DNA of 64,000 bases from Pisolithus tinctorius (Eukaryota > Basidiomycota > Agaricomycetes > Boletales > Pisolithaceae). The DNA lies in assembly GCA_024663395.1 (NCBI GenBank), contig JANFAH010000030.1, positions 186,001 to 250,000 of the forward strand. Reading direction: 5' to 3'. This document shows positions 1 to 64,000 of the stretch, one piece after another (position 1 is the stretch's first letter; the number at the start of each line of letters is the position of its first letter). Below the pieces are notes generated by a model that searched no databases, was not told the origin of the DNA, and was given only the letters and a program-made list of their open reading frames with translations. Position numbers and translations under genes: made by a program.

Positions 1-2226
1 TCAAGCCAGTCCTTACCACGTCACTATAACTCCGGATGTTATCAGTGACGGGCCTTTCGATTGGGGTGGAATATTGACTTCCTATTGGAGTCATTTTTGG
101 GAGCGAAGACTTATCGGCGATGTCAGCACCAGGCTGAGTCGTTGACGGGCTAGGAGGTAATGACGATGCCCGAGCTTTTGTAGCTCGGTGGGCAGTTGCG
201 CGGGTATTAACCATTTCTTTTTTATCAAGTGTATGATACTTACTCTTGTCTTCGCAGCGGATCAGTTCTGCGAATGGTCGAGAAGGTATCTGGTGTGTTC
301 GTTATTGGGTTTGAGGTAAGACCTTGTTTTGCAGGAAAAAAATATGTAACGCCGATAAGAAGTGCAGAACTTTTAATGGCAGCACAACAAGAAGGATTCT
401 TCGTCTACTCAGGTTTCCAGACAATAGTGTCTTATTTCGAGGTAGAAAAGAAGTCCCCATACAGTACGCTACAAGGCCTATTTTATAGGGTAGAGGTTAG
501 GCACGAAATATGTCAGAGTATCAGTATGGGCTAAGTAGGATCAAACAAATAAATGAGAAACCAATAGATCTGTCATAAGGAAAACAACATCTAACCATAC
601 GGTCGACAGCGTCGGACCGAATCCTTACAGTGAGACATTGCTGTGGCTGGAATTCTCCACCAAGCGCCTTATGGAGACAGGTAAGACCTATGGTGTTCAT
701 CAAGTAGTCGCCATCGTTTGCCGGATCATCAGTAGGCTCCAGGTATTCAATTGTATTTTGAGTCCATTTCCGAGTAACGCTGATGCATTCCGCAGCATTC
801 CGTATGAAGTTCCAGTCGAGATCGGCGATGGAACCTTTAACATAAATTGGACAGTATAAACCTGCATACAGGCGGTGCAACCCGGCTGTCATGCTGGGTG
901 AAGTAGGTGAACGGCAACGGTTGGCTGAGGTCGTTGCAGCAATATTCACCTGGAGTGCCAGTCTTTATATCCTCCTACAACGGCAAACATTAAGTCTAAA
1001 ATGTGTATTTGTTGCAGATGCAGGTTGACCTTCATGTTGTACAATGCTGCATTTAACGAAGTTCTCCGCAAATGTTGATGATTACAGTGCGTTGTGTGGC
1101 AGCGACGATCGTGCACAACGGCAAACGGGCATTGAGGCGAGAAAGCCTAGTAGTTTTCTCCAACGACTTTTTGGCGTAGGTGTTCTTTCAACCTGGCATT
1201 CGACAGGTCAATGTCTGCTGACAAATGTCAACTCTGTGTAAACCTCCTGCGTAGAAATGTCCCCGCTGTGATCGAATAATGATGACAGACGATAGAACGA
1301 TGCCGAAGACTTTCCGCACGTGAAGGTCGGTAGCCCGAAAAGGAATGTCGCTAGACACTGAATGGAAGCTAACTTAAGGGGAACATATCTTTCAAAGTGC
1401 CTCAGGAAATTACCAAATTCTGAAGGGTGTACAGAGTGAAGTGTCGGCATCCGTGAGTAGAGGACGTCGAATGCTATGAGTGCCATGGCATTTTCTTTCT
1501 GATCAGAGAATTCCTCTCCTAGCTGATAGATTGATCTTCTTAGCAGACGTATCGCTTGAAGTTTTCACAACTTGACATTGACAACGAACGATAGCTGGGT
1601 AGGATTATACGAACGTTGCAATCCCCAAGACGACAGGATCAATTCCCTGTCCTGTCGTATGAAATTGATTGAAGCGGAGCAGGGTAGAGTCGACTTCAGG
1701 TGACTTAGGATATATCAAAGATGCGACATTCGGGAAAGTTGTCCTGATACACGACATCCCGCGAGCGTGGTTCTCGGTGACAGTCGAAGTCCTTGCCGTT
1801 CCGTATCGATAGATTCGCTGCGGAGCCCCACCGTTTTCCTCTTTTGCGCCTCGATGAACGCACAAACAGCATTAGCGAATTCGAGCTCGTCCAGGACTTG
1901 CTCTCCACACCAGAATCCGAAGCGACTCGGCGGAGGTACAACGCAACATCAACAATATGGTCCACATCGCACGAAGGTAAGTATTCGCGCAATGTGTGAG
2001 CTCAGCGCAGAGTTTCTGGCATTCGAACAGGCAGGCTGGTGGGACGAGCGGCGGGAACGTGCTGAGTTACTCGGCAGGACTCCCACGTGGCATACGAAAC
2101 ACTAGGTAGGGTCTGGTTTATGCAGATCACTTTCACTACTCACGGACTTATATTCTTACAGGTAATCATCGTTGCCTATGGAACATCCAGAAATACATAC
2201 CACCTATGACAACCCAAACCATCAAA
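1..2226. other. unassigned region with exon-like fragments
   Basis: I could not assign a gene here. On the minus strand at 521-949 there is an open frame of about 140 codons without recognisable motifs. Between 1700 and 1930 both strands are open for 60-100 codons. The plus reading meets a good GTAAGT donor near 1976 and a possible acceptor near 2029, followed by an open stretch ending in a stop at 2105. These could be exons of small intron-rich genes or chance open frames. CpG frequency is normal, unlike the repeat-rich parts of the window. Confidence 0.3.
521..949 (-). CDS. hypothetical protein, possible exon
   Basis: A 142-codon open frame on the minus strand. I do not recognise the product. 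The central part has balanced amino-acid composition with several aromatic and acidic residues (for example the stretch DLDWNFIRNAAECISVTRKW), which looks more coding-like than the complementary strand. There is no signal peptide, membrane segment or known motif. It may be a single exon of a longer gene. It could equally be a chance frame. Confidence 0.25.
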   Translation of the reverse strand: MNIAATTSANRCRSPTSPSMTAGLHRLYAGLYCPIYVKGSIADLDWNFIRNAAECISVTRKWTQNTIEYLEPTDDPANDGDYLMNTIGLTCLHKALGGEFQPQQCLTVRIRSDAVDRMVRCCFPYDRSIGFSFICLILLSPY

Positions 2227-4965
<2,739 letters not shown>

Positions 4966-5872
4966 TCTACCGCCTAGGCATTTTACGTAGACCCTTAATA
5001 ATTGATACTTGCAGATTGGGCGAACCGCATTGCGAACGCATGGTCAAATGGGTTTTCATGTGTCCTTATTGCTGACGAGACCAGTGGCCCTGCATAATGC
5101 CAGGCATACCCCATCAATGTCATGAACATGTTAGTCTGGTCACCATGAGACACGTCTAGGAGGTGCAAGCTGTTGATAGATGGCTTGGTAAAGTTGGTCG
5201 TACTTTTGCAGGGTGCGTGGATTTCATTTCGTTTCTCACAGCCAACAACCTGGCTGGTGCTGTGTTGTCCCACCCTCAATGCCATTGGCCACTTGCTGGG
5301 GTAGAGCGGATGACTTGACGCAACTTGCATGGAGGGCGGGTGGTTTTATGTAAGTCGATGTGCTAGGGAGGTATCAGGGCCGTCTATCTACATATCACCT
5401 CTGTCAGTCACCCTGGGCTGTATACAGAAGGAATAGAGGTAGGTAAGGGGGAGGGAGAGTGCAGCGGTTTTGAGCCTGCGAAAGCTCTCATCAGGGGGCC
5501 CCACTGCCCCATCCGCCGCCTATCCTGAGCCAGTTAGGTGGCTATCAGTAGGACTAGCAACGACGGGAGTTGCCCTTAACCCAAAATGGGCGACGACCCG
5601 TCCCAGAGGTGGTATACATCCGGGGGGGAGGGCAGCTTCCTGCCCCAGCCCGGAATAGCCGGTACGGAGCCTCCGTCGCCATGCCACGTGACCACTCTTC
5701 AATCTGGATTCTCTGGCCCTCGGCGGCTCTGCTTGACTAACTTCATCCATCACGGACTAATGGGACCAACGCCTATCGTCAATTCTGGTGCGTGGAGCGT
5801 GGAGTTTAATGGTGAAGCTTCAGTGTCTAGTTCTGTCTTGAATAGAGTGCAGTCCCTCGGCTTCTCTTCCTT
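4966..5872. other. intergenic, GC-rich block, no gene called
   Basis: Between the two minus-strand genes lies about 900 bp. A GC-rich, CpG-containing block at about 5450-5760 has open frames on both strands but no recognisable protein. I see no RNA gene or clear repeat copy elsewhere in the window. Confidence 0.4.
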
Positions 5873-7119
5873 TCAAGAGGCACTCGCTGTGCGATGTCCA
5901 CCGGTGCCTGCCTTCTGGCTACTCTCCCTTTTTGACTTGGATCTCTTGCATACATCCACAAACACTGTACCCTCGATGATATCGATGACTCGCCATCTGC
6001 CTGTCACCTTACACTGCGGACTCAAGTTGAAGTCATTTCCGTAATTCGAATCTCGCAAGCAGCTCTGTCAGGTCCACTGCGGCTCAGACTCAGTGTAGTC
6101 GTCAACAGACCTCTAGCAAGCGGACAACTTCCATGTTGTCACGATCGACCAGCTGGACGTTCTGAACCTCAGAACTGAACAGTGATTTGTACGTCCTCCT
6201 GATCCATGCTGCATACTCGTGCTGTCGTACTTGCACAGCCGTCGTGAGAGGCATATCGCATTCACCCCTCACGAAAGTCTTGCGAAATATACCCTTCCCG
6301 AAGCCGGTGCCATCGACGGCACTCCCAGACCCTCCGGTAGGGTTTTCATCAGCAGGTATGACTTTACTACCCAACAACTCTCCAAGTGCAGAGTCGCAAC
6401 CGCCTTCTCCTTCGCCGAGTCCTTCCCCCTTGCCAATGCAGAAGGGAAGGAGGATGGCACCTCCGAGCCCATCACACCCTGGACTGGTGCAGCCATCGCG
6501 TCCGTATCTCTCGCTTGCGTCCTCTACATCTTTGTATACGTCGTTTCTGAACGTACTTGTCTCAATACCTCATCCGCCCCGATCTTCGCATCGCCGCACA
6601 TCCCACTCAGTTCCTCTTGTCGAGTACGATTCATCGTTGCTCTCACCACCGCTTTTCGCGCGTCTTTACCTGCGTGCTTAGAGAGCATCACCTCATCGGC
6701 CAGAATGCGGAGTAGAATGGATGCGTTAGCTTGTCTAGAAGGTAGGGGAAGATTGGGATTGCAGAGCGGTGGCGTGGAGATAGACACAGAAAGAGTAACA
6801 TCGACGGCGAGAGCAACCGACAGGATATAATTGTTACTCGCTCTGGGGGTGAGGAGATGCGGCTTGCGTCGACCATTTGTATTGAGGGCGTGGGTTCGAT
6901 GGGGGACGTCGAGGACGAGGGAGCTGAGGAAGAGCAGAGCGCTCCTAATTCTTCGTATTTCTTCGTGAGCAACAAAGTACGGCCTAGACCAAACAATTAT
7001 CAACGCACCCGGGAACGACTCTCGCTCTCGCCTGCACGACTCGCGCCGTTATTTTTACCCAGGACGACGCTCGCTGTTGAGCCTTCCGCATCGGCGGGCA
7101 ATTCGTCACTTCCCGCCAT
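5873..7119 (-). CDS. hypothetical multi-exon protein
   Basis: I do not recognise this gene. The proposed start at 7119 (MAGSDELPADAEGS) is followed by a donor GTAAAA. The first intron (about 75 nt) ends in TCTAG and joins in frame to RTLLLTKKYEELGALC. Further exon-like stretches contain ASILLRILADEVMLSKHAG, then a glycine/serine-rich piece and FRKTFVRGECDMPL, then WIRRTYKSLFSSEVQNVQL. The last intron (donor GTCTGT, branch-like CTGAC, acceptor CTGACAG) joins in phase 0 to the 3' exon SCLRDSNYGNDFNLS, which ends with a stop at 5873. Two of the middle joins near 6550-6760 are uncertain. No membrane segment or known domain is evident. The gene is divergent from the G-domain gene that begins at about 7836. 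Confidence 0.45.
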
Positions 7120-7835
7120 ATCGAAGGCAATGTTGTTGGAGCTTCACCCGCCTCCACACCCATGGCCCACGGACACAAACGACGGAGTACGCCTGAAATG
7201 TGGTTTACTCTGCGCAGTTTCATGGATCTAAAGGCCAATTCGGATGAGCGCCTGTCTTCGTGGAAATGGGAGGTTTTATCGAAATTGGCATTGCCTGAAT
7301 GTAACTGGCCCTTGCAACGTGTTATGATCTTCCCCACAATGTTTCTTACATTTCGTATTCTATGCAGCTTTCCCATTCACTTTGCTTAGACCGGATGCAC
7401 GGGATGTATCCAAATTCTCTCCATCCATCCCATTGACTTTTGACTTCCTTAGACGCATCTAATTGTAGTTTCTTACGCATTACCCTGCCAATATCGCATA
7501 TTAATTTCTCTTTTTCCTTTGCCGTTCACCACGCTTACACACTTTACATATGATCTCTTGCAACCTCTAATATGACTAGTTTTGTCTTTCCCCACGACAA
7601 ACTTAATCAAGGCAACCGAGCAGTATAGATTGAATGTAATAGTGGTGTCAGCTTGACTTTTCTGAATCAGAACGTGTACACTTCTTGTCGGAAAAAGCCG
7701 CCGCCAACCGTACTTGGTTATCGATAGGCGCCTTGATAGCGATCAGCAACAGTCCGCAACTCCGCGCCCTCCCCACTCGTCCATACGCTTACTGCTTCTG
7801 CGACATTCCAAGAACTTCAGCTTCTCATTCAATTC
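7120..7835. promoter_or_regulatory. divergent intergenic region
   Basis: About 700 bp separates the start of the minus-strand hypothetical gene from the G-domain gene on the plus strand. A pyrimidine-rich stretch lies at about 7380-7600. I see no clear TATA box or repeated operator. It probably holds both promoters, which is inferred only from orientation. Confidence 0.3.
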
Positions 7836-9559
7836 ATGGCTCTTGGATGCTTCAAGGCATTGTGGTGTATTCGGCGGCCGCCTTCGCCGAGCGACGACGC
7901 AACTGTTCCACAAGTTCCCTCTCCCGTTGGAGCAGCTCAGCCCCCAGCCAGTACAGACATTCACGTCCCTGCACTGACTGAGGTTCTTGTCGAAGCCTCT
8001 GACTCTCCCTCAGTCAATAATGGGGGCGTTCGTGCTACCACAGCGGTCGAAAACATTCCGCCATGTTCTCCTGCGGGCCCTAGCCCTAGCAACGTGGATA
8101 TTCCCGCTCCCGTCCCTGCTCAAGGTGGTTGCTCGCGTTTTTTATGGTGTACCGCAACCCACGATTCCACGTTCTCCGGAAGAAAGTGTGGACACTCTTG
8201 TTCCCGTACACACAGAAGAAGTACCCACGGGTAAGCGTTGTACTTGTGAAGGGGACAAGCCTAAGAGCAGCAATGATCAGTGTCAGCCTCCGCACGCTCT
8301 AGGTTTCGCTTAGATCGTGTGAAAGCTAGAGAGCACATCGATCGCATCAAACGCTTTCGCATTCTCGTCATGGGCAGAGCCAATGCAGGTAAAACAACAA
8401 TCCTGCAGAGGGTCTGTAATACTACGGATGAACCAGAAATTTTCAATGGAGAAGGGGGGAAGGTGTGTATGTTTCATCGTATTTGTTTGAGATTAACAAC
8501 GTATCGGGTTGCATTCAGGTGGATGCTACTGTAGTGAAGGGTTCGCTAATGGTGAGGTGACTTGATGAATATTCTGCAGCAAATATTGAAGGGTTGAATG
8601 TGTCCAGCGCGGCTACCACAACATCGAGGATGAGCTGGTTTTTAAGAGTAATGAACGGTTTGTATTCCATGACTCATGTGGATTTGAAGCCGGAAGTGAA
8701 GGGGAGTTTGACGTGATGAAGGAAGTCGTGATGGATCGCGCCAAGACAACCAAGCTTGACAAGAGAATTCATGCCATATGGTATGGGCACTATGTCTGAC
8801 ACCCTAACCAAAGTGATGTGGTGTCTGTGATGGATTTAGGTTTTGCATTCCTTTGAATGATAGCCACAGGATGGTCACGGCTGCAGAAAAGAAGTTTTTT
8901 GATGAATGTGATACAGGACATGGTGTGTATATTGACCATACTCTGTTTGATGGTTTTAAATTTTAAGGTTTTTGTCACAGTTCCTGTAATTGTCTTGCTA
9001 ACAAAAACAGATACCTTGGCCTTGGATGCTTTCATGGAGCTCATTGATGATGGTGTGGATGAAGATGATGCAGTGGAAAAGGCTGCAGAGGTAGAAAGAA
9101 GGAAGCTGAATGAGTGTCTTGTAAAGGTCAAGGGTTGGTTGAATGAGTTGAGGTTTCCACCACATGACTATCTGTCACTCACTGGTGAGTATGCTAACCA
9201 TCACTCAAGAATGGCACAGTTTCAGAGAAAATAACTGCAGGAATGGACAAAGAGGGTGCTGAGTGTACACCCCTACTAACATGCACAGCAAATGCTTTAA
9301 GTGAGGAAGGACTGCAGCAGCTCCTCATATCATCACAACAGTCAAACCTGGGACTATGTTTGGAGTTTGCAATAACAAAGTAAGTGAGGAAGCAGAAGGA
9401 TAAAAATGTACTGATATGTGCAAGGACATTGAAGAAGTGCATGAATGCTTTTGTTGGCAAGATTAAACCAGCAACCCTTTCATATATCCTCTCATGGTGG
9501 TTTCCATATGTAAGAGAACAGTGAGTGGAATGGATGAGATACTGATTTGAGAGCAGGAA
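7836..9559 (+). CDS. P-loop G-domain-containing protein, 5' part of gene
   Basis: A TRAFAC-like GTPase of the kind annotated in mushroom-forming fungi as 'G domain-containing protein'; its cellular role is unknown. An N-terminal Ser/Pro-rich leader (7836 to about 8230) precedes the intron 8232-8280 (donor GTAAGC, acceptor ATCAG). The G1/Walker A motif is GRANAGKTTILQRV at about 8372-8412. After two more introns come VDATVVKGSLM and RGYHNIEDELVFKS, then FVFHDSCGFEAG (G3 region) at about 8663-8700, and, after an intron, CIPLNDSHRMVTAAEKKFFD. The next exon reads VPVIVLLTKTDTLALDAFM, where LTKTD is the G4-like guanine-specificity motif. Later exons give YLSLT, VSEKITAGMDKEG, LGLCLEFAITK and, after one more intron, TLKKCMNAFVGKIKPATLSY and ILSWWFPY, a hydrophobic end at about 9510. 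All joins are in frame. The exact N-terminus is uncertain: the leader frame must change before 8160, so an extra intron or a later ATG (8021) is possible. From about 8880 on the gene has almost no CpG. The coding frame seems to continue into the micro-exon array that follows. Confidence 0.8.
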
Positions 9560-9626
9560 GTGGGTGAAATTGTAAAAAATCTGACTTAGTGGATACTAAT
9601 ATGGCTATGGCCTGGGTTCATAGGAT

Positions 9627-11793
9627 GTGAGTGGAGTCACAGCAGGTGGTGGCAGGATTCTGATCATGTTCACTCCCACCCTTTGGGACTTGCATTCATA
9701 GGATGTGGGTGGAGTCATGGCAGGTGGTGGAAGCATTCTGACCATGTTCACTCCCACCCTTTTGGACTTGCATTCCTAGGGTGTGAGTGGAGCAATGGCA
9801 GGTGGTGGAAGCATTTCTGACCATGTTCACTCCCACCCTTTTGGACTTGCATTCATAGGCAGTGAGTGGAGTCATGGCAGGTGGTGGATGTGTTCTGACC
9901 ATGTTCACTCCCACCCTTTTGGACTTGCATTCATAGGGGGTGAGTGGAATCATAGCAGGTGGTGGAAGCATTCTGACTATGTTCACTCCCATCCTTTTGT
10001 ACTTGCATTCATAGTTAGTGAGTGGAGTCATGGCAAGTGGTGGAAGTATTCTGACCATGTTCACTCCCACCCTTTTGGACTTGCATTCATAGGGAGTGAG
10101 TGGAGTCATGGCAGGTGGTGGAAGCATTCTGACTGTGTTCACTCCCACCCATTTGGACTTGCATTCATAGTTTGTGAGTGGAGTCATGGCAGGTGGGGGA
10201 AGCATTCTGACCATGTTCACTGCCACCCATATTCATAGTTGGTAAGTGGAGTCATGGCAGGTGGTAGAAGCATTCTGACCATGTTCACTCCCACCCTTTT
10301 GGACATGCATTCATAGTTGGTGAGTGGAGTCATGACAGGTGGTGGAAGTGTTCTGACCACGTTCACTCCCACCCTTTTGGACTTGCACTCATAGGGAGTG
10401 AGTGGAGTCATGACATGTGGTGGAAGCATTCTGACCATGTTCACTCCCACCCTTTTGGACTTGCATTCATAGGATGTGAGTGGAGTCATGGCAGGTGGTG
10501 TGAGCATTCTGACCATGTTCACTCCCACCCTTTTGGACATGCATTCATAGGCAGTGAGTGGAGTCATGGCAGATGGTGGAAGCATTCTGACCATGTTCAC
10601 TCACACCCTTTTGGACTTGCATTCACAGGAAGTGAGTGGAGCAATGACAGGTGGTGGAAGCATTCTGACCATGTTCACTCCCACCCTTTTGGACTTGCAT
10701 TCATAGTTTGTGAGTGAGTGATGGCAGGTGGTGGAAGCATTCTGACCACATTCACTCCCATTTGGACTTGCATTCATAGTTGGTGAGTGGAGTCATGACA
10801 GGTGGTGGAAACATTCTGACCATGTTTGCTCCCACCCATTTGGACTTGCATTCATAGAAAGTGAGTGGAGTCATGGCAGGTAGTGGAAATATTCTGGTCA
10901 TGTTCACTCCCACCCTTTTGGACATGCATTCATAGGCAGTGAGTGGAGTCATGGCAGGTGGTGGAAGCATTCTGACCATGTTCACTCCCACCCTTTTGGG
11001 CTTGCATTCATAGGTAGTGAGTGGAGACATGGCAAGTAGTGGAAGCATTCTGACCATGTTCACTTCCACTCTTTTGGACTTGCATTCATAGGAAGTGAGT
11101 GGAGTCATGGCAAGTGGTGGAAGCATTCTGACCATGTTCACTTCCACCCATTTGGACTTGCATTCATAGGAAGTGAGCAGAGTCATGGCAGGTGGTGGAA
11201 GCATTCTGACCATGTTCACTCCCACCCATTTGGACTTGCATTCATAGGCAGTGAGCAAAGTCATGGCAGGTGGTGGAAGTATTCTGACCATGTCCATTCC
11301 TACCCTTTTGGACTTGCATTCATAGGAAGTGAGTGGAGTCATGGCATGTGGTGGAAGCATTCTGACCATGTTCACTCCCACCCATTTGGACTTGCATTCA
11401 TAGGGAGTGAGTGGAGTGATGGCAGGTGGTAGAAGCACTCTGACCATGTTCACTCCCACCCATTTGGACTTGCATTCATAGGATGTGAGTGGTGCCATGG
11501 CAGGTGGTGGAAGCATTCTGACCATGTTCACTCCCACCCTTTTGGACATGCATTCATAGTTGGTGAGTGGAGTCATGACAGGTGGTGGAAGTATTCTGAC
11601 CATGTTCACTCCCACCCATTTGGACTTGCATTCATAGAAAGTAAGTGGAGTCATGGCAGGTGGTGGAAGCATTCTGACCATGTCCACTCCCACCCTTTTG
11701 GACTTGCATTCATAGGAAGTGAGTGGAGTAATGACAGGTAGTGGAAGCATTCTGACCATGTTCACTCCCACCCCTTTGGACTTGCATTCTTAG
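9627..11793 (+). repeat. 78-bp tandem array of 28 intron-like units separated by 3-nt spacers
   Basis: Twenty-eight copies of a 78-bp unit. Each copy has a 75-nt body that starts GTGAGTGGAGTCATGGCAGG, contains the branch-point-like ATTCTGAC in the middle, and ends with a pyrimidine-rich tract and TTGCATTCATAG. Between the TAG of one body and the GT of the next there are always exactly 3 nt, starting with GAT 9624-9626, GAT 9702-9704, GGT 9780-9782, GCA 9859-9861 and GGG 9937-9939. Body lengths vary (75 usual; 76 at 9783-9858; 65 at 10174-10238; 70 at 10710-10779), but the 3-nt gap does not. Substitutions at the ends keep splice consensus: donors GTGAGT, GTAAGT, GTGGGT, GTGAGC; acceptors ATAG, CTAG, ACAG, TTAG. 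On the minus strand the same array is open as 26-residue repeats because 78 is divisible by 3. The array follows directly on the G-domain exons. Confidence 0.97.
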
Positions 11794-11796
11794 GTG

Positions 11797-12390
11797 GTGA
11801 GTGCAGTCATGGCAGGTGGTGAATGCATTCTAACCATGGTTTGCCACTATGGATGTTGGGTTTCTAGGATGTGAGCACAGTCATAGCAGGTTTTGCTAGA
11901 TGTCTGCTCACCATTTCCCCCTCTAAACTGATGCATATTTGGTCATAGCATGTGAGTCTCATTCAAGGTTATCCCACAGGTTGCTGATATTACATAGATG
12001 GTCAGCTCATTCAATGTTATTCCACAAATTTCTGATATTGTGTAGATGGTAAGTCTCATTAATTTATCTATGCCACATTCATACTTTACAATCTTTCAGG
12101 ATGTAGGTGCACATTTTCATGGAGGTTCAATTTGACCCTTATATCTCTATTTGCATGTATCAGTATGTTAGTCATCACCATTCAGAATTATTTCCCATGC
12201 TAACATACTTTGTAGAATGTGTGCATTTTTTTGAATCCACATGATGTTGACTAACAATGTTTGTAGTTGGTTTGTGGCCCTGTTTCTCATTGACATTACC
12301 TGAAATGGTCCTATGACATACTGCTCAGGTGGTCAGTTTTGTCTCCCTTACTCTGCCATGGACAGATCACTTGATTTGACAGCATCACAG
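11797..12390 (+). other. run of ten dissimilar intron-like units with 3-nt spacers
   Basis: Downstream of the 78-bp array the unit sequence changes but the architecture stays the same. Units run 11797-11867, 11871-11948, 11952-11997, 12001-12045, 12049-12099, 12103-12173, 12177-12215, 12219-12266, 12270-12328 and 12332-12390. Each starts with GT (GTGAGT, GTGAGC, GTCAGC, GTAAGT, GTAGGT, GTTAGT, GTGTGC, GTTTGT, GTCAGT) and ends in TAG or CAG; most have CTAAC, CTGAT or TTGAC near the 3' end. They are separated by the triplets GAT, CAT, ATG, ATG, GAT, TAT, AAT, TTG and GTG. The first two units still resemble the 78-bp unit; the rest do not. Units of 39-46 nt would be short for fungal introns, and some boundaries (12173, 12215) were chosen with the 3-nt pattern in mind. 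Confidence 0.6.
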
Positions 12391-12780
12391 CCTACCATTG
12401 CCACTCCTTCATCATCTTCTGTCCAAATGCCTACTTTGGCCATATCACCACAGCCTTCAATGCAATTTATTGCAGAACATGGCATTGGTAATTGATATCC
12501 TGTCATGATTTCACACCAATAACCCACAATTGCAGGTTCTGTTCTTGTGTTTGAATATTTATACTTCTTGTTGCAGGCCAACAAACTGAATAGTGATTTG
12601 CAGACAGACCTTAATTTGGCTGTCACAACATATCAAACATCAGGTCTCCAAGCTACTGTTGCCAAACTTATCACAGCTGCATTTCAGCAACATGGTGAAG
12701 ATGTGGAGGCTTTAACTCCCATCCTTGCGGGTATTGCAAAGGAGAATCAGATGTGTATGACACTATTTCCTCAACACTAA
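12391..12780 (+). CDS. C-terminal exons, probably of the G-domain gene
   Basis: The first exon, 12391-12487, encodes a Ser/Thr/Pro-rich stretch (PTIATPSSSSVQMPTLAISP) and SMQFIAEHGIG. An intron at 12488-12535 (GTAATT..TTGCAG) joins in frame to SVLVFEYLYFLLQANKLN and then to a helical region with TYQTSGLQATVAKLITAAF and DVEALTPILAGIAKENQ, stopping at 12780. The FE-aromatic-hydrophobic segment followed by a helix with TYQTSG fits my recollection of the C-terminal half of fungal G-domain proteins; that is family knowledge recalled, not a search result. The frame agrees with the upstream gene if every intervening triplet is an in-phase codon. An alternative is a separate small gene starting at ATG 12360. 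Confidence 0.5.
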
Positions 12781-13690
12781 TCAACCTCTTTCTTACCTGT
12801 GTTTGGGCCAGCAAAGATGCAATAGGAGGGGATGTTTTTCAAGTAGTTACTGAGCCTACTGTGGGTCCCTCCACTTTCCATTAGTGTGGGATATGAAGAA
12901 TGAAGATATTATATTCAGCCCACCAATGCTTGTGTAATTTTGAATCCTTCAGTGTGGGGGGAAACTTCCAGAACTTGTGATTGGCTTTCCCCCTTGTGAC
13001 ATATGCCATTGACCTTCAAGTTGACAATTCCCACATTTGCCACACCAGGAAATATTGATGAGATGTGATGGTTCTGTATAAAGTGAATCAAACATATATC
13101 CTATGCCTTGTCACCCAACTACCCTGAGTTCAACCTCACTTATGTTCTATGTCACTCTATTTTGTTTTTATGTTCCATGTCCAAGTGCAACTCACCCCTA
13201 CACCAGTGACCCAGTCAGCATTTGATTTGGTGCAGTGCAGGGGCCAAGCAATGTAAGAAGACATTGCCTGATGATTCACTGTGTGCCATAAGTAAGTGTG
13301 ATGATAAGCTTGCTTGCTGGATAAGTCTGGGAAGAGAAGATGTAGTGTTTGCCTGCTGTGCTAAAACCTTTTGTTGATTGGTTGCCTGGCACACTTTTTT
13401 TTCCATTCAATTTTGGATTTGTGGTAAGCACAGAAAACAGTTGAGTGAATCTGCAAAATACCATCACACAGTATGTCATTGGAAGCAATCATGCTAATGG
13501 CCCAATGCATTTTCAGCCCTGGACTCTCTAGCACAGTCACATTTGATGCAATCTAACTGCCCTTGTGCCTTCCCTGCCCTGCAGGCATGCACCAAGATTA
13601 GTGTAGGGGGCAGAATTATTTTGAGTGCGAGTCTGCTGGCAGAATGGCAGAGCAGCAATTGGCAAAATGGCAGAAATTGGCAAAATCATC
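12781..13690. other. no gene seen; CpG-depleted DNA
   Basis: Open frames here are short and show no recognisable domains. CpG is nearly absent. The stretch at about 12790-12890 could be the 3' UTR of the preceding exons. Confidence 0.4.
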
Positions 13691-13699
13691 TATAGGACT

Positions 13700-14382
13700 T
13701 TGCTTTTGCTACTCTACAGTAGTGATATCATTAGTACTATATGCCTTCTGATGACAAGAGATCCCTAATATTCCAGTAGGATGGCCAAATCTCAGCCATA
13801 AAGCTGTGGAAGTACCAGTTTTCCACTGCCAACAAAGGTATATTTGCATGAACAATAAGCCTAATTCACAGTGCAGTGGTGAGTAATTCATTTGACATGC
13901 CACTAATTCAGAATAATTACTAACCAGAATAACTTGATATTTGCATGGTCCTGTTGTGTTGTTGTAAGTGCAACATCTGCAAATCCCATCAATGTCCTAG
14001 GGAATTTTGCAGCCTTGACTGTATTGATGCTGCTGGTGCTGACCTCACCAGCAGACATGTTTTCAGCTTCAGCACTGGCAGTGAGAGGCTCCACCAGAAA
14101 GACATCAACACTTTTTGAAGTCAGGTGAGCACAAACAGTGTTACAGACAGACTGAGGGCAGTTTGGGCAATCCTGATTGATGAGTAGGTGCTTCAGGGCC
14201 TTGCTATCCCAGTTTTCAATTTGGGCGCCCTTACCATCTGGACCACAGTAATCACATTGGTAGTACCAACAATTTGACTGGTTTCCAACTTTCTTGATCT
14301 GTGTGAAATGATCTGTCAGGATTTTTTCAGGTCTCCCTCTGCCTTTTGAGTCCATAGCAAATTGGTGGATCACACCACTCAT
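13700..14382 (-). pseudogene. hAT transposase N-terminal remnant with BED-like zinc finger
   Basis: The minus strand at 13903-14382 encodes a basic linker and a BED-type zinc finger: GRGRPEKILTDHFTQIKK, then CWYYQCDYCGPDG and LLINQDCPNCP, the DNA-binding head of fungal hAT transposases. It continues to ALTTTQQDHANIKL. A change of frame then gives IVHANIPLLAVENWYFHSF and MAEIWPSYWNI at about 13740-13860, matching the next conserved part of the family, before a stop. The DDE catalytic core and hAT dimerisation domain are missing. It is a frameshifted, truncated copy in CpG-poor DNA. Confidence 0.75.
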
Positions 14383-15900
14383 AGAAATCGATACTATGTA
14401 CTAGCATATTTTTGGTATTTCTGCCAATATCTGCCATGACATCTGAGCTACTGCTGGCAATTGCCACTGGCAAATTGTCAGCACTCTGCCAATAACACTA
14501 ACCAAGATGTTCAAGGGATATTCCAAGCAACCCTCACCATAAGCAAGGTAAGATGTTCAGTGCTGTGTTGTCAAAGAAGATCTGAGTTACTTGCAAAAAA
14601 TTCATGGTGAATGCAAGTTTTCTTTTGTGTATAGTGGTGCCATACTGGGTGGATCATGTCTCAAAAGGGGATTTTGCATTGTGAAGATAGTCAGGATGTG
14701 TTGGGATGCCTCATTGCTGGGATTAGCAAGAGCATGAATCACACTATCAGCATTATTGCTGAGCAAGAAGGAAATGCCATCAAAGAGTGGGTGTGTCTTT
14801 TGAGGTCTTGAATCATTACTGCTACTGTCATGTTATACCTTCTCATATGTAGTGCCTAGTCAAACTCTTCTGTGTCCATTTTCTGTAGTCAATAGTGTGA
14901 AGATGAGATGTCTTAATTGAAGAATCTGTGCATGGTGGATGCCTTGCAACATGTACAGATTTGCATGACTCAAGCTTCCACTAAAAGACTAGCTACTATA
15001 CTCAATCACCTTGTTTACAAGCTCACTCTACCCCATGTTTTTTTTGGTCAGCTGTGAATATCATGTTGAGCCTCAGCACTGTACCCTGGTGCCAAGTTTC
15101 TACCTACAAAGTCATATGTTATAAATTGTCATGAGGTTGAGTATTGAAACTGCATTCAACTTCATGGTGTGATTAGTCAGTCAACTCAGAGCTGCCAGCC
15201 ATGACTAAGCTTGCTAAGTCAGGTCACCCATTTATGTACAACCTGACCATTACTCACTTGACCAATCAATGACCTGACTATAACTAAAGCTGGTCATGGG
15301 CTGAAGTTGCAGCAATGCTACTCAGCTGCACAGGTGGGGACCTATCTGTCAAGCTGCTGCAGCTGTTGCTCACTGTAGCAAGCTGTCCAGTGATGGACAG
15401 TGAGTAAGGGTTTTGGTGATGTATTTTGGCAGCAGGGTGGTTCCTAGACAGATTTGCATGTAGCTTTCCTGAAAGAACCCACATATTGTTCATACAGAAA
15501 GATGATCTATTCATATTGTGGATGGACATGGGACACTTGCTATGACAATCTGCATGTACCTGAGGACATTTCAACTACCATCTGCACATACCTCTGGACA
15601 TCAGCAAACCCAGATGCTGCTGTCTAGCCCTGTCCAGCCTGTGACAGTGGCTACAGTACTACAGGAAAGTCCCCTCCCTGTCAAGTGCTGTAATAGTACT
15701 GTACAGCCCCATACAGCCTGTACAGCATGTACAGCCAGCAATCAAGTGCACTACCAAACCCAGGCTAGTCTCACATATGTCCTAGGTAACATGTTCACCT
15801 GAAAACCAAAGAAGTAAACATTTCACTATATTCAAATTCCAACACTACTACTCAAGTTAGTACTCTACTAGACTACTACTACTATGCTTTTTCAGTAATC
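14383..15900. other. no gene seen
   Basis: About 1.5 kb of CpG-depleted sequence. A cluster of short TACAGCC/TACAGCATG motifs occurs at about 15690-15740. No protein or RNA gene could be supported. Confidence 0.4.
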
Positions 15901-15904
15901 ACTA

Positions 15905-16330
15905 CACACTACAAAAAGAACACTATAGGGCTATCCTGTACTACTACAAACCTGTGGTAATCAAATTGGTAGTAGATTACTAGCCCATTAGCCAACAACC
16001 CTAATCAACTATGTTCACTTTCTTGGTAATCAACAAAGCACATTCTAGGGCTGTCCTGAACTACTACCAACTTGTGGTAATCAAATTGGTTGTAGTTAAC
16101 TAGCCCATTAGCCAACAACCCTAATCAACTATGCTTTCTTGGTAATCAAAAAAGCACACTCTAGGACTATTCCATACTACTACCAACTTGTGACAATCAA
16201 ATTGGTAGTAGTCTACTAGCCCATTGGCCAACAACCCTAATTAACTACACTTCTTTGGTAATCAAAAAAGCATACTCTAGGGCTACACAATACTACCAAT
16301 TTGTGGTAATCAAATAGGTAGTAGACAAAG
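15905..16330. repeat. tandem repeat, about 115-120 bp, four copies
   Basis: Four degenerate copies share GGTAATCAAATTGGTAGTAG, CTAGCCCATTAGCCAACAAC and CTAATCAACTATG, followed by TTGGTAATCAA and an ACTCTAGGGCT block. The spacing between equivalent points falls from about 120 to 113 bp along the array. Confidence 0.85.
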
Positions 16331-16558
16331 TAGCTCCATACTGGGAAAAGGAAGTTGTTTAGTTGGCTTTGTACTGTTGCACAAAAGGCATGAGTTTTGG
16401 TGTTCATAATTGTGCATTTTTGGGCATTTGGTGGACTTGGAGGAGTTTTTGAGGCTTAGTAGCTGTGCTACACTACAGAATTTCCTAATCATCTATACTT
16501 TTTTGCTGATCAAGCATTACCCTTCCTTTACTAGTCACATTATACTTATTTGGTAGTC

Positions 16559-16690
16559 AAACAAGCAGACACTACATAACAAACACTACACTACACTACA
16601 CTACACTTTTTGGGAAGTCAAAAATGCAGCCACTACACTACAAACACCATGCTGCACTGCACTACACTTTTTGGGTAGTCAAAAATGACA
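16559..16690. repeat. short repeat with ACTACACT tracts
   Basis: Two copies, each an ACTACACTACA-type tract followed by CTTTTTGGG(A/T)AGTCAAAAATG. The wording overlaps with the preceding 115-120 bp repeat (AATCAAAAAAGC), so it may be a more diverged part of the same array. Confidence 0.55.
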
Positions 16691-16699
16691 ACAAACACT

Positions 16700-18061
16700 A
16701 CATTTCCAGTATTCCAGGACATGGAGCAGTCCTGGTCTGTTTTCATCTTTTGTTGTGCACAATCATGACAGCTTGAACTCCAAGTGACTGTGGGAGGCTG
16801 CAACAGTCTATTGGTTTTTCCTGCAAGGCATATTCACTCCTGCCATTGATATTTGTGTTGTGAATGTTTTCAACATGACAAGTGCATGACATCATCTCCT
16901 TGCAAATACATTGCAGTACCATTTTCTCCATTTCCTCCTCTCTCCTCAGAATGTCCCTGTTCACTACTATCATGGCAGATCAATGTTCCCCTGCTGTGCT
17001 TAAGTTGGTGGTTGATGTCATGTGGGATGGTGATGGTACATTGTTAAGTTATGCCACTTTATGAGAGAATTATGCTGTCATCAGGTTTGTTCATGAGGGA
17101 GGGAGTTGTTGGCAAGAATGTCTTCAACAGGGGACAATGGTCACAGTAGCAAGTTTTTTGAAGGGGTTTGTTTTTGAACAGTATCAGCCTCTTACACATG
17201 TTGATTTGTTGGTGATTTGTGATCAGCATCACATTGCTGTTGGCACTTGTCTACATTTTCAGGGATTGTGGGATGTCCTTTGCTTTCACACATGTACAGA
17301 ACAGTGCAGTGTGGCTCCCTATGTTTTCAGGCTGTTGAGTTGTCACCATTCCATTTGCTTTCCCATTGGGGAAGGTGCTCCTGCTGTTGAGGTGTATTTG
17401 GATAATGCTTGGTGTAGGGAGCCATATACTCCCTGAGGCCAAAAGAGGATACTGTCAGTTAATCCCACTGCCTCTGAGGCAAGCCCCCTATCAACACTCC
17501 CTGTTTGTCACTTTTGGAATTCTTTCTGCTCATTGCCTCATGTTTCATCCTACTCCCTTTTGGCTTCAGAGTTTTCCCCAACCATCAACATGTCAACTGG
17601 AGTCATCAGTACATCAATCCAGAATTTTGCAACCTAGCCACTGCCCTGCCATGTCATCAGCCAATCTTGCCAGATGTCAAAAAACTCTGGTTACCCCTGT
17701 TGTCCCAAAAATTCCACAAACCTTCTCCACATTCATATGATCCTCCCTCCAGCACTCCAGCACACCCCACCAGCTTTGCCTTTTGTCTCTTACCTGCACC
17801 CTCATTCTGCTGGAAGATACCTGTCTTGCCCTTTGTTCCCTTTACTCTTGCTTACCACTTACTGGATGATTTCATGCACACCCATACTTTGCTGACATCT
17901 GTCACTCTTGTCTTTATTTTCTGGAGTTTTAGTTTTTCCACCCCACTTTGTTCCAACTCATACCTACATCCCCTGTACTATACAATTCCACCTTAGTGTC
18001 AGAAACATACCACCCACCTTTTGGAGTCACTATCTATGTGTCTTTTGTGAGTCTAAAGAGT
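16700..18061. other. degenerate open frames, no recognised gene
   Basis: On the plus strand at about 16972-17064 and 17137-17436 one frame reads as if it was once coding (MADQCSPAVLKLVVDVMWDG, then after a stop LTHVDLLVICDQHH and VAPYVFRLLSCHHS). I cannot assign a family. 17505-17996 is open but pyrimidine-rich. CpG is nearly absent. Confidence 0.25.
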
Positions 18062-18579
18062 TGTCAAGTCCAGAGTGACCAGGGTTAAGACCAGGCCAGA
18101 GACCAGTATGGGTGCAAGGCCAGGGGGCTAGGAAAACAGAGGGGAGGTGAGAATAGAAGGTGGACTGATTGGACTTGGTGACTGAAGATGCAGTGCTATT
18201 CCCTTGCATGGGTCACAGTCCAAGTCCAAGGCCAAGACAGGAGTTTCAGGTTAGACTTAGTTGATTTCAGACTGAGGAAGTACAGGCCAAGTAGCTACAA
18301 GCTTATATACTAGAGATAACTATAGTATGGGGACTGGTAATGCCAGTCTCAACTGGATTGGTAACATGATTGGTAAGAATAGTATTAGTAAGACATGACA
18401 AAGATAACCAGAGACCAGGACAGAGACAGGGTGGACTTGGGGTGAGGCTGGGTTGGGTTCAACTGAAATGATGCTTCACTATCCACACTAGACCATCTGG
18501 AGATAGCAGTTTGGCAAGGCTGAGGCTGGACTGAGTGAGTGAGACTGAGTCTGGCCAGCATCAAGGCATGGCTATGACA
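18062..18579 (-). mobile_element. LTR family 1, copy C (diverged)
   Basis: Starts TGTCAAGTCC and ends CTATGACA, the same termini as the two copies at 35062 and 50884. It is followed by GTATCCCCCTCTTAGGGG, which on the minus strand is a polypurine tract next to an LTR beginning TGTCATAG. Orientation is therefore that of a minus-strand element with its 3' LTR here. The TG..CA ends and the downstream antisense ORF are shared with the other copies. Confidence 0.6.
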
Positions 18580-18717
18580 GTATCCCCCTCTTAGGGGTCA
18601 AACCCATGATGCCCCTGTGAGAGTGGTAGGCTGAGTCCAAACTTCAGCTGAGTTTGAAAAATTTGATACTAGTGGCTTGCTAAGCCCTTGACATCTTTCT
18701 TCTGCATTCTTCTCATC

Positions 18718-19098
18718 ATGTCCAACTCAAGGACAACCACCATGACCAATAACAATGAAGGCCAGATCTTCATAGACTGGACCCAGGTGTCAGACAAGGC
18801 TATAAAGTATGACACCAATGACAAGGAGGAAACAATGAAGGCAAAGGCAAAGGAGAGGAAGTGATGAAAGGTGGATGAGCAAGCCTGGCAGGAGGAGCAG
18901 GCATAGTTAGACACTGAGAGGCAGGAGACAGAGTGGGCTGAGGCTGAGAGAGTGAAGTGGGAGGCCAAGGAGAAGAAGGCATGCAAGGAGGAGGAGAAGT
19001 GCAAGGCCAAGAAGGGTGGTGAGGCCAGGGCTGGGGACAGTAGTAGTGAGGCCAGTGGTGAAGTGAGAAAGATGGTAATGGACCCTGTTGGAGTTTAG
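18718..19098 (+). pseudogene. antisense zinc-cluster ORF remnant, copy C
   Basis: The plus frame begins MSNSRTTTMTNNNEGQIF and turns into a highly charged Glu/Lys/Ala/Arg region (EAERVKWEAKEKKACKEEEK), interrupted by at least three stops. Its position, just inside an LTR and opposite to the element's coding strand, and its charged coiled-coil character match the ORFs at 35970 and 52452. The zinc-cluster part is not seen here. Function unknown. Confidence 0.5.
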
Positions 19099-19389
19099 AC
19101 TCTTTACCTTAGTCAAGGTTCACCAAGCACAGCATTACATGATCCAAAAGCAGACACTTAACAATTCTTTTTCTTACTGCACCTCAGCTTCAACCAACTT
19201 GAAGTCTGAGTATAATCCTTTCTCTAGACTTGACTACTCTACAACTCATCAACATTCAAAAGGTTGTGAGCCCTGTTCATGAGTTCTAATCCTAGGAATA
19301 CAGAACACATCAAGTCTGGTATAAAGAAGTGTCACCATGTCTGGCCCATCAGCATCTACCTCCAGTCACACAAAAATCTGAACTTCAGC

Positions 19390-19850
19390 CTCAATGACTA
19401 CCTCTACTACTGCCTTGGGTAAAAATACCCATGCCTCTAGTTGACTCTATGATATACCATCTCTTGAAGACAATGGCTTGAACTTCCAGATGCAGAAATG
19501 CAGTGAAGGTCAAAACTGTTGCAATGTTTGCAATGTGTGCATTGTTGATGATGTAGCTCAGGCTGTTCTGCATAGGGAATTATGATACATACACCATCAG
19601 AAAGGGGTGACTCTGAGCATTCCAGAACACTAAGGTATATACAAAACAAAGCCATACATGCTAGGATATACTGTATTCTTTCCAAAAGGTGCATTGCAAC
19701 ACTTTTGTCCCTGACTGGTGAAATAGTGAAAAGTGACCTTGTGATGGGATTAAGGGCATGAGGGATGCAAAAATATGATTACATAATGAATCACATGATC
19801 TTCCAGATGATTTGTCAGCATGTAAACTATGACAAACATTGGAATTGTCT
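19390..19850 (-). repeat. fold-back repeat family, diverged partial copy (inverted)
   Basis: The reverse complement matches 48110-48580 over several hundred bases, for example GGTCACTTTTCACTATTTCA, CAGGGACAAAAG and CATGATCTTCCAGATGATTT. Weaker similarity extends to the arms of the large fold-back element at 44693-46266. It ends close to the left edge of the Helitron. Confidence 0.6.
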
Positions 19851-20263
19851 AATTATGTTCCTACTATGAACATTTGTCATAAACATTTATTATGTTTTTT
19901 TCACAATGTCCAAAAACAGAACATAGTATGACAGAAACTATGAACTAGAACATGGCCGGTGCTGCCAGCAGGCACCTTGTTTACCACGCCAGAGCGCTGC
20001 CTCCGCGGCATGCGCCACATGAAACTGACACCATGGCGTGATATTCAAACCCACAAAAACAAGATAAATTAATGTACAATCAGCCCTCATTCGGCAACTG
20101 ATGATGATGTATCCCCAGGAACAGATAGTATACATCTGAGACAGACTTGTGCGAGGTCACCGTTGTGTCTAAGCAGACTCTTGACTGCCAAGGAACTGAG
20201 GCCCCAACAGCTCATGCCTAAGTTAAATCAGAGACATGTCCACGGCGAGCAGCCAGCAGAGAC

Positions 20264-21227
20264 TCACGAATCGTCCTCGATCAGGAAACATTGGCTACGG
20301 ATAAAGGGATACACACCCCCACACAGATACCCACCCAAAAGCCAGATCAAGTCAATGAACCCCAAGCAGTCGAAAACCTTAGCAGGGGACATTGACACAG
20401 ACCCCAGCATGTTCATATTAACCCACAGGCAATGATGGTCAGCAATCGACCGAGGCATCGATCGACACAAACGAGATACGCCATGGACATCCTGGCATGC
20501 CTCCAAGACAAAGCCACACGCACCATATTTCTCGAGGGCGCACATTGTCCTGAACCCGAATGGCTCGAAGTATATAGGTCCTGCATTAACCAACGACATG
20601 AGATGGAGGGTCAGCGCTGGATATGCACAGAAGATGTGGTCGGCACTGATGAAATTCATCATGGCGGTGCTGTGAAATTCGAATATGGGAGACACGGCAG
20701 CCGCGGTGGAGGACACGATGACATCGATTGACTGGCAGTCATTGGCAAACGACACCACTGAACGAATGGAAGACAACCCATATGGGCCTGCATCGACTGT
20801 TCGTTGGCGCACAACGACATAGCCTGTGCCAACGAGGTGAGCGCTGCATAGTTACAATTCAATCGCAGATGCACTGACCTTCACGTTGCAGAGACACAGA
20901 GAGGCAAGCCATGTGACGGCAAGAGACATATATATCGAGGTCTGACGGAATCCAACAAGTCTCGTTTGCAGGCAAGAGTACGTGCAGAGCACAGGAACCA
21001 GACACGACCGCATCACATGTCCGCAAGATGCCGAGGAGGGTCTCAGTGTTCTCGAAAAACGGCTTGGTCAAGAGACGCAGACAGTGCTGGACGAAATCCT
21101 GAGCTAACCCATTCAGCACAGCAGAGGCCTGTGCCAAGTTGGTGATGTCCTGAATGTTACAATAGCCAAGGATATGTCGTTTGATCTCGAGTGGGAGCCT
21201 ATACATGGTAGATAGGTGAGAGGACAT
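20264..21227 (-). CDS. F-box-like protein with nucleotidyltransferase-like region, Helitron cargo
   Basis: Exon 1 (21227 to about 20860) starts MSSHLSTMYRLPLEIKRHIL with an F-box-like LPLEIKRHILGYCNIQDITN. It continues to VVSGSCALHVLLPANETCWI and PSDLDIYVSC; the (V)SGS-x-A-L...P-x-DLD-hydrophobic pattern resembles a minimal nucleotidyltransferase motif. A short intron (donor GTCAGT, acceptor TATGCAG) joins in frame to AHLVGTGYVVVRQRTVDAGP, then SIDVIVSSTAAAVSPIFEFH, STAMMNFISADHIFCAYP and GFVLEACQDVHGVSRLC, ending with a stop at 20264. About 300 residues, no lesion seen. Such proteins are common in repeat-rich parts of Agaricomycete genomes; the substrate is unknown. It lies inside the Helitron, opposite to the transposase. 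Confidence 0.75.
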
Positions 21228-21417
21228 GACGCCATCACTTAATAAATACTCCAGCCCGCTAGGGGTAAAAGGAGTCCCCCTACCGCATCTGTTGAGGCAC
21301 GTGAGGGGCAGATGAGGTCAATCGTGCTAAAGATAGTAAGGGCGGAGCGAGACAATTTCTCTATTGGCAAGGTTGAGAATACTGTATAGTAAGTCATGGA
21401 GAGGACTACACTCCCGA

Positions 21418-21853
21418 TTACACTGAACCCCTAATGGCCTGGAAGCGATTAGCCAACCTGAAAAGGCACATGAGGGTGGTCAGAGAGTGCACAGGCAGGA
21501 AATACTTACACCAATAAGACATGCAGGATGTCCTGCAGGTCATCCTCTGTGCGAATGTTCAACGGCGTCAAATGTGCAGGCCGCACTCTCACGAAGACAT
21601 ATGACGCGTTTTGACGCTCTGTCTGATGGCGGGCCAAATCGAAAAAGACGACATACAGTCTCCCACGGACTTCCACACGGGTCGTCTCGACCTCAACATC
21701 TGCAGCGAACAGGAACTGGGAACCTGAGATCCAGATGTTATTGTTGTCGGACACCCAAACATTCAAACGGCGGGGGCCTGATGTCGGGCCGAACAGGAAG
21801 CCCCAAACTTCGTATCGTGTAGAAATCACGTCCTCTTCTGCGAGCGAACTCAT
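21418..21853 (-). CDS. hypothetical protein, Helitron cargo
   Basis: Starts MSSLAEEDVISTRYEVWGFL and continues with LNVWVSDNNNIWISGSQFLF and TTRVEVRGRLYVVFFDLARH. A GTAAGT donor at about 21510 and a TTTTCAG acceptor at 21458 join in frame to LANRFQAIRGSV and a stop at 21418. About 127 residues, rich in beta-branched and aromatic residues, which suggests a small beta-sheet domain. I do not recognise the family. It sits just upstream of, and in the same direction as, the F-box-like gene; the two may be exons of a single transcript. Confidence 0.6.
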
Positions 21854-22501
21854 GATAACCTGCACGAGATCACATCAGTGTTCGCAACACATGAACGACG
21901 AGTGACGCTGCAACCTACCAGCGCATGGATGATTTTTAGAAGGACGGCGGATGTAGCGTAGTGCAGGTAGCTTGAAGACCAATGCGAGATAGGAGACTTT
22001 GAACCCATCGCAGCAGGGTCGCCCCTCTCATGACATCACATGCATCCACACTTCATAGGGTTCCCCAAGACAGCCACTGCAGGATCCCCAGCAAATAGAC
22101 GCACCCACATATTATACACCTCAGCTAGAGTGGGAGATATGTCAAGCATTAGCACACAGGAGACACTGAACACGCACCATTTGTTAACCTTGTTACACAT
22201 TTAGCCGCAAGGGAATTGCATATCATCAGAGCTCAATAACCGCTTATCTATACTGTCGACGTTGGAAGCAGGAATGGGTATCGACGGTTCCAAGTGTTCA
22301 CACGGCAGGCGCTCACAGCTGTGATGAATCCATGCACAGCCCCACCAAGGAAAACCCCCACATATAGTGACAAGTGCAGATCTCACACGCGTGTTTTATT
22401 TACAAGCTGAAACTACTTAAGTTAATGACAGCGTAGTGTAGCCCTTTGGTGCCTGTAACAATTTCCAGTGATTTACTCCTGGAAAAGGGAGGTCAGTGAG
22501 A
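21854..22501. other. no gene seen inside Helitron
   Basis: About 650 bp between two minus-strand cargo genes. CpG-rich, with short open frames only. It probably includes the promoter of the 21418-21853 gene. Confidence 0.4.
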
Positions 22502-23589
22502 TCAGAATGACCCAGCACGCGTGTGTGGGAGGCATACCAGATGAGACTTCTTATTACCAGGATTCGTCTTCAGCGCCCGCTCACGCATGCGTTTGAGGGG
22601 GTTGACAGGACCTCGCTGCGGGGTACGCAGCATGCGCAACTCCCGCAGAGATGTGGTAAAAATAGACTTTCTGTCACCTTTGATGAAGAAGTGTAACAGG
22701 GCGAAATGCACCTGAACAATTGCACCGCTTAACAGCCAGGCATAGTCGACAGGCTGGATGGGCGTGCCATGGATGTCAAACGCAGGGAGAGGCGAGATGT
22801 AGTGAGTGCTGGCAGCACGACCGAGCGCATCTTTGATGTCATCCAGCATGGGCCACGCTGCGGTAGCATCCTCTGACGCATGCAGTTGAGTGCCCAGACC
22901 ATGAAAGAAATGGAGACCCTCACCATTCTGGGCAATGCTGTCGGGGTCATCGTCATCGTCCTTTTTCTATGTTTAAGATGGTGTCATCAGATACAGTCAA
23001 GCCATCGCTGCAGGATTGTAAGAACACGTACGGTGAACAAAGCATGGCTGAGACGGATGCAAGGCATGCCACGACTCTCTCGGACGGATGAGAGGAGGGT
23101 CTCACCCTTTTTCAAGGGCACGAGCTTTTCCAATGACCTGATATTCGAGATGATGTGGGGAAAGTCTTGCTGTGTGGTGCTATATACAGCGTCTTGCTGC
23201 ACGGCCAGAAGGTTGCATGTGAGTTTGGTCTCCGAAAATTTGCGGCTGAATCCATTCCTGGGGTTGTAACCGCCCTCGGGAGCCATGAAGAAACCTTGAC
23301 AGTCGATTTCGAAGATGCCACTGAGCACCAACTTTGTGACATTGTCAGAGTCGCCTTTCACAATGGCGATGTCGCCGGTGGTGCCACCGAAGAAAAACTC
23401 GGCATGACTGGCCAAATTTGGTGTGGCAGCGTAAATAGCCAAAGTACTGTTTTTGAGATTTTCCAGTACAGACGCTGAAGATGGAGGAGAGTCGTGGCTA
23501 ATGATCGATGACGACACATCAGTGTGGTCTGTGGTGGACGTATTGATGTCCCCGGACGATGAGCTGCGAAGGGGGTTCGAAGCAGACAT
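22502..23589 (-). CDS. hypothetical protein, Helitron cargo, two exons
   Basis: Exon 1 starts MSASNPLRSSSSGDINTSTT (Ser/Thr-rich head) and continues with NLASHAEFFFGGTTGDIAIV, VTKLVLSGIFEIDCQGFF and MAPEGGYNPRNGFSRKFSET. An intron of about 60 nt (donor GTACGT, acceptor ACATAG, near 23028-22970) joins in phase 0 to KKDDDDDPDSIAQNGEGLHF. The rest includes HGLGTQLHASEDATAAWPML and PVDYAWLLSGAIVQVHFALL, then a basic tail, with a stop at 22502. About 340 residues. No catalytic motif is recognised. An in-frame extension to 23751 is possible, but the ATG at 23589 gives a natural Ser-rich N-terminus. No lesion seen. Expression may diverge from the transposase that starts at 23759. Confidence 0.65.
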
Positions 23590-23758
23590 GTGACCTGATG
23601 GAGGCTCTGTGCAAAGACTAGAATCCCCCCCCCCCTTAACAGGGCGGCTCGCATTTAAAGCCCAGGGAATAGGGGACCATGTGATGGACGTGCAATAAAG
23701 AGGAGTTCGTCGAAGGATATTACCGAGTACGCAAGGTATTACCGGAGTCACAGGGAAG

Positions 23759-26700
23759 ATGAGCGACCTCTGGGGACGCCTGACACGACAGGAACTTTAT
23801 GACTGCCTTCCAGCAGGCACGCTGCCGAAGCGTTTGCGAACATGGGCGCAACTGCGTCCTGCAATTGATCTGTTACCGCTGAATATGCATGAGGTGATCC
23901 AAACCGCAGCTACCGCGAAGGAAGGAGCCACAGTTGAGCGCAAGCATAAAGCGAAGGAGAACTGACAGGAGCGATGGCGAGCCAAACAGCGCCGAAAGAC
24001 TGAAGACGTCGGAGCAAGGGAATCTGATGGCGAAGTGCACGACTCACATCACGATACATGCACGCAATATATGCAGTTGCCAACAGCCGAACAACAGCAA
24101 CGCAGCATCGCAGCCTTCATCGATGCTACCAATAACGAGGCACTTGCAAACGCGGTGTGTGTTATCTGTGTGCGCGAGCAACTGTGTAAAGAAGGTAAGT
24201 CAGGTGTCGAGATGAAAACAAGCAGATCTGACAGCATTAGCAGGCGAATTGGTGGTCATGAAAGACCTCCCCAACTTTCAACGTCATCTGACCCCAGCTG
24301 ATGCACATCCGGCGTGCAAGTTGTGGGATGGTCTTCTCGTAGACGGGTCACATATAGCGGCAGATGGCAAAGGCTGGGTATGCCATGAATGTCAGCGAGC
24401 CATGTGTGCAGATCGGATGCCCAAATATGCACTGAATAACAACCTGTGGATTGGCGAGGTACCATTGGCGCTGCACAAGCTCAACTTTGTCGAGACCCTG
24501 TTAGTCGCACGTCACTATCCACGGTGCTATGTATTCAAGTTATATCCAAGAGACGCCCATCACTCTCAAAGCCCGTGCCATTTGCAACGCGCCATGGCAG
24601 GGAATGTGACACTGTATGAAGTTAACGTCACCACTGTTGTGGATATGATCGAAGGGAGATTGATGCCGCAGACCGTCCAGACGTTGAGCAGTGTCTTGGC
24701 AATCACATTGGTGGGGACAAAGCACTTGCCTACAGATTGGCTATCTCGCACGTTTCGAGTCCGATGGGATGTAGTATTCGAGGCGCTGAAATGGCTGCAA
24801 GCAAACAATGAGAACTATAGCGACGTCACCGTATCCCACGACCATGTCATGACTCTGCCAGAGGATGGCATACCTTCAGAAATCGAGGCGATGATCCGAT
24901 ATCAAGATAGCGAGGAGGCAGCAGTTAGGGAGAGAGAGGGGTACACGATGACCGACTACATGGTGGACGATGGTAAGACGTCGGCATTTAATGACCTCAT
25001 CGGAAATGGGCATGACATATGTTCTACAGCTGAAATAGACACAGAGAATGACGTACCAATGGCGGGTGAGGACAGTGAACAAAGTACAGAGGATGGTGAC
25101 GCCGACGGTGCTCCTGCGAGCAAAGGTACGTCAGGGAAACATGCGAAGCAAACAGCGATGTCATCCGTATGAGACAGATAATGGAGATGTTACCCCGTTA
25201 CATGTCCTCGGAGTGGTGGATGTCGAGCTGACCAGGGTGCCCACATCTGAGTTGATGGCCCAGGCACTTGCCAATTTCAACAATAACACCCAGGAAGGAG
25301 GATATGTCATGCGCCATGGCAATACCCCAATTAATGACTTCCCCCCATCAATGCAGTCCCACACGATGCGCAATCCTCTCGGCGCAGCATTCCCGGTGCT
25401 GTTTCCCTACGGCAGGGGAGCTATCGAGGCCGAACGTCCAGTGAATCTTAGTCTGAGAGAACATTGTAAATGGGCAATGCAGTATCATGACCGTCGATTC
25501 ACCACACACCATTCATTTCCATTTGTGGTCTTCGCTCTTATGCAAAAGCGAGAGACCATGCGATCCACGCATCTTCAAATGAGGCAGAAGGACTTTGAAT
25601 GCGATACGCTTGCCTTGTCGTCTATCAGAGTGGCTGATCTAAAGCAGGCAGCGGCGGAGGAGGCACGGCACGAGCTGATCAGTAACGCTCGAGTGCGGGC
25701 TCTGCGTCGTCATGTCACAGCAGCGAATGGACGTGTGATCGGCTCGGATAACACACGGGCCAGCTATCGCAGCATGATCTGGGGTACCTGTCTAATGCTT
25801 GGAGGGCCCTCGCTTTGGTTGACTATAAATCCTGTCGACATCCATGACCCTATTGCACAGGTTTTTGCAGGTGAAAACATAGATTTGAACGATTTCAACG
25901 CGCACCTCGGCCCTGATAGCAACCGACATGCAGAAAACATCGCCGCAAATCCTTATGCGGCAGCTCGATACTTTCATTTTATCATACACACCGTTTTAGA
26001 GACCCTCTTCGGAATCCAGAACACGGGCAATAAGGTCCACAGCCAGGTGGGCGTGCTCGGACGGGTGGCAGGTTATTTTGGGGTGGTGGAGGCACAGGGG
26101 AGGGGAACACTTCACGTCCATATGCTCTTGTGGCTCGCGAACACTCTGAATGCTAACAAAATGCAGGCGTTGTTGCAACAAGAGTCTTTCCGGGATACCA
26201 TCCGTAACTATATTCATGCGAATATCCGCACACATCTCGACGACCTGACGGAAGACGATCTGAAAACAATGCCCCGAGCACCTCAGCTCGCATATTCACG
26301 ACCACATGATCCACGTACCGCAGGGTGGCAACAGGGCTCCCATGAGATTGAGCAACAATTGGTTAGGTCCCAGCAACTTCATACATGCTCCAGAGCGACG
26401 TGTCTTCGTGTCACACGTGACGGACTGGTTTGCAAATGAAGAGCACCTTGGCCACTGAGTGGTGACGACTACGTCGACGAACGAGGGAACTGGGGTCCAC
26501 AGCGGTCGCATGGGTATATAAATGCATACTGCCCGGCCTTGCTGACGACGATGCGGTGCAACAACGACCTCAAAATCAACACCAACGGTGCGGACACCAA
26601 AGACGTCGCGTTCTATATCACAGCATATGCCACCAAAAAACAGAAGAAAAGTCACAACCTTTCCGCATTAATGGCGTCAGCACTGCCCTATCATATAAAT

Positions 26701-29700
26701 AACCCAAAGTACGATGATGTGCGCGAATGCAACCGCCTGTTGATATACCGCTGTATCAACGTGATCAACCACGAAGCCGAATTGTCAGGACCACAGGTCG
26801 TGTCGTACCTCATGGGTTACAGTGACACCTTTACATCGCACAATTATGCGGCTTTGTACACAGGGCCGTTATTCAGCACAATAAAAGAGTTGTATCCCGA
26901 GTTCTTGATGGCGTCCACAGATAGGTCAGCAAAACTGTCACCAGCGTGGCATGATGGAATGCATACTGACATACGTGTGTAAGCAGGTACTCATACCCCT
27001 CAACAGGTCATGACGACGTCCGCACAAATGGTGATGACAACAACGATGTCGTCACGTTACTGTGCAGTCGGCGAGGGGAGCTATACACATGCACCCAAAT
27101 GCAGGACTATCTCCAACACGGTGCAGAATTGGACGATCTATCGCTTCTTGCATTTGTGTGCGATACATGGGAGGAACAATACACTGCAACAGATGTGAAC
27201 CGCAATCAGCGAACATCTCCTACCAAGGGACGGCCTGCACACAAGCGCTCACCTTACCATGATGATCACCCCAAGGCACAGTCACACCGCCATGTTTGCC
27301 GAGCCAAAGGACATAATACCCTGCCCCAAATAGTTGGGCCATGGCTGCCCCGCCACGATGACAGCAGCACTTACGATTTCTACCGCACATGTATGTTGGC
27401 CTTGTTAAAGCCATGGCGAATAGGAGCCGGTCTGAAGAGCAGCGACGAGGGATGGAGTGAGGCCTTCAAACGTTTGGAGGCCTCCAATACACCATGGGAG
27501 ACGCGTGTGTTGGCCAGCCTGCAATACTATTATGACTCGAAAACGGCCAGCGAAACAGCATCAATACCAGGCGAAACACAACAACACCACTCGCCGGTAG
27601 GAGATCATCAACTCGCAGACATTGTCGATGATTCCTTTGAGGACAGATCGGAAACCGAGGTCTGGACAGCAAGTCTCTCAGAGACCGATCTTGCCACTTT
27701 CAAATGCGATCAACTTTCTGCACGAGAGCAGGCGCACGCTAAGCAGGCTATCGCCATAGCGCTGCAGTATGGGGTGTTCACTGCAAGTGGCGCGATGCAG
27801 CGATCAATGAATTATTCCTGTCGAGTGGCTATGGGAGAGGACGTACCTCAACTGGAACATTGGATGGTCGCAATGCGAGCCATGTTGGACTGTGTACCTG
27901 GTAGCATGATGGAGATGTTGGAGCAGGCTGAGCAGGATATGGATCATGGCAACGTGGTGGATAATGACGGCGTGACAGCCCCCCAAGTAGGAAGCGCCTA
28001 TATGCTTGTGCAACTCGCCACCGTGGAGCCGTCACTCGAGCCTAACAACGTCGAGGATTTGTTAGATGATCAACGGCAAGCGTACGACATTATCGATTGG
28101 CACTTACAGCAGTTTGTCACGGGAAGGTGTCCGGATCAATTGCATATGATCATACCCAGGGAAGGTGGTGTTGGGAAATCGAGGACAATTCAAACCATCA
28201 CAGAGAATTTTGCTCGTTGGGGTATACAAGGGATGCTTGTGAAAGTGGCGTACACTGGCATCGCTGCCTCAGTGATCGATGGGAAGACATTGCACAACAT
28301 ATGTACGGTTACTCACAGCGATGGATGCCGAGGCTGACGTCAGGGTGACAGGCATGATACCGCTGAATGGCGGTAAACAATCAGCTCAAACGATGAAAAG
28401 ACTAGAGGAATACTGGCAAGACAAAAGCTATCTTATCATTGACGAAATGTCGATGGTCTCTCGAGCTTTGTTGGCCAAGGTGTCCAACATCATATGTCAC
28501 GCGCGAACGGGCACAGATGCCACGTCAACAGACCATCCATTCGGGGGGGTGAACGTTATTCTGGTAGGAGACTTTCATCAATTCCCGCCGGTGGCCACCA
28601 AAGCGTCCGCACCATTATTTTGGCCGTGTCAAGTGGAAAAGGATACGCATGAGGAACTCGTGGGTCGATGTATTTACGAACAGTTCGATGTTGTCGTGCG
28701 CCTGAAGACTCAGGTGAGAGTCACCGATGCTGAGTGGTGTGATCTGCTGCGTCACGTACGCCACGGCAGCTGCACCGAACACGATATAAACATGCTTCGG
28801 GGCCTTGTGTTGGAAAGTGCAGCATGTCCACTGACCGACTTCAGTTCATCGCCTTGGAAAGATGCAGTGTTAGTGACACCGTGTCATGCTGTGCGGATGG
28901 AGTGGAATTCGATGACAGCGAAGGAACGAGCGAACATGGAAGGTATATCACTCGTCAGCTGTCCTGCTCTGGACACCATAGGAGGTCAGGCACTCACCTT
29001 GCCAGAGAAATTCGCTGTCGCTGCCAAACCAAAAAGTGGACGAGGACGCAATCAACTTGAGTGTGGAGGACTGTCGGACGAGGTGGACATTGCCATTGGC
29101 ATGGATGTGATGGTCACATTCAACGTCGCAACCGATATCAACATGGCAAATGGCGCACAAGGCCACATGGTTGATATTGTGCTTGACCCAAGGGAGTGTG
29201 CCAATAGCGCTGTGAACAATAGGATTCAACTGCAATACCCACCTTTGTATGTGCTCGTGGAGATGAAGCGTACCAAGGCCAAGACTCTACCAGGATTGCG
29301 TGCGGGGGTACTGCCGGTGACGCCTATCTGTAGAACGTTCACCGTCACAACAGGAATTGGCAACCGATCAACAATATCCCGATTGCAGTTGCCGATAACA
29401 CCTGCCTATGCTTTTACGGATTATCGTGCACAAGCGCAGACTCTAGAACACTGCATCGTCGACATCGGCACACCACCTACTGGGCAGCTGACACCATTTA
29501 ACGCATATGTGGCATTGTCACGTAGCTGAGGCCGGGACACAATCTGCCTTTTAAGAGACTTCGACGAGCGACTGTTCACACAACACCCCAGTGAACACTT
29601 ACGGAAGGAGGATGAACGCTTGCAGAAAATGGATGAGGACATGAGGCAATGGTGGGAATCGACAAAGAGCTCAGCAGCAGTATACAGACGTTTGGAAAGT

Positions 29701-29733
29701 AATAGCGGATACAGATTGGTCGAGTACACGTGA
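23759..29733 (+). pseudogene. Helitron Rep-helicase transposase with two nonsense codons
   Basis: A rolling-circle transposase: a HUH Rep domain followed by a PIF1-family helicase. The N-terminal part (23759 to about 25170) carries CVICVREQLC and KGWVCHECQRAMCADRMPKY, a Cys-rich region seen in fungal Helitrons, then an acidic linker and an intron at about 25125. The Rep domain is at 25230-26980: FPVLFPYGRGA, GPSLWLTINPVDIHDP, the HUH motif GRGTLHVHMLLWL (about 26100-26138), and the Tyr motif VAFYITAYATKKQKK (about 26605). The helicase follows at 27099-29529: Walker A PREGGVGKSRTIQT (about 28156), Walker B YLIIDEMSMVSR (about 28428), VILVGDFHQFPPV, DYRAQAQTLEHCIVDI and FNAYVALSRS. Introns lie near 26980 and at about 28303-28351 (donor GTACGG, acceptor GACAG). 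A TGA at 26437-26439 falls inside the zinc-ribbon end of Rep (VCK-stop-RAPWPLS), and another at 29527-29529 follows VALSRS, after which the frame stays open to 29733. Both fit CGA-to-TGA changes. Otherwise the gene is close to complete. Confidence 0.85.
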
Positions 29734-29900
29734 CTACAGACGATTGGAGCCTAGTCGTTCATCCTGAGATGTAGACCTCACGTGATTCACGCACTGCAGC
29801 AGGGCATTTGCCATGTGGAGTGGAATTGGGGGGAAACGCGCGGATGTCGAAAAAAGCGTCTCATTTTCGGGGTGGAGTGACCTTGTAAACAAGGTGACAT

Positions 29901-30881
29901 ACATTATGTTATGGTTTCCTGTTTCCTGCTTCAAATTGTGAACATCCTTTGAAACATTTTATATGTTCAGGCTGCCAAAACATGATTCAATAGGGTGATT
30001 TGCCAAATTGTCCAATGGACTTATTTGCCAATTAGCCATTCTTTGAAAAGTAGAATGGGCAAATGGGTAACAGGGCAATTGTCAGATTAGTAGCAAATCA
30101 CCCAATGAAGGAATCTGCCATTGGCTGGTTGTCCCAACATGGTTCTTGCCATGGTAGCACTGGCATGGTACTAAGTTCACAGTACCAGTCCCCAAGGTAG
30201 CATCAGCAGTACTGAGTTCATAGTACCCAGTGGTACCACATTCACTACCAGTCCTACCAAGGTAGTACCAGTGGCTCCAAGTTCACTACCAGATCATGCT
30301 ACAAGTTGTATCAAGGTAGCACTGTACTACTAGCACATCAACATGTAAACAACTCTGAAGGGTCTGCAAGGCTAAAAACCATGGACATGGATGCTCCAGT
30401 GAAGGATGTCAGAGCAGTGGACTGAACTGGGACAAGTACTGCTTGAGGGGGGTTGTGGTAGTGGTACAGGCAGCTACACTAATGGCTTAAATGGTCATTG
30501 GTGCATTGCTACATAGGTCCAATTAACACAAGATGCACCCATGAGGCCATTGTGCCTGTACAAGGTCATAACAGCCCACCAGAAACCTGTACTGTTGAGA
30601 ACATCCTGGGAAAGTCAACTTCAGATGATAATCAACCTGTCCAACAGCACAATAAAGCAACCCAGAGCATACCTGACCTGTCGAGCAGTCACATTGGATG
30701 TCCTATCCTGCTTATTGAACAACCCATCTGCAACACTACAAGCAAACAAGACCTTATTGGCAGCCTGGAAAGACTCTGGGAGTCACAAAAGCATGAACAA
30801 CCAAAACCCAAGTGAGATTGCACAGTGGTGATACTACAGGAGACCTGTGAAGATCAGTAAACACCAGATAACCTGCCTGTC
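29901..30881. other. no gene; degenerate GGTAGTACC-type repeats
   Basis: CpG-free DNA next to the Helitron. At about 30150-30350 there are several copies of a loose motif built from AAGGTAG, AGTACCAGTGG and AAGTTCACTACCAG. The same words recur at about 32050-32160, so the sequence between may be an old element. I see no gene. Confidence 0.4.
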
Positions 30882-31735
30882 ATGCCCAAGGGCAAGGATG
30901 GGTCCAGAGGTGAGAAAGGTCATTGTGAGGCAGCTGCAAAGAAGCTGGAGATAGTGAGAGTTGGGATGGTCAAGAATAGGGAAGACCCACTGAATATGGA
31001 AAGGTGGTCAATGAAGGCCAGGAGTGAACAGGATGGTGAGAGCAGTCACAATGCAGTGAGCAGCAGTGACACTGACTCATATGGAGTCAAGCACATGTCA
31101 CTATCTACAACTGGGGCTTGGCATGCCTGTGGAGACACTACTGACAGGACAAAGAAGCCCAGTGAACCATGAGAGGCTGCAAGTCAAGTGAGGCTGCATG
31201 CTGCTGCTATTGCAGGAATCCTGTGAAGATCACTGCATACCTGATAACCCACCTAGTTGAGATTGGAAGGCCAGGAGTGCATAGAAGCATTATGAGTTAC
31301 TGGGGGGTTTGTGGAGATGTTGAGGCAAGGACAAAGAAACTAGAGACAAGGGACATCAGCATTAGAATGTTTGAGATATGAGAAGACTTACCAAATGTGG
31401 AAATGTGGTCAGGAGAGGCTGATAATGGAGGAAACACTGGCAGCAGTGATGCACCAGTAGCATTGGCATCACTGACATGCACAGTGGAAGAAGCAATGCT
31501 GCAAGCAGAAGTCAGTATGATGATACAGACTCAAAACAAACAAAATATGTACATACTTGCACCACTCATACCACCCATGGAATGCCTAGAAGACCATAGA
31601 ACAAGCCAAGCACATGAGCACATAGCAAGCATTATCATGTGGCTACTACAGACCACCATGATGCATCTGAAACCCCTCAAAACAGTTGAAAATAGTTGTC
31701 AACACTTGCTAGAGGCAGCCCATCAGAACTTGTGA
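30882..31735 (+). pseudogene. degenerate unrecognised coding remnant
   Basis: Three consecutive plus-strand open stretches (30882-31172, 31169-31381, 31397-31735) look like decayed coding sequence. The first begins MPKGKDGSRGEKGHCEAAAK. A part-duplicated segment is visible: CTGTGAAGATCA followed by ATACCTGATAACC-like words near 30850 and 31210, and GACAAAGAA near 31150 and 31335. The last stretch has HLKPLKTVENSCQHLLEAAH. I do not recognise the family; it may come from a transposon. Confidence 0.3.
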
Positions 31736-34430
31736 GGAATTGTTTGGAGTGCTGACAAAGCCTTGGATGGTGCATGGAGACTGGTCCAGGCATATGACTC
31801 AAGATGCATCATGAGAGCTACTCATCACATGACCAGCAATCAACAACACATCAACCTAGGAGCCCTTGCACTCATTTATTCAACATTGCTCAGAGATTAC
31901 ATGGTATGCATTCTTCTGATACTTGCTGCTTTCCTACTTTGACTTCACAGGCAAGTTCAAGGGGAAGTGTCAGAATTTTGTATACAACATGCCCACATAA
32001 TTACAGAATGTGTACATACTCTATAGTTTTCTTCTGGGTTCCTTCAACCCTTCTTTGCAAAGTTCACTACAAGGTAGTATCAGCCTAAGGGGTGTCAGTG
32101 GTACCAAGTTCACTGCCAGGTAGCACAATGAGTTGAACTAAACTTCAAGGTACTACTAAACACTACCAATTTCTATGCCCTTTGCAGTTCCATCACTTGA
32201 TGCAGCATCCTTAATAATTCACATGAGATCCAAGACAGGTCACAGGGGCTGCCAGGATCCATGGTGGGTAACCACTCAAAAGTGAGCAGCAAGTGATGGA
32301 GGGCATCCTGACAGCAGACAGTGTGAATGGAATGGTCAAGGCAGTTGAGATTCCAAATGTGGTTGTGGAGATTGATGGGATGGCTGGGCTGGTCAGTGAA
32401 CTGGTGAGGAGGGCCTGTGGTGTTGATCAGGACAATGAGACAGCAGGAAAAGGCTGACCATGATTCCAGCAAATGCACCTATATCAAAAAGACAGTCAGC
32501 ACAGCAGAGTCACAAAGAACAGTGTACTTAATACATACAGAATGCTGCTTGAGGGGGAGCAGGCAGTGTGTCTGTCTGAAGGGGATACTGGAATAGGGCA
32601 TGTTGTCTAGAAGATGAAATGCTGTCTTGCTCAACATCATCAACTTGAGTGCATTTATTGTCCATTCCCTCTGTCACAGGACTGAGCAGTCACTTGAGGG
32701 ATGATGCTCTGGACAAAGCAGATGAGGAACCATTAGAGGTCAGGGTCAATTGCCAATGAGTGGCAGCATCACATGGTGAATTGGTGGCATGGTGGCTGGC
32801 ATTAGACAATGTTGGCAAGTGGATGATGGCATTGTAGTTATCATGCATGGAAGCCAACTGTTCAGCAGGTCAAGTTTGGGACAGATTAACCAACAACCAA
32901 CATGTCAGCTACACACCACTTGGGATGGCAGATGCAGAGTCACACTGGTTGGATATGGCTGTAGCAAGTGATTTCCAGAACCCCCTTGAGCTTGCCATGT
33001 CCAGCCCATCCTTTGCCAAGAATGAGGCAACCTTGAATGACATGGGCAGATTAGTGGGCAACCCATTTGACTCCAAATGGACCACATCATCCTTGGTCCA
33101 ACATTGACACTCCTTCCCCTTTGGGACATCACTAGGGATTGACCCACTGACACTTTGTGAGTCCAAATCCTTGTCCTTCATTGGCTGTGGCTGCTGCCTC
33201 CTCCTCTTAGAGTCAACTGATGAAGGCTCTGGAGAAATAGACATATGAATGTTTGTATGAAGTGAAATGCGAGGTACTACCTCCAGCAAGTTGGCAACCA
33301 AGCTTGAATGCCTTCTCTACTTGACATCTCGCTCCAACAGATGTTCATGGGTATTGAATCTAGCAGGATCATAGTGACAGTGCCCACTTTCAGGGGGACT
33401 GGGAAGACCCAAGAATGGATGAGACAGGCCACTGGGGGGCTTCAGTGCACAGAGTGAGGTGACATCTCCATGGGGCTCAGAGCATAGTGAGGGCCTGGAG
33501 AGCAGGAAGCATAGTGGGGCTACTGTGAGGGGTGACCCAGATATTCAGAACATTTGCAATGATTGAAATCCTCCCAGTCATGATGGTACTCTGGGGGAGG
33601 ACCATGGCAATCCCAGGCCTATCACAATCTGCTGGATGCTCTGGCTTGCATGGATACAAAGGTGGCATGTGCTGGGAAGCCAGAATACTGGGCTGAGCTG
33701 GTCCAATTGGCCAATGACCTGGAGGGGGTTTAGGAGAGCATGGGTAAGTAGGATGAGGAACAGGTGAGGTGAATCCTCAAGGGATGCATAGTGATCAGAT
33801 GAAGTACTCCAAATGATGTGCCAGATTGTGGTTGGCAGAAGATTCTTCTGTCAGGAGCTGCTGCTGAGGGATGGGGTGGTGCAGTAAGAGTGATTAGTGA
33901 CTGGTGGGGCCACAACCAACAGTGTCCCAGGAAGGACCAGAGAAGTCCTGATGATGAGGGTGAATGACATCCATGGGGGCAAGAGGGGGATGAGAGGGGG
34001 ATGCTGTGATACATTGATAGAAACAGGAGAGGAAGGACCCCTGATGATGTTGATGAACTTGGTGGATGGGTCCAGAACATCTGAGGAGATGTGGCAAAAT
34101 GATGGCACAAGACTTGGATAAGCATCAGCTGTGTCATACCAAAAAGGGACCCACCAAGACAACAGTTGGCTGGCTGACATTGATGGGTACAACATGGTAA
34201 TTTAGCATGGGTGGACTCAACTTGCTGAGGGCAGCTGTGGCAGGCAGGGAAGTGTGAGTGTGATGATAACAAGGTAGCTGTGGAATGTGCACATCCTGGA
34301 TGCACCTGCAACTGACAAGGCAATGAGATATCAGACAGTTTGGGGGAAAAAATCAACAAAGCAGCAGATGGAATGTTACCTATTCAATATTGTTGTCACC
34401 ACCAAATGTCCATTTGTGCATCACAGGGTA
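31736..34430. other. no confident gene; CpG-depleted repeats
   Basis: Open frames on the minus strand at 32909-33301 (containing KRRRQQPQPMKDKDLD and KECQCWTKDDVVHLESNG) and 33730-34359 look like decayed coding sequence, without a family I can name. The GGTAGTACC-like words recur at about 32050-32160. Nothing else is supported. Confidence 0.3.
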
Positions 34431-34433
34431 TTA

Positions 34434-34566
34434 TTCAGAGGCCTGTGAATGCATGAGCAGGACCCACAACAGCAGGTATCCATGCACATGCACCACAATA
34501 TTCAGAGGCTTGTGAGCATGAGCAGGGTCCACAATGGTGAGTATCCATGCACACACACCACATGGG
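34434..34566. repeat. 67-bp tandem duplication
   Basis: Two copies of TTCAGAGGC(C/T)TGTGA..GCATGAGCAGG, a CCACAA block, and GTATCCATGCACA, starting at 34434 and 34501. The copies differ by small indels and transitions. Confidence 0.75.
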
Positions 34567-35061
34567 ACCAGGTGAGTCTGAGAACATTGAGAAGAAGTTA
34601 TGATGTAGCACATGCAAGCAGGGGATTATGTAAGTTGCACTCAGAGAAGTCATCACATGACTGACTTTGGATTCACAACTCAGTGGTACTACAATAATTA
34701 TGTGTTGTGTGGAATTACAGTACATTCACTAGTCATGAAATCATCTTCTGCAACTCAGAACTGTCAAGGGAACTGATAAATTAGCTGGCATGATACTTCT
34801 TCCTCACAAGTGTGCCTTGGAAAACATATCAGTAGATGCTAGGCATCCTATGTGCCACAGTGACTCTGTCTGAAACCACCTAGTCATGGCTGACGAACCC
34901 TGCTAGCTGGCCTATGATAATCACTTTTTGCACTAACTCTCCAATATACTCAACATCTTCACACATAATATACCAGGGTTTGACTTCTCTGTTAACCCAT
35001 GGGATGCATCATTGGTGGGACTTAGCCATGTGGTGCCTTTCTTCTTTCAGCTGAGCCACTG
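34567..35061. other. no gene seen
   Basis: About 500 bp of CpG-poor unique-looking sequence up to the LTR that begins at 35062. Confidence 0.4.
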
Positions 35062-35795
35062 TGTCAAGTCTGGGCCTACTCCAACCAACTCTGATGCTTA
35101 ACAAGGTCTGGGGAGAGGTACAGAAGCAAGTCCAACACAGAAGAAATGAACTCCAACTGGCAGAGTGTTGGCAGGAATGAAGTCTGCTGAGGCAAAGGCA
35201 GAGCAGAGTGAGGGTGTTGGGTTTAGCTCATGCACTACCCCCTTGCATGATCTTGGCCCTTGTATTTCAGAGGTAGAGACCAGATGGACAGTTGGAGGTG
35301 ACTCTGACAGGCAGAAGATGGAGACAGAGGGAGTAGGAACTAAGCTGATATTCATACTCAAGAACAGCAGAGTACAATACATGCTTTTATACTACTGCAG
35401 TGGAAAAGTAACTGGAATTGGAACTGACATATGGAGACTCATAAATTTTCAAGTAAAAACTTCCTAGACAATGAATGAAAGGCAGACAGAAAACATATGA
35501 CAGGTAACATCAAACAAACCAAAAAGGAAACAGTCCAGGTGCCAAACCATGTGGCATGCACACTGTGGAGTACCTGACTGTGTGCTGTCAAGGAGAAGCC
35601 TGAGAGGAGGTCACATGACCTCTTGGAGGATGGTCCATGTGGTCTGCTGACAGACCAGTGCAAGTCCAACAACAGTCAGAGCAGAGAAGGTTTGTAAACA
35701 ACAAGGGATGGGCAGAGTTGGTGCAGAGTGAGTGAATGACTGGTGGAGAGGGTGCAGAGTGAGTGAGGGCTTAGGATAAATGCATGGTCATGACA
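35062..35795 (-). mobile_element. LTR family 1, copy A (734 bp)
   Basis: Begins TGTCAAGTCTGGGCCTACTC and ends CATGGTCATGACA, so the ends are TG..CA with the inverted terminal TGTCA/TGACA. It is followed by GTGCCCCCCCTGAAGG, a polypurine tract when read on the minus strand, so this is the 3' LTR of a minus-strand element. On the minus strand a TATAAAAGCATG promoter-like box lies at about 35380-35392. Copy B at 50884 is collinear with it. Confidence 0.8.
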
Positions 35796-35969
35796 GTGCC
35801 CCCCCTGAAGGCCACATGTTCAGAATGAGATTAACATGAGTTGATCATTTGAAATTGTTTGATGCCTCAAGGAAAATGGCTTTAGCCATGGCAGAGCTCC
35901 ATCAGAGTTTGAAGAACTGCTTAAAAACACATGTTGGGGTTCTGACCCCCAAATTATTGTTTCCTCACC

Positions 35970-37286
35970 ATGTCCTCCCAGCACCAAAGCAAAACCCCCC
36001 AGCCAACCCCTGGCCATGTCTGTGACTACTCCCAAGTTGCAGATGAAGAACTGGTCATCCTCACCAATGACTCCACCAATACTGAGCAGGAGAAATCTGT
36101 GGAGAAGGCTCACTGATGAGAGGAAACTGAGTGGAGAGAGAGGGAGCAAGAGGCAGAGTGCAAGGCCAAGTGCAAGGAGGCCAAGAGGCAAAAGGTGAAA
36201 GGCAGAGGAGGAGCAGTTGGAGGCAGAACAGAGACAAAGGGCAGAGGAAGAGGCATGGAGGAGGAAGGCAGCTGAAGAGGAGGAGGCATGGAAGAAGAAG
36301 GCAGCAGAGGAGGCAGAGAGGTAGAGGAGAGGGCCCAGGCCAGGCAGGACAAGGCTGCCCAGAGGTGCATGGTGGAGTTCCTTGAGTCAGGCAATGCTGA
36401 CCATGCAACTTATTTTTTCCTTTTTACAGACTATGCAGTGTGGTGTATGACATCAACACTGCCCAGAGGGTGCCTGGGGCCTCTGTGGTGGCCACCATGC
36501 CCAGGAGGGCCCTGTGCACTTGCTGTGTAGTGGGTTGTACAGCAGGGCAGTGTGAGCCAGGGCAGGGCAAGACCAGGGCCTGTGTACCCTGTCACAACAA
36601 GAAGAAAACATGTAGTTGGATGAAGGAGGAAGTGGTGGTGGGGCCATCATGGAAGAAGGCAGGGACTGGAAGCTCCCAAGGGGAGAAGAAGAAGGTACTG
36701 CAAGGGAAAGGGAAGGCAAAGGCAACAGGGATGGATGAGGCAGATGATGAGCAGGAGGCAGGCAGAGAGGAAGATGAGCCAGAAACCCTGCATGAGGGTC
36801 CCTTGGGGGCAGGGGTCCACACATGGTGGGCAGAGTGGGAGTAGGAGTGGCAGCTGCAGGCCATGGAAAGGTATGCAGAAGCGCATGAGAGGGCAGCACT
36901 TGCCTTCAAGATGTTGGAACATAAAGTGCCCCTGTGGTACTTGACCACTGTGCGATGTTTTGGATGCTTACATAAGCTGAAATAGCGCACCCACTTGTAG
37001 TATTTTCTACTGGTATTCCCTCAGTAGTTTGTTCACTACTGAGGTAGCCTACAGATATTTCTACACAAGAGGATGGCAGAGGCAGTGGAGCAGATGGCAG
37101 AGGCCACAGAGCAGACAGCTGATGAGTGGGGATTGTACTGCACCTGGGAGGAGTGGGCAGAGATGAGGAGGAGGGACAATGCATGCAAGGCCAGGATGGC
37201 CAAGCTCAAGCATGCAGGAGGAGGTTGGAAGAGGCTGTAGTTGGAGGCAGTGGAGGACAAGGATGAGGAGGTGGATGAAGGCATGG
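35970..37286 (+). pseudogene. antisense ORF with Cys-rich zinc-cluster-like motif, copy A
   Basis: Begins MSSQHQSKTPQPTPGHVCDY and VADEELVILTNDSTN, then two stops, then a charged Glu/Arg/Lys-rich coiled-coil region (36120-36330). A later exon-like part (36440-36844) has a Cys-rich motif C-x-C-C-x(3)-C-x(4)-QCEPGQGKTRACVPCHNKKK-x-C, resembling a Zn(II)2Cys6-type cluster with a basic tail, then an acidic stretch. A further coiled-coil part follows at 37070-37285. Several stops and frame changes show decay. It lies between an LTR and the place where pol would be, on the strand opposite to the element. It ends where the family-2 LTR begins at 37287. Role unknown. Confidence 0.6.
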
Positions 37287-39096
37287 TGTGAGTCAAAGTG
37301 TGGTTCAGTGGTGAAAACCAACCAAAACCAACACAAAAGACAATAAGAGTGAGTGGTGGTATGCCTATGCAGTACCTAGATGGTGGAGCCTTTTATTTGG
37401 GAGGGTTTTTGCAAGCTACAACACTCAAAGATGAGTGCTGAGGGTTGGGGGTGCTCCTGACAAAGAGGGAGCAAGAATGTGAGAGGATTGTGAAGGGGTA
37501 GACTGCTGTCAGCCTACAGAAGGATGGATGATGACTTAATTTGATGTCCCAAGCTAATCTGAGCCCAGGAAGGTCTGGATGCAAAGACACTTGATGATAG
37601 ATGTCAATAGGTGAGGTAGACAATAGTTAGACCCTTAATAAAGTCTCAACTAATGAAGCTGATGAATGAATTTACTGAGAGATGATAAAATGCAAGCAAG
37701 AGGGGCTCTCTGATGTCTTCTTTTTTTGCTATCTAAGTACAGTGACTTATATACAGTACAGGGGCATTGCCTATGGAAAACAAGGTGTAAACACTTGGTA
37801 AGTGATTGGTAACTGATAAGTAAGGAATGTAAGCAGTGGGTAATTGTCTTAGAAAGCATTAGTGAGCATGGGTAAGGATAAGTAAGCCAAAAAGTGAAGA
37901 ATCAGTAAGCAAGGTCCAAAGATTGGTAAGTATTGGCAATGGGTGAGTCAAGGACAGTCAGAATTTCAAAATATGAGTCAAGTAATGTCAGAAGCTGGGA
38001 AAGTGCACTGGGATCACATTAGGGGGAGGCTGTGCATGTCACATCTTGAAGAGATCACATCTAGGCCAAGGTGGGATGACAGAGAGGCAGTGCTGATCTG
38101 ATGCCAATACAGTACATCCAAAAGTGGACAGGGTGAGTCAGATGTCAACAGGGGTCAAGCTTTGGGGGTCTGTGGGGTGACAGGAGCATAGGGATCACAA
38201 CTTTCCCCCCCAACTGTTCTCTCAGTGAAGCAAATAAAAACTTCATGGATGAGGCTCTGTTGGAAGAGAGGATGAAGGGGGAGTGTCTTCTGCTGTATCT
38301 TGCAGCAAGAAGGCAAGATGTGCATTGTACTCATCATGAATGTGATCAGGGAGAGTGGAGAACAGTAGATTACACTGCAGCTGTCACAACTTTGGAAGAA
38401 TGATGGATGAGATTGGTATGAAGACATTGCAGGGAGCAGGGAGGAAGGATCCATATGCTTCTTGGAGCAGGGAGACTGAAATGACCACATAAGACCTTTC
38501 TAGCTGAATGACAGACCTGAGGCAACCAAAGAACATCCTCCTAGAGGTCATACTGACAAAAAGAATGTGCTGTCCAAGCTGGATGGGCTGAGAGGGGGCA
38601 GGTGAGGACAGGATGTACCAGGATGCTTTGGGACAGAAGCTAGTAGGAACTCCTGGTAGATATACATAGCCATGGTCCCTAGCAAAGGGGACAAGTGAAA
38701 TGATTGATGTGGAGGCAGCCATATCAGAAGAATTAGTGAAATGAGCATCTGTTGGAGGGAGTGCTGTAGAAATGTGTGGAGTGCACAGATCCTTCCCAAT
38801 TTTGGAAGGTAGGATCACATGGCTGAGCACTATAAGTGAGTGTGGGAACAGTGTCAGTATCTGCAGAAATGGTGGAGATACATTGAAAACCAGAATGCTG
38901 TACACAGGTGCTTAAAAAATTTTATTGGTGCTTAACTTGCTTCCTTCTTTTCTTCCTTGGCATTGATGACTTGTTCTTGTGTGAGGGATGACTGCCAATG
39001 TCCTGGCTGTCCTTCTTCACATGAGGGCTCTAGTCTTCATCTCCATTCATCAGCAGTATCCATGTCCATGTCACCAAACACCTTTGGTGTGTGACA
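37287..39096 (-). mobile_element. solo LTR family 2, copy D (1810 bp, inverted)
   Basis: Read on the minus strand it starts TGTCACACACCAAAGGTGTT and ends GACTCACA. A TATATAA promoter-like box lies at about 37748-37755 and an open frame of about 170 codons at 38384-38905 (MAASTSIISLVPFARDHGYV, YLPGVPTSF). It is collinear with copy E (39440-41259, +) and copy F (55987-57841, +). The flanks show no target-site duplication, so the locus was probably rearranged. Confidence 0.75.
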
Positions 39097-39355
39097 GTGC
39101 CAAACCATGTGGCATGCATGCTGCAGAGTACCTGACTGCACACTGTCAAGGAGAAGTCTGAGAGGAGGTCACATGACCCCTTGGAGGACAGTCCACATGG
39201 TCCACTGACAGACCAGTGCAAGTCCAACAACAGTCAGAGCAGAGAAGGCTTGTAAATGACAAGGGATGGGTGGAGTTGGTGCAGAGTGAGTGAATGACCA
39301 GTGGAGAGGGGTGTGGAGTGAGTGAGGGCTTAGTATAAATGCACAGTCATGACAC
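39097..39355. repeat. LTR family 1 fragment
   Basis: Matches the last 260 bp of LTR copy A (GTGCCAAACCATGTGGCATG, AGAGGAGGTCACATGACC, GTCATGACA). It is a left-over piece of a family-1 LTR between the two inverted family-2 LTRs. Confidence 0.75.
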
Positions 39356-39439
39356 ACTGGTAGTATCTCTCCATATATTCACCACCCCCTGCCCCCCTCC
39401 TGAACTATCATTGCAGTCTACAAAAACAAAAGTGGGCAT

Positions 39440-41259
39440 TGTCACACATTAAAGGTGTTTGGTGATGTGGACATGGATACTGCTGATGAATGGAGATGAA
39501 GACTAGAGCCCTCATGTGAAGAAGGACAGTCAGGAATGTTGGCAGTCATCCCTTGCACAAGACTGAGTTGTCAGTACCAAAGAAAAAAAAAAAAGAAGGA
39601 AGTGAGTTAAGTGCCAATAAAAATTTATAAGTGCCTGTGTATGGCATTCCAGTTTCTGATGTATCTCCACCATTTCCACAGATAATGACACTATTCCCAC
39701 ACTCACTTATAGTGCTCAGCCATGCAATCCTACCTTCCAAAGTTGGGAAGGATCTGCACACTCCACACATTTCTACAGCACTCCCTCCAACAGATGCTCA
39801 TTTCACTAATTCTTCTGATATGGCTGCCTCCACATCAATCATTTCACTTGTCCCCTTTGCTAGGGACCATGGCTATGTATATCTACCAGGAGTTCCTACC
39901 AGCTTCCATCCTGAAGCATCCTGGTACATCCCATCCTTGTCTGCCCCTTCTCAGCCCATCTGGCTTGGACAGTGCATTCTTTTTGTCAGTATGACCTCTA
40001 GGAGGACATTCTTTGGTTTCCTCAGGTCTGTCATTGAGTTAGAAAGGTCTTATGTGGTCATTTCAGTCTCCCTGCTCCAAGAAGCATATGGATCCTTCCT
40101 CCCTGCTCCCTGCAACATCTTCATACCAATCTTGTCCTTCATTCTTCCAAAATTGCAACAGCTACAGTATAATCTACTGTTCTCCACTCTCCCTGATCCC
40201 ATCCATGATGAGTATGATGCACATCTTGCCTTCTTATTGCAAGATACAGCAGAAGATGCTCCCCCTTCATCCTCTCTTCCAACAGAGCCTCATCCATGAA
40301 GTTTTTATTTGCTTCACTGAGAGGACAGTTGGGGGGGAAAGTTGCAATCCCCTATGCTCCTGTCACCCCACAGACTCCCAAAGCTTGACCCCTTTCTGAC
40401 ACCTGACTCACCCTGTCTGCTTTTGGATGTACTATGTCAGTATCAGATCAGCACTGCCTCTCTGTCATCCCACCTTGGCCTAGATGTGATCTCTTCAAGA
40501 TGTGACATGCACAGCCTCCCCCTAATGTGATCCCAGTGCACTTTCCCAGTTTCTGACATTACTTGACTCATATTTTTGAAATTCTGACTGTCCTTGACTC
40601 ACTTATTGCCAATACTTACCAATCTTTTGCCCTTGCTTACTGATTCTTTGCCTTTTGGCTTACTTATCCTTACCAATGCTCACCAATGCTTTCTAAGACA
40701 ATTACCCACTGCTTACATTCCTTACTTATCAGTTACCAATCACTTACCAAGCATTTACACCTTGTTTTCCATAGGCAATGCCCCTGCACTGTATATAAAT
40801 CACTGTACTTAGATAGCAAAAAAAGGAGGAAGACATCAGAGAGCCCCTCTTGCTTGCAGTTCATTGTCCCTCAGTAATTCATTCAGCAGCTTCAATAGTT
40901 GAGACTTTATTAGGGGTCTAGCTATTGTCTGCTTTGCTTATCATCATCTATCATCAATATACTTCGCTCCAAGTCCTCCCTAAGCTTGGATTAGCTTGGG
41001 ACATTGAATTAAGTCATCATCTATCCTTCTGTAGGCTGACAGCAGTCTACCCCTTTGCATCCTATTGTATTCTTGCTCCCTCTTTATCAGGAGCACCCCC
41101 AACCCTCAGCACTCATCTTTGAGTGTTGTAACTTGCAAAAACCCCACCCAAATAGAAGGTTCTACCATCTAGGTACCATGTAGGCACACCATGACTCAAT
41201 TTCATTGTCTTTTGTGTTGGTTTGGTTGGTTTTCACCACTGAACCACACTTGACTCACA
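39440..41259 (+). mobile_element. solo LTR family 2, copy E (1820 bp)
   Basis: Starts TGTCACACATTAAAGGTGTT and ends TTGACTCACA. It contains a conserved open frame at 39631-40299 (about 220 codons: MAASTSIISLVPFARDHGYV, YLPGVPTSF, LERSYVVISVSLLQEAYGSF) and a TATATAAA box at 40792-40799. If this is an LTR, the U3 part is about 1.35 kb, unusually long. The frame is conserved in three copies, but that may reflect recent common origin rather than coding. The right end abuts a DDE transposase remnant. Confidence 0.75.
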
Positions 41260-41261
41260 CC

Positions 41262-41717
41262 AGCTCTGATGACAAGCAGGATAATTTACAGCCATATCAA
41301 AGTAGGTGCATACAATGGCAATCACTTTCTTGACTATCTTTGTGGACTCCTTGATGTCATGAATCCATATCTGGCCCCTCATAGTGTACTTGTGATGGAT
41401 AATTGCAGAATCCATTATGTTGATGGTGTAGAAGAACTCTGCTGAGATTTTTTTTTTTTTTTTTTCAGTATACATACTCAAGTAACTATTACAGTGGTGT
41501 CAAACTTGTTTATCTACCTCTATATTCCCCCGATTTGAACCCAATTGAAGAGTGTTTCTCATACTTGAAGGCCTACATTTGCCACCATGGCAATCAGTTC
41601 CATGCTGTCATTGAATCTGGAGACAAAATGCTTCCATATTTGTTTCTCTATGGCAGACTTGATACAGTCACTCCAGAAGCTGCTCATGGGTGGTTCCATA
41701 ATGCAGGATATTTGTAG
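41262..41717 (+). pseudogene. Tc1/mariner-like DDE transposase, C-terminal part
   Basis: The frame reads IIYSHIKVGAYNGNHFLDYL and HSVLVMDNCRIHYVDGVEEL (second catalytic Asp in MDN). After an interruption that includes a run of about 17 T (41448-41464) it continues GVKLVYLPLYSPDLNPIEEC (catalytic Glu region NPIEE) and ends ESGDKMLPYLFLYGRLD and AAHGWFHNAGYL with a stop at 41717. The N-terminal DNA-binding and first catalytic part is missing, cut off by the LTR that ends at 41259. Not functional. Confidence 0.8.
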
Positions 41718-41875
41718 CTTGTGTCTGTGTGCAACATGTAGTATGTTGATTGTCACACTATGATGCATATTCAAAATTTGTGCAATGTATGCTTGCTATG
41801 ATGATTATTGCAAAGGACATGATGTATGTAGGGAGTATCTACTCTACCCTTGTGTGTTTCTTGTGTTCCACCTGC

Positions 41876-42891
41876 TGAACTATGGCATTACATTTGTACA
41901 AAAATTATTTGATGTCAGGAATAATTTATTAGTGCCAGGAAATTACTTGATTGTGTGGGACAAACAAGATTTTTGTGTCCTGCAACCAAAGTTGATTATG
42001 TAAGCACTCACATTGCACTAGCTTGAGTGTAGTTAGGCCTACCTAATGGCCTCATCACCTATTATGACTCATATACTGTATGTATAACATTCTAGTGGCA
42101 CATAAATATACCATGTCCAATTACATTACTAGTGCCACAAAGCCTGGAAAAATATTTCCAGGGTGTAACACAGAAAGGAGCCAATTGTGCCACTACACTT
42201 GAAGCACCCCATCCCAGCCTATGAACTTTTGATATGTTGTATGCACACATAGCCCCTTCAAGGGGACATAACAACCAGATAGATATGTCCAATGTATCAA
42301 AAAATGCTCACTTTTTCTGTTTTTCTCCCTATCACACTTTCCAACCATTTAGGCCCATTAGGATGGGCAGAAAAGCATTCATTTAAGGTCTAATACATTT
42401 ATAGTATATTTAACTATCATGTATAATGCCCACAGGGCAGGGATAGAGCCCAGGAAGGGGGGGGGGGGAGGCTGGGGGCAATGAGGGCAGTGTGTGGGAA
42501 TGTTGGATATCAGGCACATGCCAAATGAGGCCATGTTTTGGGCATAGTGGCTGCACTTTTTTATGCTTATGTAATTATATAAATGCAGAGGAGTGATGAG
42601 AATAAACTGTGGGGATTTGTGGGGAGAAGCTTCTAAAGGGGGGCAGATCTAGTCATAACAATGTGCCACTAGAATGTTATACATACAGTATATGAGTCAT
42701 AATAGGTGATGAGGCCATTAGGTAGGCCTAACTACACTCAAAGCTAGTGCGATGTGAGTGCTTACATAATCAACTTTGGTTGTGGGACACAAAAATTTTG
42801 TTTGTCCCACACAATCAAGTAATTTCCTGGCACTAATAAATTATTCCCAACATCAAATAATTTTTGTACAAATGTAATGCCATACTGAACA
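41876..42891. repeat. inverted repeat, 230-bp arms
   Basis: The left arm 41876-42105 and right arm 42662-42891 are nearly identical reverse complements (TGAACTATGGCATTACATTT, GATGAGGCCATTAGGTAGGC, CACTAGAATGTTATACATAC). The 556-bp loop holds a G-rich run near 42460 and no gene. The right arm contains the 3' end of the minus-strand frame at 42762-43277, so the left arm is an inverted duplicate of that gene end and its downstream flank. Confidence 0.85.
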
Positions 42892-44632
42892 GCTTGTGCA
42901 ACCTCAGACAGTAAAAAGCATGAATTCCTGAGGCTCATACCAGAGTCCTTCATAAGCTGTTCCTTGCTCAGGCTTCTAAGTTCATCAATGTTGTAAAAGT
43001 CCATCACTTTGAATTGTGGAATATAAACAGATAGTTTGCACTTTGGAAAACTTGCATCAAGCTTCGTGAGGAAGTTGACAATCATTGGATATGTTGGCCA
43101 GGTATTGTGGTCAAGCTCACTGGGAGACAGTTCACCTTGCTTCTCATCCATGGTAGGTGTCACTGGAGTTGCTGGAGCCTGATACACAGGAGGCACCATC
43201 CATGGAGGCATCATGGGGGGCATGGGGGGCATGGGGGGCCATCCATACATCAACATATAGGGACTGTTGAGGGGCATTTGTGTGGCTGATGTTAATGAGA
43301 TCTTGTCACTTTGTGGAGCATGGAATTCTGAAAATAGATCACCTTTTGGTGGGGTCTTCAGTGTGACTCCATGAATATCATGTCCCTGTCACTGTCAGTA
43401 AATTGATCAATGTAGCCACTAACAATGAAACTTACAAGTGTGAGTGCCCACCCTTGATGCTGGTTGAATGTCAGGTTTACATGTTGGCCAGCACAGTTGA
43501 TCTTGCAGTATTTGGAGGGACCACAATGCTGACACAACTTCAATGACTTCTCCAGCTCCATGAGGGATTTGTTTTCCTTTTCAACCACAGTGCTGTCTTT
43601 GTCATCCACACTGGATCTGTCATTGTCAAGATCAAGATATTGAAAAAGGGTGCTGTAGGCAACCTCAGTAGTGAACAATCTACTGTTATATTAGATATAC
43701 CTGTAGGCAACTACAGGGAGTCAGTAAGTAGAATACTGCTAATGAATGGTGATCTTACCTTCAGTAGTGAATAATCTACTGAGGGAACAGTGTAATGACT
43801 GTGCATTAAGTGCGCTCTAATGGCTTATGTAAGCAGCCAAACATCGCACCAAAAGAAGTGAGAAGACAGGGGAAAATATATCTCCAACATGAGAAGGGTT
43901 GGATTTTTGCCTTTTCCTGCTGGCTTCTTCTTGCACATAGGGTAGACATATACTAGTTTTGACAATGAATAAGTATCATACTGACCACATAATAATTTGA
44001 AATGCACCTGTTCACTAACAAGAATCTTGACTGAGATGACTGAGTCTTTCTTCTTCTTCTACACAGAATTTACCTCCTCTAAGCATCCATCCCAGTCAGC
44101 TGACATTCCAAGATTGATGACATCATCCTTCTGAGCAGAAGTTGAGAGCTTGTATGAGAGCATAGGTTTGCATGCAAAATTCTGACACCAATAGTGCTGT
44201 AGATTTCATCCAGGACCTCTGAAAATGGAGTCCATTGTGAGAAAACAAGGCACTTGGATCCCTCATTTGCCACTTGAGGCACCAGTAAAATGACATCTAA
44301 TAAATCAGGGTAATAAGGGATGACAAGTAAATTGTGAAACAAAATAACTTACTTTTGTCAGGTTCTGGGGAGTTTGCCTTGCAAGATACTGGCTTGACAC
44401 TGAGCTGGATGGATTTTCACTTGAGTGTGTCAACAGGGGAGTGTGCCAAAGTGCCATCAGTGTCATCAGGTGTGATACCAAGGCTATCCTTGTCAAGGTC
44501 AGGAGTTTCCAAACGAGGTGCCATGTTCTGGGAACAGATGGAGCTAGTGTCAGGAACTTGATTGATGGGCAAACTGCTTTGTGAGCCAGTTTTTTGCAGC
44601 CTGCAAGCACTCACAGACTTTTTGTTACCCAT
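42762..44632 (-). pseudogene. unrecognised multi-part protein remnant
   Basis: Three minus-strand parts may belong together. 44417-44632 starts MGNKKSVSACRLQKTGSQSS and has an acidic APRLETPDLDKDS. 43358-43678 has SLKLCQHCGPSKYCKINCAG followed by HVNLTFNQHQGWALTLVSF, a small Cys/His motif. 42762-43277 has a Pro/Met-rich stretch (YGWPPMPPMPPMMPPW) and YPMIVNFLTKLDASFP, with a helical domain LRSLSKEQLMKDSGMSL. I recall similar arrangements in repetitive Agaricomycete genes but cannot name them. A foreign piece at 44079-44342 interrupts. Confidence 0.4.
44079..44342 (-). pseudogene. possible SNF2-type helicase fragment
   Basis: One minus-strand stretch reads VANEGSKCLVFSQWTPFSEV, close to the motif IV region of SNF2-family ATPases. 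Nothing else of the family is visible, so it is at most a small fragment or a chance match. Confidence 0.2.
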
Positions 44633-44692
44633 GAGGAAGACATGTTGTGTGCAGTGTGTGTCTGGGATGAGGCTGATTAGCCAGCATGCATA

Positions 44693-46266
44693 CAGTGGCT
44701 CAAAAAACTGTCCACATGTTTGTATGTTTTACATTAGTTATGACTAAATGCCATAACCCCTAACCCTAGCCCTAAACCATGAGTGTATGAAACAAGATAC
44801 TTACTCTTGGCTTTCTATTGGTCCATGAATCAAGTGATTTGGATAGGAATTGATAGAATAGCAGCCATTTGAAAATGACATGTCATGCAGACAGTTTTTT
44901 GACTTAAAGTTTTGATTACATAGTTTTGAGTTTAACAAAGTTTAAAATGCTGTGAGGTGCTTACTAATGCTTACATGGTATATCACATGGTCTATTTGAT
45001 GATTTGTCATCATACAAACAATGCCAAACAATGAATTGGGACCATCAAGGCTCCCTCTTCTACCCCAACTCATGAAACCATCCTCCTGGTCCATCTGGGC
45101 CATTTTCTCAGAGTAATCCCCATAAATATTGTGCCCACTACAGTAATGTCATCAGGGTATATGTCCAACACAATCAAACCCTTAAAAAATCTGCTTTCAG
45201 TCATCCCTGTGCTGTTTCCCCTGCCCATACCTGACATGTTCTGCAACTAATCAGTACTGAGAATGCTGGAAATGCCATGGAGGTCAATCCAGCACATCAG
45301 GAAATGATGAACAAACAAAACACCTTTTAACCAGTGCATTTTCACCACCATGCAACTAGTTTCAATGCTGGGGTGAGACAAAACATTCCTGTGCACTTGA
45401 GGTGGCATGGGAAGCATGGCTAGACTGTGCTCTCAACTGACTGTGGATGACTGAGAATGGGTGATTTGGTTATATAAGACCATAGGTAATACTCAGGGCT
45501 AAATGGAGTGATGGAATCTCCCTCCTAATAGTTCAGTGGACTATCCCCCCCAGGGCACCTGGACTGTAATGAAGAGTTTTAGTCCACCCTAGCCCTCAAC
45601 CCAGCACCCCTGAGGTGGAAACCCACCAGATAAGAGGTGATTGGATTGTTGGTCATGTTTTACAGTGCCAGATTAACCATCATGGCTTTTTCTGCATTCT
45701 CAGTACTGATTAGTTGCAGAACATGTCAGGTATGGGTGGGGGAGACAGCACAGGGATGACTGAAAGCAGATTTTTAAGGGTTTGATTGTGTTGGACATAT
45801 ACCCTGATGACATTACTGTAGTGGGCACAATATTTATGGGGATTACTCTGAGAAAATGGCCCAGATGGACCAGGAGGATGGTTTCATGAGTTGGGGTAGA
45901 AGAGGGAGCCTTGATGGTCCCAATTCATTGTTTGGCATTGTTTGTATGATGACAAATCATCAAATAGACCATGTGATATACCATGTAAGCATTAGTAAGC
46001 ACCTCACAGCATTTTAAACTTTGTTAAACTCAAAACTATGTAATCAAAACTTTAAGTCAAAAAACTGTCTGCATGACATGTCATTTTCAAATGGCTGCTA
46101 TTCTATCAATTCTTATCCAAATCACTTGATTCATGGACCAATAGAAAGCCAAGAGTAATTATCTTGTTTCATACACTCATGGTTTAGGGCTAGGGTTAGG
46201 GGTTATGGCATTTAGTCATAACTAATGTAAAACATACAAACATGTGGACAGTTTTTTGAGCCACTG
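44693..46266. mobile_element. fold-back DNA transposon with 574-bp terminal inverted repeats
   Basis: The arms 44693-45266 and 45694-46266 are about 98 percent identical reverse complements. The element starts CAGTGGCTCAAAAAACTGTC and ends with the inverse, flanked by TA on both sides (44691-44692 and 46267-46268), the target-site duplication of Tc1/mariner-type transposons. The 430-bp centre has no transposase frame, so this is non-autonomous. Each arm carries a run of telomere-like words (CCCCTAACCCTAGCCCTAAA) about 65 bp from the end. Confidence 0.88.
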
Positions 46267-46267
46267 T

Positions 46268-46732
46268 ATGTTGATATTCATACTTGGGAGACAGCATCAT
46301 ACTGTACAGGCTTTTATACTCTACAGGACAGTGAGGTGGTACAGTATCCAATGTCAGAGTAAGTCAATTTTCTCAACAGCTGTCACAACACAAAAGACCC
46401 CATGGCAGAGAACAAAGGAACACACAGCAGAGGAAGTAAGGAGGTGGGAAGGAACCAACAAGGCAGTGACCAGGCACTGCAAGGTATGGGTACAGTGTCA
46501 CCCTCTTTTGGACCCAATGAATGGGAAGGCAGGTCAGCTGCTAGTCATACTGCCACATGTGGTCAAGTGAACAGGTGCCAACAGACACCACACATGAGGT
46601 CCACCCTGACATGAGAGTGGAAGTGACAAAAGAGGGCAGAGGTGGGCAGTAGGGACTCAAAACACAGGCAAAGGTGAGCAGTGAGAGACAAGAGTGTAGG
46701 TGGGGGGTCTGGACTCCAGCATGGTCATGACA
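46268..46732. repeat. LTR family 1 fragment
   Basis: Similar to the middle and end of LTR copies A and B: TTGATATTCATACT, GGCTTTTATACT and the end ATGGTCATGACA at 46732. It is truncated on the left by the fold-back element. Confidence 0.55.
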
Positions 46733-46840
46733 CAACCTAAGGATGCAATTGCAAATTTTCAATATTATGGTGAGGCCAAGTTGCCACATGAAATTCACCA
46801 AAGTATACAAACATCTACTGTGTCAAGTACAGGTCCACTG

Positions 46841-47400
46841 TCATGTCCATGACTCTCAGACTCAAGCCCAGTCCAGTCTGGACCCCTAGCCCCTACCTCC
46901 AGTCAAGTCCAGTCCTAGTCTGACCTAGAAAACCCAACTCCAGCCTAGATAACTCAAGTCCAGTGTTTCACCCCTATCTCTGGTCCACTCCAGCCTCCTG
47001 GCCTTGCACTGCTCCACCCTGGTCCTCCCAGGTCCATGTCCAGGTCACCTGGACATAGCTCCAGTCTGTTCTCCCATGCTTGTGCTATATTTAGTCTAGT
47101 CCTTTCATCTGACTTTTGCTTACTGTACAAAACCTGTTCTGACTCCAATTATGCCAGTCACCTGGACTTTGACTATTAGTCTTGGTACAGCCTCTGTGGC
47201 TGTCCACACCTTGCTAATCAGCTTCCTAATAGCTTACCAACAAGTCCAGCTCTATGTTTGTTACCCTGGACTGGCCTCATGTATAAAACCCTTGTACATA
47301 CTTTGTAGCACCTCAGTCAGAATATCAACTAAGTATTACCCTCAAGTCTACTCTATAGCTAAGGCTGAGCCTTACAGCAGTTTGCAGTACTGAGGGTGCC
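46841..47400 (+). mobile_element. possible diverged LTR
   Basis: Starts TGTCATGTCCATGACTCTCA, is rich in CCAGTC/AAGTCCAG words like LTR copy C, and has a promoter-like TGTATAAAACCC at about 47280. The 3' end is not clear. The call rests on the TGTCA start and general resemblance only. Confidence 0.3.
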
Positions 47401-47869
47401 AGCCAAACACAACAAAACTCATAGGTATCATAAATAAAATATATATCTCAAATATTTCACTCAATTCTTGATGGATCTGAAAGAAAATTGATATTCTGAA
47501 TCAGCATTACCAGCTCTAGGGGATGATGTAGAAATCATGATGAAATAACCACTATTTTGGACAGGAAAAAATACTTGGTCATTCTGAGCATATAACAACA
47601 ATTGTGAGTGATTTACACATTTCTATGGCTGGAAATGCCTCTAGCCATGATCTATACACTGGTGGTGAGGGAACCATGGTGAAAAAGGGACACTTATGTG
47701 GAGGTTAGGGCAAGACAAAATCCTCTTTACCCCTGGGTGTCATCAGAAGGATATGCTACTGAACTGCCATGGAGCAGAATCCTGTCCTTCCATCTGGCCC
47801 TGAATATTGCCTTTGGTCACATATGACCAAATAATCCTTCCCCAGTCATCTACAGTTCAGATCAGTGCA
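47401..47869. other. no gene seen
   Basis: About 470 bp of AT-rich, CpG-poor sequence without a supported feature. Confidence 0.4.
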
Positions 47870-48590
47870 AGATCTAGTGAACCCCCTTATGGTGCTCAGA
47901 GCACAAGGAGGTTTTGTCTCACCCCAACTTCCATACCAGTGTTCCTGTGCCAGAAATGCATTGGTTGAGAGGGGGCTAGTTTGTCCATCATGTTCTGAAG
48001 TGCCAGAGCATTTTCAGCCTTCCAAGTACCAATTAGTCCCAGAACATATCAGGCATGGGGGGGAAACAGTCCAGGGAATGACTGACAGCAGGTTTTTTAA
48101 GGGACTGATGGTTCTGAGAGCATGTTATACTGATGGCACTGTGGTAGCCACCAGTATTTGATAAGAATTCCTTGAGAAAATGACCATGCGAGCTAGAGAG
48201 ATGATTTCATGAGTTGTGGTAAAAGAGGGAGGGTGAATGGTACAAATCCAATGTTTGGCATTGTTTACATGCTGACAAATCATCTGGAAGATCATGTGGT
48301 TCATTATGTAATCATATTTTCCCATCCTTCATGCCCTCAATCCCATCAAAAGGTCACTTTTCACTATTTCACCAGTCAGGGACAAAAGCATTGCAATGCA
48401 CTTTTTGGAAAGAATAGGGTATATCTCTGCATGTATTGCATTGTTTGGACTGGACCTTAGTGCGCTGGAAAGCTTAGAGTCACCCCTTTCCAATGGTATA
48501 GGTATCATGACTATCTGTGCAGAATAGCCCAAGCTACATCAGCAGCAAGTCACACCTCACAAACATTGCAATGCTTTTGTCCCTCACTGT
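47870..48590 (+). repeat. fold-back repeat family, diverged copy
   Basis: Collinear with the right arm of the 44693-46266 element (AGAACATATCAGGCATGGG, GAGAAAATG, TTTCATGAGTTG, TTTGGCATTGTTTACATG) and, in reverse, with 19390-19850. No terminal CAGTGGCTC ends are visible, so it is truncated. Confidence 0.65.
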
Positions 48591-48849
48591 AAGTCAACAC
48601 CTTCATGGCTGTTCCAGAGCCCATGAATTTGATATCCATATTACATTGCAGAAGAAACAAAGTAATGTTGTTATAGTTATTTATATGCAGATGAAGTTGT
48701 CAAAGGATGATAGGCTGTGTCTCTGGATCAATGGAGGACTGCATTTGCATGGAACCATCAATTCACATATGACAATTATCATCCCCAGGCTCCTTTCCAG
48801 GCCAAAGATGTTTGAAACAAGTGGGCATATGTTTGTACCAGTTACATTC

Positions 48850-50883
48850 AATTGCAAGGTGGCTCACAAACTCCAGAAAGGCATCCAAGAAAACACCATC
48901 ATTGTGCTCTGCAATCTGAGGGGGAAGTTGTAAGTGAGGACCATAATCAACATCCTATCATACAGGTCTGGTAGGAGTGGTTTCTGCAGGGTTAATGCTA
49001 TCAGGGGGGGTGCATGGGAGCTTGCATTTTATAAGATCCTCTAACCATTGGAAAAGCAAGCCTTCAAAATGTTTATCATCTGTTATCATCAACTGCAATC
49101 ATTCTGGGTTTGGATGGCCCTCAATCCACAGCAACATATGACAATGTAACATCCCTCTTCCCTGAGCCTTCACCATACATACCTGGAACATTTACCAAAC
49201 AAACCCACCCCTTTGCTGTATTTCACCACAATATCTATGAAACCTTGAATGACCACATTGAATGCCTTAGCTGCCACAGCAGGATGCAAAGCAATGAAAA
49301 CAGCTCATTCATAAGCACTCATCTCATGCCACCAAGTCACCTCTACTCCTCCATAGTGAGCAACAAGGAAATTGGTCATGTCATGTGGATTCAAGGTAAG
49401 AAAGAATGCAGTGGTGCCCAGCTGGCATGTCAGGGACTGGATTTCATTGTAATAACACAACTTATACCCATTGCTGCCAGGCAAAGACCAACATATTACA
49501 TTCAATTCTTGAAATAAATGCAAAGCCCTCCTCTCACCCACAGAGTCCACCTGCACCTTCAGATTCTGTTCCAACTTCTCTGCCAAGGATACTATATTTG
49601 ACTCTGCCTCCCACACATCATTCACAAGGGTATGTTGTCATGCAGATGGTATGCAAAATGCTGTGTTCTCACTTGCAGCTCATTTTTGCAAGATGTTCCA
49701 ACATATGAAGGGGAAAGTTACATCACATGCAAAGGGGGAGTCCACCTGCCATAGCAAATTTCTGAGCTTATGACAGAATGAAATTTGCTGATCTGGACAT
49801 CAAGCTGGATGATTAAATGCCCAATGCTGCATGGATCTAGGTGAGGAAAAACAGCAGTCATAAAGCCCAGTGAATTCTCATTCATCATCTCTGAACCTGT
49901 CTGACTCACTAGAAACTTTTCTGACTCAGTGCATGAGCCAGGGCCATGGCCTTCATTGCTCACCAGGAGTGTTCTGAGCAATCACCATTTGTATATGCAA
50001 CTGTCTCAGTAATGAGTGCAATCTGCCAGTGTCAACCAATCTACTGGGTCATCTGCTTCCACAGACCCACTCTCATTCTGAAGATGTGTAATCTCTATCC
50101 CTTGCAACATGCCTGTGTCCTTATCACCACCCACCAATCATGCCAAATTCTCCACACTGAAGGTGATACCCCTTTCTGTATACCATTCATTGTTAGATAT
50201 CAACCACTCAATCATACATTGCACTCTAGCCCTGCTAATGAGCACTGAAGGGAATTTTTGCAGGGCATCCACACTTGGACAAAACATGTCACCTGCAAAC
50301 ATGACACACACTGCTCCATGCAGATCACCCCATAATGGTGGGAGGACTTTTGACAATGCCATGGGGTCCTGAGGCAACAGAGCCACATTTCCTCTGTTAA
50401 AATGTTGACTAGCTTCCTCTGGAACATGCCCCCCTCAAATACTTTTTGTTTGACAATGATGAGTAATAACTGTAGTGCAACAAGCAGCAAACAAGCATGA
50501 ACTCCAAAGTACTCACAGACCCAAAACCATCTTGAACCTCCTGCAGCAACTCTGCATGCACATAATATTGAAAATTAGCCATTGCATCCTTTGGTTGCTG
50601 TACCATCTTTGCCATCAACAGCTTTCGACATGAAGAGCACATCCACATATCTGCAACATCATCTAAATGACTCATCCCACATGGGCAAAGAATGGCCCCA
50701 CAGTATTTTGCTAGATCATATGTCCAAGGAAGGTAACCAGTCATTTCTTAACACCATAAGCATCTCTGTAGTTGGAAAAACATCAACAAGATCCCTGCAT
50801 GAAACCATTTGTGCACACACAGCACAAACATCCTCTGCAAAGTGCTGCAGTGACATGTTTTTTTGCCAATCATGGATGATGTC
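48850..50883 (-). pseudogene. old Helitron Rep remnant
   Basis: Minus-strand pieces follow the order of a Helitron N-terminus: KNMSLQHFAEDVCAVCAQMV (50715-50865), MWMCSSCRKLLMAKMVQQPK and DAMANFQYYVHAELLQEVQD (50530-50650), MALSKVLPPLWGDLHGAVCV (50300-50365), then GTTAFFLTLNPHDMTNFLVA (about 49390-49450), and the HUH-type GRGMLHCHMLLWIEGHPNPE at about 49090-49150. It is broken by many stops and frame changes and is almost free of CpG. The family-1 LTR at 50884 is inserted in its first exon. No helicase part is seen. Confidence 0.75.
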
Positions 50884-52275
50884 TGTCAAGTCTGGGCCTA
50901 CTCCGACCAACTCTGATGCTTAACAAGGTCTGGAGAAGGGTTCAGAAGCAAGTCCAACACAGGGAAGCAGAACTCCAACTAGCAGAGTGTCAGCAGGAAT
51001 GAAGTCACTGAGACAAAGGCAGAGCAGAGTGAGGGTGTCGGGTTTAGCTCATGTGCTACCCCCTTGCACAATCTCAGCCCTCATATTTCAGAGGGAGAGT
51101 ACAGATGGAGAGTTGGAGATAACTCCAACAGACAGAAGTCAGAGACAGAAGGAGTAGGAACTAAGTTGATATTCGTACTGAGGAATGGCAGAGTATGATA
51201 CATGCTTTTATACCACTACAGAGGTACAGTAACCGGAATTGGAACTGACATACAGAGACCCAGAAATTTTCAAGTAAAACTTCCTAGATGATGAATGAAG
51301 GGTAGATGGAGGACATACGAACAGGTAACATAGAACATCCAGAAAAGGAAACAGTCCAGGCACTGGACCATGTGGTGTGTGTGCTGTGGAGTACCTGACT
51401 GCATGCTGTCAGGGAAAAGTCCAAAGGTAGTCACATGACCCCTCAGAGAATGGTCCACTCAGTCCGGTAGGAGAGCAACACAAGTCCGACGGCAGTCGGA
51501 GCAGAGATGGCTCATACCAACAGAAGTTGGGGTGGAGTTGGTGCGGAGTGAGCAAATGACCAGTGGAAGATGGTGCAGAGTGAGTAGGGACCTAGAGTGA
51601 ATGCACGGTGTGAGGAACTCCGCATTCCCTGGATGCATAAGCCCCTATCATTAACTGTTCCATGACTACTGTTACGTCCGCTCCCATCTCACGTTCACCA
51701 TTGTTCACGCACTACCTTCCCACGCCCTCGCTCCCACTCGCGCGGGGCTATACCCCCAGCCGCTGTGCTCCGGTTGTTGTTTTTCCTCGGACTCTTTTCT
51801 TATCACGGTCTCTATTTCTTTAGTGCCTGTAGTTATACCCTCGGCCTCTGTTCGGCCAGTCTTGTTTGCACGCGCTGTCACGTGGCTTTCCCTTACTGTA
51901 CCCTGTCTTACTTAGGTTCCGGGTTGCCGGACTATAAAGCCTTGTACTTAGGTACAGAATGATACCTTTTGGCACTCAGAAGGTCACCCACGAGTTTCTT
52001 TTTCCACTTTGTCTACACCGCACATCTCGCATTCCACCACGCATGAACTACCGTATACTGCTCGCACCGCTCGCATCGCCAGTACTACTCCGCGGACCAC
52101 ACTGTGCACGTCACGAAACACTACCGCTACAAAGCGCTGGGTCTCTCCTTCTAGTCCCGACAGTCCAGAATCCCTTGGGACAAACAATTCGTTCCCTTCA
52201 TTTTTTATTGTTGTTATCTAAGCCATCTAGCTCGTGTTACACAGCTACTTGGACTTTTCCTACAACGTTATGACA
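50884..52275 (-). mobile_element. LTR family 1, copy B, left (3') LTR of Gypsy-1
   Basis: Starts TGTCAAGTCTGGGCCTACTC and ends GTTATGACA, followed by GTGCCCCCCCCTGAAGG, a polypurine tract when read on the minus strand. It is collinear with copy A except for an extra 656 bp (51609-52264). The promoter-like TATAAAAG (minus strand) is at about 51208-51218. The orientation agrees with the minus-strand pol at 53952-58103, so it is probably the 3' LTR of that element. Confidence 0.8.
51609..52264 (+). mobile_element. solo LTR inserted in LTR copy B
   Basis: Present in copy B and absent from copy A at the same point, so copy A gives the empty site. It starts TGTGAGGAACTCCGCATTCC, ends CCTACA, and is flanked by ACGG on the left and ACGT on the right, an imperfect target duplication. 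A promoter-like ACTATAAAGCC is at about 51930. It is rich in CpG, unlike its host LTR, so it is younger. Confidence 0.65.
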
Positions 52276-52451
52276 GTGCCCCCCCCTGAAGGCCGCATGT
52301 ATGGGACAAGATCAACATGAGTTGATCATTTGGAATTATTTTGATGCCTCAAGGATAATGGCTTTAGCTGTGGGTGAGCTCCATTGGAGTTCAAAGTACT
52401 GCTTAAAACACATGTTAGGGTACTGAACCTTCATCCTTTCCTCCCATCATC

Positions 52452-53676
52452 ATGCCTTCCCCAGCACCAGAGCAAGACCCCCCAACCAACCCCTGGCCAC
52501 ATCTGCGACTACTCCCAAGTAGTGGATGAAGAGCTGGTCATCCTGACCAATGACTCCACCGACACCAAGCGAGAGAAGTCCGCAGAGAAGGCGTGCTGAT
52601 GAGAGGAGGTCAAGCAGAGGGAGAGAGTGTGTGAGGCAGAGCACAAGGCCAAGCATGAGGAGGCCAGAGGCAGAAGGTGGAGGAGGAGAGACTGGAGGTG
52701 GAGCAGAGGAAGAGAGTGGAGGAGGAAGAGGAGGCTTGAAGGAAGAAGGCGGCAGAGGAGGAGGCAGAAAGGCAGAGGCAGAGGGCTTCTGAGGAGAGGC
52801 TCAGGCCAGGTGGGATGAGGCCACACAAAGGTGAGTGGTGAGTACTGTGAGTCAGGCAGAGCTGACTCAGTTTTATTTCCTTAGACTATGTGGTGTGGTG
52901 TAGGATGTCAACACCACCCAGAGGGTCCCTGGGACCTCTGTGGGTGGTCACTGCTACCAGGCAGCCACCCTGCACTCACTGTGTAGCGAGCCTGACTGCA
53001 GGGCAGTGTGAGCCAGGACAAGGCAAGACCAGGGCTTGTGTGCCCTGTCACAAGAAGAAAAAGGTATGTAGTTGGACAAGGGAGTACACAGTGGCAGGGC
53101 CATCGTGGAAGAGAGCGGGGACAGGGAGCTCCCAAGGGGGAGAAGAAGGTACTGCGAGGGAAGGGAAAGAGAGAGTGACAGAAATGGAAGAGGCAGACAA
53201 CAAGCAGGAGGCAGGCAGAGAAGATGAAGAAGAGCCAGCAACACCGCACAAGGGACCCCTTAGGAGCGGGGGTCTCCTCCTGGTGGACAGAGTGGGAGCG
53301 GGAGTGGCAGCTGCAGGCTGCAGAGAGGTATGTGGCAGTGCACAAGAAGGCTGTGACAGCCTTCGAGAGGATGGCAGAGGCAGTGGAGTGGATGGCAGTG
53401 GCTGCAGAGCAGACAGCTGATGAGTGGGTGCTGTACCACACCTGGGCAGAATGGGCAGAGATGAGGAGGAGGGAGGATGCACGAGAGGCCAGGATGGCTG
53501 AGCTTGAGTGCACAGGTGGAGGATGGAAGAGACCTCAGCCAGAGGCAGCAGAGGACAAGAACAAGGAAGCAGATGAAGGTGCAGAGGGGGATAACGAGGA
53601 AGAGGAAGAAGTCAGAAAAGAGAAGGAAGGTGGAGAAGGACAGGAGGGTGGCAGAGAACAAGTGATGGAAGAGTAG
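52452..53676 (+). pseudogene. antisense ORF with Cys-rich zinc-cluster-like motif, copy B
   Basis: Homologous to the frame at 35970-37286. It has CDYSQVVDEELVILTNDSTD near the start, a charged coiled-coil part (52600-52800), the Cys-rich part C-x(6)-QCEPGQGKTRACVPCHKKKKVC (about 52980-53075), and a long acidic/basic helical C-terminus ending at 53676. One extra base just after the first ATG and stops near 52598 break the frame. It lies inside Gypsy-1 between its 3' LTR and pol, on the opposite strand, which suggests an additional antisense ORF of the element. A cellular gene captured by the element is the alternative. Confidence 0.6.
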
Positions 53677-53951
53677 AGTAGTTCTGTTTTCCTTTTCTTT
53701 TTTTTTTTTTTTTCTTTAGTTTGAATATTTTTTTGTACTACTACAAGATAGACTTGTGATTTTGTTTGTGACTCTGAGAGGTGAAACAGATAAGTGGAGA
53801 AAACTCTAAAGTACTTAAGGTAGTTTGGTAAGAGGTGGAGTTGGCCTGTGGAGGAGGATTATGTAGGCAGAGTATTATGGCAGAGGTTGATATGGGCCAT
53901 GTTTGTGTGGATAGCATTCATGGAAAGTGGATACTATGTCAGAAGCATGAT
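53677..53951. other. spacer with poly-T run
   Basis: Between the convergent antisense ORF and pol. It contains a run of about 16 T at 53698-53713 and no gene. Confidence 0.5.
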
Positions 53952-55986
53952 CTAGCTCAGTTGCAAGCAACCAGAGGTTTCTTCGTTGGTGTTCTCATAA
54001 CCAGCCCAGCAGACTAGATACAAGAGTTGACAGTGGCAGTGGCAGCAGTCCACCCTAGAGTCAAGTATCTCTGACACTCCATACTCAAGGTCGCCATCGA
54101 CATCCACTGGTGGAGGCAGAGGCTGATGTTGGTTTGGGAAAGGGTTAGCTGCAGCAGCTTCCAGTTGTGAGACATGGAAGACCAGATGTACCAAGCGCAT
54201 AGAGTCAGGGAGCTTAAGGGTGACAGAATGTGTACCTGGTCTGGCTAAGATGGTGAACGGACCTAAGTACTTTTCAGAGAGTTTTTCCAAAGGACAAGTG
54301 GAGCGGAAGTACTTGGCTTTGACATAGGCCTGTTCTCCAACCTTAAACTCAGGTGGAGGTATGCACTTGGCATCTGCTGGACCCAGGTAGTGCTGCTGAG
54401 CAGCAGACATTTCGGAGTGCAGGAAGTCATGAAGGGCAGAGAGCTCAATGACATAGTCATGAGCCCTTGCAGAAGTGAAGTCTTGGTCAGGGACCACAGA
54501 CAGGTTTGGACGGTATCCCTTGTTAGCGAAGAAGGGGGAAACTCCAGTAGTCGCACTTGGTGCGTTGTTGAAAGTGAACTCCACTAGAGGTAACAGCTCA
54601 GCCCAGTTGTCTTGTTGGTAGTTGCAGTAGACATGAAGGTACTGTTCGAGGGTCTGGTTTGTTTGCTTGGTCTGGCCATCGCCTTCTGGGTGGTAACCTG
54701 AAGTGAAGTGAAGATGCATATCAAGGGCCTTTCCTAAAGAGCAGAAGAAGTGTGAGACAAACTCAGGACCTCTGTCGGAGGTGACATTAGCTGGAACTCC
54801 ATGCTTGGAGAAGACATGGGTTAGGAAGAGCTTAGCGAGTTTGGTGGAGGTGACGGAGTCATGGGTGGGGATGAACACTGCTTGCTTTGAGAGGCGGTCC
54901 ACTACCACAAGTATGGTGGAGTAGCCATCAGAGTTGAGGAGGTGTTCGATGAAGTCCATGGAGATGGAGTTCCAAGGTCTCTCTGGGATGGGGAGTTGCT
55001 TCAGTAGACCATAGGGGCAGTGGCATGGAGTTTTGCTCCGTCCACAGGTGGTGCAGGACCTGATGTATTCTTTCATGTTGGAGCGGAGGTTAGGCCACAC
55101 ATAGTCCCTGTGGACGAGTTCTAGGGTGCAGTTTTGCCTGAAATGGCCTGCTAGAGGATGATCATGCTTGAACCAAAGCACTCAAAGGTGGAGGTCATCA
55201 ATGTCAGGGACAAAGATGTGACCATCAAGGTGGAGTAGACCATCGGAGTCCAGGGACCACCGAGGCTTAGTCGGAGTTGGAAGATGGCTGGCAGATACAG
55301 GATTGGATGGTAGGGCAGAGATGATGTTGGAGTGCAAGCACTCAACATTGAAGACCATGGCAGTGCAGAGTACAGGTGCCATAAGGGTGGTGGTACGGAG
55401 GGATGATGCAAGTTGCTCCTGTGTAAACATAGGGCGGAGATTGTGAGGATTTACCTGTGTGTAGTCCCTATCCCCCCCTTTTGGGTAGATGTCCCAACAT
55501 CACATAAGTGCATCAGGTTTGGCTCCAAGGTGGCCAGGTCAGAAGTGAATGGTAAGGTTGAACTGGGAAAGGTACTCCAACCAGCAGGCCTGTCGACGAG
55601 TGAGGACCTTAGAGGTGGAGAAATACTCAAGGTTTTTGTGGTCCATCACCACATCGACAGGTAAGGTGGAACCTTCTAGGTAATGCCACCAATGGTGGAA
55701 AGCCTTGAAGATAGCCAACAGCTCCTTGTCATGGGTATCATAGTTGAGTTCTGGTGCAGTCATGGTGTGAGAGTAGAAAGTGACTGGGCAGAGTTCACTG
55801 TTGGAGCAGGTGATCAACAAAATGCCAGCAATGGCATAGTCAGAGGCGTCGGTTTCCACTGTAAGTGGAGTGTCAGGGACCCAGTGAGTGAGAATAGGAG
55901 CAGAGCTGAAGGCATCCTTCAGGCAGAGGAAAGCAGAGCAGCACTCCTCAGAAAAGTTCCAAGGAGCACCCTTTTGTGTGAGGTGA
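53952..55986 (-). pseudogene. Gypsy-1 pol, RNase H and integrase with chromodomain
   Basis: The C-terminal half of a Ty3/Gypsy pol polyprotein. From the 5' side on the minus strand: TDASDYAIAGILL and PELNYDTHDKELLAIF (RNase H, 55539-55859); the integrase HHCC region HPLAGHFRQNCTLE...CTTCG at about 55080-55160; the core with SISMDFIEHL, TSDRGPEFVSHFF and HYHPEGDGQT-like residues; the C-terminal VKAKYFRS; and a chromodomain-like tail YGVSEILDSR...YLVCWAGYENTN ending at 53952. A frameshift near 55170-55190 separates RNase H and integrase. Immediately upstream the gene is cut by the family-2 LTR at 55987. Confidence 0.88.
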
Positions 55987-57841
55987 TGTCACACACCAAA
56001 GGTGTTGTGGACATGGTTACAGCTGACTCTGCCTAACTTGTTGACAAGTTGTGCACAATGCCCATGCCATGCAGATGAAGACAAGAGGCCTCATGCGTAG
56101 AAAGACTGCTGGACGTTAACAGTCATCCTTTGCACAAGAACGAGTCATCAGTGCTAGAGAGAAAAGAGGAAGCGAGTTAAGCGCACATTAAAGGTTTTTA
56201 GCGCCCATGTATGGCATTCTGGTTTTCATCATATCTCCACCATTTCCAAAGATATCGACTCCATTCTCACACTCACTTAAAGTGCTCAGCCACATGGTTC
56301 TGCCTTCCAGGTTTGGAGAGGATCCTTGCACTCTATGCATTTCTACAGCACTCCATCCATCAGACACTCATTTCACTAAGTCCATCAATCATGGCTGGCT
56401 CTTCATCAATCATCTCACTCATCTCATTTGCTAGAGACAGTGGCTACATATATCTGCCAGGTGTTCCCACCAGCTTCTGTCCTGAAGCCCCCTGGTTCAT
56501 CCCATCATTGTCAGCCCCATCTCATCCCATGCAGCTTGGTCAGCATGTTCTCCTTGTCAGTATGACTTCCAGAAGGATGTTCTTCAGTCGCCTCAGGTCT
56601 GTCACTCAGTTAGAAAGGTCTTATGTGGTCGTTTTGGTCTCCCCTCTTGATGAAGCATATGGATCATTCCTCCCTGCTCCCTGCACTGTCTTTATTCCAA
56701 TCTCATCCATCATTCTTCCCACATTGTGACAGCTGCAGTATAATCTACTGTCCTCCAGCCTCCCTGATCACATTCATGATGAGTATGACATGCATCTTGC
56801 CTTCTTACTGCAAGATCCAGCAGAGGACATTCCCCCTTCTCCTCCTCCTCCATCAGAGCCCCCTCCATGAAGTTTTTGTTAACTTCACTGAGAGGATGGA
56901 AGGGTGGGAGATGTGATCACTTATGCTCCCATTGCCCCACAGACCCCCAATGCCCTAACCCCCTTTGATGCCTGACTCATGCCCTTCAGTTCTGGAATTA
57001 ATACTTCCTTATCTGGAAACACTGTCCATCTGTCATGCCATCTTTGGATCTAGAGATGTCTCCAGTGAGATCTGACTTGCATCACCACCCCCTAATGTGA
57101 TATCAGTGCACTTACTCAGTTTCTGACTCCATTTGACTCATTCTGTGATATTTTGACTATCCTTGACTTGTTCATTGCCAATACTTACCAATCTTCTTTG
57201 CTTGCTTACTTTTCATTTCTCACTTACTCATCATGATTACTCAGTCCTTACTCATTACTTACCAAGTGTTTGTGCCTTGTTTGTCACAAGCTGTGCTCCC
57301 CCCACAGTATATAAACCCCCATGTACTTAGCTACCCACAAGTGAATCAGAAGCAACAGTTCAGCTCAGCTCAGCTCAGCATAACTCATTGTCAACAGTTG
57401 AGGCTCCATGAAGGGGTCTATCCATCATCATTTGTATACTTGGTAGTTGAGGCTCATTCAAAAGAGTCTATCTGCCATCCTTCATCATCTGCAGTCTACT
57501 CCACACTTAGTCAGCAACCTTTTGCTTAGTCATTCCTCACTCCTGCATAACTTGTCAACAACTTGCACCAGGAGCACATTTTTATCAAGGTCCATCATTC
57601 TAGAAGTCCTTTCGGCTGAACACCTCTGCTCTGTTCAGCATCCCCTTCTCAATCAGTGTTCATTCATCCTCTCCTGTGTAACTCGTCAACAACTTTGCTA
57701 GGAGCACCTGCCATTGAAATTCCCCCACACTAGATCTTTCTGCGTTCCAGGTTCCATGGAGGTGCACCACCACTCGCTCTATATTTGTCTTTGGTGTTGG
57801 TTTTGGTTGGTTTTCACTGCCTTTCCACACTTTGACTCACA
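55987..57841 (+). mobile_element. solo LTR family 2, copy F (1855 bp) inside Gypsy-1 pol
   Basis: Starts TGTCACACACCAAAGGTGTT and ends TTTGACTCACA. The flanks are GTGA (left) and GCGA (right), a 4-bp target duplication with one CpG-to-TpG change. Removing the insert and one copy of the duplication restores an open pol frame (PLTR followed by LTQKGAPWNF on the minus strand). It contains a TATATAAA box at 57308-57315 and the same open frame as copies D and E, at about 56211-56729 (SYVVVLVSPLDEAYGSF). Confidence 0.85.
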
Positions 57842-58103
57842 GCGAGTGAGTGGAACGATGATGTTGGAGTAGTTATTAATGAATCATCTGTAGAAATTTG
57901 TGAAACCAAGGAAAGACTGGATGTCTCGCACCTTCCATGGCTCAGGCCAGTCACGGACTGCCTGAACCTTCTCAGCAGACATGGTGAGACTGGAGGGAGA
58001 AAGAACATAACTGAGGTACTTGACGGAGTTGGAGTGAAACTTGCACTTCTCTGGCTTTGCATAAGGGCCATGCTTTCGAAGGCGGCGGAGTACCTCTTTT
58101 ATG
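57842..58103 (-). pseudogene. Gypsy-1 pol, reverse transcriptase fragment
   Basis: On the minus strand it encodes the end of the RT domain (KHGPYAKPEKCKFHSNSVKY, LSYVLSPSSLTMSAEK, VRDIQSFLGFTNFYR-stop-FINNYSN). The FLGF-x-NFYR motif is typical. The 5' part is cut off at 58103 by the LTR of Gypsy-2. The stop sits in the NFYR-x-FI motif. Confidence 0.85.
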
Positions 58104-58554
58104 TGTTACGCTCGACCGAAGTCAAGACGTAGGGAGAGCTCAGACGCAGTCTAAGGTTTCTACTGAGCAACGGCTGCAGTAACCTCTGTAAACGACAGAG
58201 GATTTGGGGCAACGCCGGTAAGAGAAGTCCTGGTAAGGGACTCTGAGGGCGAAGTTCTGAGGAACGCTGCGTATGATTGAGCAGCTCAAGTCTGGGTTTC
58301 CAGGACTTGAGCCGGCAGTTTAAATACTACACAGAAGCGAACCATGAGGCGTCCGCATGTAACGAGGTAACTACGCCATTGGTTGAACAATGACGACACA
58401 TGTCCTAAGCATGTAACGAGCCAGTAACGCTAGTGGTGGAAATAGAGAGCCATCGGATCAGAGAGAAGATGGCTCTAAAAGGAAACTAAGTCCAACGGAT
58501 CACAAACAAGGTAAACGTACAACAGGAAAGGAAAGTCAGGGGTGAAACGTAACA
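58104..58554 (-). mobile_element. Gypsy-2 3' LTR (451 bp)
   Basis: Perfect inverted ends TGTTACG..CGTAACA. It lies at the 3' side of a minus-strand gag-pol unit and directly abuts the truncated RT of Gypsy-1, the insertion point. The polypurine tract follows at 58555-58567 (TTACCCCCTTTC on the plus strand). CpG content is high. The other LTR is beyond position 64000. Confidence 0.9.
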
Positions 58555-58567
58555 TTACCCCCTTTCT
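58555..58567 (-). promoter_or_regulatory. Gypsy-2 polypurine tract
   Basis: On the minus strand GAAAGGGGGTAA sits directly before the LTR start TGTTACG. This is the usual plus-strand priming site of LTR retrotransposons. Confidence 0.75.
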
Positions 58568-58698
58568 AAGCGTTGAAGTCCCCGACTTCAACTACTCTCC
58601 GTAAGGCTCTCCAGTCATGTTGCTGATGGCAGAGTCGTCGAAATCAAAGTCGTTGTCATACAAATCGTTATCCTCACTCCCAATGAGGGTACGATCAT

Positions 58699-59595
58699 CT
58701 ACCAGGGCGGGGGGTAGCTATTCTGTCCTGTAAAGGACGACGAGGGCGGACAGAAGGACATTGGGCCTGAGTATGGCCGGGGCGAGTGTGCGTGACAAAG
58801 GGGACATTCATACAGTCCACAATTGACGCGGATATGGCCAAGACGGCGACAGACATAACACGCTTGACGATAGCGTGGGTCAGACGGAGTAAGAGGCATG
58901 TCGAACTCGGTCAAGGCGTTCAGCACAGGAGACGGCGGCAGCTGTGCAAGGGTTTCGACAATGTTTAACGTGTAGTCGAGTTCAGCACGGGAGACGCCAA
59001 AGGCAGTCTCGGGGTCCTACTTCGGACGGCGAGCTATGAGACTCGCAAGGTTGGGGATTGGAGCCTGACAAGCAGCAGGCACGAGGTCTGTCGGCTCTTC
59101 GGAGAGAGCGGGACGAGTGGGAGGACGATGACGATGGTGCGGGAGGGAAGACGACGCGGAGGAAGCCGGAGGAGAAGTTGCAATCGAGGGCCTTCTAGAC
59201 CCAGGCGGGGGGGTGCGATCAACGTTGGATATTGACGAACGTTATAAATGAGGTCGGCGCCTCCAAGGACATCAAAAAGTTTAAGAAAGGAGGGGAACTT
59301 GCTGGAGGGCGATTCTCACCCAGGATAGTGCGAGCGGGGAAAGGAGGGGGTTCTGGCGGTTAACATAGCGGGAAAGTTCTTCAAGCCGAAGGGCTTGGAT
59401 AGTTGCATGATATACAAGGTCAAGTGGAGAGTCTTCGTCTACTTCATGGTAAACAGTACCGATGACGGCTGGGTCAGCGATGAAGAGTCGGTAGGAGGCG
59501 ATCATCTGATCGCTAGCGGGTTGTCGTTGCCGACGAGCAAACGGAGTGTGGCGACGGGAGGGTTCACGAGGGTAGGTGTAACGGCGAGGAGGCAT
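58699..59595 (-). pseudogene. Gypsy-2 extra 3' ORF with CCHC-like finger
   Basis: Begins MPPRRYTYPREPSRRHTPFA with a basic arginine-rich head. It continues ASYRLFIADPAVIGTVYHEV and LALSWVRIALQQV, then after frameshifts near 59290 and in a C-run near 59210 a Pro/Ser-rich linker, and ends with DPRYRQACYVCRRLGHIRVN, CGLYECPLC. The CYVC-x(4)-H-x(4)-C and CPLC parts look like zinc-binding knuckles. The start ATG is one base after the pol stop (TGA-A-ATG), so translation by termination-reinitiation is possible. Stops between 59018 and 59222 show decay. I do not know its function. Confidence 0.6.
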
Positions 59596-59596
59596 T

Positions 59597-60665
59597 TCAA
59601 GGGTGATGTTTCTGATGTACGGTACGAGTGGAGTGTTTCTTAGGAGGGAAGTCTCTGGGGAATCGTTTCTTATAGGCGGAGAGCGTATCATCCGCATGTT
59701 CGAGGTGTGATTCTTTTTGCCATGAGTTTTCGGAAGAAGGGTAACCCTTCCATTTGATTAAGAAGGCGTGTCCACGGCCGGACCTTTTATGGCCGACTAT
59801 CGCCTCAACCTCGTATTCTTCTTCCTCGTTGACTAAGTCAGGTGGTGGAGCCGGGAAGTTCGGTCCGTGAACGTCGTTTTCACGATACGGCGATAGGAGA
59901 GAAGCATGGAAAACGTTGTGGATCTTCCAGCGTGCGGGAATCATGAGGCGATACGTTATCGGAGATAGGACGTCAGAGATGGAGAAGGGTCCTTCTCGTT
60001 TTGGTGCCAGCTTCCTATTTTCATAGGAGCATTTCAAATTTCGTGCTTCTAGCCAAACCTTATCACCTTTCTGGAACGGGGTGAAGGGTCGTGACGAGCG
60101 GTCTTTCATGGTTTTTCTGGCTAGGTCGTGGGCCGCAAGGGCTTCCTCTCTAGCTTTTTCGGAGTTCTTCAAGTCTAGACTCGGCGGCGGGAAGTGGGTT
60201 TCCGTGATCAAGGACGGAAGGGGTTTCGGTTCATAGCCGTACATGAGGTAGAACGGCGATTGATGTGTGACAGAGTGGGGTCGGTGGTTGTGCGCGAATT
60301 CTGCCATGGGAAGGTTGGTTACCCACGAGGCGGGGTCGTTCTGGCAAAAGATACGGAGATAGGTCTCGGACCTCTTGGTTTACACGTTCAGTTTCTCCGT
60401 CGGTTTGTGGGTGGTACGCCGTAGACAGGGCAAGGGAATATCCCAAAAGGGAGGCCAATTCTTTTGCGAAGGCAGAGGCGAACTGAGGGCCTCGATCAGA
60501 TATAATTTTGTCATACAACCCAAAGCGGGAGTAGACTTTCTTGAAAAATAATGCCGCAATGTCAGCAGCGGAGGCAGTTTTCCTGGTGGGCGATAAAATT
60601 ACCCCCTTTGTAAGCCCATGGTCTACCACGACCAAAAGGGAATCATAGCCGTTTGAAACAGGCAA
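59597..60665 (-). pseudogene. Gypsy-2 integrase and chromodomain
   Basis: The integrase core has [40 protein letters not shown] and [15 protein letters not shown], where a frameshift at about 60370 changes to [20 protein letters not shown]. The C-terminal part has KGDKVWLEARNLK and RKLAPKREGPF, the usual GPF/Y module. The chromodomain YEVEAIVGHKRSGRGHAFLI, KWKGYPSSENSW is well preserved, and the frame stops at 59597. The chromodomain suggests targeting to silent chromatin, as known for this clade. Confidence 0.88.
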
Positions 60666-62500
60666 GTCGGTGATCAGATCGCAAGAGATTTGTTGGAAGG
60701 GGCGAGTCGAGGTGGAGGGGATAGGCGTGAGGGGTGGTGTTGTCGGGTGAGTATTTACTTATTTTGCTGGCACACAGCACAGCCTTCAACGTATTTTCGG
60801 ACAAAGGATGCCTAGGCCAGGCCACCAAAACTCGGAAGAAACGAGTTGTCGTGTTTTTTAAAACACCAGGGTGTCCAGCGGAGGGGTGATCGTGGTGGTT
60901 GGACACGACGGTCCGTCGGAGGGTGGGGTCATCAGGGATATACACCCGGTCTTTGTAGAGTAACACCCCGTTGTCAAATCTCCAGTCAGAAAGATGGGAT
61001 TTGAACGGGAGTGGCATGTCCACGTTTTCAATGGCACGTAATGCCGTTTGGACCACAGGGTCTTTCATAGAGGACGATGCGACCTTCTGAGTGAGATTGG
61101 TGTCGATGAGGTTGACGAACAGAGTTTGCGGCAGGAGAGTAACTCCTTTGTTGTCCTCATCATCTTCAGGAATATGATCAGGTCGGCGGGAAAGCGCATC
61201 TGGTGCAGCCAGGTCTTTGCCTGGGACATGTTCTAACTGCAGATCAAAGTCTGCAAGGTCAAGGAGCCAGCGGGCCTGGCGACGATTCAAGTTTTGAGGT
61301 GACTTGAAGTATGTCAGGTTTTTATGGTCTGTGAAGACCTTCAACGGGAAAGGGGATCCATGGAGATAATGTCTCCAGGATTTCAGTGCTCGAATAACCC
61401 CTAGCAGTTCTCTGTCATAAATGTCGTAATTTCTCTCTGCAGGGTTAAATGATTGAGGACAGGAAGGCACAGGGTTGCCACTGTCCGTTCGAATCTTCTT
61501 GAAGGAGGATTCCTCCTGTTGCGTACTTGGACGCATCTGTAGTAATTGCGAATGGCCGAGAGGTGTCGGGCATTCGAAGCGTAGGTTGTGCCATAAAGAT
61601 CCGTTTGAGAAGTTCAAAGGCATCCTTGGCATTTCTTGGACCAACTCCAGTCGACCGTTTTCTTGGTGAGGTCGATGAAGTGGTCGTGCGATGTCCGAGT
61701 AGTAGGGGACAAATCTTCTGTAAAAGTTCGCGAATCCTAAAAAGGATCGCACATCCTTAACTTTCTTCGGAACGGGCCATTCGGCGATGCCTTGTACCTT
61801 GACGGGGTCCATGGCGACGGTGTTTTCCTTGATAATCATGCCAAGGTATTCCCACTCGGCAAGATCAAAATGACATTTTTCTAATTTCAGAGGGAGAGAA
61901 AGTTCTTTCATTCTTTCGAGAACGCGGCGGGTTCTTCGTTTATGTTCTTCGGGGTCGCTTGAGAAGATAAGGAGGTCATCCATGTAAACGACCAGCCATC
62001 CCTCAGCGATCATGTCTCTGAAAGAGTCGTTCATGAATCGCTGGAATGTGGCGGGGGAGTTGCACAATCCGAAGAACATAACAGTTGGTTCAAAGAGTCC
62101 TTTATGTGTAATGAATGCGGCTTTCCACTGGTCTCCTTCTTTGATACGGACATTATTGTAGCCCGATCTGACATCCATCTTCGTGAAAACAGAGGCTCCT
62201 TTAGTTTGTCCACAAGGATCGGGAATGAGGGGAAGGGGGTATGCATCCTTCACCGTATTCTTGTTCAGGTACCTGTAGTCTTGACAGGGGCGTAAGGAGC
62301 CGTCTTTCTTTCCTACGAAGAAGAAGGGGGCAGCTTGGGGAGACTTCGAGGGCGGATTTTTCCTTCTCGAAGGTTTTCTTCGATAAACTTTTCTGCAGAC
62401 TCTCGCTCAGAGGGAGAGAGAGGGTATGCTTTGGCCACCTTGGGGACAAAGTCCTCTACAAGGTTTATGGCATGATCGTATGGTCGTGATGGAGGTAAAA
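60643..62500 (-). pseudogene. Gypsy-2 reverse transcriptase and RNase H
   Basis: From the 5' side on the minus strand: KIRP / SPQAAPFFFVGKKDGSL and CQDYRYLNKNTVKDAYPLPL, then FTKMDVRSGYNNVRI, FGLCNSPATFQRFMND and the catalytic VVYMDDLLIFS (about 61970). FLGFANFYRRFVPY follows, then a stretch between about 61480 and 61680 in the wrong frame (two compensating indels), and RNase H with ERNYDIYDRELLGVIRALK, VFTDHKNLTYF and ARWLLDLADFD. The Cys/His region after it ends in another frame change near 60850. A 1-nt loss near 62355 also breaks the start of RT. A full-length but multiply frameshifted copy. Confidence 0.9.
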
Positions 62501-62628
62501 CTCCATCGGATGGTTTTTCGAAAACTGAGGCAAAGTCTTGTATTCTTCAGGAAGAACAGCCTTCGGTTTCTTCTTATGTTTCCTCTTGGGCTAGCTCAGT
62601 AGCCGTGGTGATCTTTCGGAGAAGGCTA

Positions 62629-63295
62629 TTATTGGGGATTAACCTTCTTGGCTTCTTCAACGAGTTTTCCAACCGACATCACGAAATGTGCTCGGATGGT
62701 TTCGTCTTCTGGTTCTTCATAGTCCATGAACCTGTTTATCCCTTTCTTTTCAATTGGGGATACAAGGTTCACAGTTGGTTCTTCGATGGCAACGGAAGAG
62801 ACGTTGCGTCTTAATTCCTTCGATCTATCGGTTTTCTCATCGATAGATAACGTGCCCATCCTCCAGTCTACCACAGGGTTGTTTTCTTGGAGCCAGGGGA
62901 GACCCAGAATGACATTTTCCGTTCCACAATTGATGACATGGAAGAAGGACTGGTGGACGAGTCCCTTGACTTTTAAAATAGAGAGTGGCGGAAAACAGTA
63001 TTCTTCCTTTAGAGTTCTGGGTTCCATCGGCGTTTTTGGCGAGGATGGGTTCAGCGAGACGTTGAGTGGGGATTCGATGCTTTCGCACGAAACCCCAGTC
63101 GATGCAAGAAATTTCTGCTCCGGAGTCAACCAGAGCGGTAGTGTTGACGACTTTCTGAGTAGTTTCTGATGCGTAGAGGGAGATGGGAATCTGCATAGTA
63201 CGTTCTGGTGTAGACGTTACAAGTACAGGGGCAACAGAAACTAAACTGTCCTTAGCTTGGGGAACATCTGGCGTCAACGCAGAGTTCCCTTTCAA
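62629..63295 (-). pseudogene. Gypsy-2 aspartic protease region
   Basis: Contains the retropepsin active-site motif TALVDSGAEISCIDWGFVRK (about 63100-63155) and RIPTQRLAEPILAKNADGT. A frameshift near 63010-63030 moves to EEYCFPPLSILKVKGLVHQS and the conserved NVILGLPWLQENNPVVDWR (hydrophobic-hydrophobic-G). The ending links to RT through a Lys/Glu-rich spacer. Confidence 0.85.
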
Positions 63296-63565
63296 AAATC
63301 CTTTCCAAGGGCTCTAGCAATGTTAACTAGAGCGATGGATGGGCCAGCGACTTTCTCTTCATCGTCGCTTTCTTCTTCCTCCACGATTTTGCGGATTTTC
63401 TTTACTTTCTTTTGGGGAGTTTTCCCCTTGTCTGGACATTCTCGGGAGAGGTGTCCTTTGTTTCCACAACCGAAACATCTTCCTTCTTTGATGTGACGGT
63501 CGCGTTCTTCCTTGGAGAGTCTCACTCCATCCACGTCCATAGCGTTTGGATCTTTTCTTCGGCAA
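63292..63565 (-). pseudogene. Gypsy-2 Gag nucleocapsid with CCHC zinc knuckle
   Basis: [20 protein letters not shown] precedes the zinc knuckle [15 protein letters not shown] (CX2CX4HX4C) at about 63435-63480, followed by a Lys-rich and acidic tail. It is in a different frame from the capsid part, so a frameshift lies near 63560. Confidence 0.85.
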
Positions 63566-63573
63566 AATTGTTC

Positions 63574-64000
63574 CTAGGATGGAACGTTTTTCTTTTCTTT
63601 TCTTCCCGAGATTTCATTAACCTTTCTCCATTTAGCATCGAACTTCTGTGCTTGGGTGTACCACTCGGTAATCTTGGTGGGAGTGGTTTCCATCATGTGA
63701 ATCCTGTTTGCGATGAAGGGTTTGAGTCCTTGAGAGAAGAACTCGATCAAGGCAACATCCTCAGTGATGGTTGAGTCGGCCGCAGCAGTTCGGAAGTCGG
63801 TGATATATTGCTCCACCGAATCTTTTTGTTTCAGGGTTCGTAATTTGGCAATGGCGGTTCCTGCGGTATCGGCGGAGGTGAACGATGCTTGAAATCTTTT
63901 ATAAAATCGGCAAAGGTGCCGAAACTCGGGGGTTCTTTTCCAGAGAGGTTTTCTGGAAGGTGGCAGCCCAGGAACGGGCGACATCTTTCTTCATATACGA
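63574..64000 (-). pseudogene. Gypsy-2 Gag capsid, partial at window edge
   Basis: Capsid-like sequence FRHLCRFYKRFQASFTSADT, AIAKLRTLKQKDSVEQYITD, DVALIEFFSQGLKPFIANRI and ITEWYTQAQKFDAKWRKVNE, typical of Ty3/Gypsy Gag. The stop at 63574 is premature relative to the nucleocapsid part. The 5' end and 5' LTR lie outside the window. Confidence 0.85.

Follow-up and report, generated by a model that had tools for sequence, protein, structure and literature searches.

A Pisolithus GTPase gene with a chain of 39 putative one-codon exons

The gene in the window

The window analysed here is a stretch of 64,000 nucleotides of the Pisolithus tinctorius genome. Between positions 7836 and 12780 it carries a gene of the Pisolithus G-domain GTPase family, laid out as follows.

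7836..8234, + strand: likely first coding exon, MALGCFKALWCIRRPPSPSDDA..., placed from its open reading frame; 3' end approximate
8283..9509, + strand: GTPase domain, ending ...WWFPY, from homologs and Pfam; seven exons (8283-8462, 8519-8551, 8608-8780, 8840-8922, 8981-9184, 9241-9379, 9425-9509)
9510..9556, + strand: intron preceding the first putative one-codon exon
9557..12331, + strand: 39 putative one-codon exons and 38 introns; codons EDDGAGLGFLLGDAEFLKAVEEAEGDLKEVDHMMDYNLV
9617..11838, + strand: near-identical portion of the chain, with conserved intron bodies and hypervariable codons (TRF, 28.7 copies of 78 nt)
11868..12331, + strand: dissimilar 3' portion, putative one-codon exons D H M M D Y N L V
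12332..12390, + strand: last intron, GTCAGT...TCACAG
12391..12487, + strand: exon PTIATPSSSSVQMPTLAISPQPSMQFIAEHGIG, in phase 0 with the codon chain
12536..12780, + strand: C-terminal domain exon, from relatives; ends TAA

The start of the likely first exon is similar to MAPGCFNVLWCIRRLPSASNDA of the public protein model P0002, and the 5' boundary of the exon at 8283-8462 is uncertain. GT-AG introns of 45-59 nt separate the GTPase exons, for which 1217 homologs were found, the first match being 80% identical over 85% of the query. Pfam reports Arf at 23.7 bits (cut-off 22.3), and MMR_HSR1 below its own cut-off. Membership in the family is indicated by homologous exons with the P-loop GRANAGKT and by the C-terminal AEHGIG...FEYLYFLLQ domain, which is helical in the model of the relative P0008. 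As to a fold shared with the IRG or dynamin-like GTPases, the best Foldseek match is Irga6 (E 1.4e-5), with TM scores of 0.26 and 0.32 and a model whose mean pLDDT is 62.8.

Read with every one-codon exon included, the coding sequence from 8283 onward has 48 exons, 1356 nt and a single stop, the terminal one. We considered the TGA of ATC ACT TGA at 12365 as a stop codon and rejected it: it lies inside the last intron, since relatives place the acceptor at 12390, followed by a PTI exon in phase 0. The last six one-codon exons of sister copies read mostly M D H N L V.

Splice sites and coding signals of the chain

The first-pass annotation had described a chain of about 39 three-nucleotide exons, the gap between the intron-like units being always 3 nt. 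Indeed, there are 39 AG-NNN-GT junctions over 9557-12331, each triplet standing between YAG and GTNNG, with 38 intervening bodies of 45-78 nt. The intron-like ends and branch motif it had noticed are there as well: the donor is GTRRGY in 34 of the 38 bodies (the remaining four, GTCAGC, GTTAGT, GTGTGC and GTTTGT, all lie within the dissimilar end), YAG closes all 38, and CTRAY occurs in 34. With GT..YAG ends, a branch-like CTRAY and short fungal length, the bodies look like spliceosomal introns. The 28 repeat units of varied body length are likewise confirmed, with 25 bodies of 75 nt and one each of 76, 70 and 65 nt.

The constancy of the gap extends over the genome. The motif TTCATAG-N3-GTGAGTGGA occurs at 1154 places, against four with N2 spacing (one in a unit of locus L030, three on contig C167) and none with N4; the places that we inspected closely, a subset of these, lie in GTPase-family loci. 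That the gap of 3 is kept among dissimilar units, as had also been claimed, is borne out by the nine-junction chain in 11865-12400: gaps of other sizes (0-2 and 4-8) yield no more than one junction there, and 2000 dinucleotide shuffles of the segment give chains of at most two. When this 3' part is aligned among 15 of 22 copies (18 were found by motif, of which 3 near-duplicates were set aside), identity is 99.3% at the splice dinucleotides, 91.4% in the codons and 83.5% in the intron interiors. A few junctions are broken: the donor GT has become AT in L022, the acceptor AG has become GG in L035, and L030 is one base short. At these three loci the parser picked an internal GTG, and the rows were kept in the counts.

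Certain properties of the triplets were absent from the first-pass annotation, namely that they vary far more than the bodies, are free of stops and in frame, and belong to a layout found genome-wide. Variability at the three triplet positions is 1.82, 1.89 and 1.47 bits, against a body mean of 0.29 and a maximum of 1.20. No stop occurs among the 532 triplets with 75-nt bodies, while 57-60 would be expected from base composition, and none among the 173 distinct array-triplet types, where 17.4 would be expected (P about 1e-8); the variability and 75-nt-body stop counts include the four units of L042, and L043 was dropped because it has no core. Genome-wide, the 1154 triplets contain no stop, yet TAT or TGT occurs 94 times. 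C stands directly before the donor in only one of these 1154; at codon positions 1 and 2 it is found in 50 and 53 of 532 triplets, and at third positions of the GTPase exons in 56 of 299. The absence of stops together with the near-absence of C before the donor requires, in our opinion, selection on the triplets.

Automatic parsing yielded 772 triplets, including three stops, each at the first link of a chain (L034, L039, L040). These are over-runs, not codons: the TAA of L039 is part of the intron preceding the WFPY exon, L040 is nearly identical to L039, and the TGA of L034 belongs to the intron ahead of an AAT codon overlooked by the parser. Once the first two triplets and the final one are removed from each chain, no stop remains in 726. 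The chain is in phase 0 between the seven GTPase exons and the conserved C-terminal domain, and the C-terminal exon begins in phase 0 after AG in all 13 copies in which its motif was found.

Sister loci and public protein models

The first-pass annotation spoke of a single odd gene, which turns out to be too narrow. The same layout is present in 22 of 24 loci examined, with chains of 11 to 88 codons, so we are dealing with a gene family. The GTPase exons are open through all seven in 14 of the 22 copies, and in 2 further copies through the six exons that are covered; frameshifts or deletions are found in four (L022, L030, L033, L041). Among the 14 open copies, the only ones used, the median dN/dS of these exons is 0.35 (91 pairs; ratio taken where dS > 0.02). 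Within the near-identical pairs L025/L030, L037/L038 and L039/L040, the copies differ at too few sites for codon and intron rates to be compared. In a second subfamily most units are 80 nt long, a length not divisible by 3; it shows 28 junctions, with no stop among them. Of 606 unit lengths in the range 68-84 nt, 61 are not divisible by 3.

The public models treat this region in different ways. P0034 (P. tinctorius model BKA82DRAFT_4223615) follows the sister chain on contig C41 at the nine residues checked: its tyrosines are spaced 6, 16, 4, 5, against 6, 17, 4, 5 for the TAT units, and the four CAT units predicted from it on C41 were all found, with no other CAT unit there. The model is imperfect, since one C41 unit is missing from it and the usual SISIPTLS exon is left out. 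At the array position P0019 carries 56 residues, and P0046 just a few between WFPY/WFPF and the C-terminal part. Six of the 12 models with a C-terminal part join WFPY/WFPF directly to it and omit the whole array (P. microcarpus P0008, P0009, P0018, P0020 and P0075; P. tinctorius P0058), while P0027 and P0002 run on into the first intron. A stretch of P0026 considered as the product of an array on contig C17 was dropped because the codons differ in the parts compared.

P0033 (473 aa, 1585-nt contig) and P0053 (406 aa, 1371 nt) are intron-free ORFs with no space for six introns, and their ends are intron-like read-through peptides; they look like partly spliced transcripts and, together with P0034, are indirect evidence that the introns are removed. 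The read-through match is weak: 41 for P0033 against a shuffle maximum of 38, and 48 against 42 for P0041, with shuffles scored against 300 of 448 intron peptides. A query of P0033 plus the read-through peptides matched only P0033, P0027 and P0053. With 414 residues of predicted tails as query (10 of the 22 tails, the E/R-rich L028 and L035 and several others being left out), no protein reached E<=10 among 7993 candidates scored; therefore none of the records found shows a spliced tail from those ten loci.

What the chain may be, and what it resembles

We consider it quite likely that the window holds a GTPase gene whose 39 single codons would be joined in succession by splicing, giving one segment of the protein. 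The proposal of the first-pass annotation that each codon is its own micro-exon thus gains support from the stop-free triplets, from the phase continuity on both sides and from P0034. Successive short introns would be removed co-transcriptionally, the growing exon gaining one codon at each step, and the resulting GTPase would carry a hypervariable segment.

An unlikely alternative outcome is that the array is excised whole as a 2.9-kb intron, or through nested splicing, its codons normally going untranslated. The models that omit the array, P. tinctorius P0058 among them, agree with this, and the window product with all one-codon exons skipped is also in frame. However, the selection evident in the 1154 triplets would then have no object, P0034 includes the codons and P0019 has residues in their place, and the introns between the GTPase exons are far shorter. 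Somewhat less improbable, though still doubtful, is an origin by a burst of introner-like insertions that split an ordinary exon at each codon, so that young introns would sit between old codons. Bodies within an array can indeed be as little as 1-1.5% diverged (L025, L027) while the codons differ. Against this origin, loci with the same flanking one-codon exons and flanks 95-97% alike have unlike codon strings of quite different length; therefore the codons changed after the layout arose. A single codon serves in 46 of 51 array-by-amino-acid sets, which points to copied units, and introners would have to insert at exactly every third base, which to our knowledge they are not known to do.

Two further readings were tested and dropped, because of the stop-free triplets and the frame-breaking units respectively. 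A non-coding satellite, its unit by chance starting GT and ending AG, would account for tandem, homogeneous units, but hardly for hypervariable triplets without stops, a 3-nt gap kept in dissimilar units, phase continuous with the exons on either side, and open GTPase exons with a median dN/dS of 0.35; we regard it as very improbable. It is scarcely conceivable that the array encodes a 26-residue repeat protein translated straight through on either strand. There is a minus-strand ORF of 339 aa (10752-11771), and the longest open minus-strand stretch has 345 codons, but the units whose lengths are not multiples of 3, and a second subfamily built mostly of such units, would break the frame, and unspliced plus-strand reading stops 4 residues past WFPY. 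The plus-strand reading stands.

If the codons are indeed spliced one by one, skipping any exon, or gaining or losing a unit by unequal recombination, keeps the frame, because the exons are single codons and the introns phase 0. The near-identical introns are likely sites of recombination that duplicates and reorders single codons, with selection purging stops and splicing restricting the base before the donor; the segment has probably been diversified in this way. Units with the same triplet are alike within 15 nt of it (P=0.003); the likeness is weaker at 16-45 nt (P=0.09) and absent at 46-75 nt (P=0.24), the near-duplicates L030, L038 and L040 being excluded, and blocks of 2-4 units are nearly exactly repeated in 6 of 15 arrays. 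Taken singly, only 5 of 15 arrays associate triplet and body at P<0.05; this linkage, on which the recombination step depends, is weak. As a guess, the segment may serve binding or recognition. It seems reasonable to speculate, tentatively and at somewhat less than even chances, that the chain is a codon-cassette diversity generator: with every codon of a recognition segment a separate exon, intron recombination and free skipping would allow single amino acids to be inserted, deleted, swapped or omitted with the frame intact, giving a repertoire per nucleus and per transcript.

A literature search found no paper on one-codon exon chains in the portions of the sources it covered, and a term search of the main text of the Pisolithus genome paper (PMC10066745) returned intron and GTPase zero times and exon once. 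Should RNA confirm the chain, microexons would become a protein-coding principle and not curiosities, with tens of consecutive one-codon exons in a gene and probably more than 1000 in one genome. They would test the spliceosome on exons without room for exon definition and offer frame-proof protein evolution, residue by residue. Genes of this kind are mis-modelled in annotation, as the array-omitting models and the run-on P0027 and P0002 illustrate, and other fungi may hide similar ones.

Schistosome micro-exon genes resemble our chain in containing runs of very short, frame-neutral exons, which in those genes have a role in protein variation. Their exons are several codons long and their introns unrelated, whereas the Pisolithus exons are single codons lying between introns that are near-identical copies in tandem. 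As at the ratchet points of recursive splicing, in the parts of that literature available to us, acceptor and donor almost touch, and therefore stepwise removal is expected; unlike at those juxtaposed sites, a codon is retained between them, tens of times in a row. Fungal introner-like elements (PMC4457414, consulted in part) also comprise hundreds of near-identical spliceosomal introns, but in unrelated genes, while those of Pisolithus lie head-to-tail in one gene family, 3 nt apart. Finally, the 1-nt exon of Arabidopsis APC11, among the smallest exons known, shows, in the portion of the report available (PMC4674806), that the spliceosome can handle exons of 1 to a few nt; APC11 has a single such exon in one gene, whereas Pisolithus has a chain.

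The codon chain in the window and its reading frame

The first-pass annotation had claimed a run of intron-like bodies separated by 3-nt gaps at 9557-12390, and this run is indeed present, with 39 AG-NNN-GT junctions and 38 bodies, whose donor, branch-like and acceptor motifs are found as described. The repeat proper has the 28 units attributed to it, and the dissimilar units said to keep the 3-nt spacing on its 3' side are there as well. The features are as follows.

9557-12331, + strand: chain of 39 triplets
11868 onward, + strand: nine junctions 3' of the repeat proper, with bodies of 45-78 nt
12390, + strand: end of the final intron, after which a phase-0 exon opens as PTIATPSSSSVQMPTLAISPQPSMQFIAEHGIG
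up to 12780, + strand: conserved domain following this exon start
10752-11771, minus strand: ORF of 339 aa, open across part of the array
15913-16324: tandem repeat, 116-nt unit, 3.5 copies, a few kb downstream of the gene
16537-16687: tandem repeat, 61-nt unit, 2.5 copies, likewise a few kb downstream

When gap sizes are compared in the 3' stretch, nine YAG-N3-GTNNG junctions form a chain at a gap of 3 alone, and in 2000 dinucleotide shuffles of the stretch no chain exceeded two junctions. The minus-strand ORF is open because the unit length of 78 nt is divisible by 3; as a gene it is unlikely, given the frame-breaking units.

In the genomic sequence, the codon chain keeps the reading frame of a real gene. 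It is preceded by seven GTPase exons, the last ending WWFPY, and the phase-0 acceptor of the window recurs in all 13 copies with a match to the MPTLA motif (window included; nine copies without such a match were set aside unjudged). Among 22 copies, the GTPase exons are open across all seven in 14 and across the six covered exons in two further ones; four have frameshifts or deletions and two are only partly covered. In the 14 open copies only, the medians are 0.088 for dN, 0.267 for dS and 0.35 for their ratio.

Gap triplets as codons

On sequence grounds, the gap triplets are codons. Across 532 units with 75-nt bodies, taken from the fetched loci, variation amounts to 1.82, 1.89 and 1.47 bits at the three gap positions and to 0.29 on average in the bodies (maximum 1.20); the gap is therefore the sole hypervariable place in a conserved unit. 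Stops are absent from the 532 triplets, where 57 to 60 are expected from triplet base composition, or 17.4 among 173 if each triplet is counted once per array. A whole-genome pattern scan, which is independent of the chain parsing and detects only units with exactly the given ends, returned 1154 matches to TTCATAG-N3-GTGAGTGGA, four with a two-base gap between the same ends and none with a four-base gap. Neither TAA or TGA nor TAG occurs among the 1154 gap triplets; TAT or TGT occurs 94 times, and C at the final base once.

Three of the four two-base gaps lie on contig C167 at 42.0-42.5 kb, near a C-terminal match with internal stops (43889-44245), and together these may mark a decaying copy.

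Public proteins and the question of splicing

Splicing has independent support from public proteins. P0034, a public P. tinctorius model from a contig of 611571 bases, continues from WFPF into HLVVDGGQGHYGLVGHYGLLVVDVLRGGHHVDYVRRYGDLDYNRLS. Its tyrosines are spaced 6, 16, 4 and 5 residues apart, and the TAT units on contig C41 6, 17, 4 and 5 units apart. Taking P0034 as that chain, we predicted the positions of four CAT units before searching; all four were found at the predicted bases, and no further one on the whole contig. With CAT at 24 of the 1154 units, the likelihood of four chance matches is about 2e-7. Nine residues, spanning 33, were checked against C41 units in this way. By its tyrosine spacing and the predicted CAT units, this public model thus strings successive one-codon exons together. 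Exons this small are rarely called by ab initio programs.

Two further records, P0033 and P0053, carry the source label lgn, from which we infer that they probably derive from assembled sequencing-archive contigs. The contigs, 1585 and 1371 nt long, respectively, are taken up by the ORF and have no space for six introns, and the C-terminal end resembles read-through of a unit intron clearly in P0053 and weakly in P0033; we read both as partly spliced transcripts. The annotated P. tinctorius proteins P0027 and P0002 run past WFPF/WFPY into the intron at the chain start and stop there, and such genes are therefore mis-annotated. P0018 and P0019 of P. microcarpus, apparently one gene, differ by one 56-residue segment, exactly at the place that the codon chain would occupy.

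Room is left for frequent skipping of the chain. Six of the 12 public models carrying the C-terminal part skip the array, P0058 of P. tinctorius among them; the predicted tails of ten queried loci have no match in the protein collection; and a few units are broken. Even given all this, there is no room for reading the array as a neutral satellite.

The gene family, its variable segment and known systems

Flank searches of the 92.5-Mb genome gave 24 and 21 places. Chains are present in 22 of the 24 loci read, window included, and have 11 to 88 links. The other two, on contig C2, are likely remnant copies: L042 (4.83 Mb) has only four units, and L043 (4.85 Mb) has no links, its flank being present without the array core. 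Compared over 5-6 kb, three pairs among the 22 (L025/L030, L037/L038 and L039/L040) are nearly identical; they lie on different contigs, L025 and L030 about 10 kb from contig starts, and may represent two nuclear haplotypes or have arisen by recent duplication. For the domain that follows the array there are 141 matches. Usually one or two semi-conserved codons open the chain, variable ones follow, and the end is mostly M D H N L V. In a related subfamily on C17 the units are mostly 80 nt, so that straight reading would shift the frame at every unit, and no stop occurs among its 28 junctions.

Homologs number 1217, and those named among the 120 matches listed are from Pisolithus. In the family, a GTPase head is followed by a variable segment and this in turn by a C-terminal domain. 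The homolog P0008 is without the variable segment, and its AlphaFold model (mean pLDDT 62.8) places the joining point between head and C-terminal domain; the closest solved folds, at low TM, are interferon-inducible p47 and dynamin-like GTPases. A recognition role for the variable segment is a guess.

Within an array, an amino acid has one codon in 46 of 51 sets (glutamate, for example, is GAA in most arrays and GAG in L034 and L035), which points to copied units and not to independent mutation. Bodies within one array can be almost identical despite differing codons, and triplet and body are clearly associated only up to a distance of about 15 nt. Between loci with flanks 95-97% alike, the trimmed codon strings, 5 to 66 residues long, match at 20 to 80% of the shorter one in gap-tolerant alignment. 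We infer that recombination and conversion inside the introns would move codons like beads, which would explain the copied codons, the near-identical bodies and the short-range association; the beads would stay different through selection for variety in the segment.

Among known systems, schistosome micro-exon genes contain short exons in a row. Our literature searches found no description of one-codon exons forming a chain. Single exons of 3 nt and of 1 nt are known (PMC4674806), and introners are known from unrelated genes (PMC4457414).
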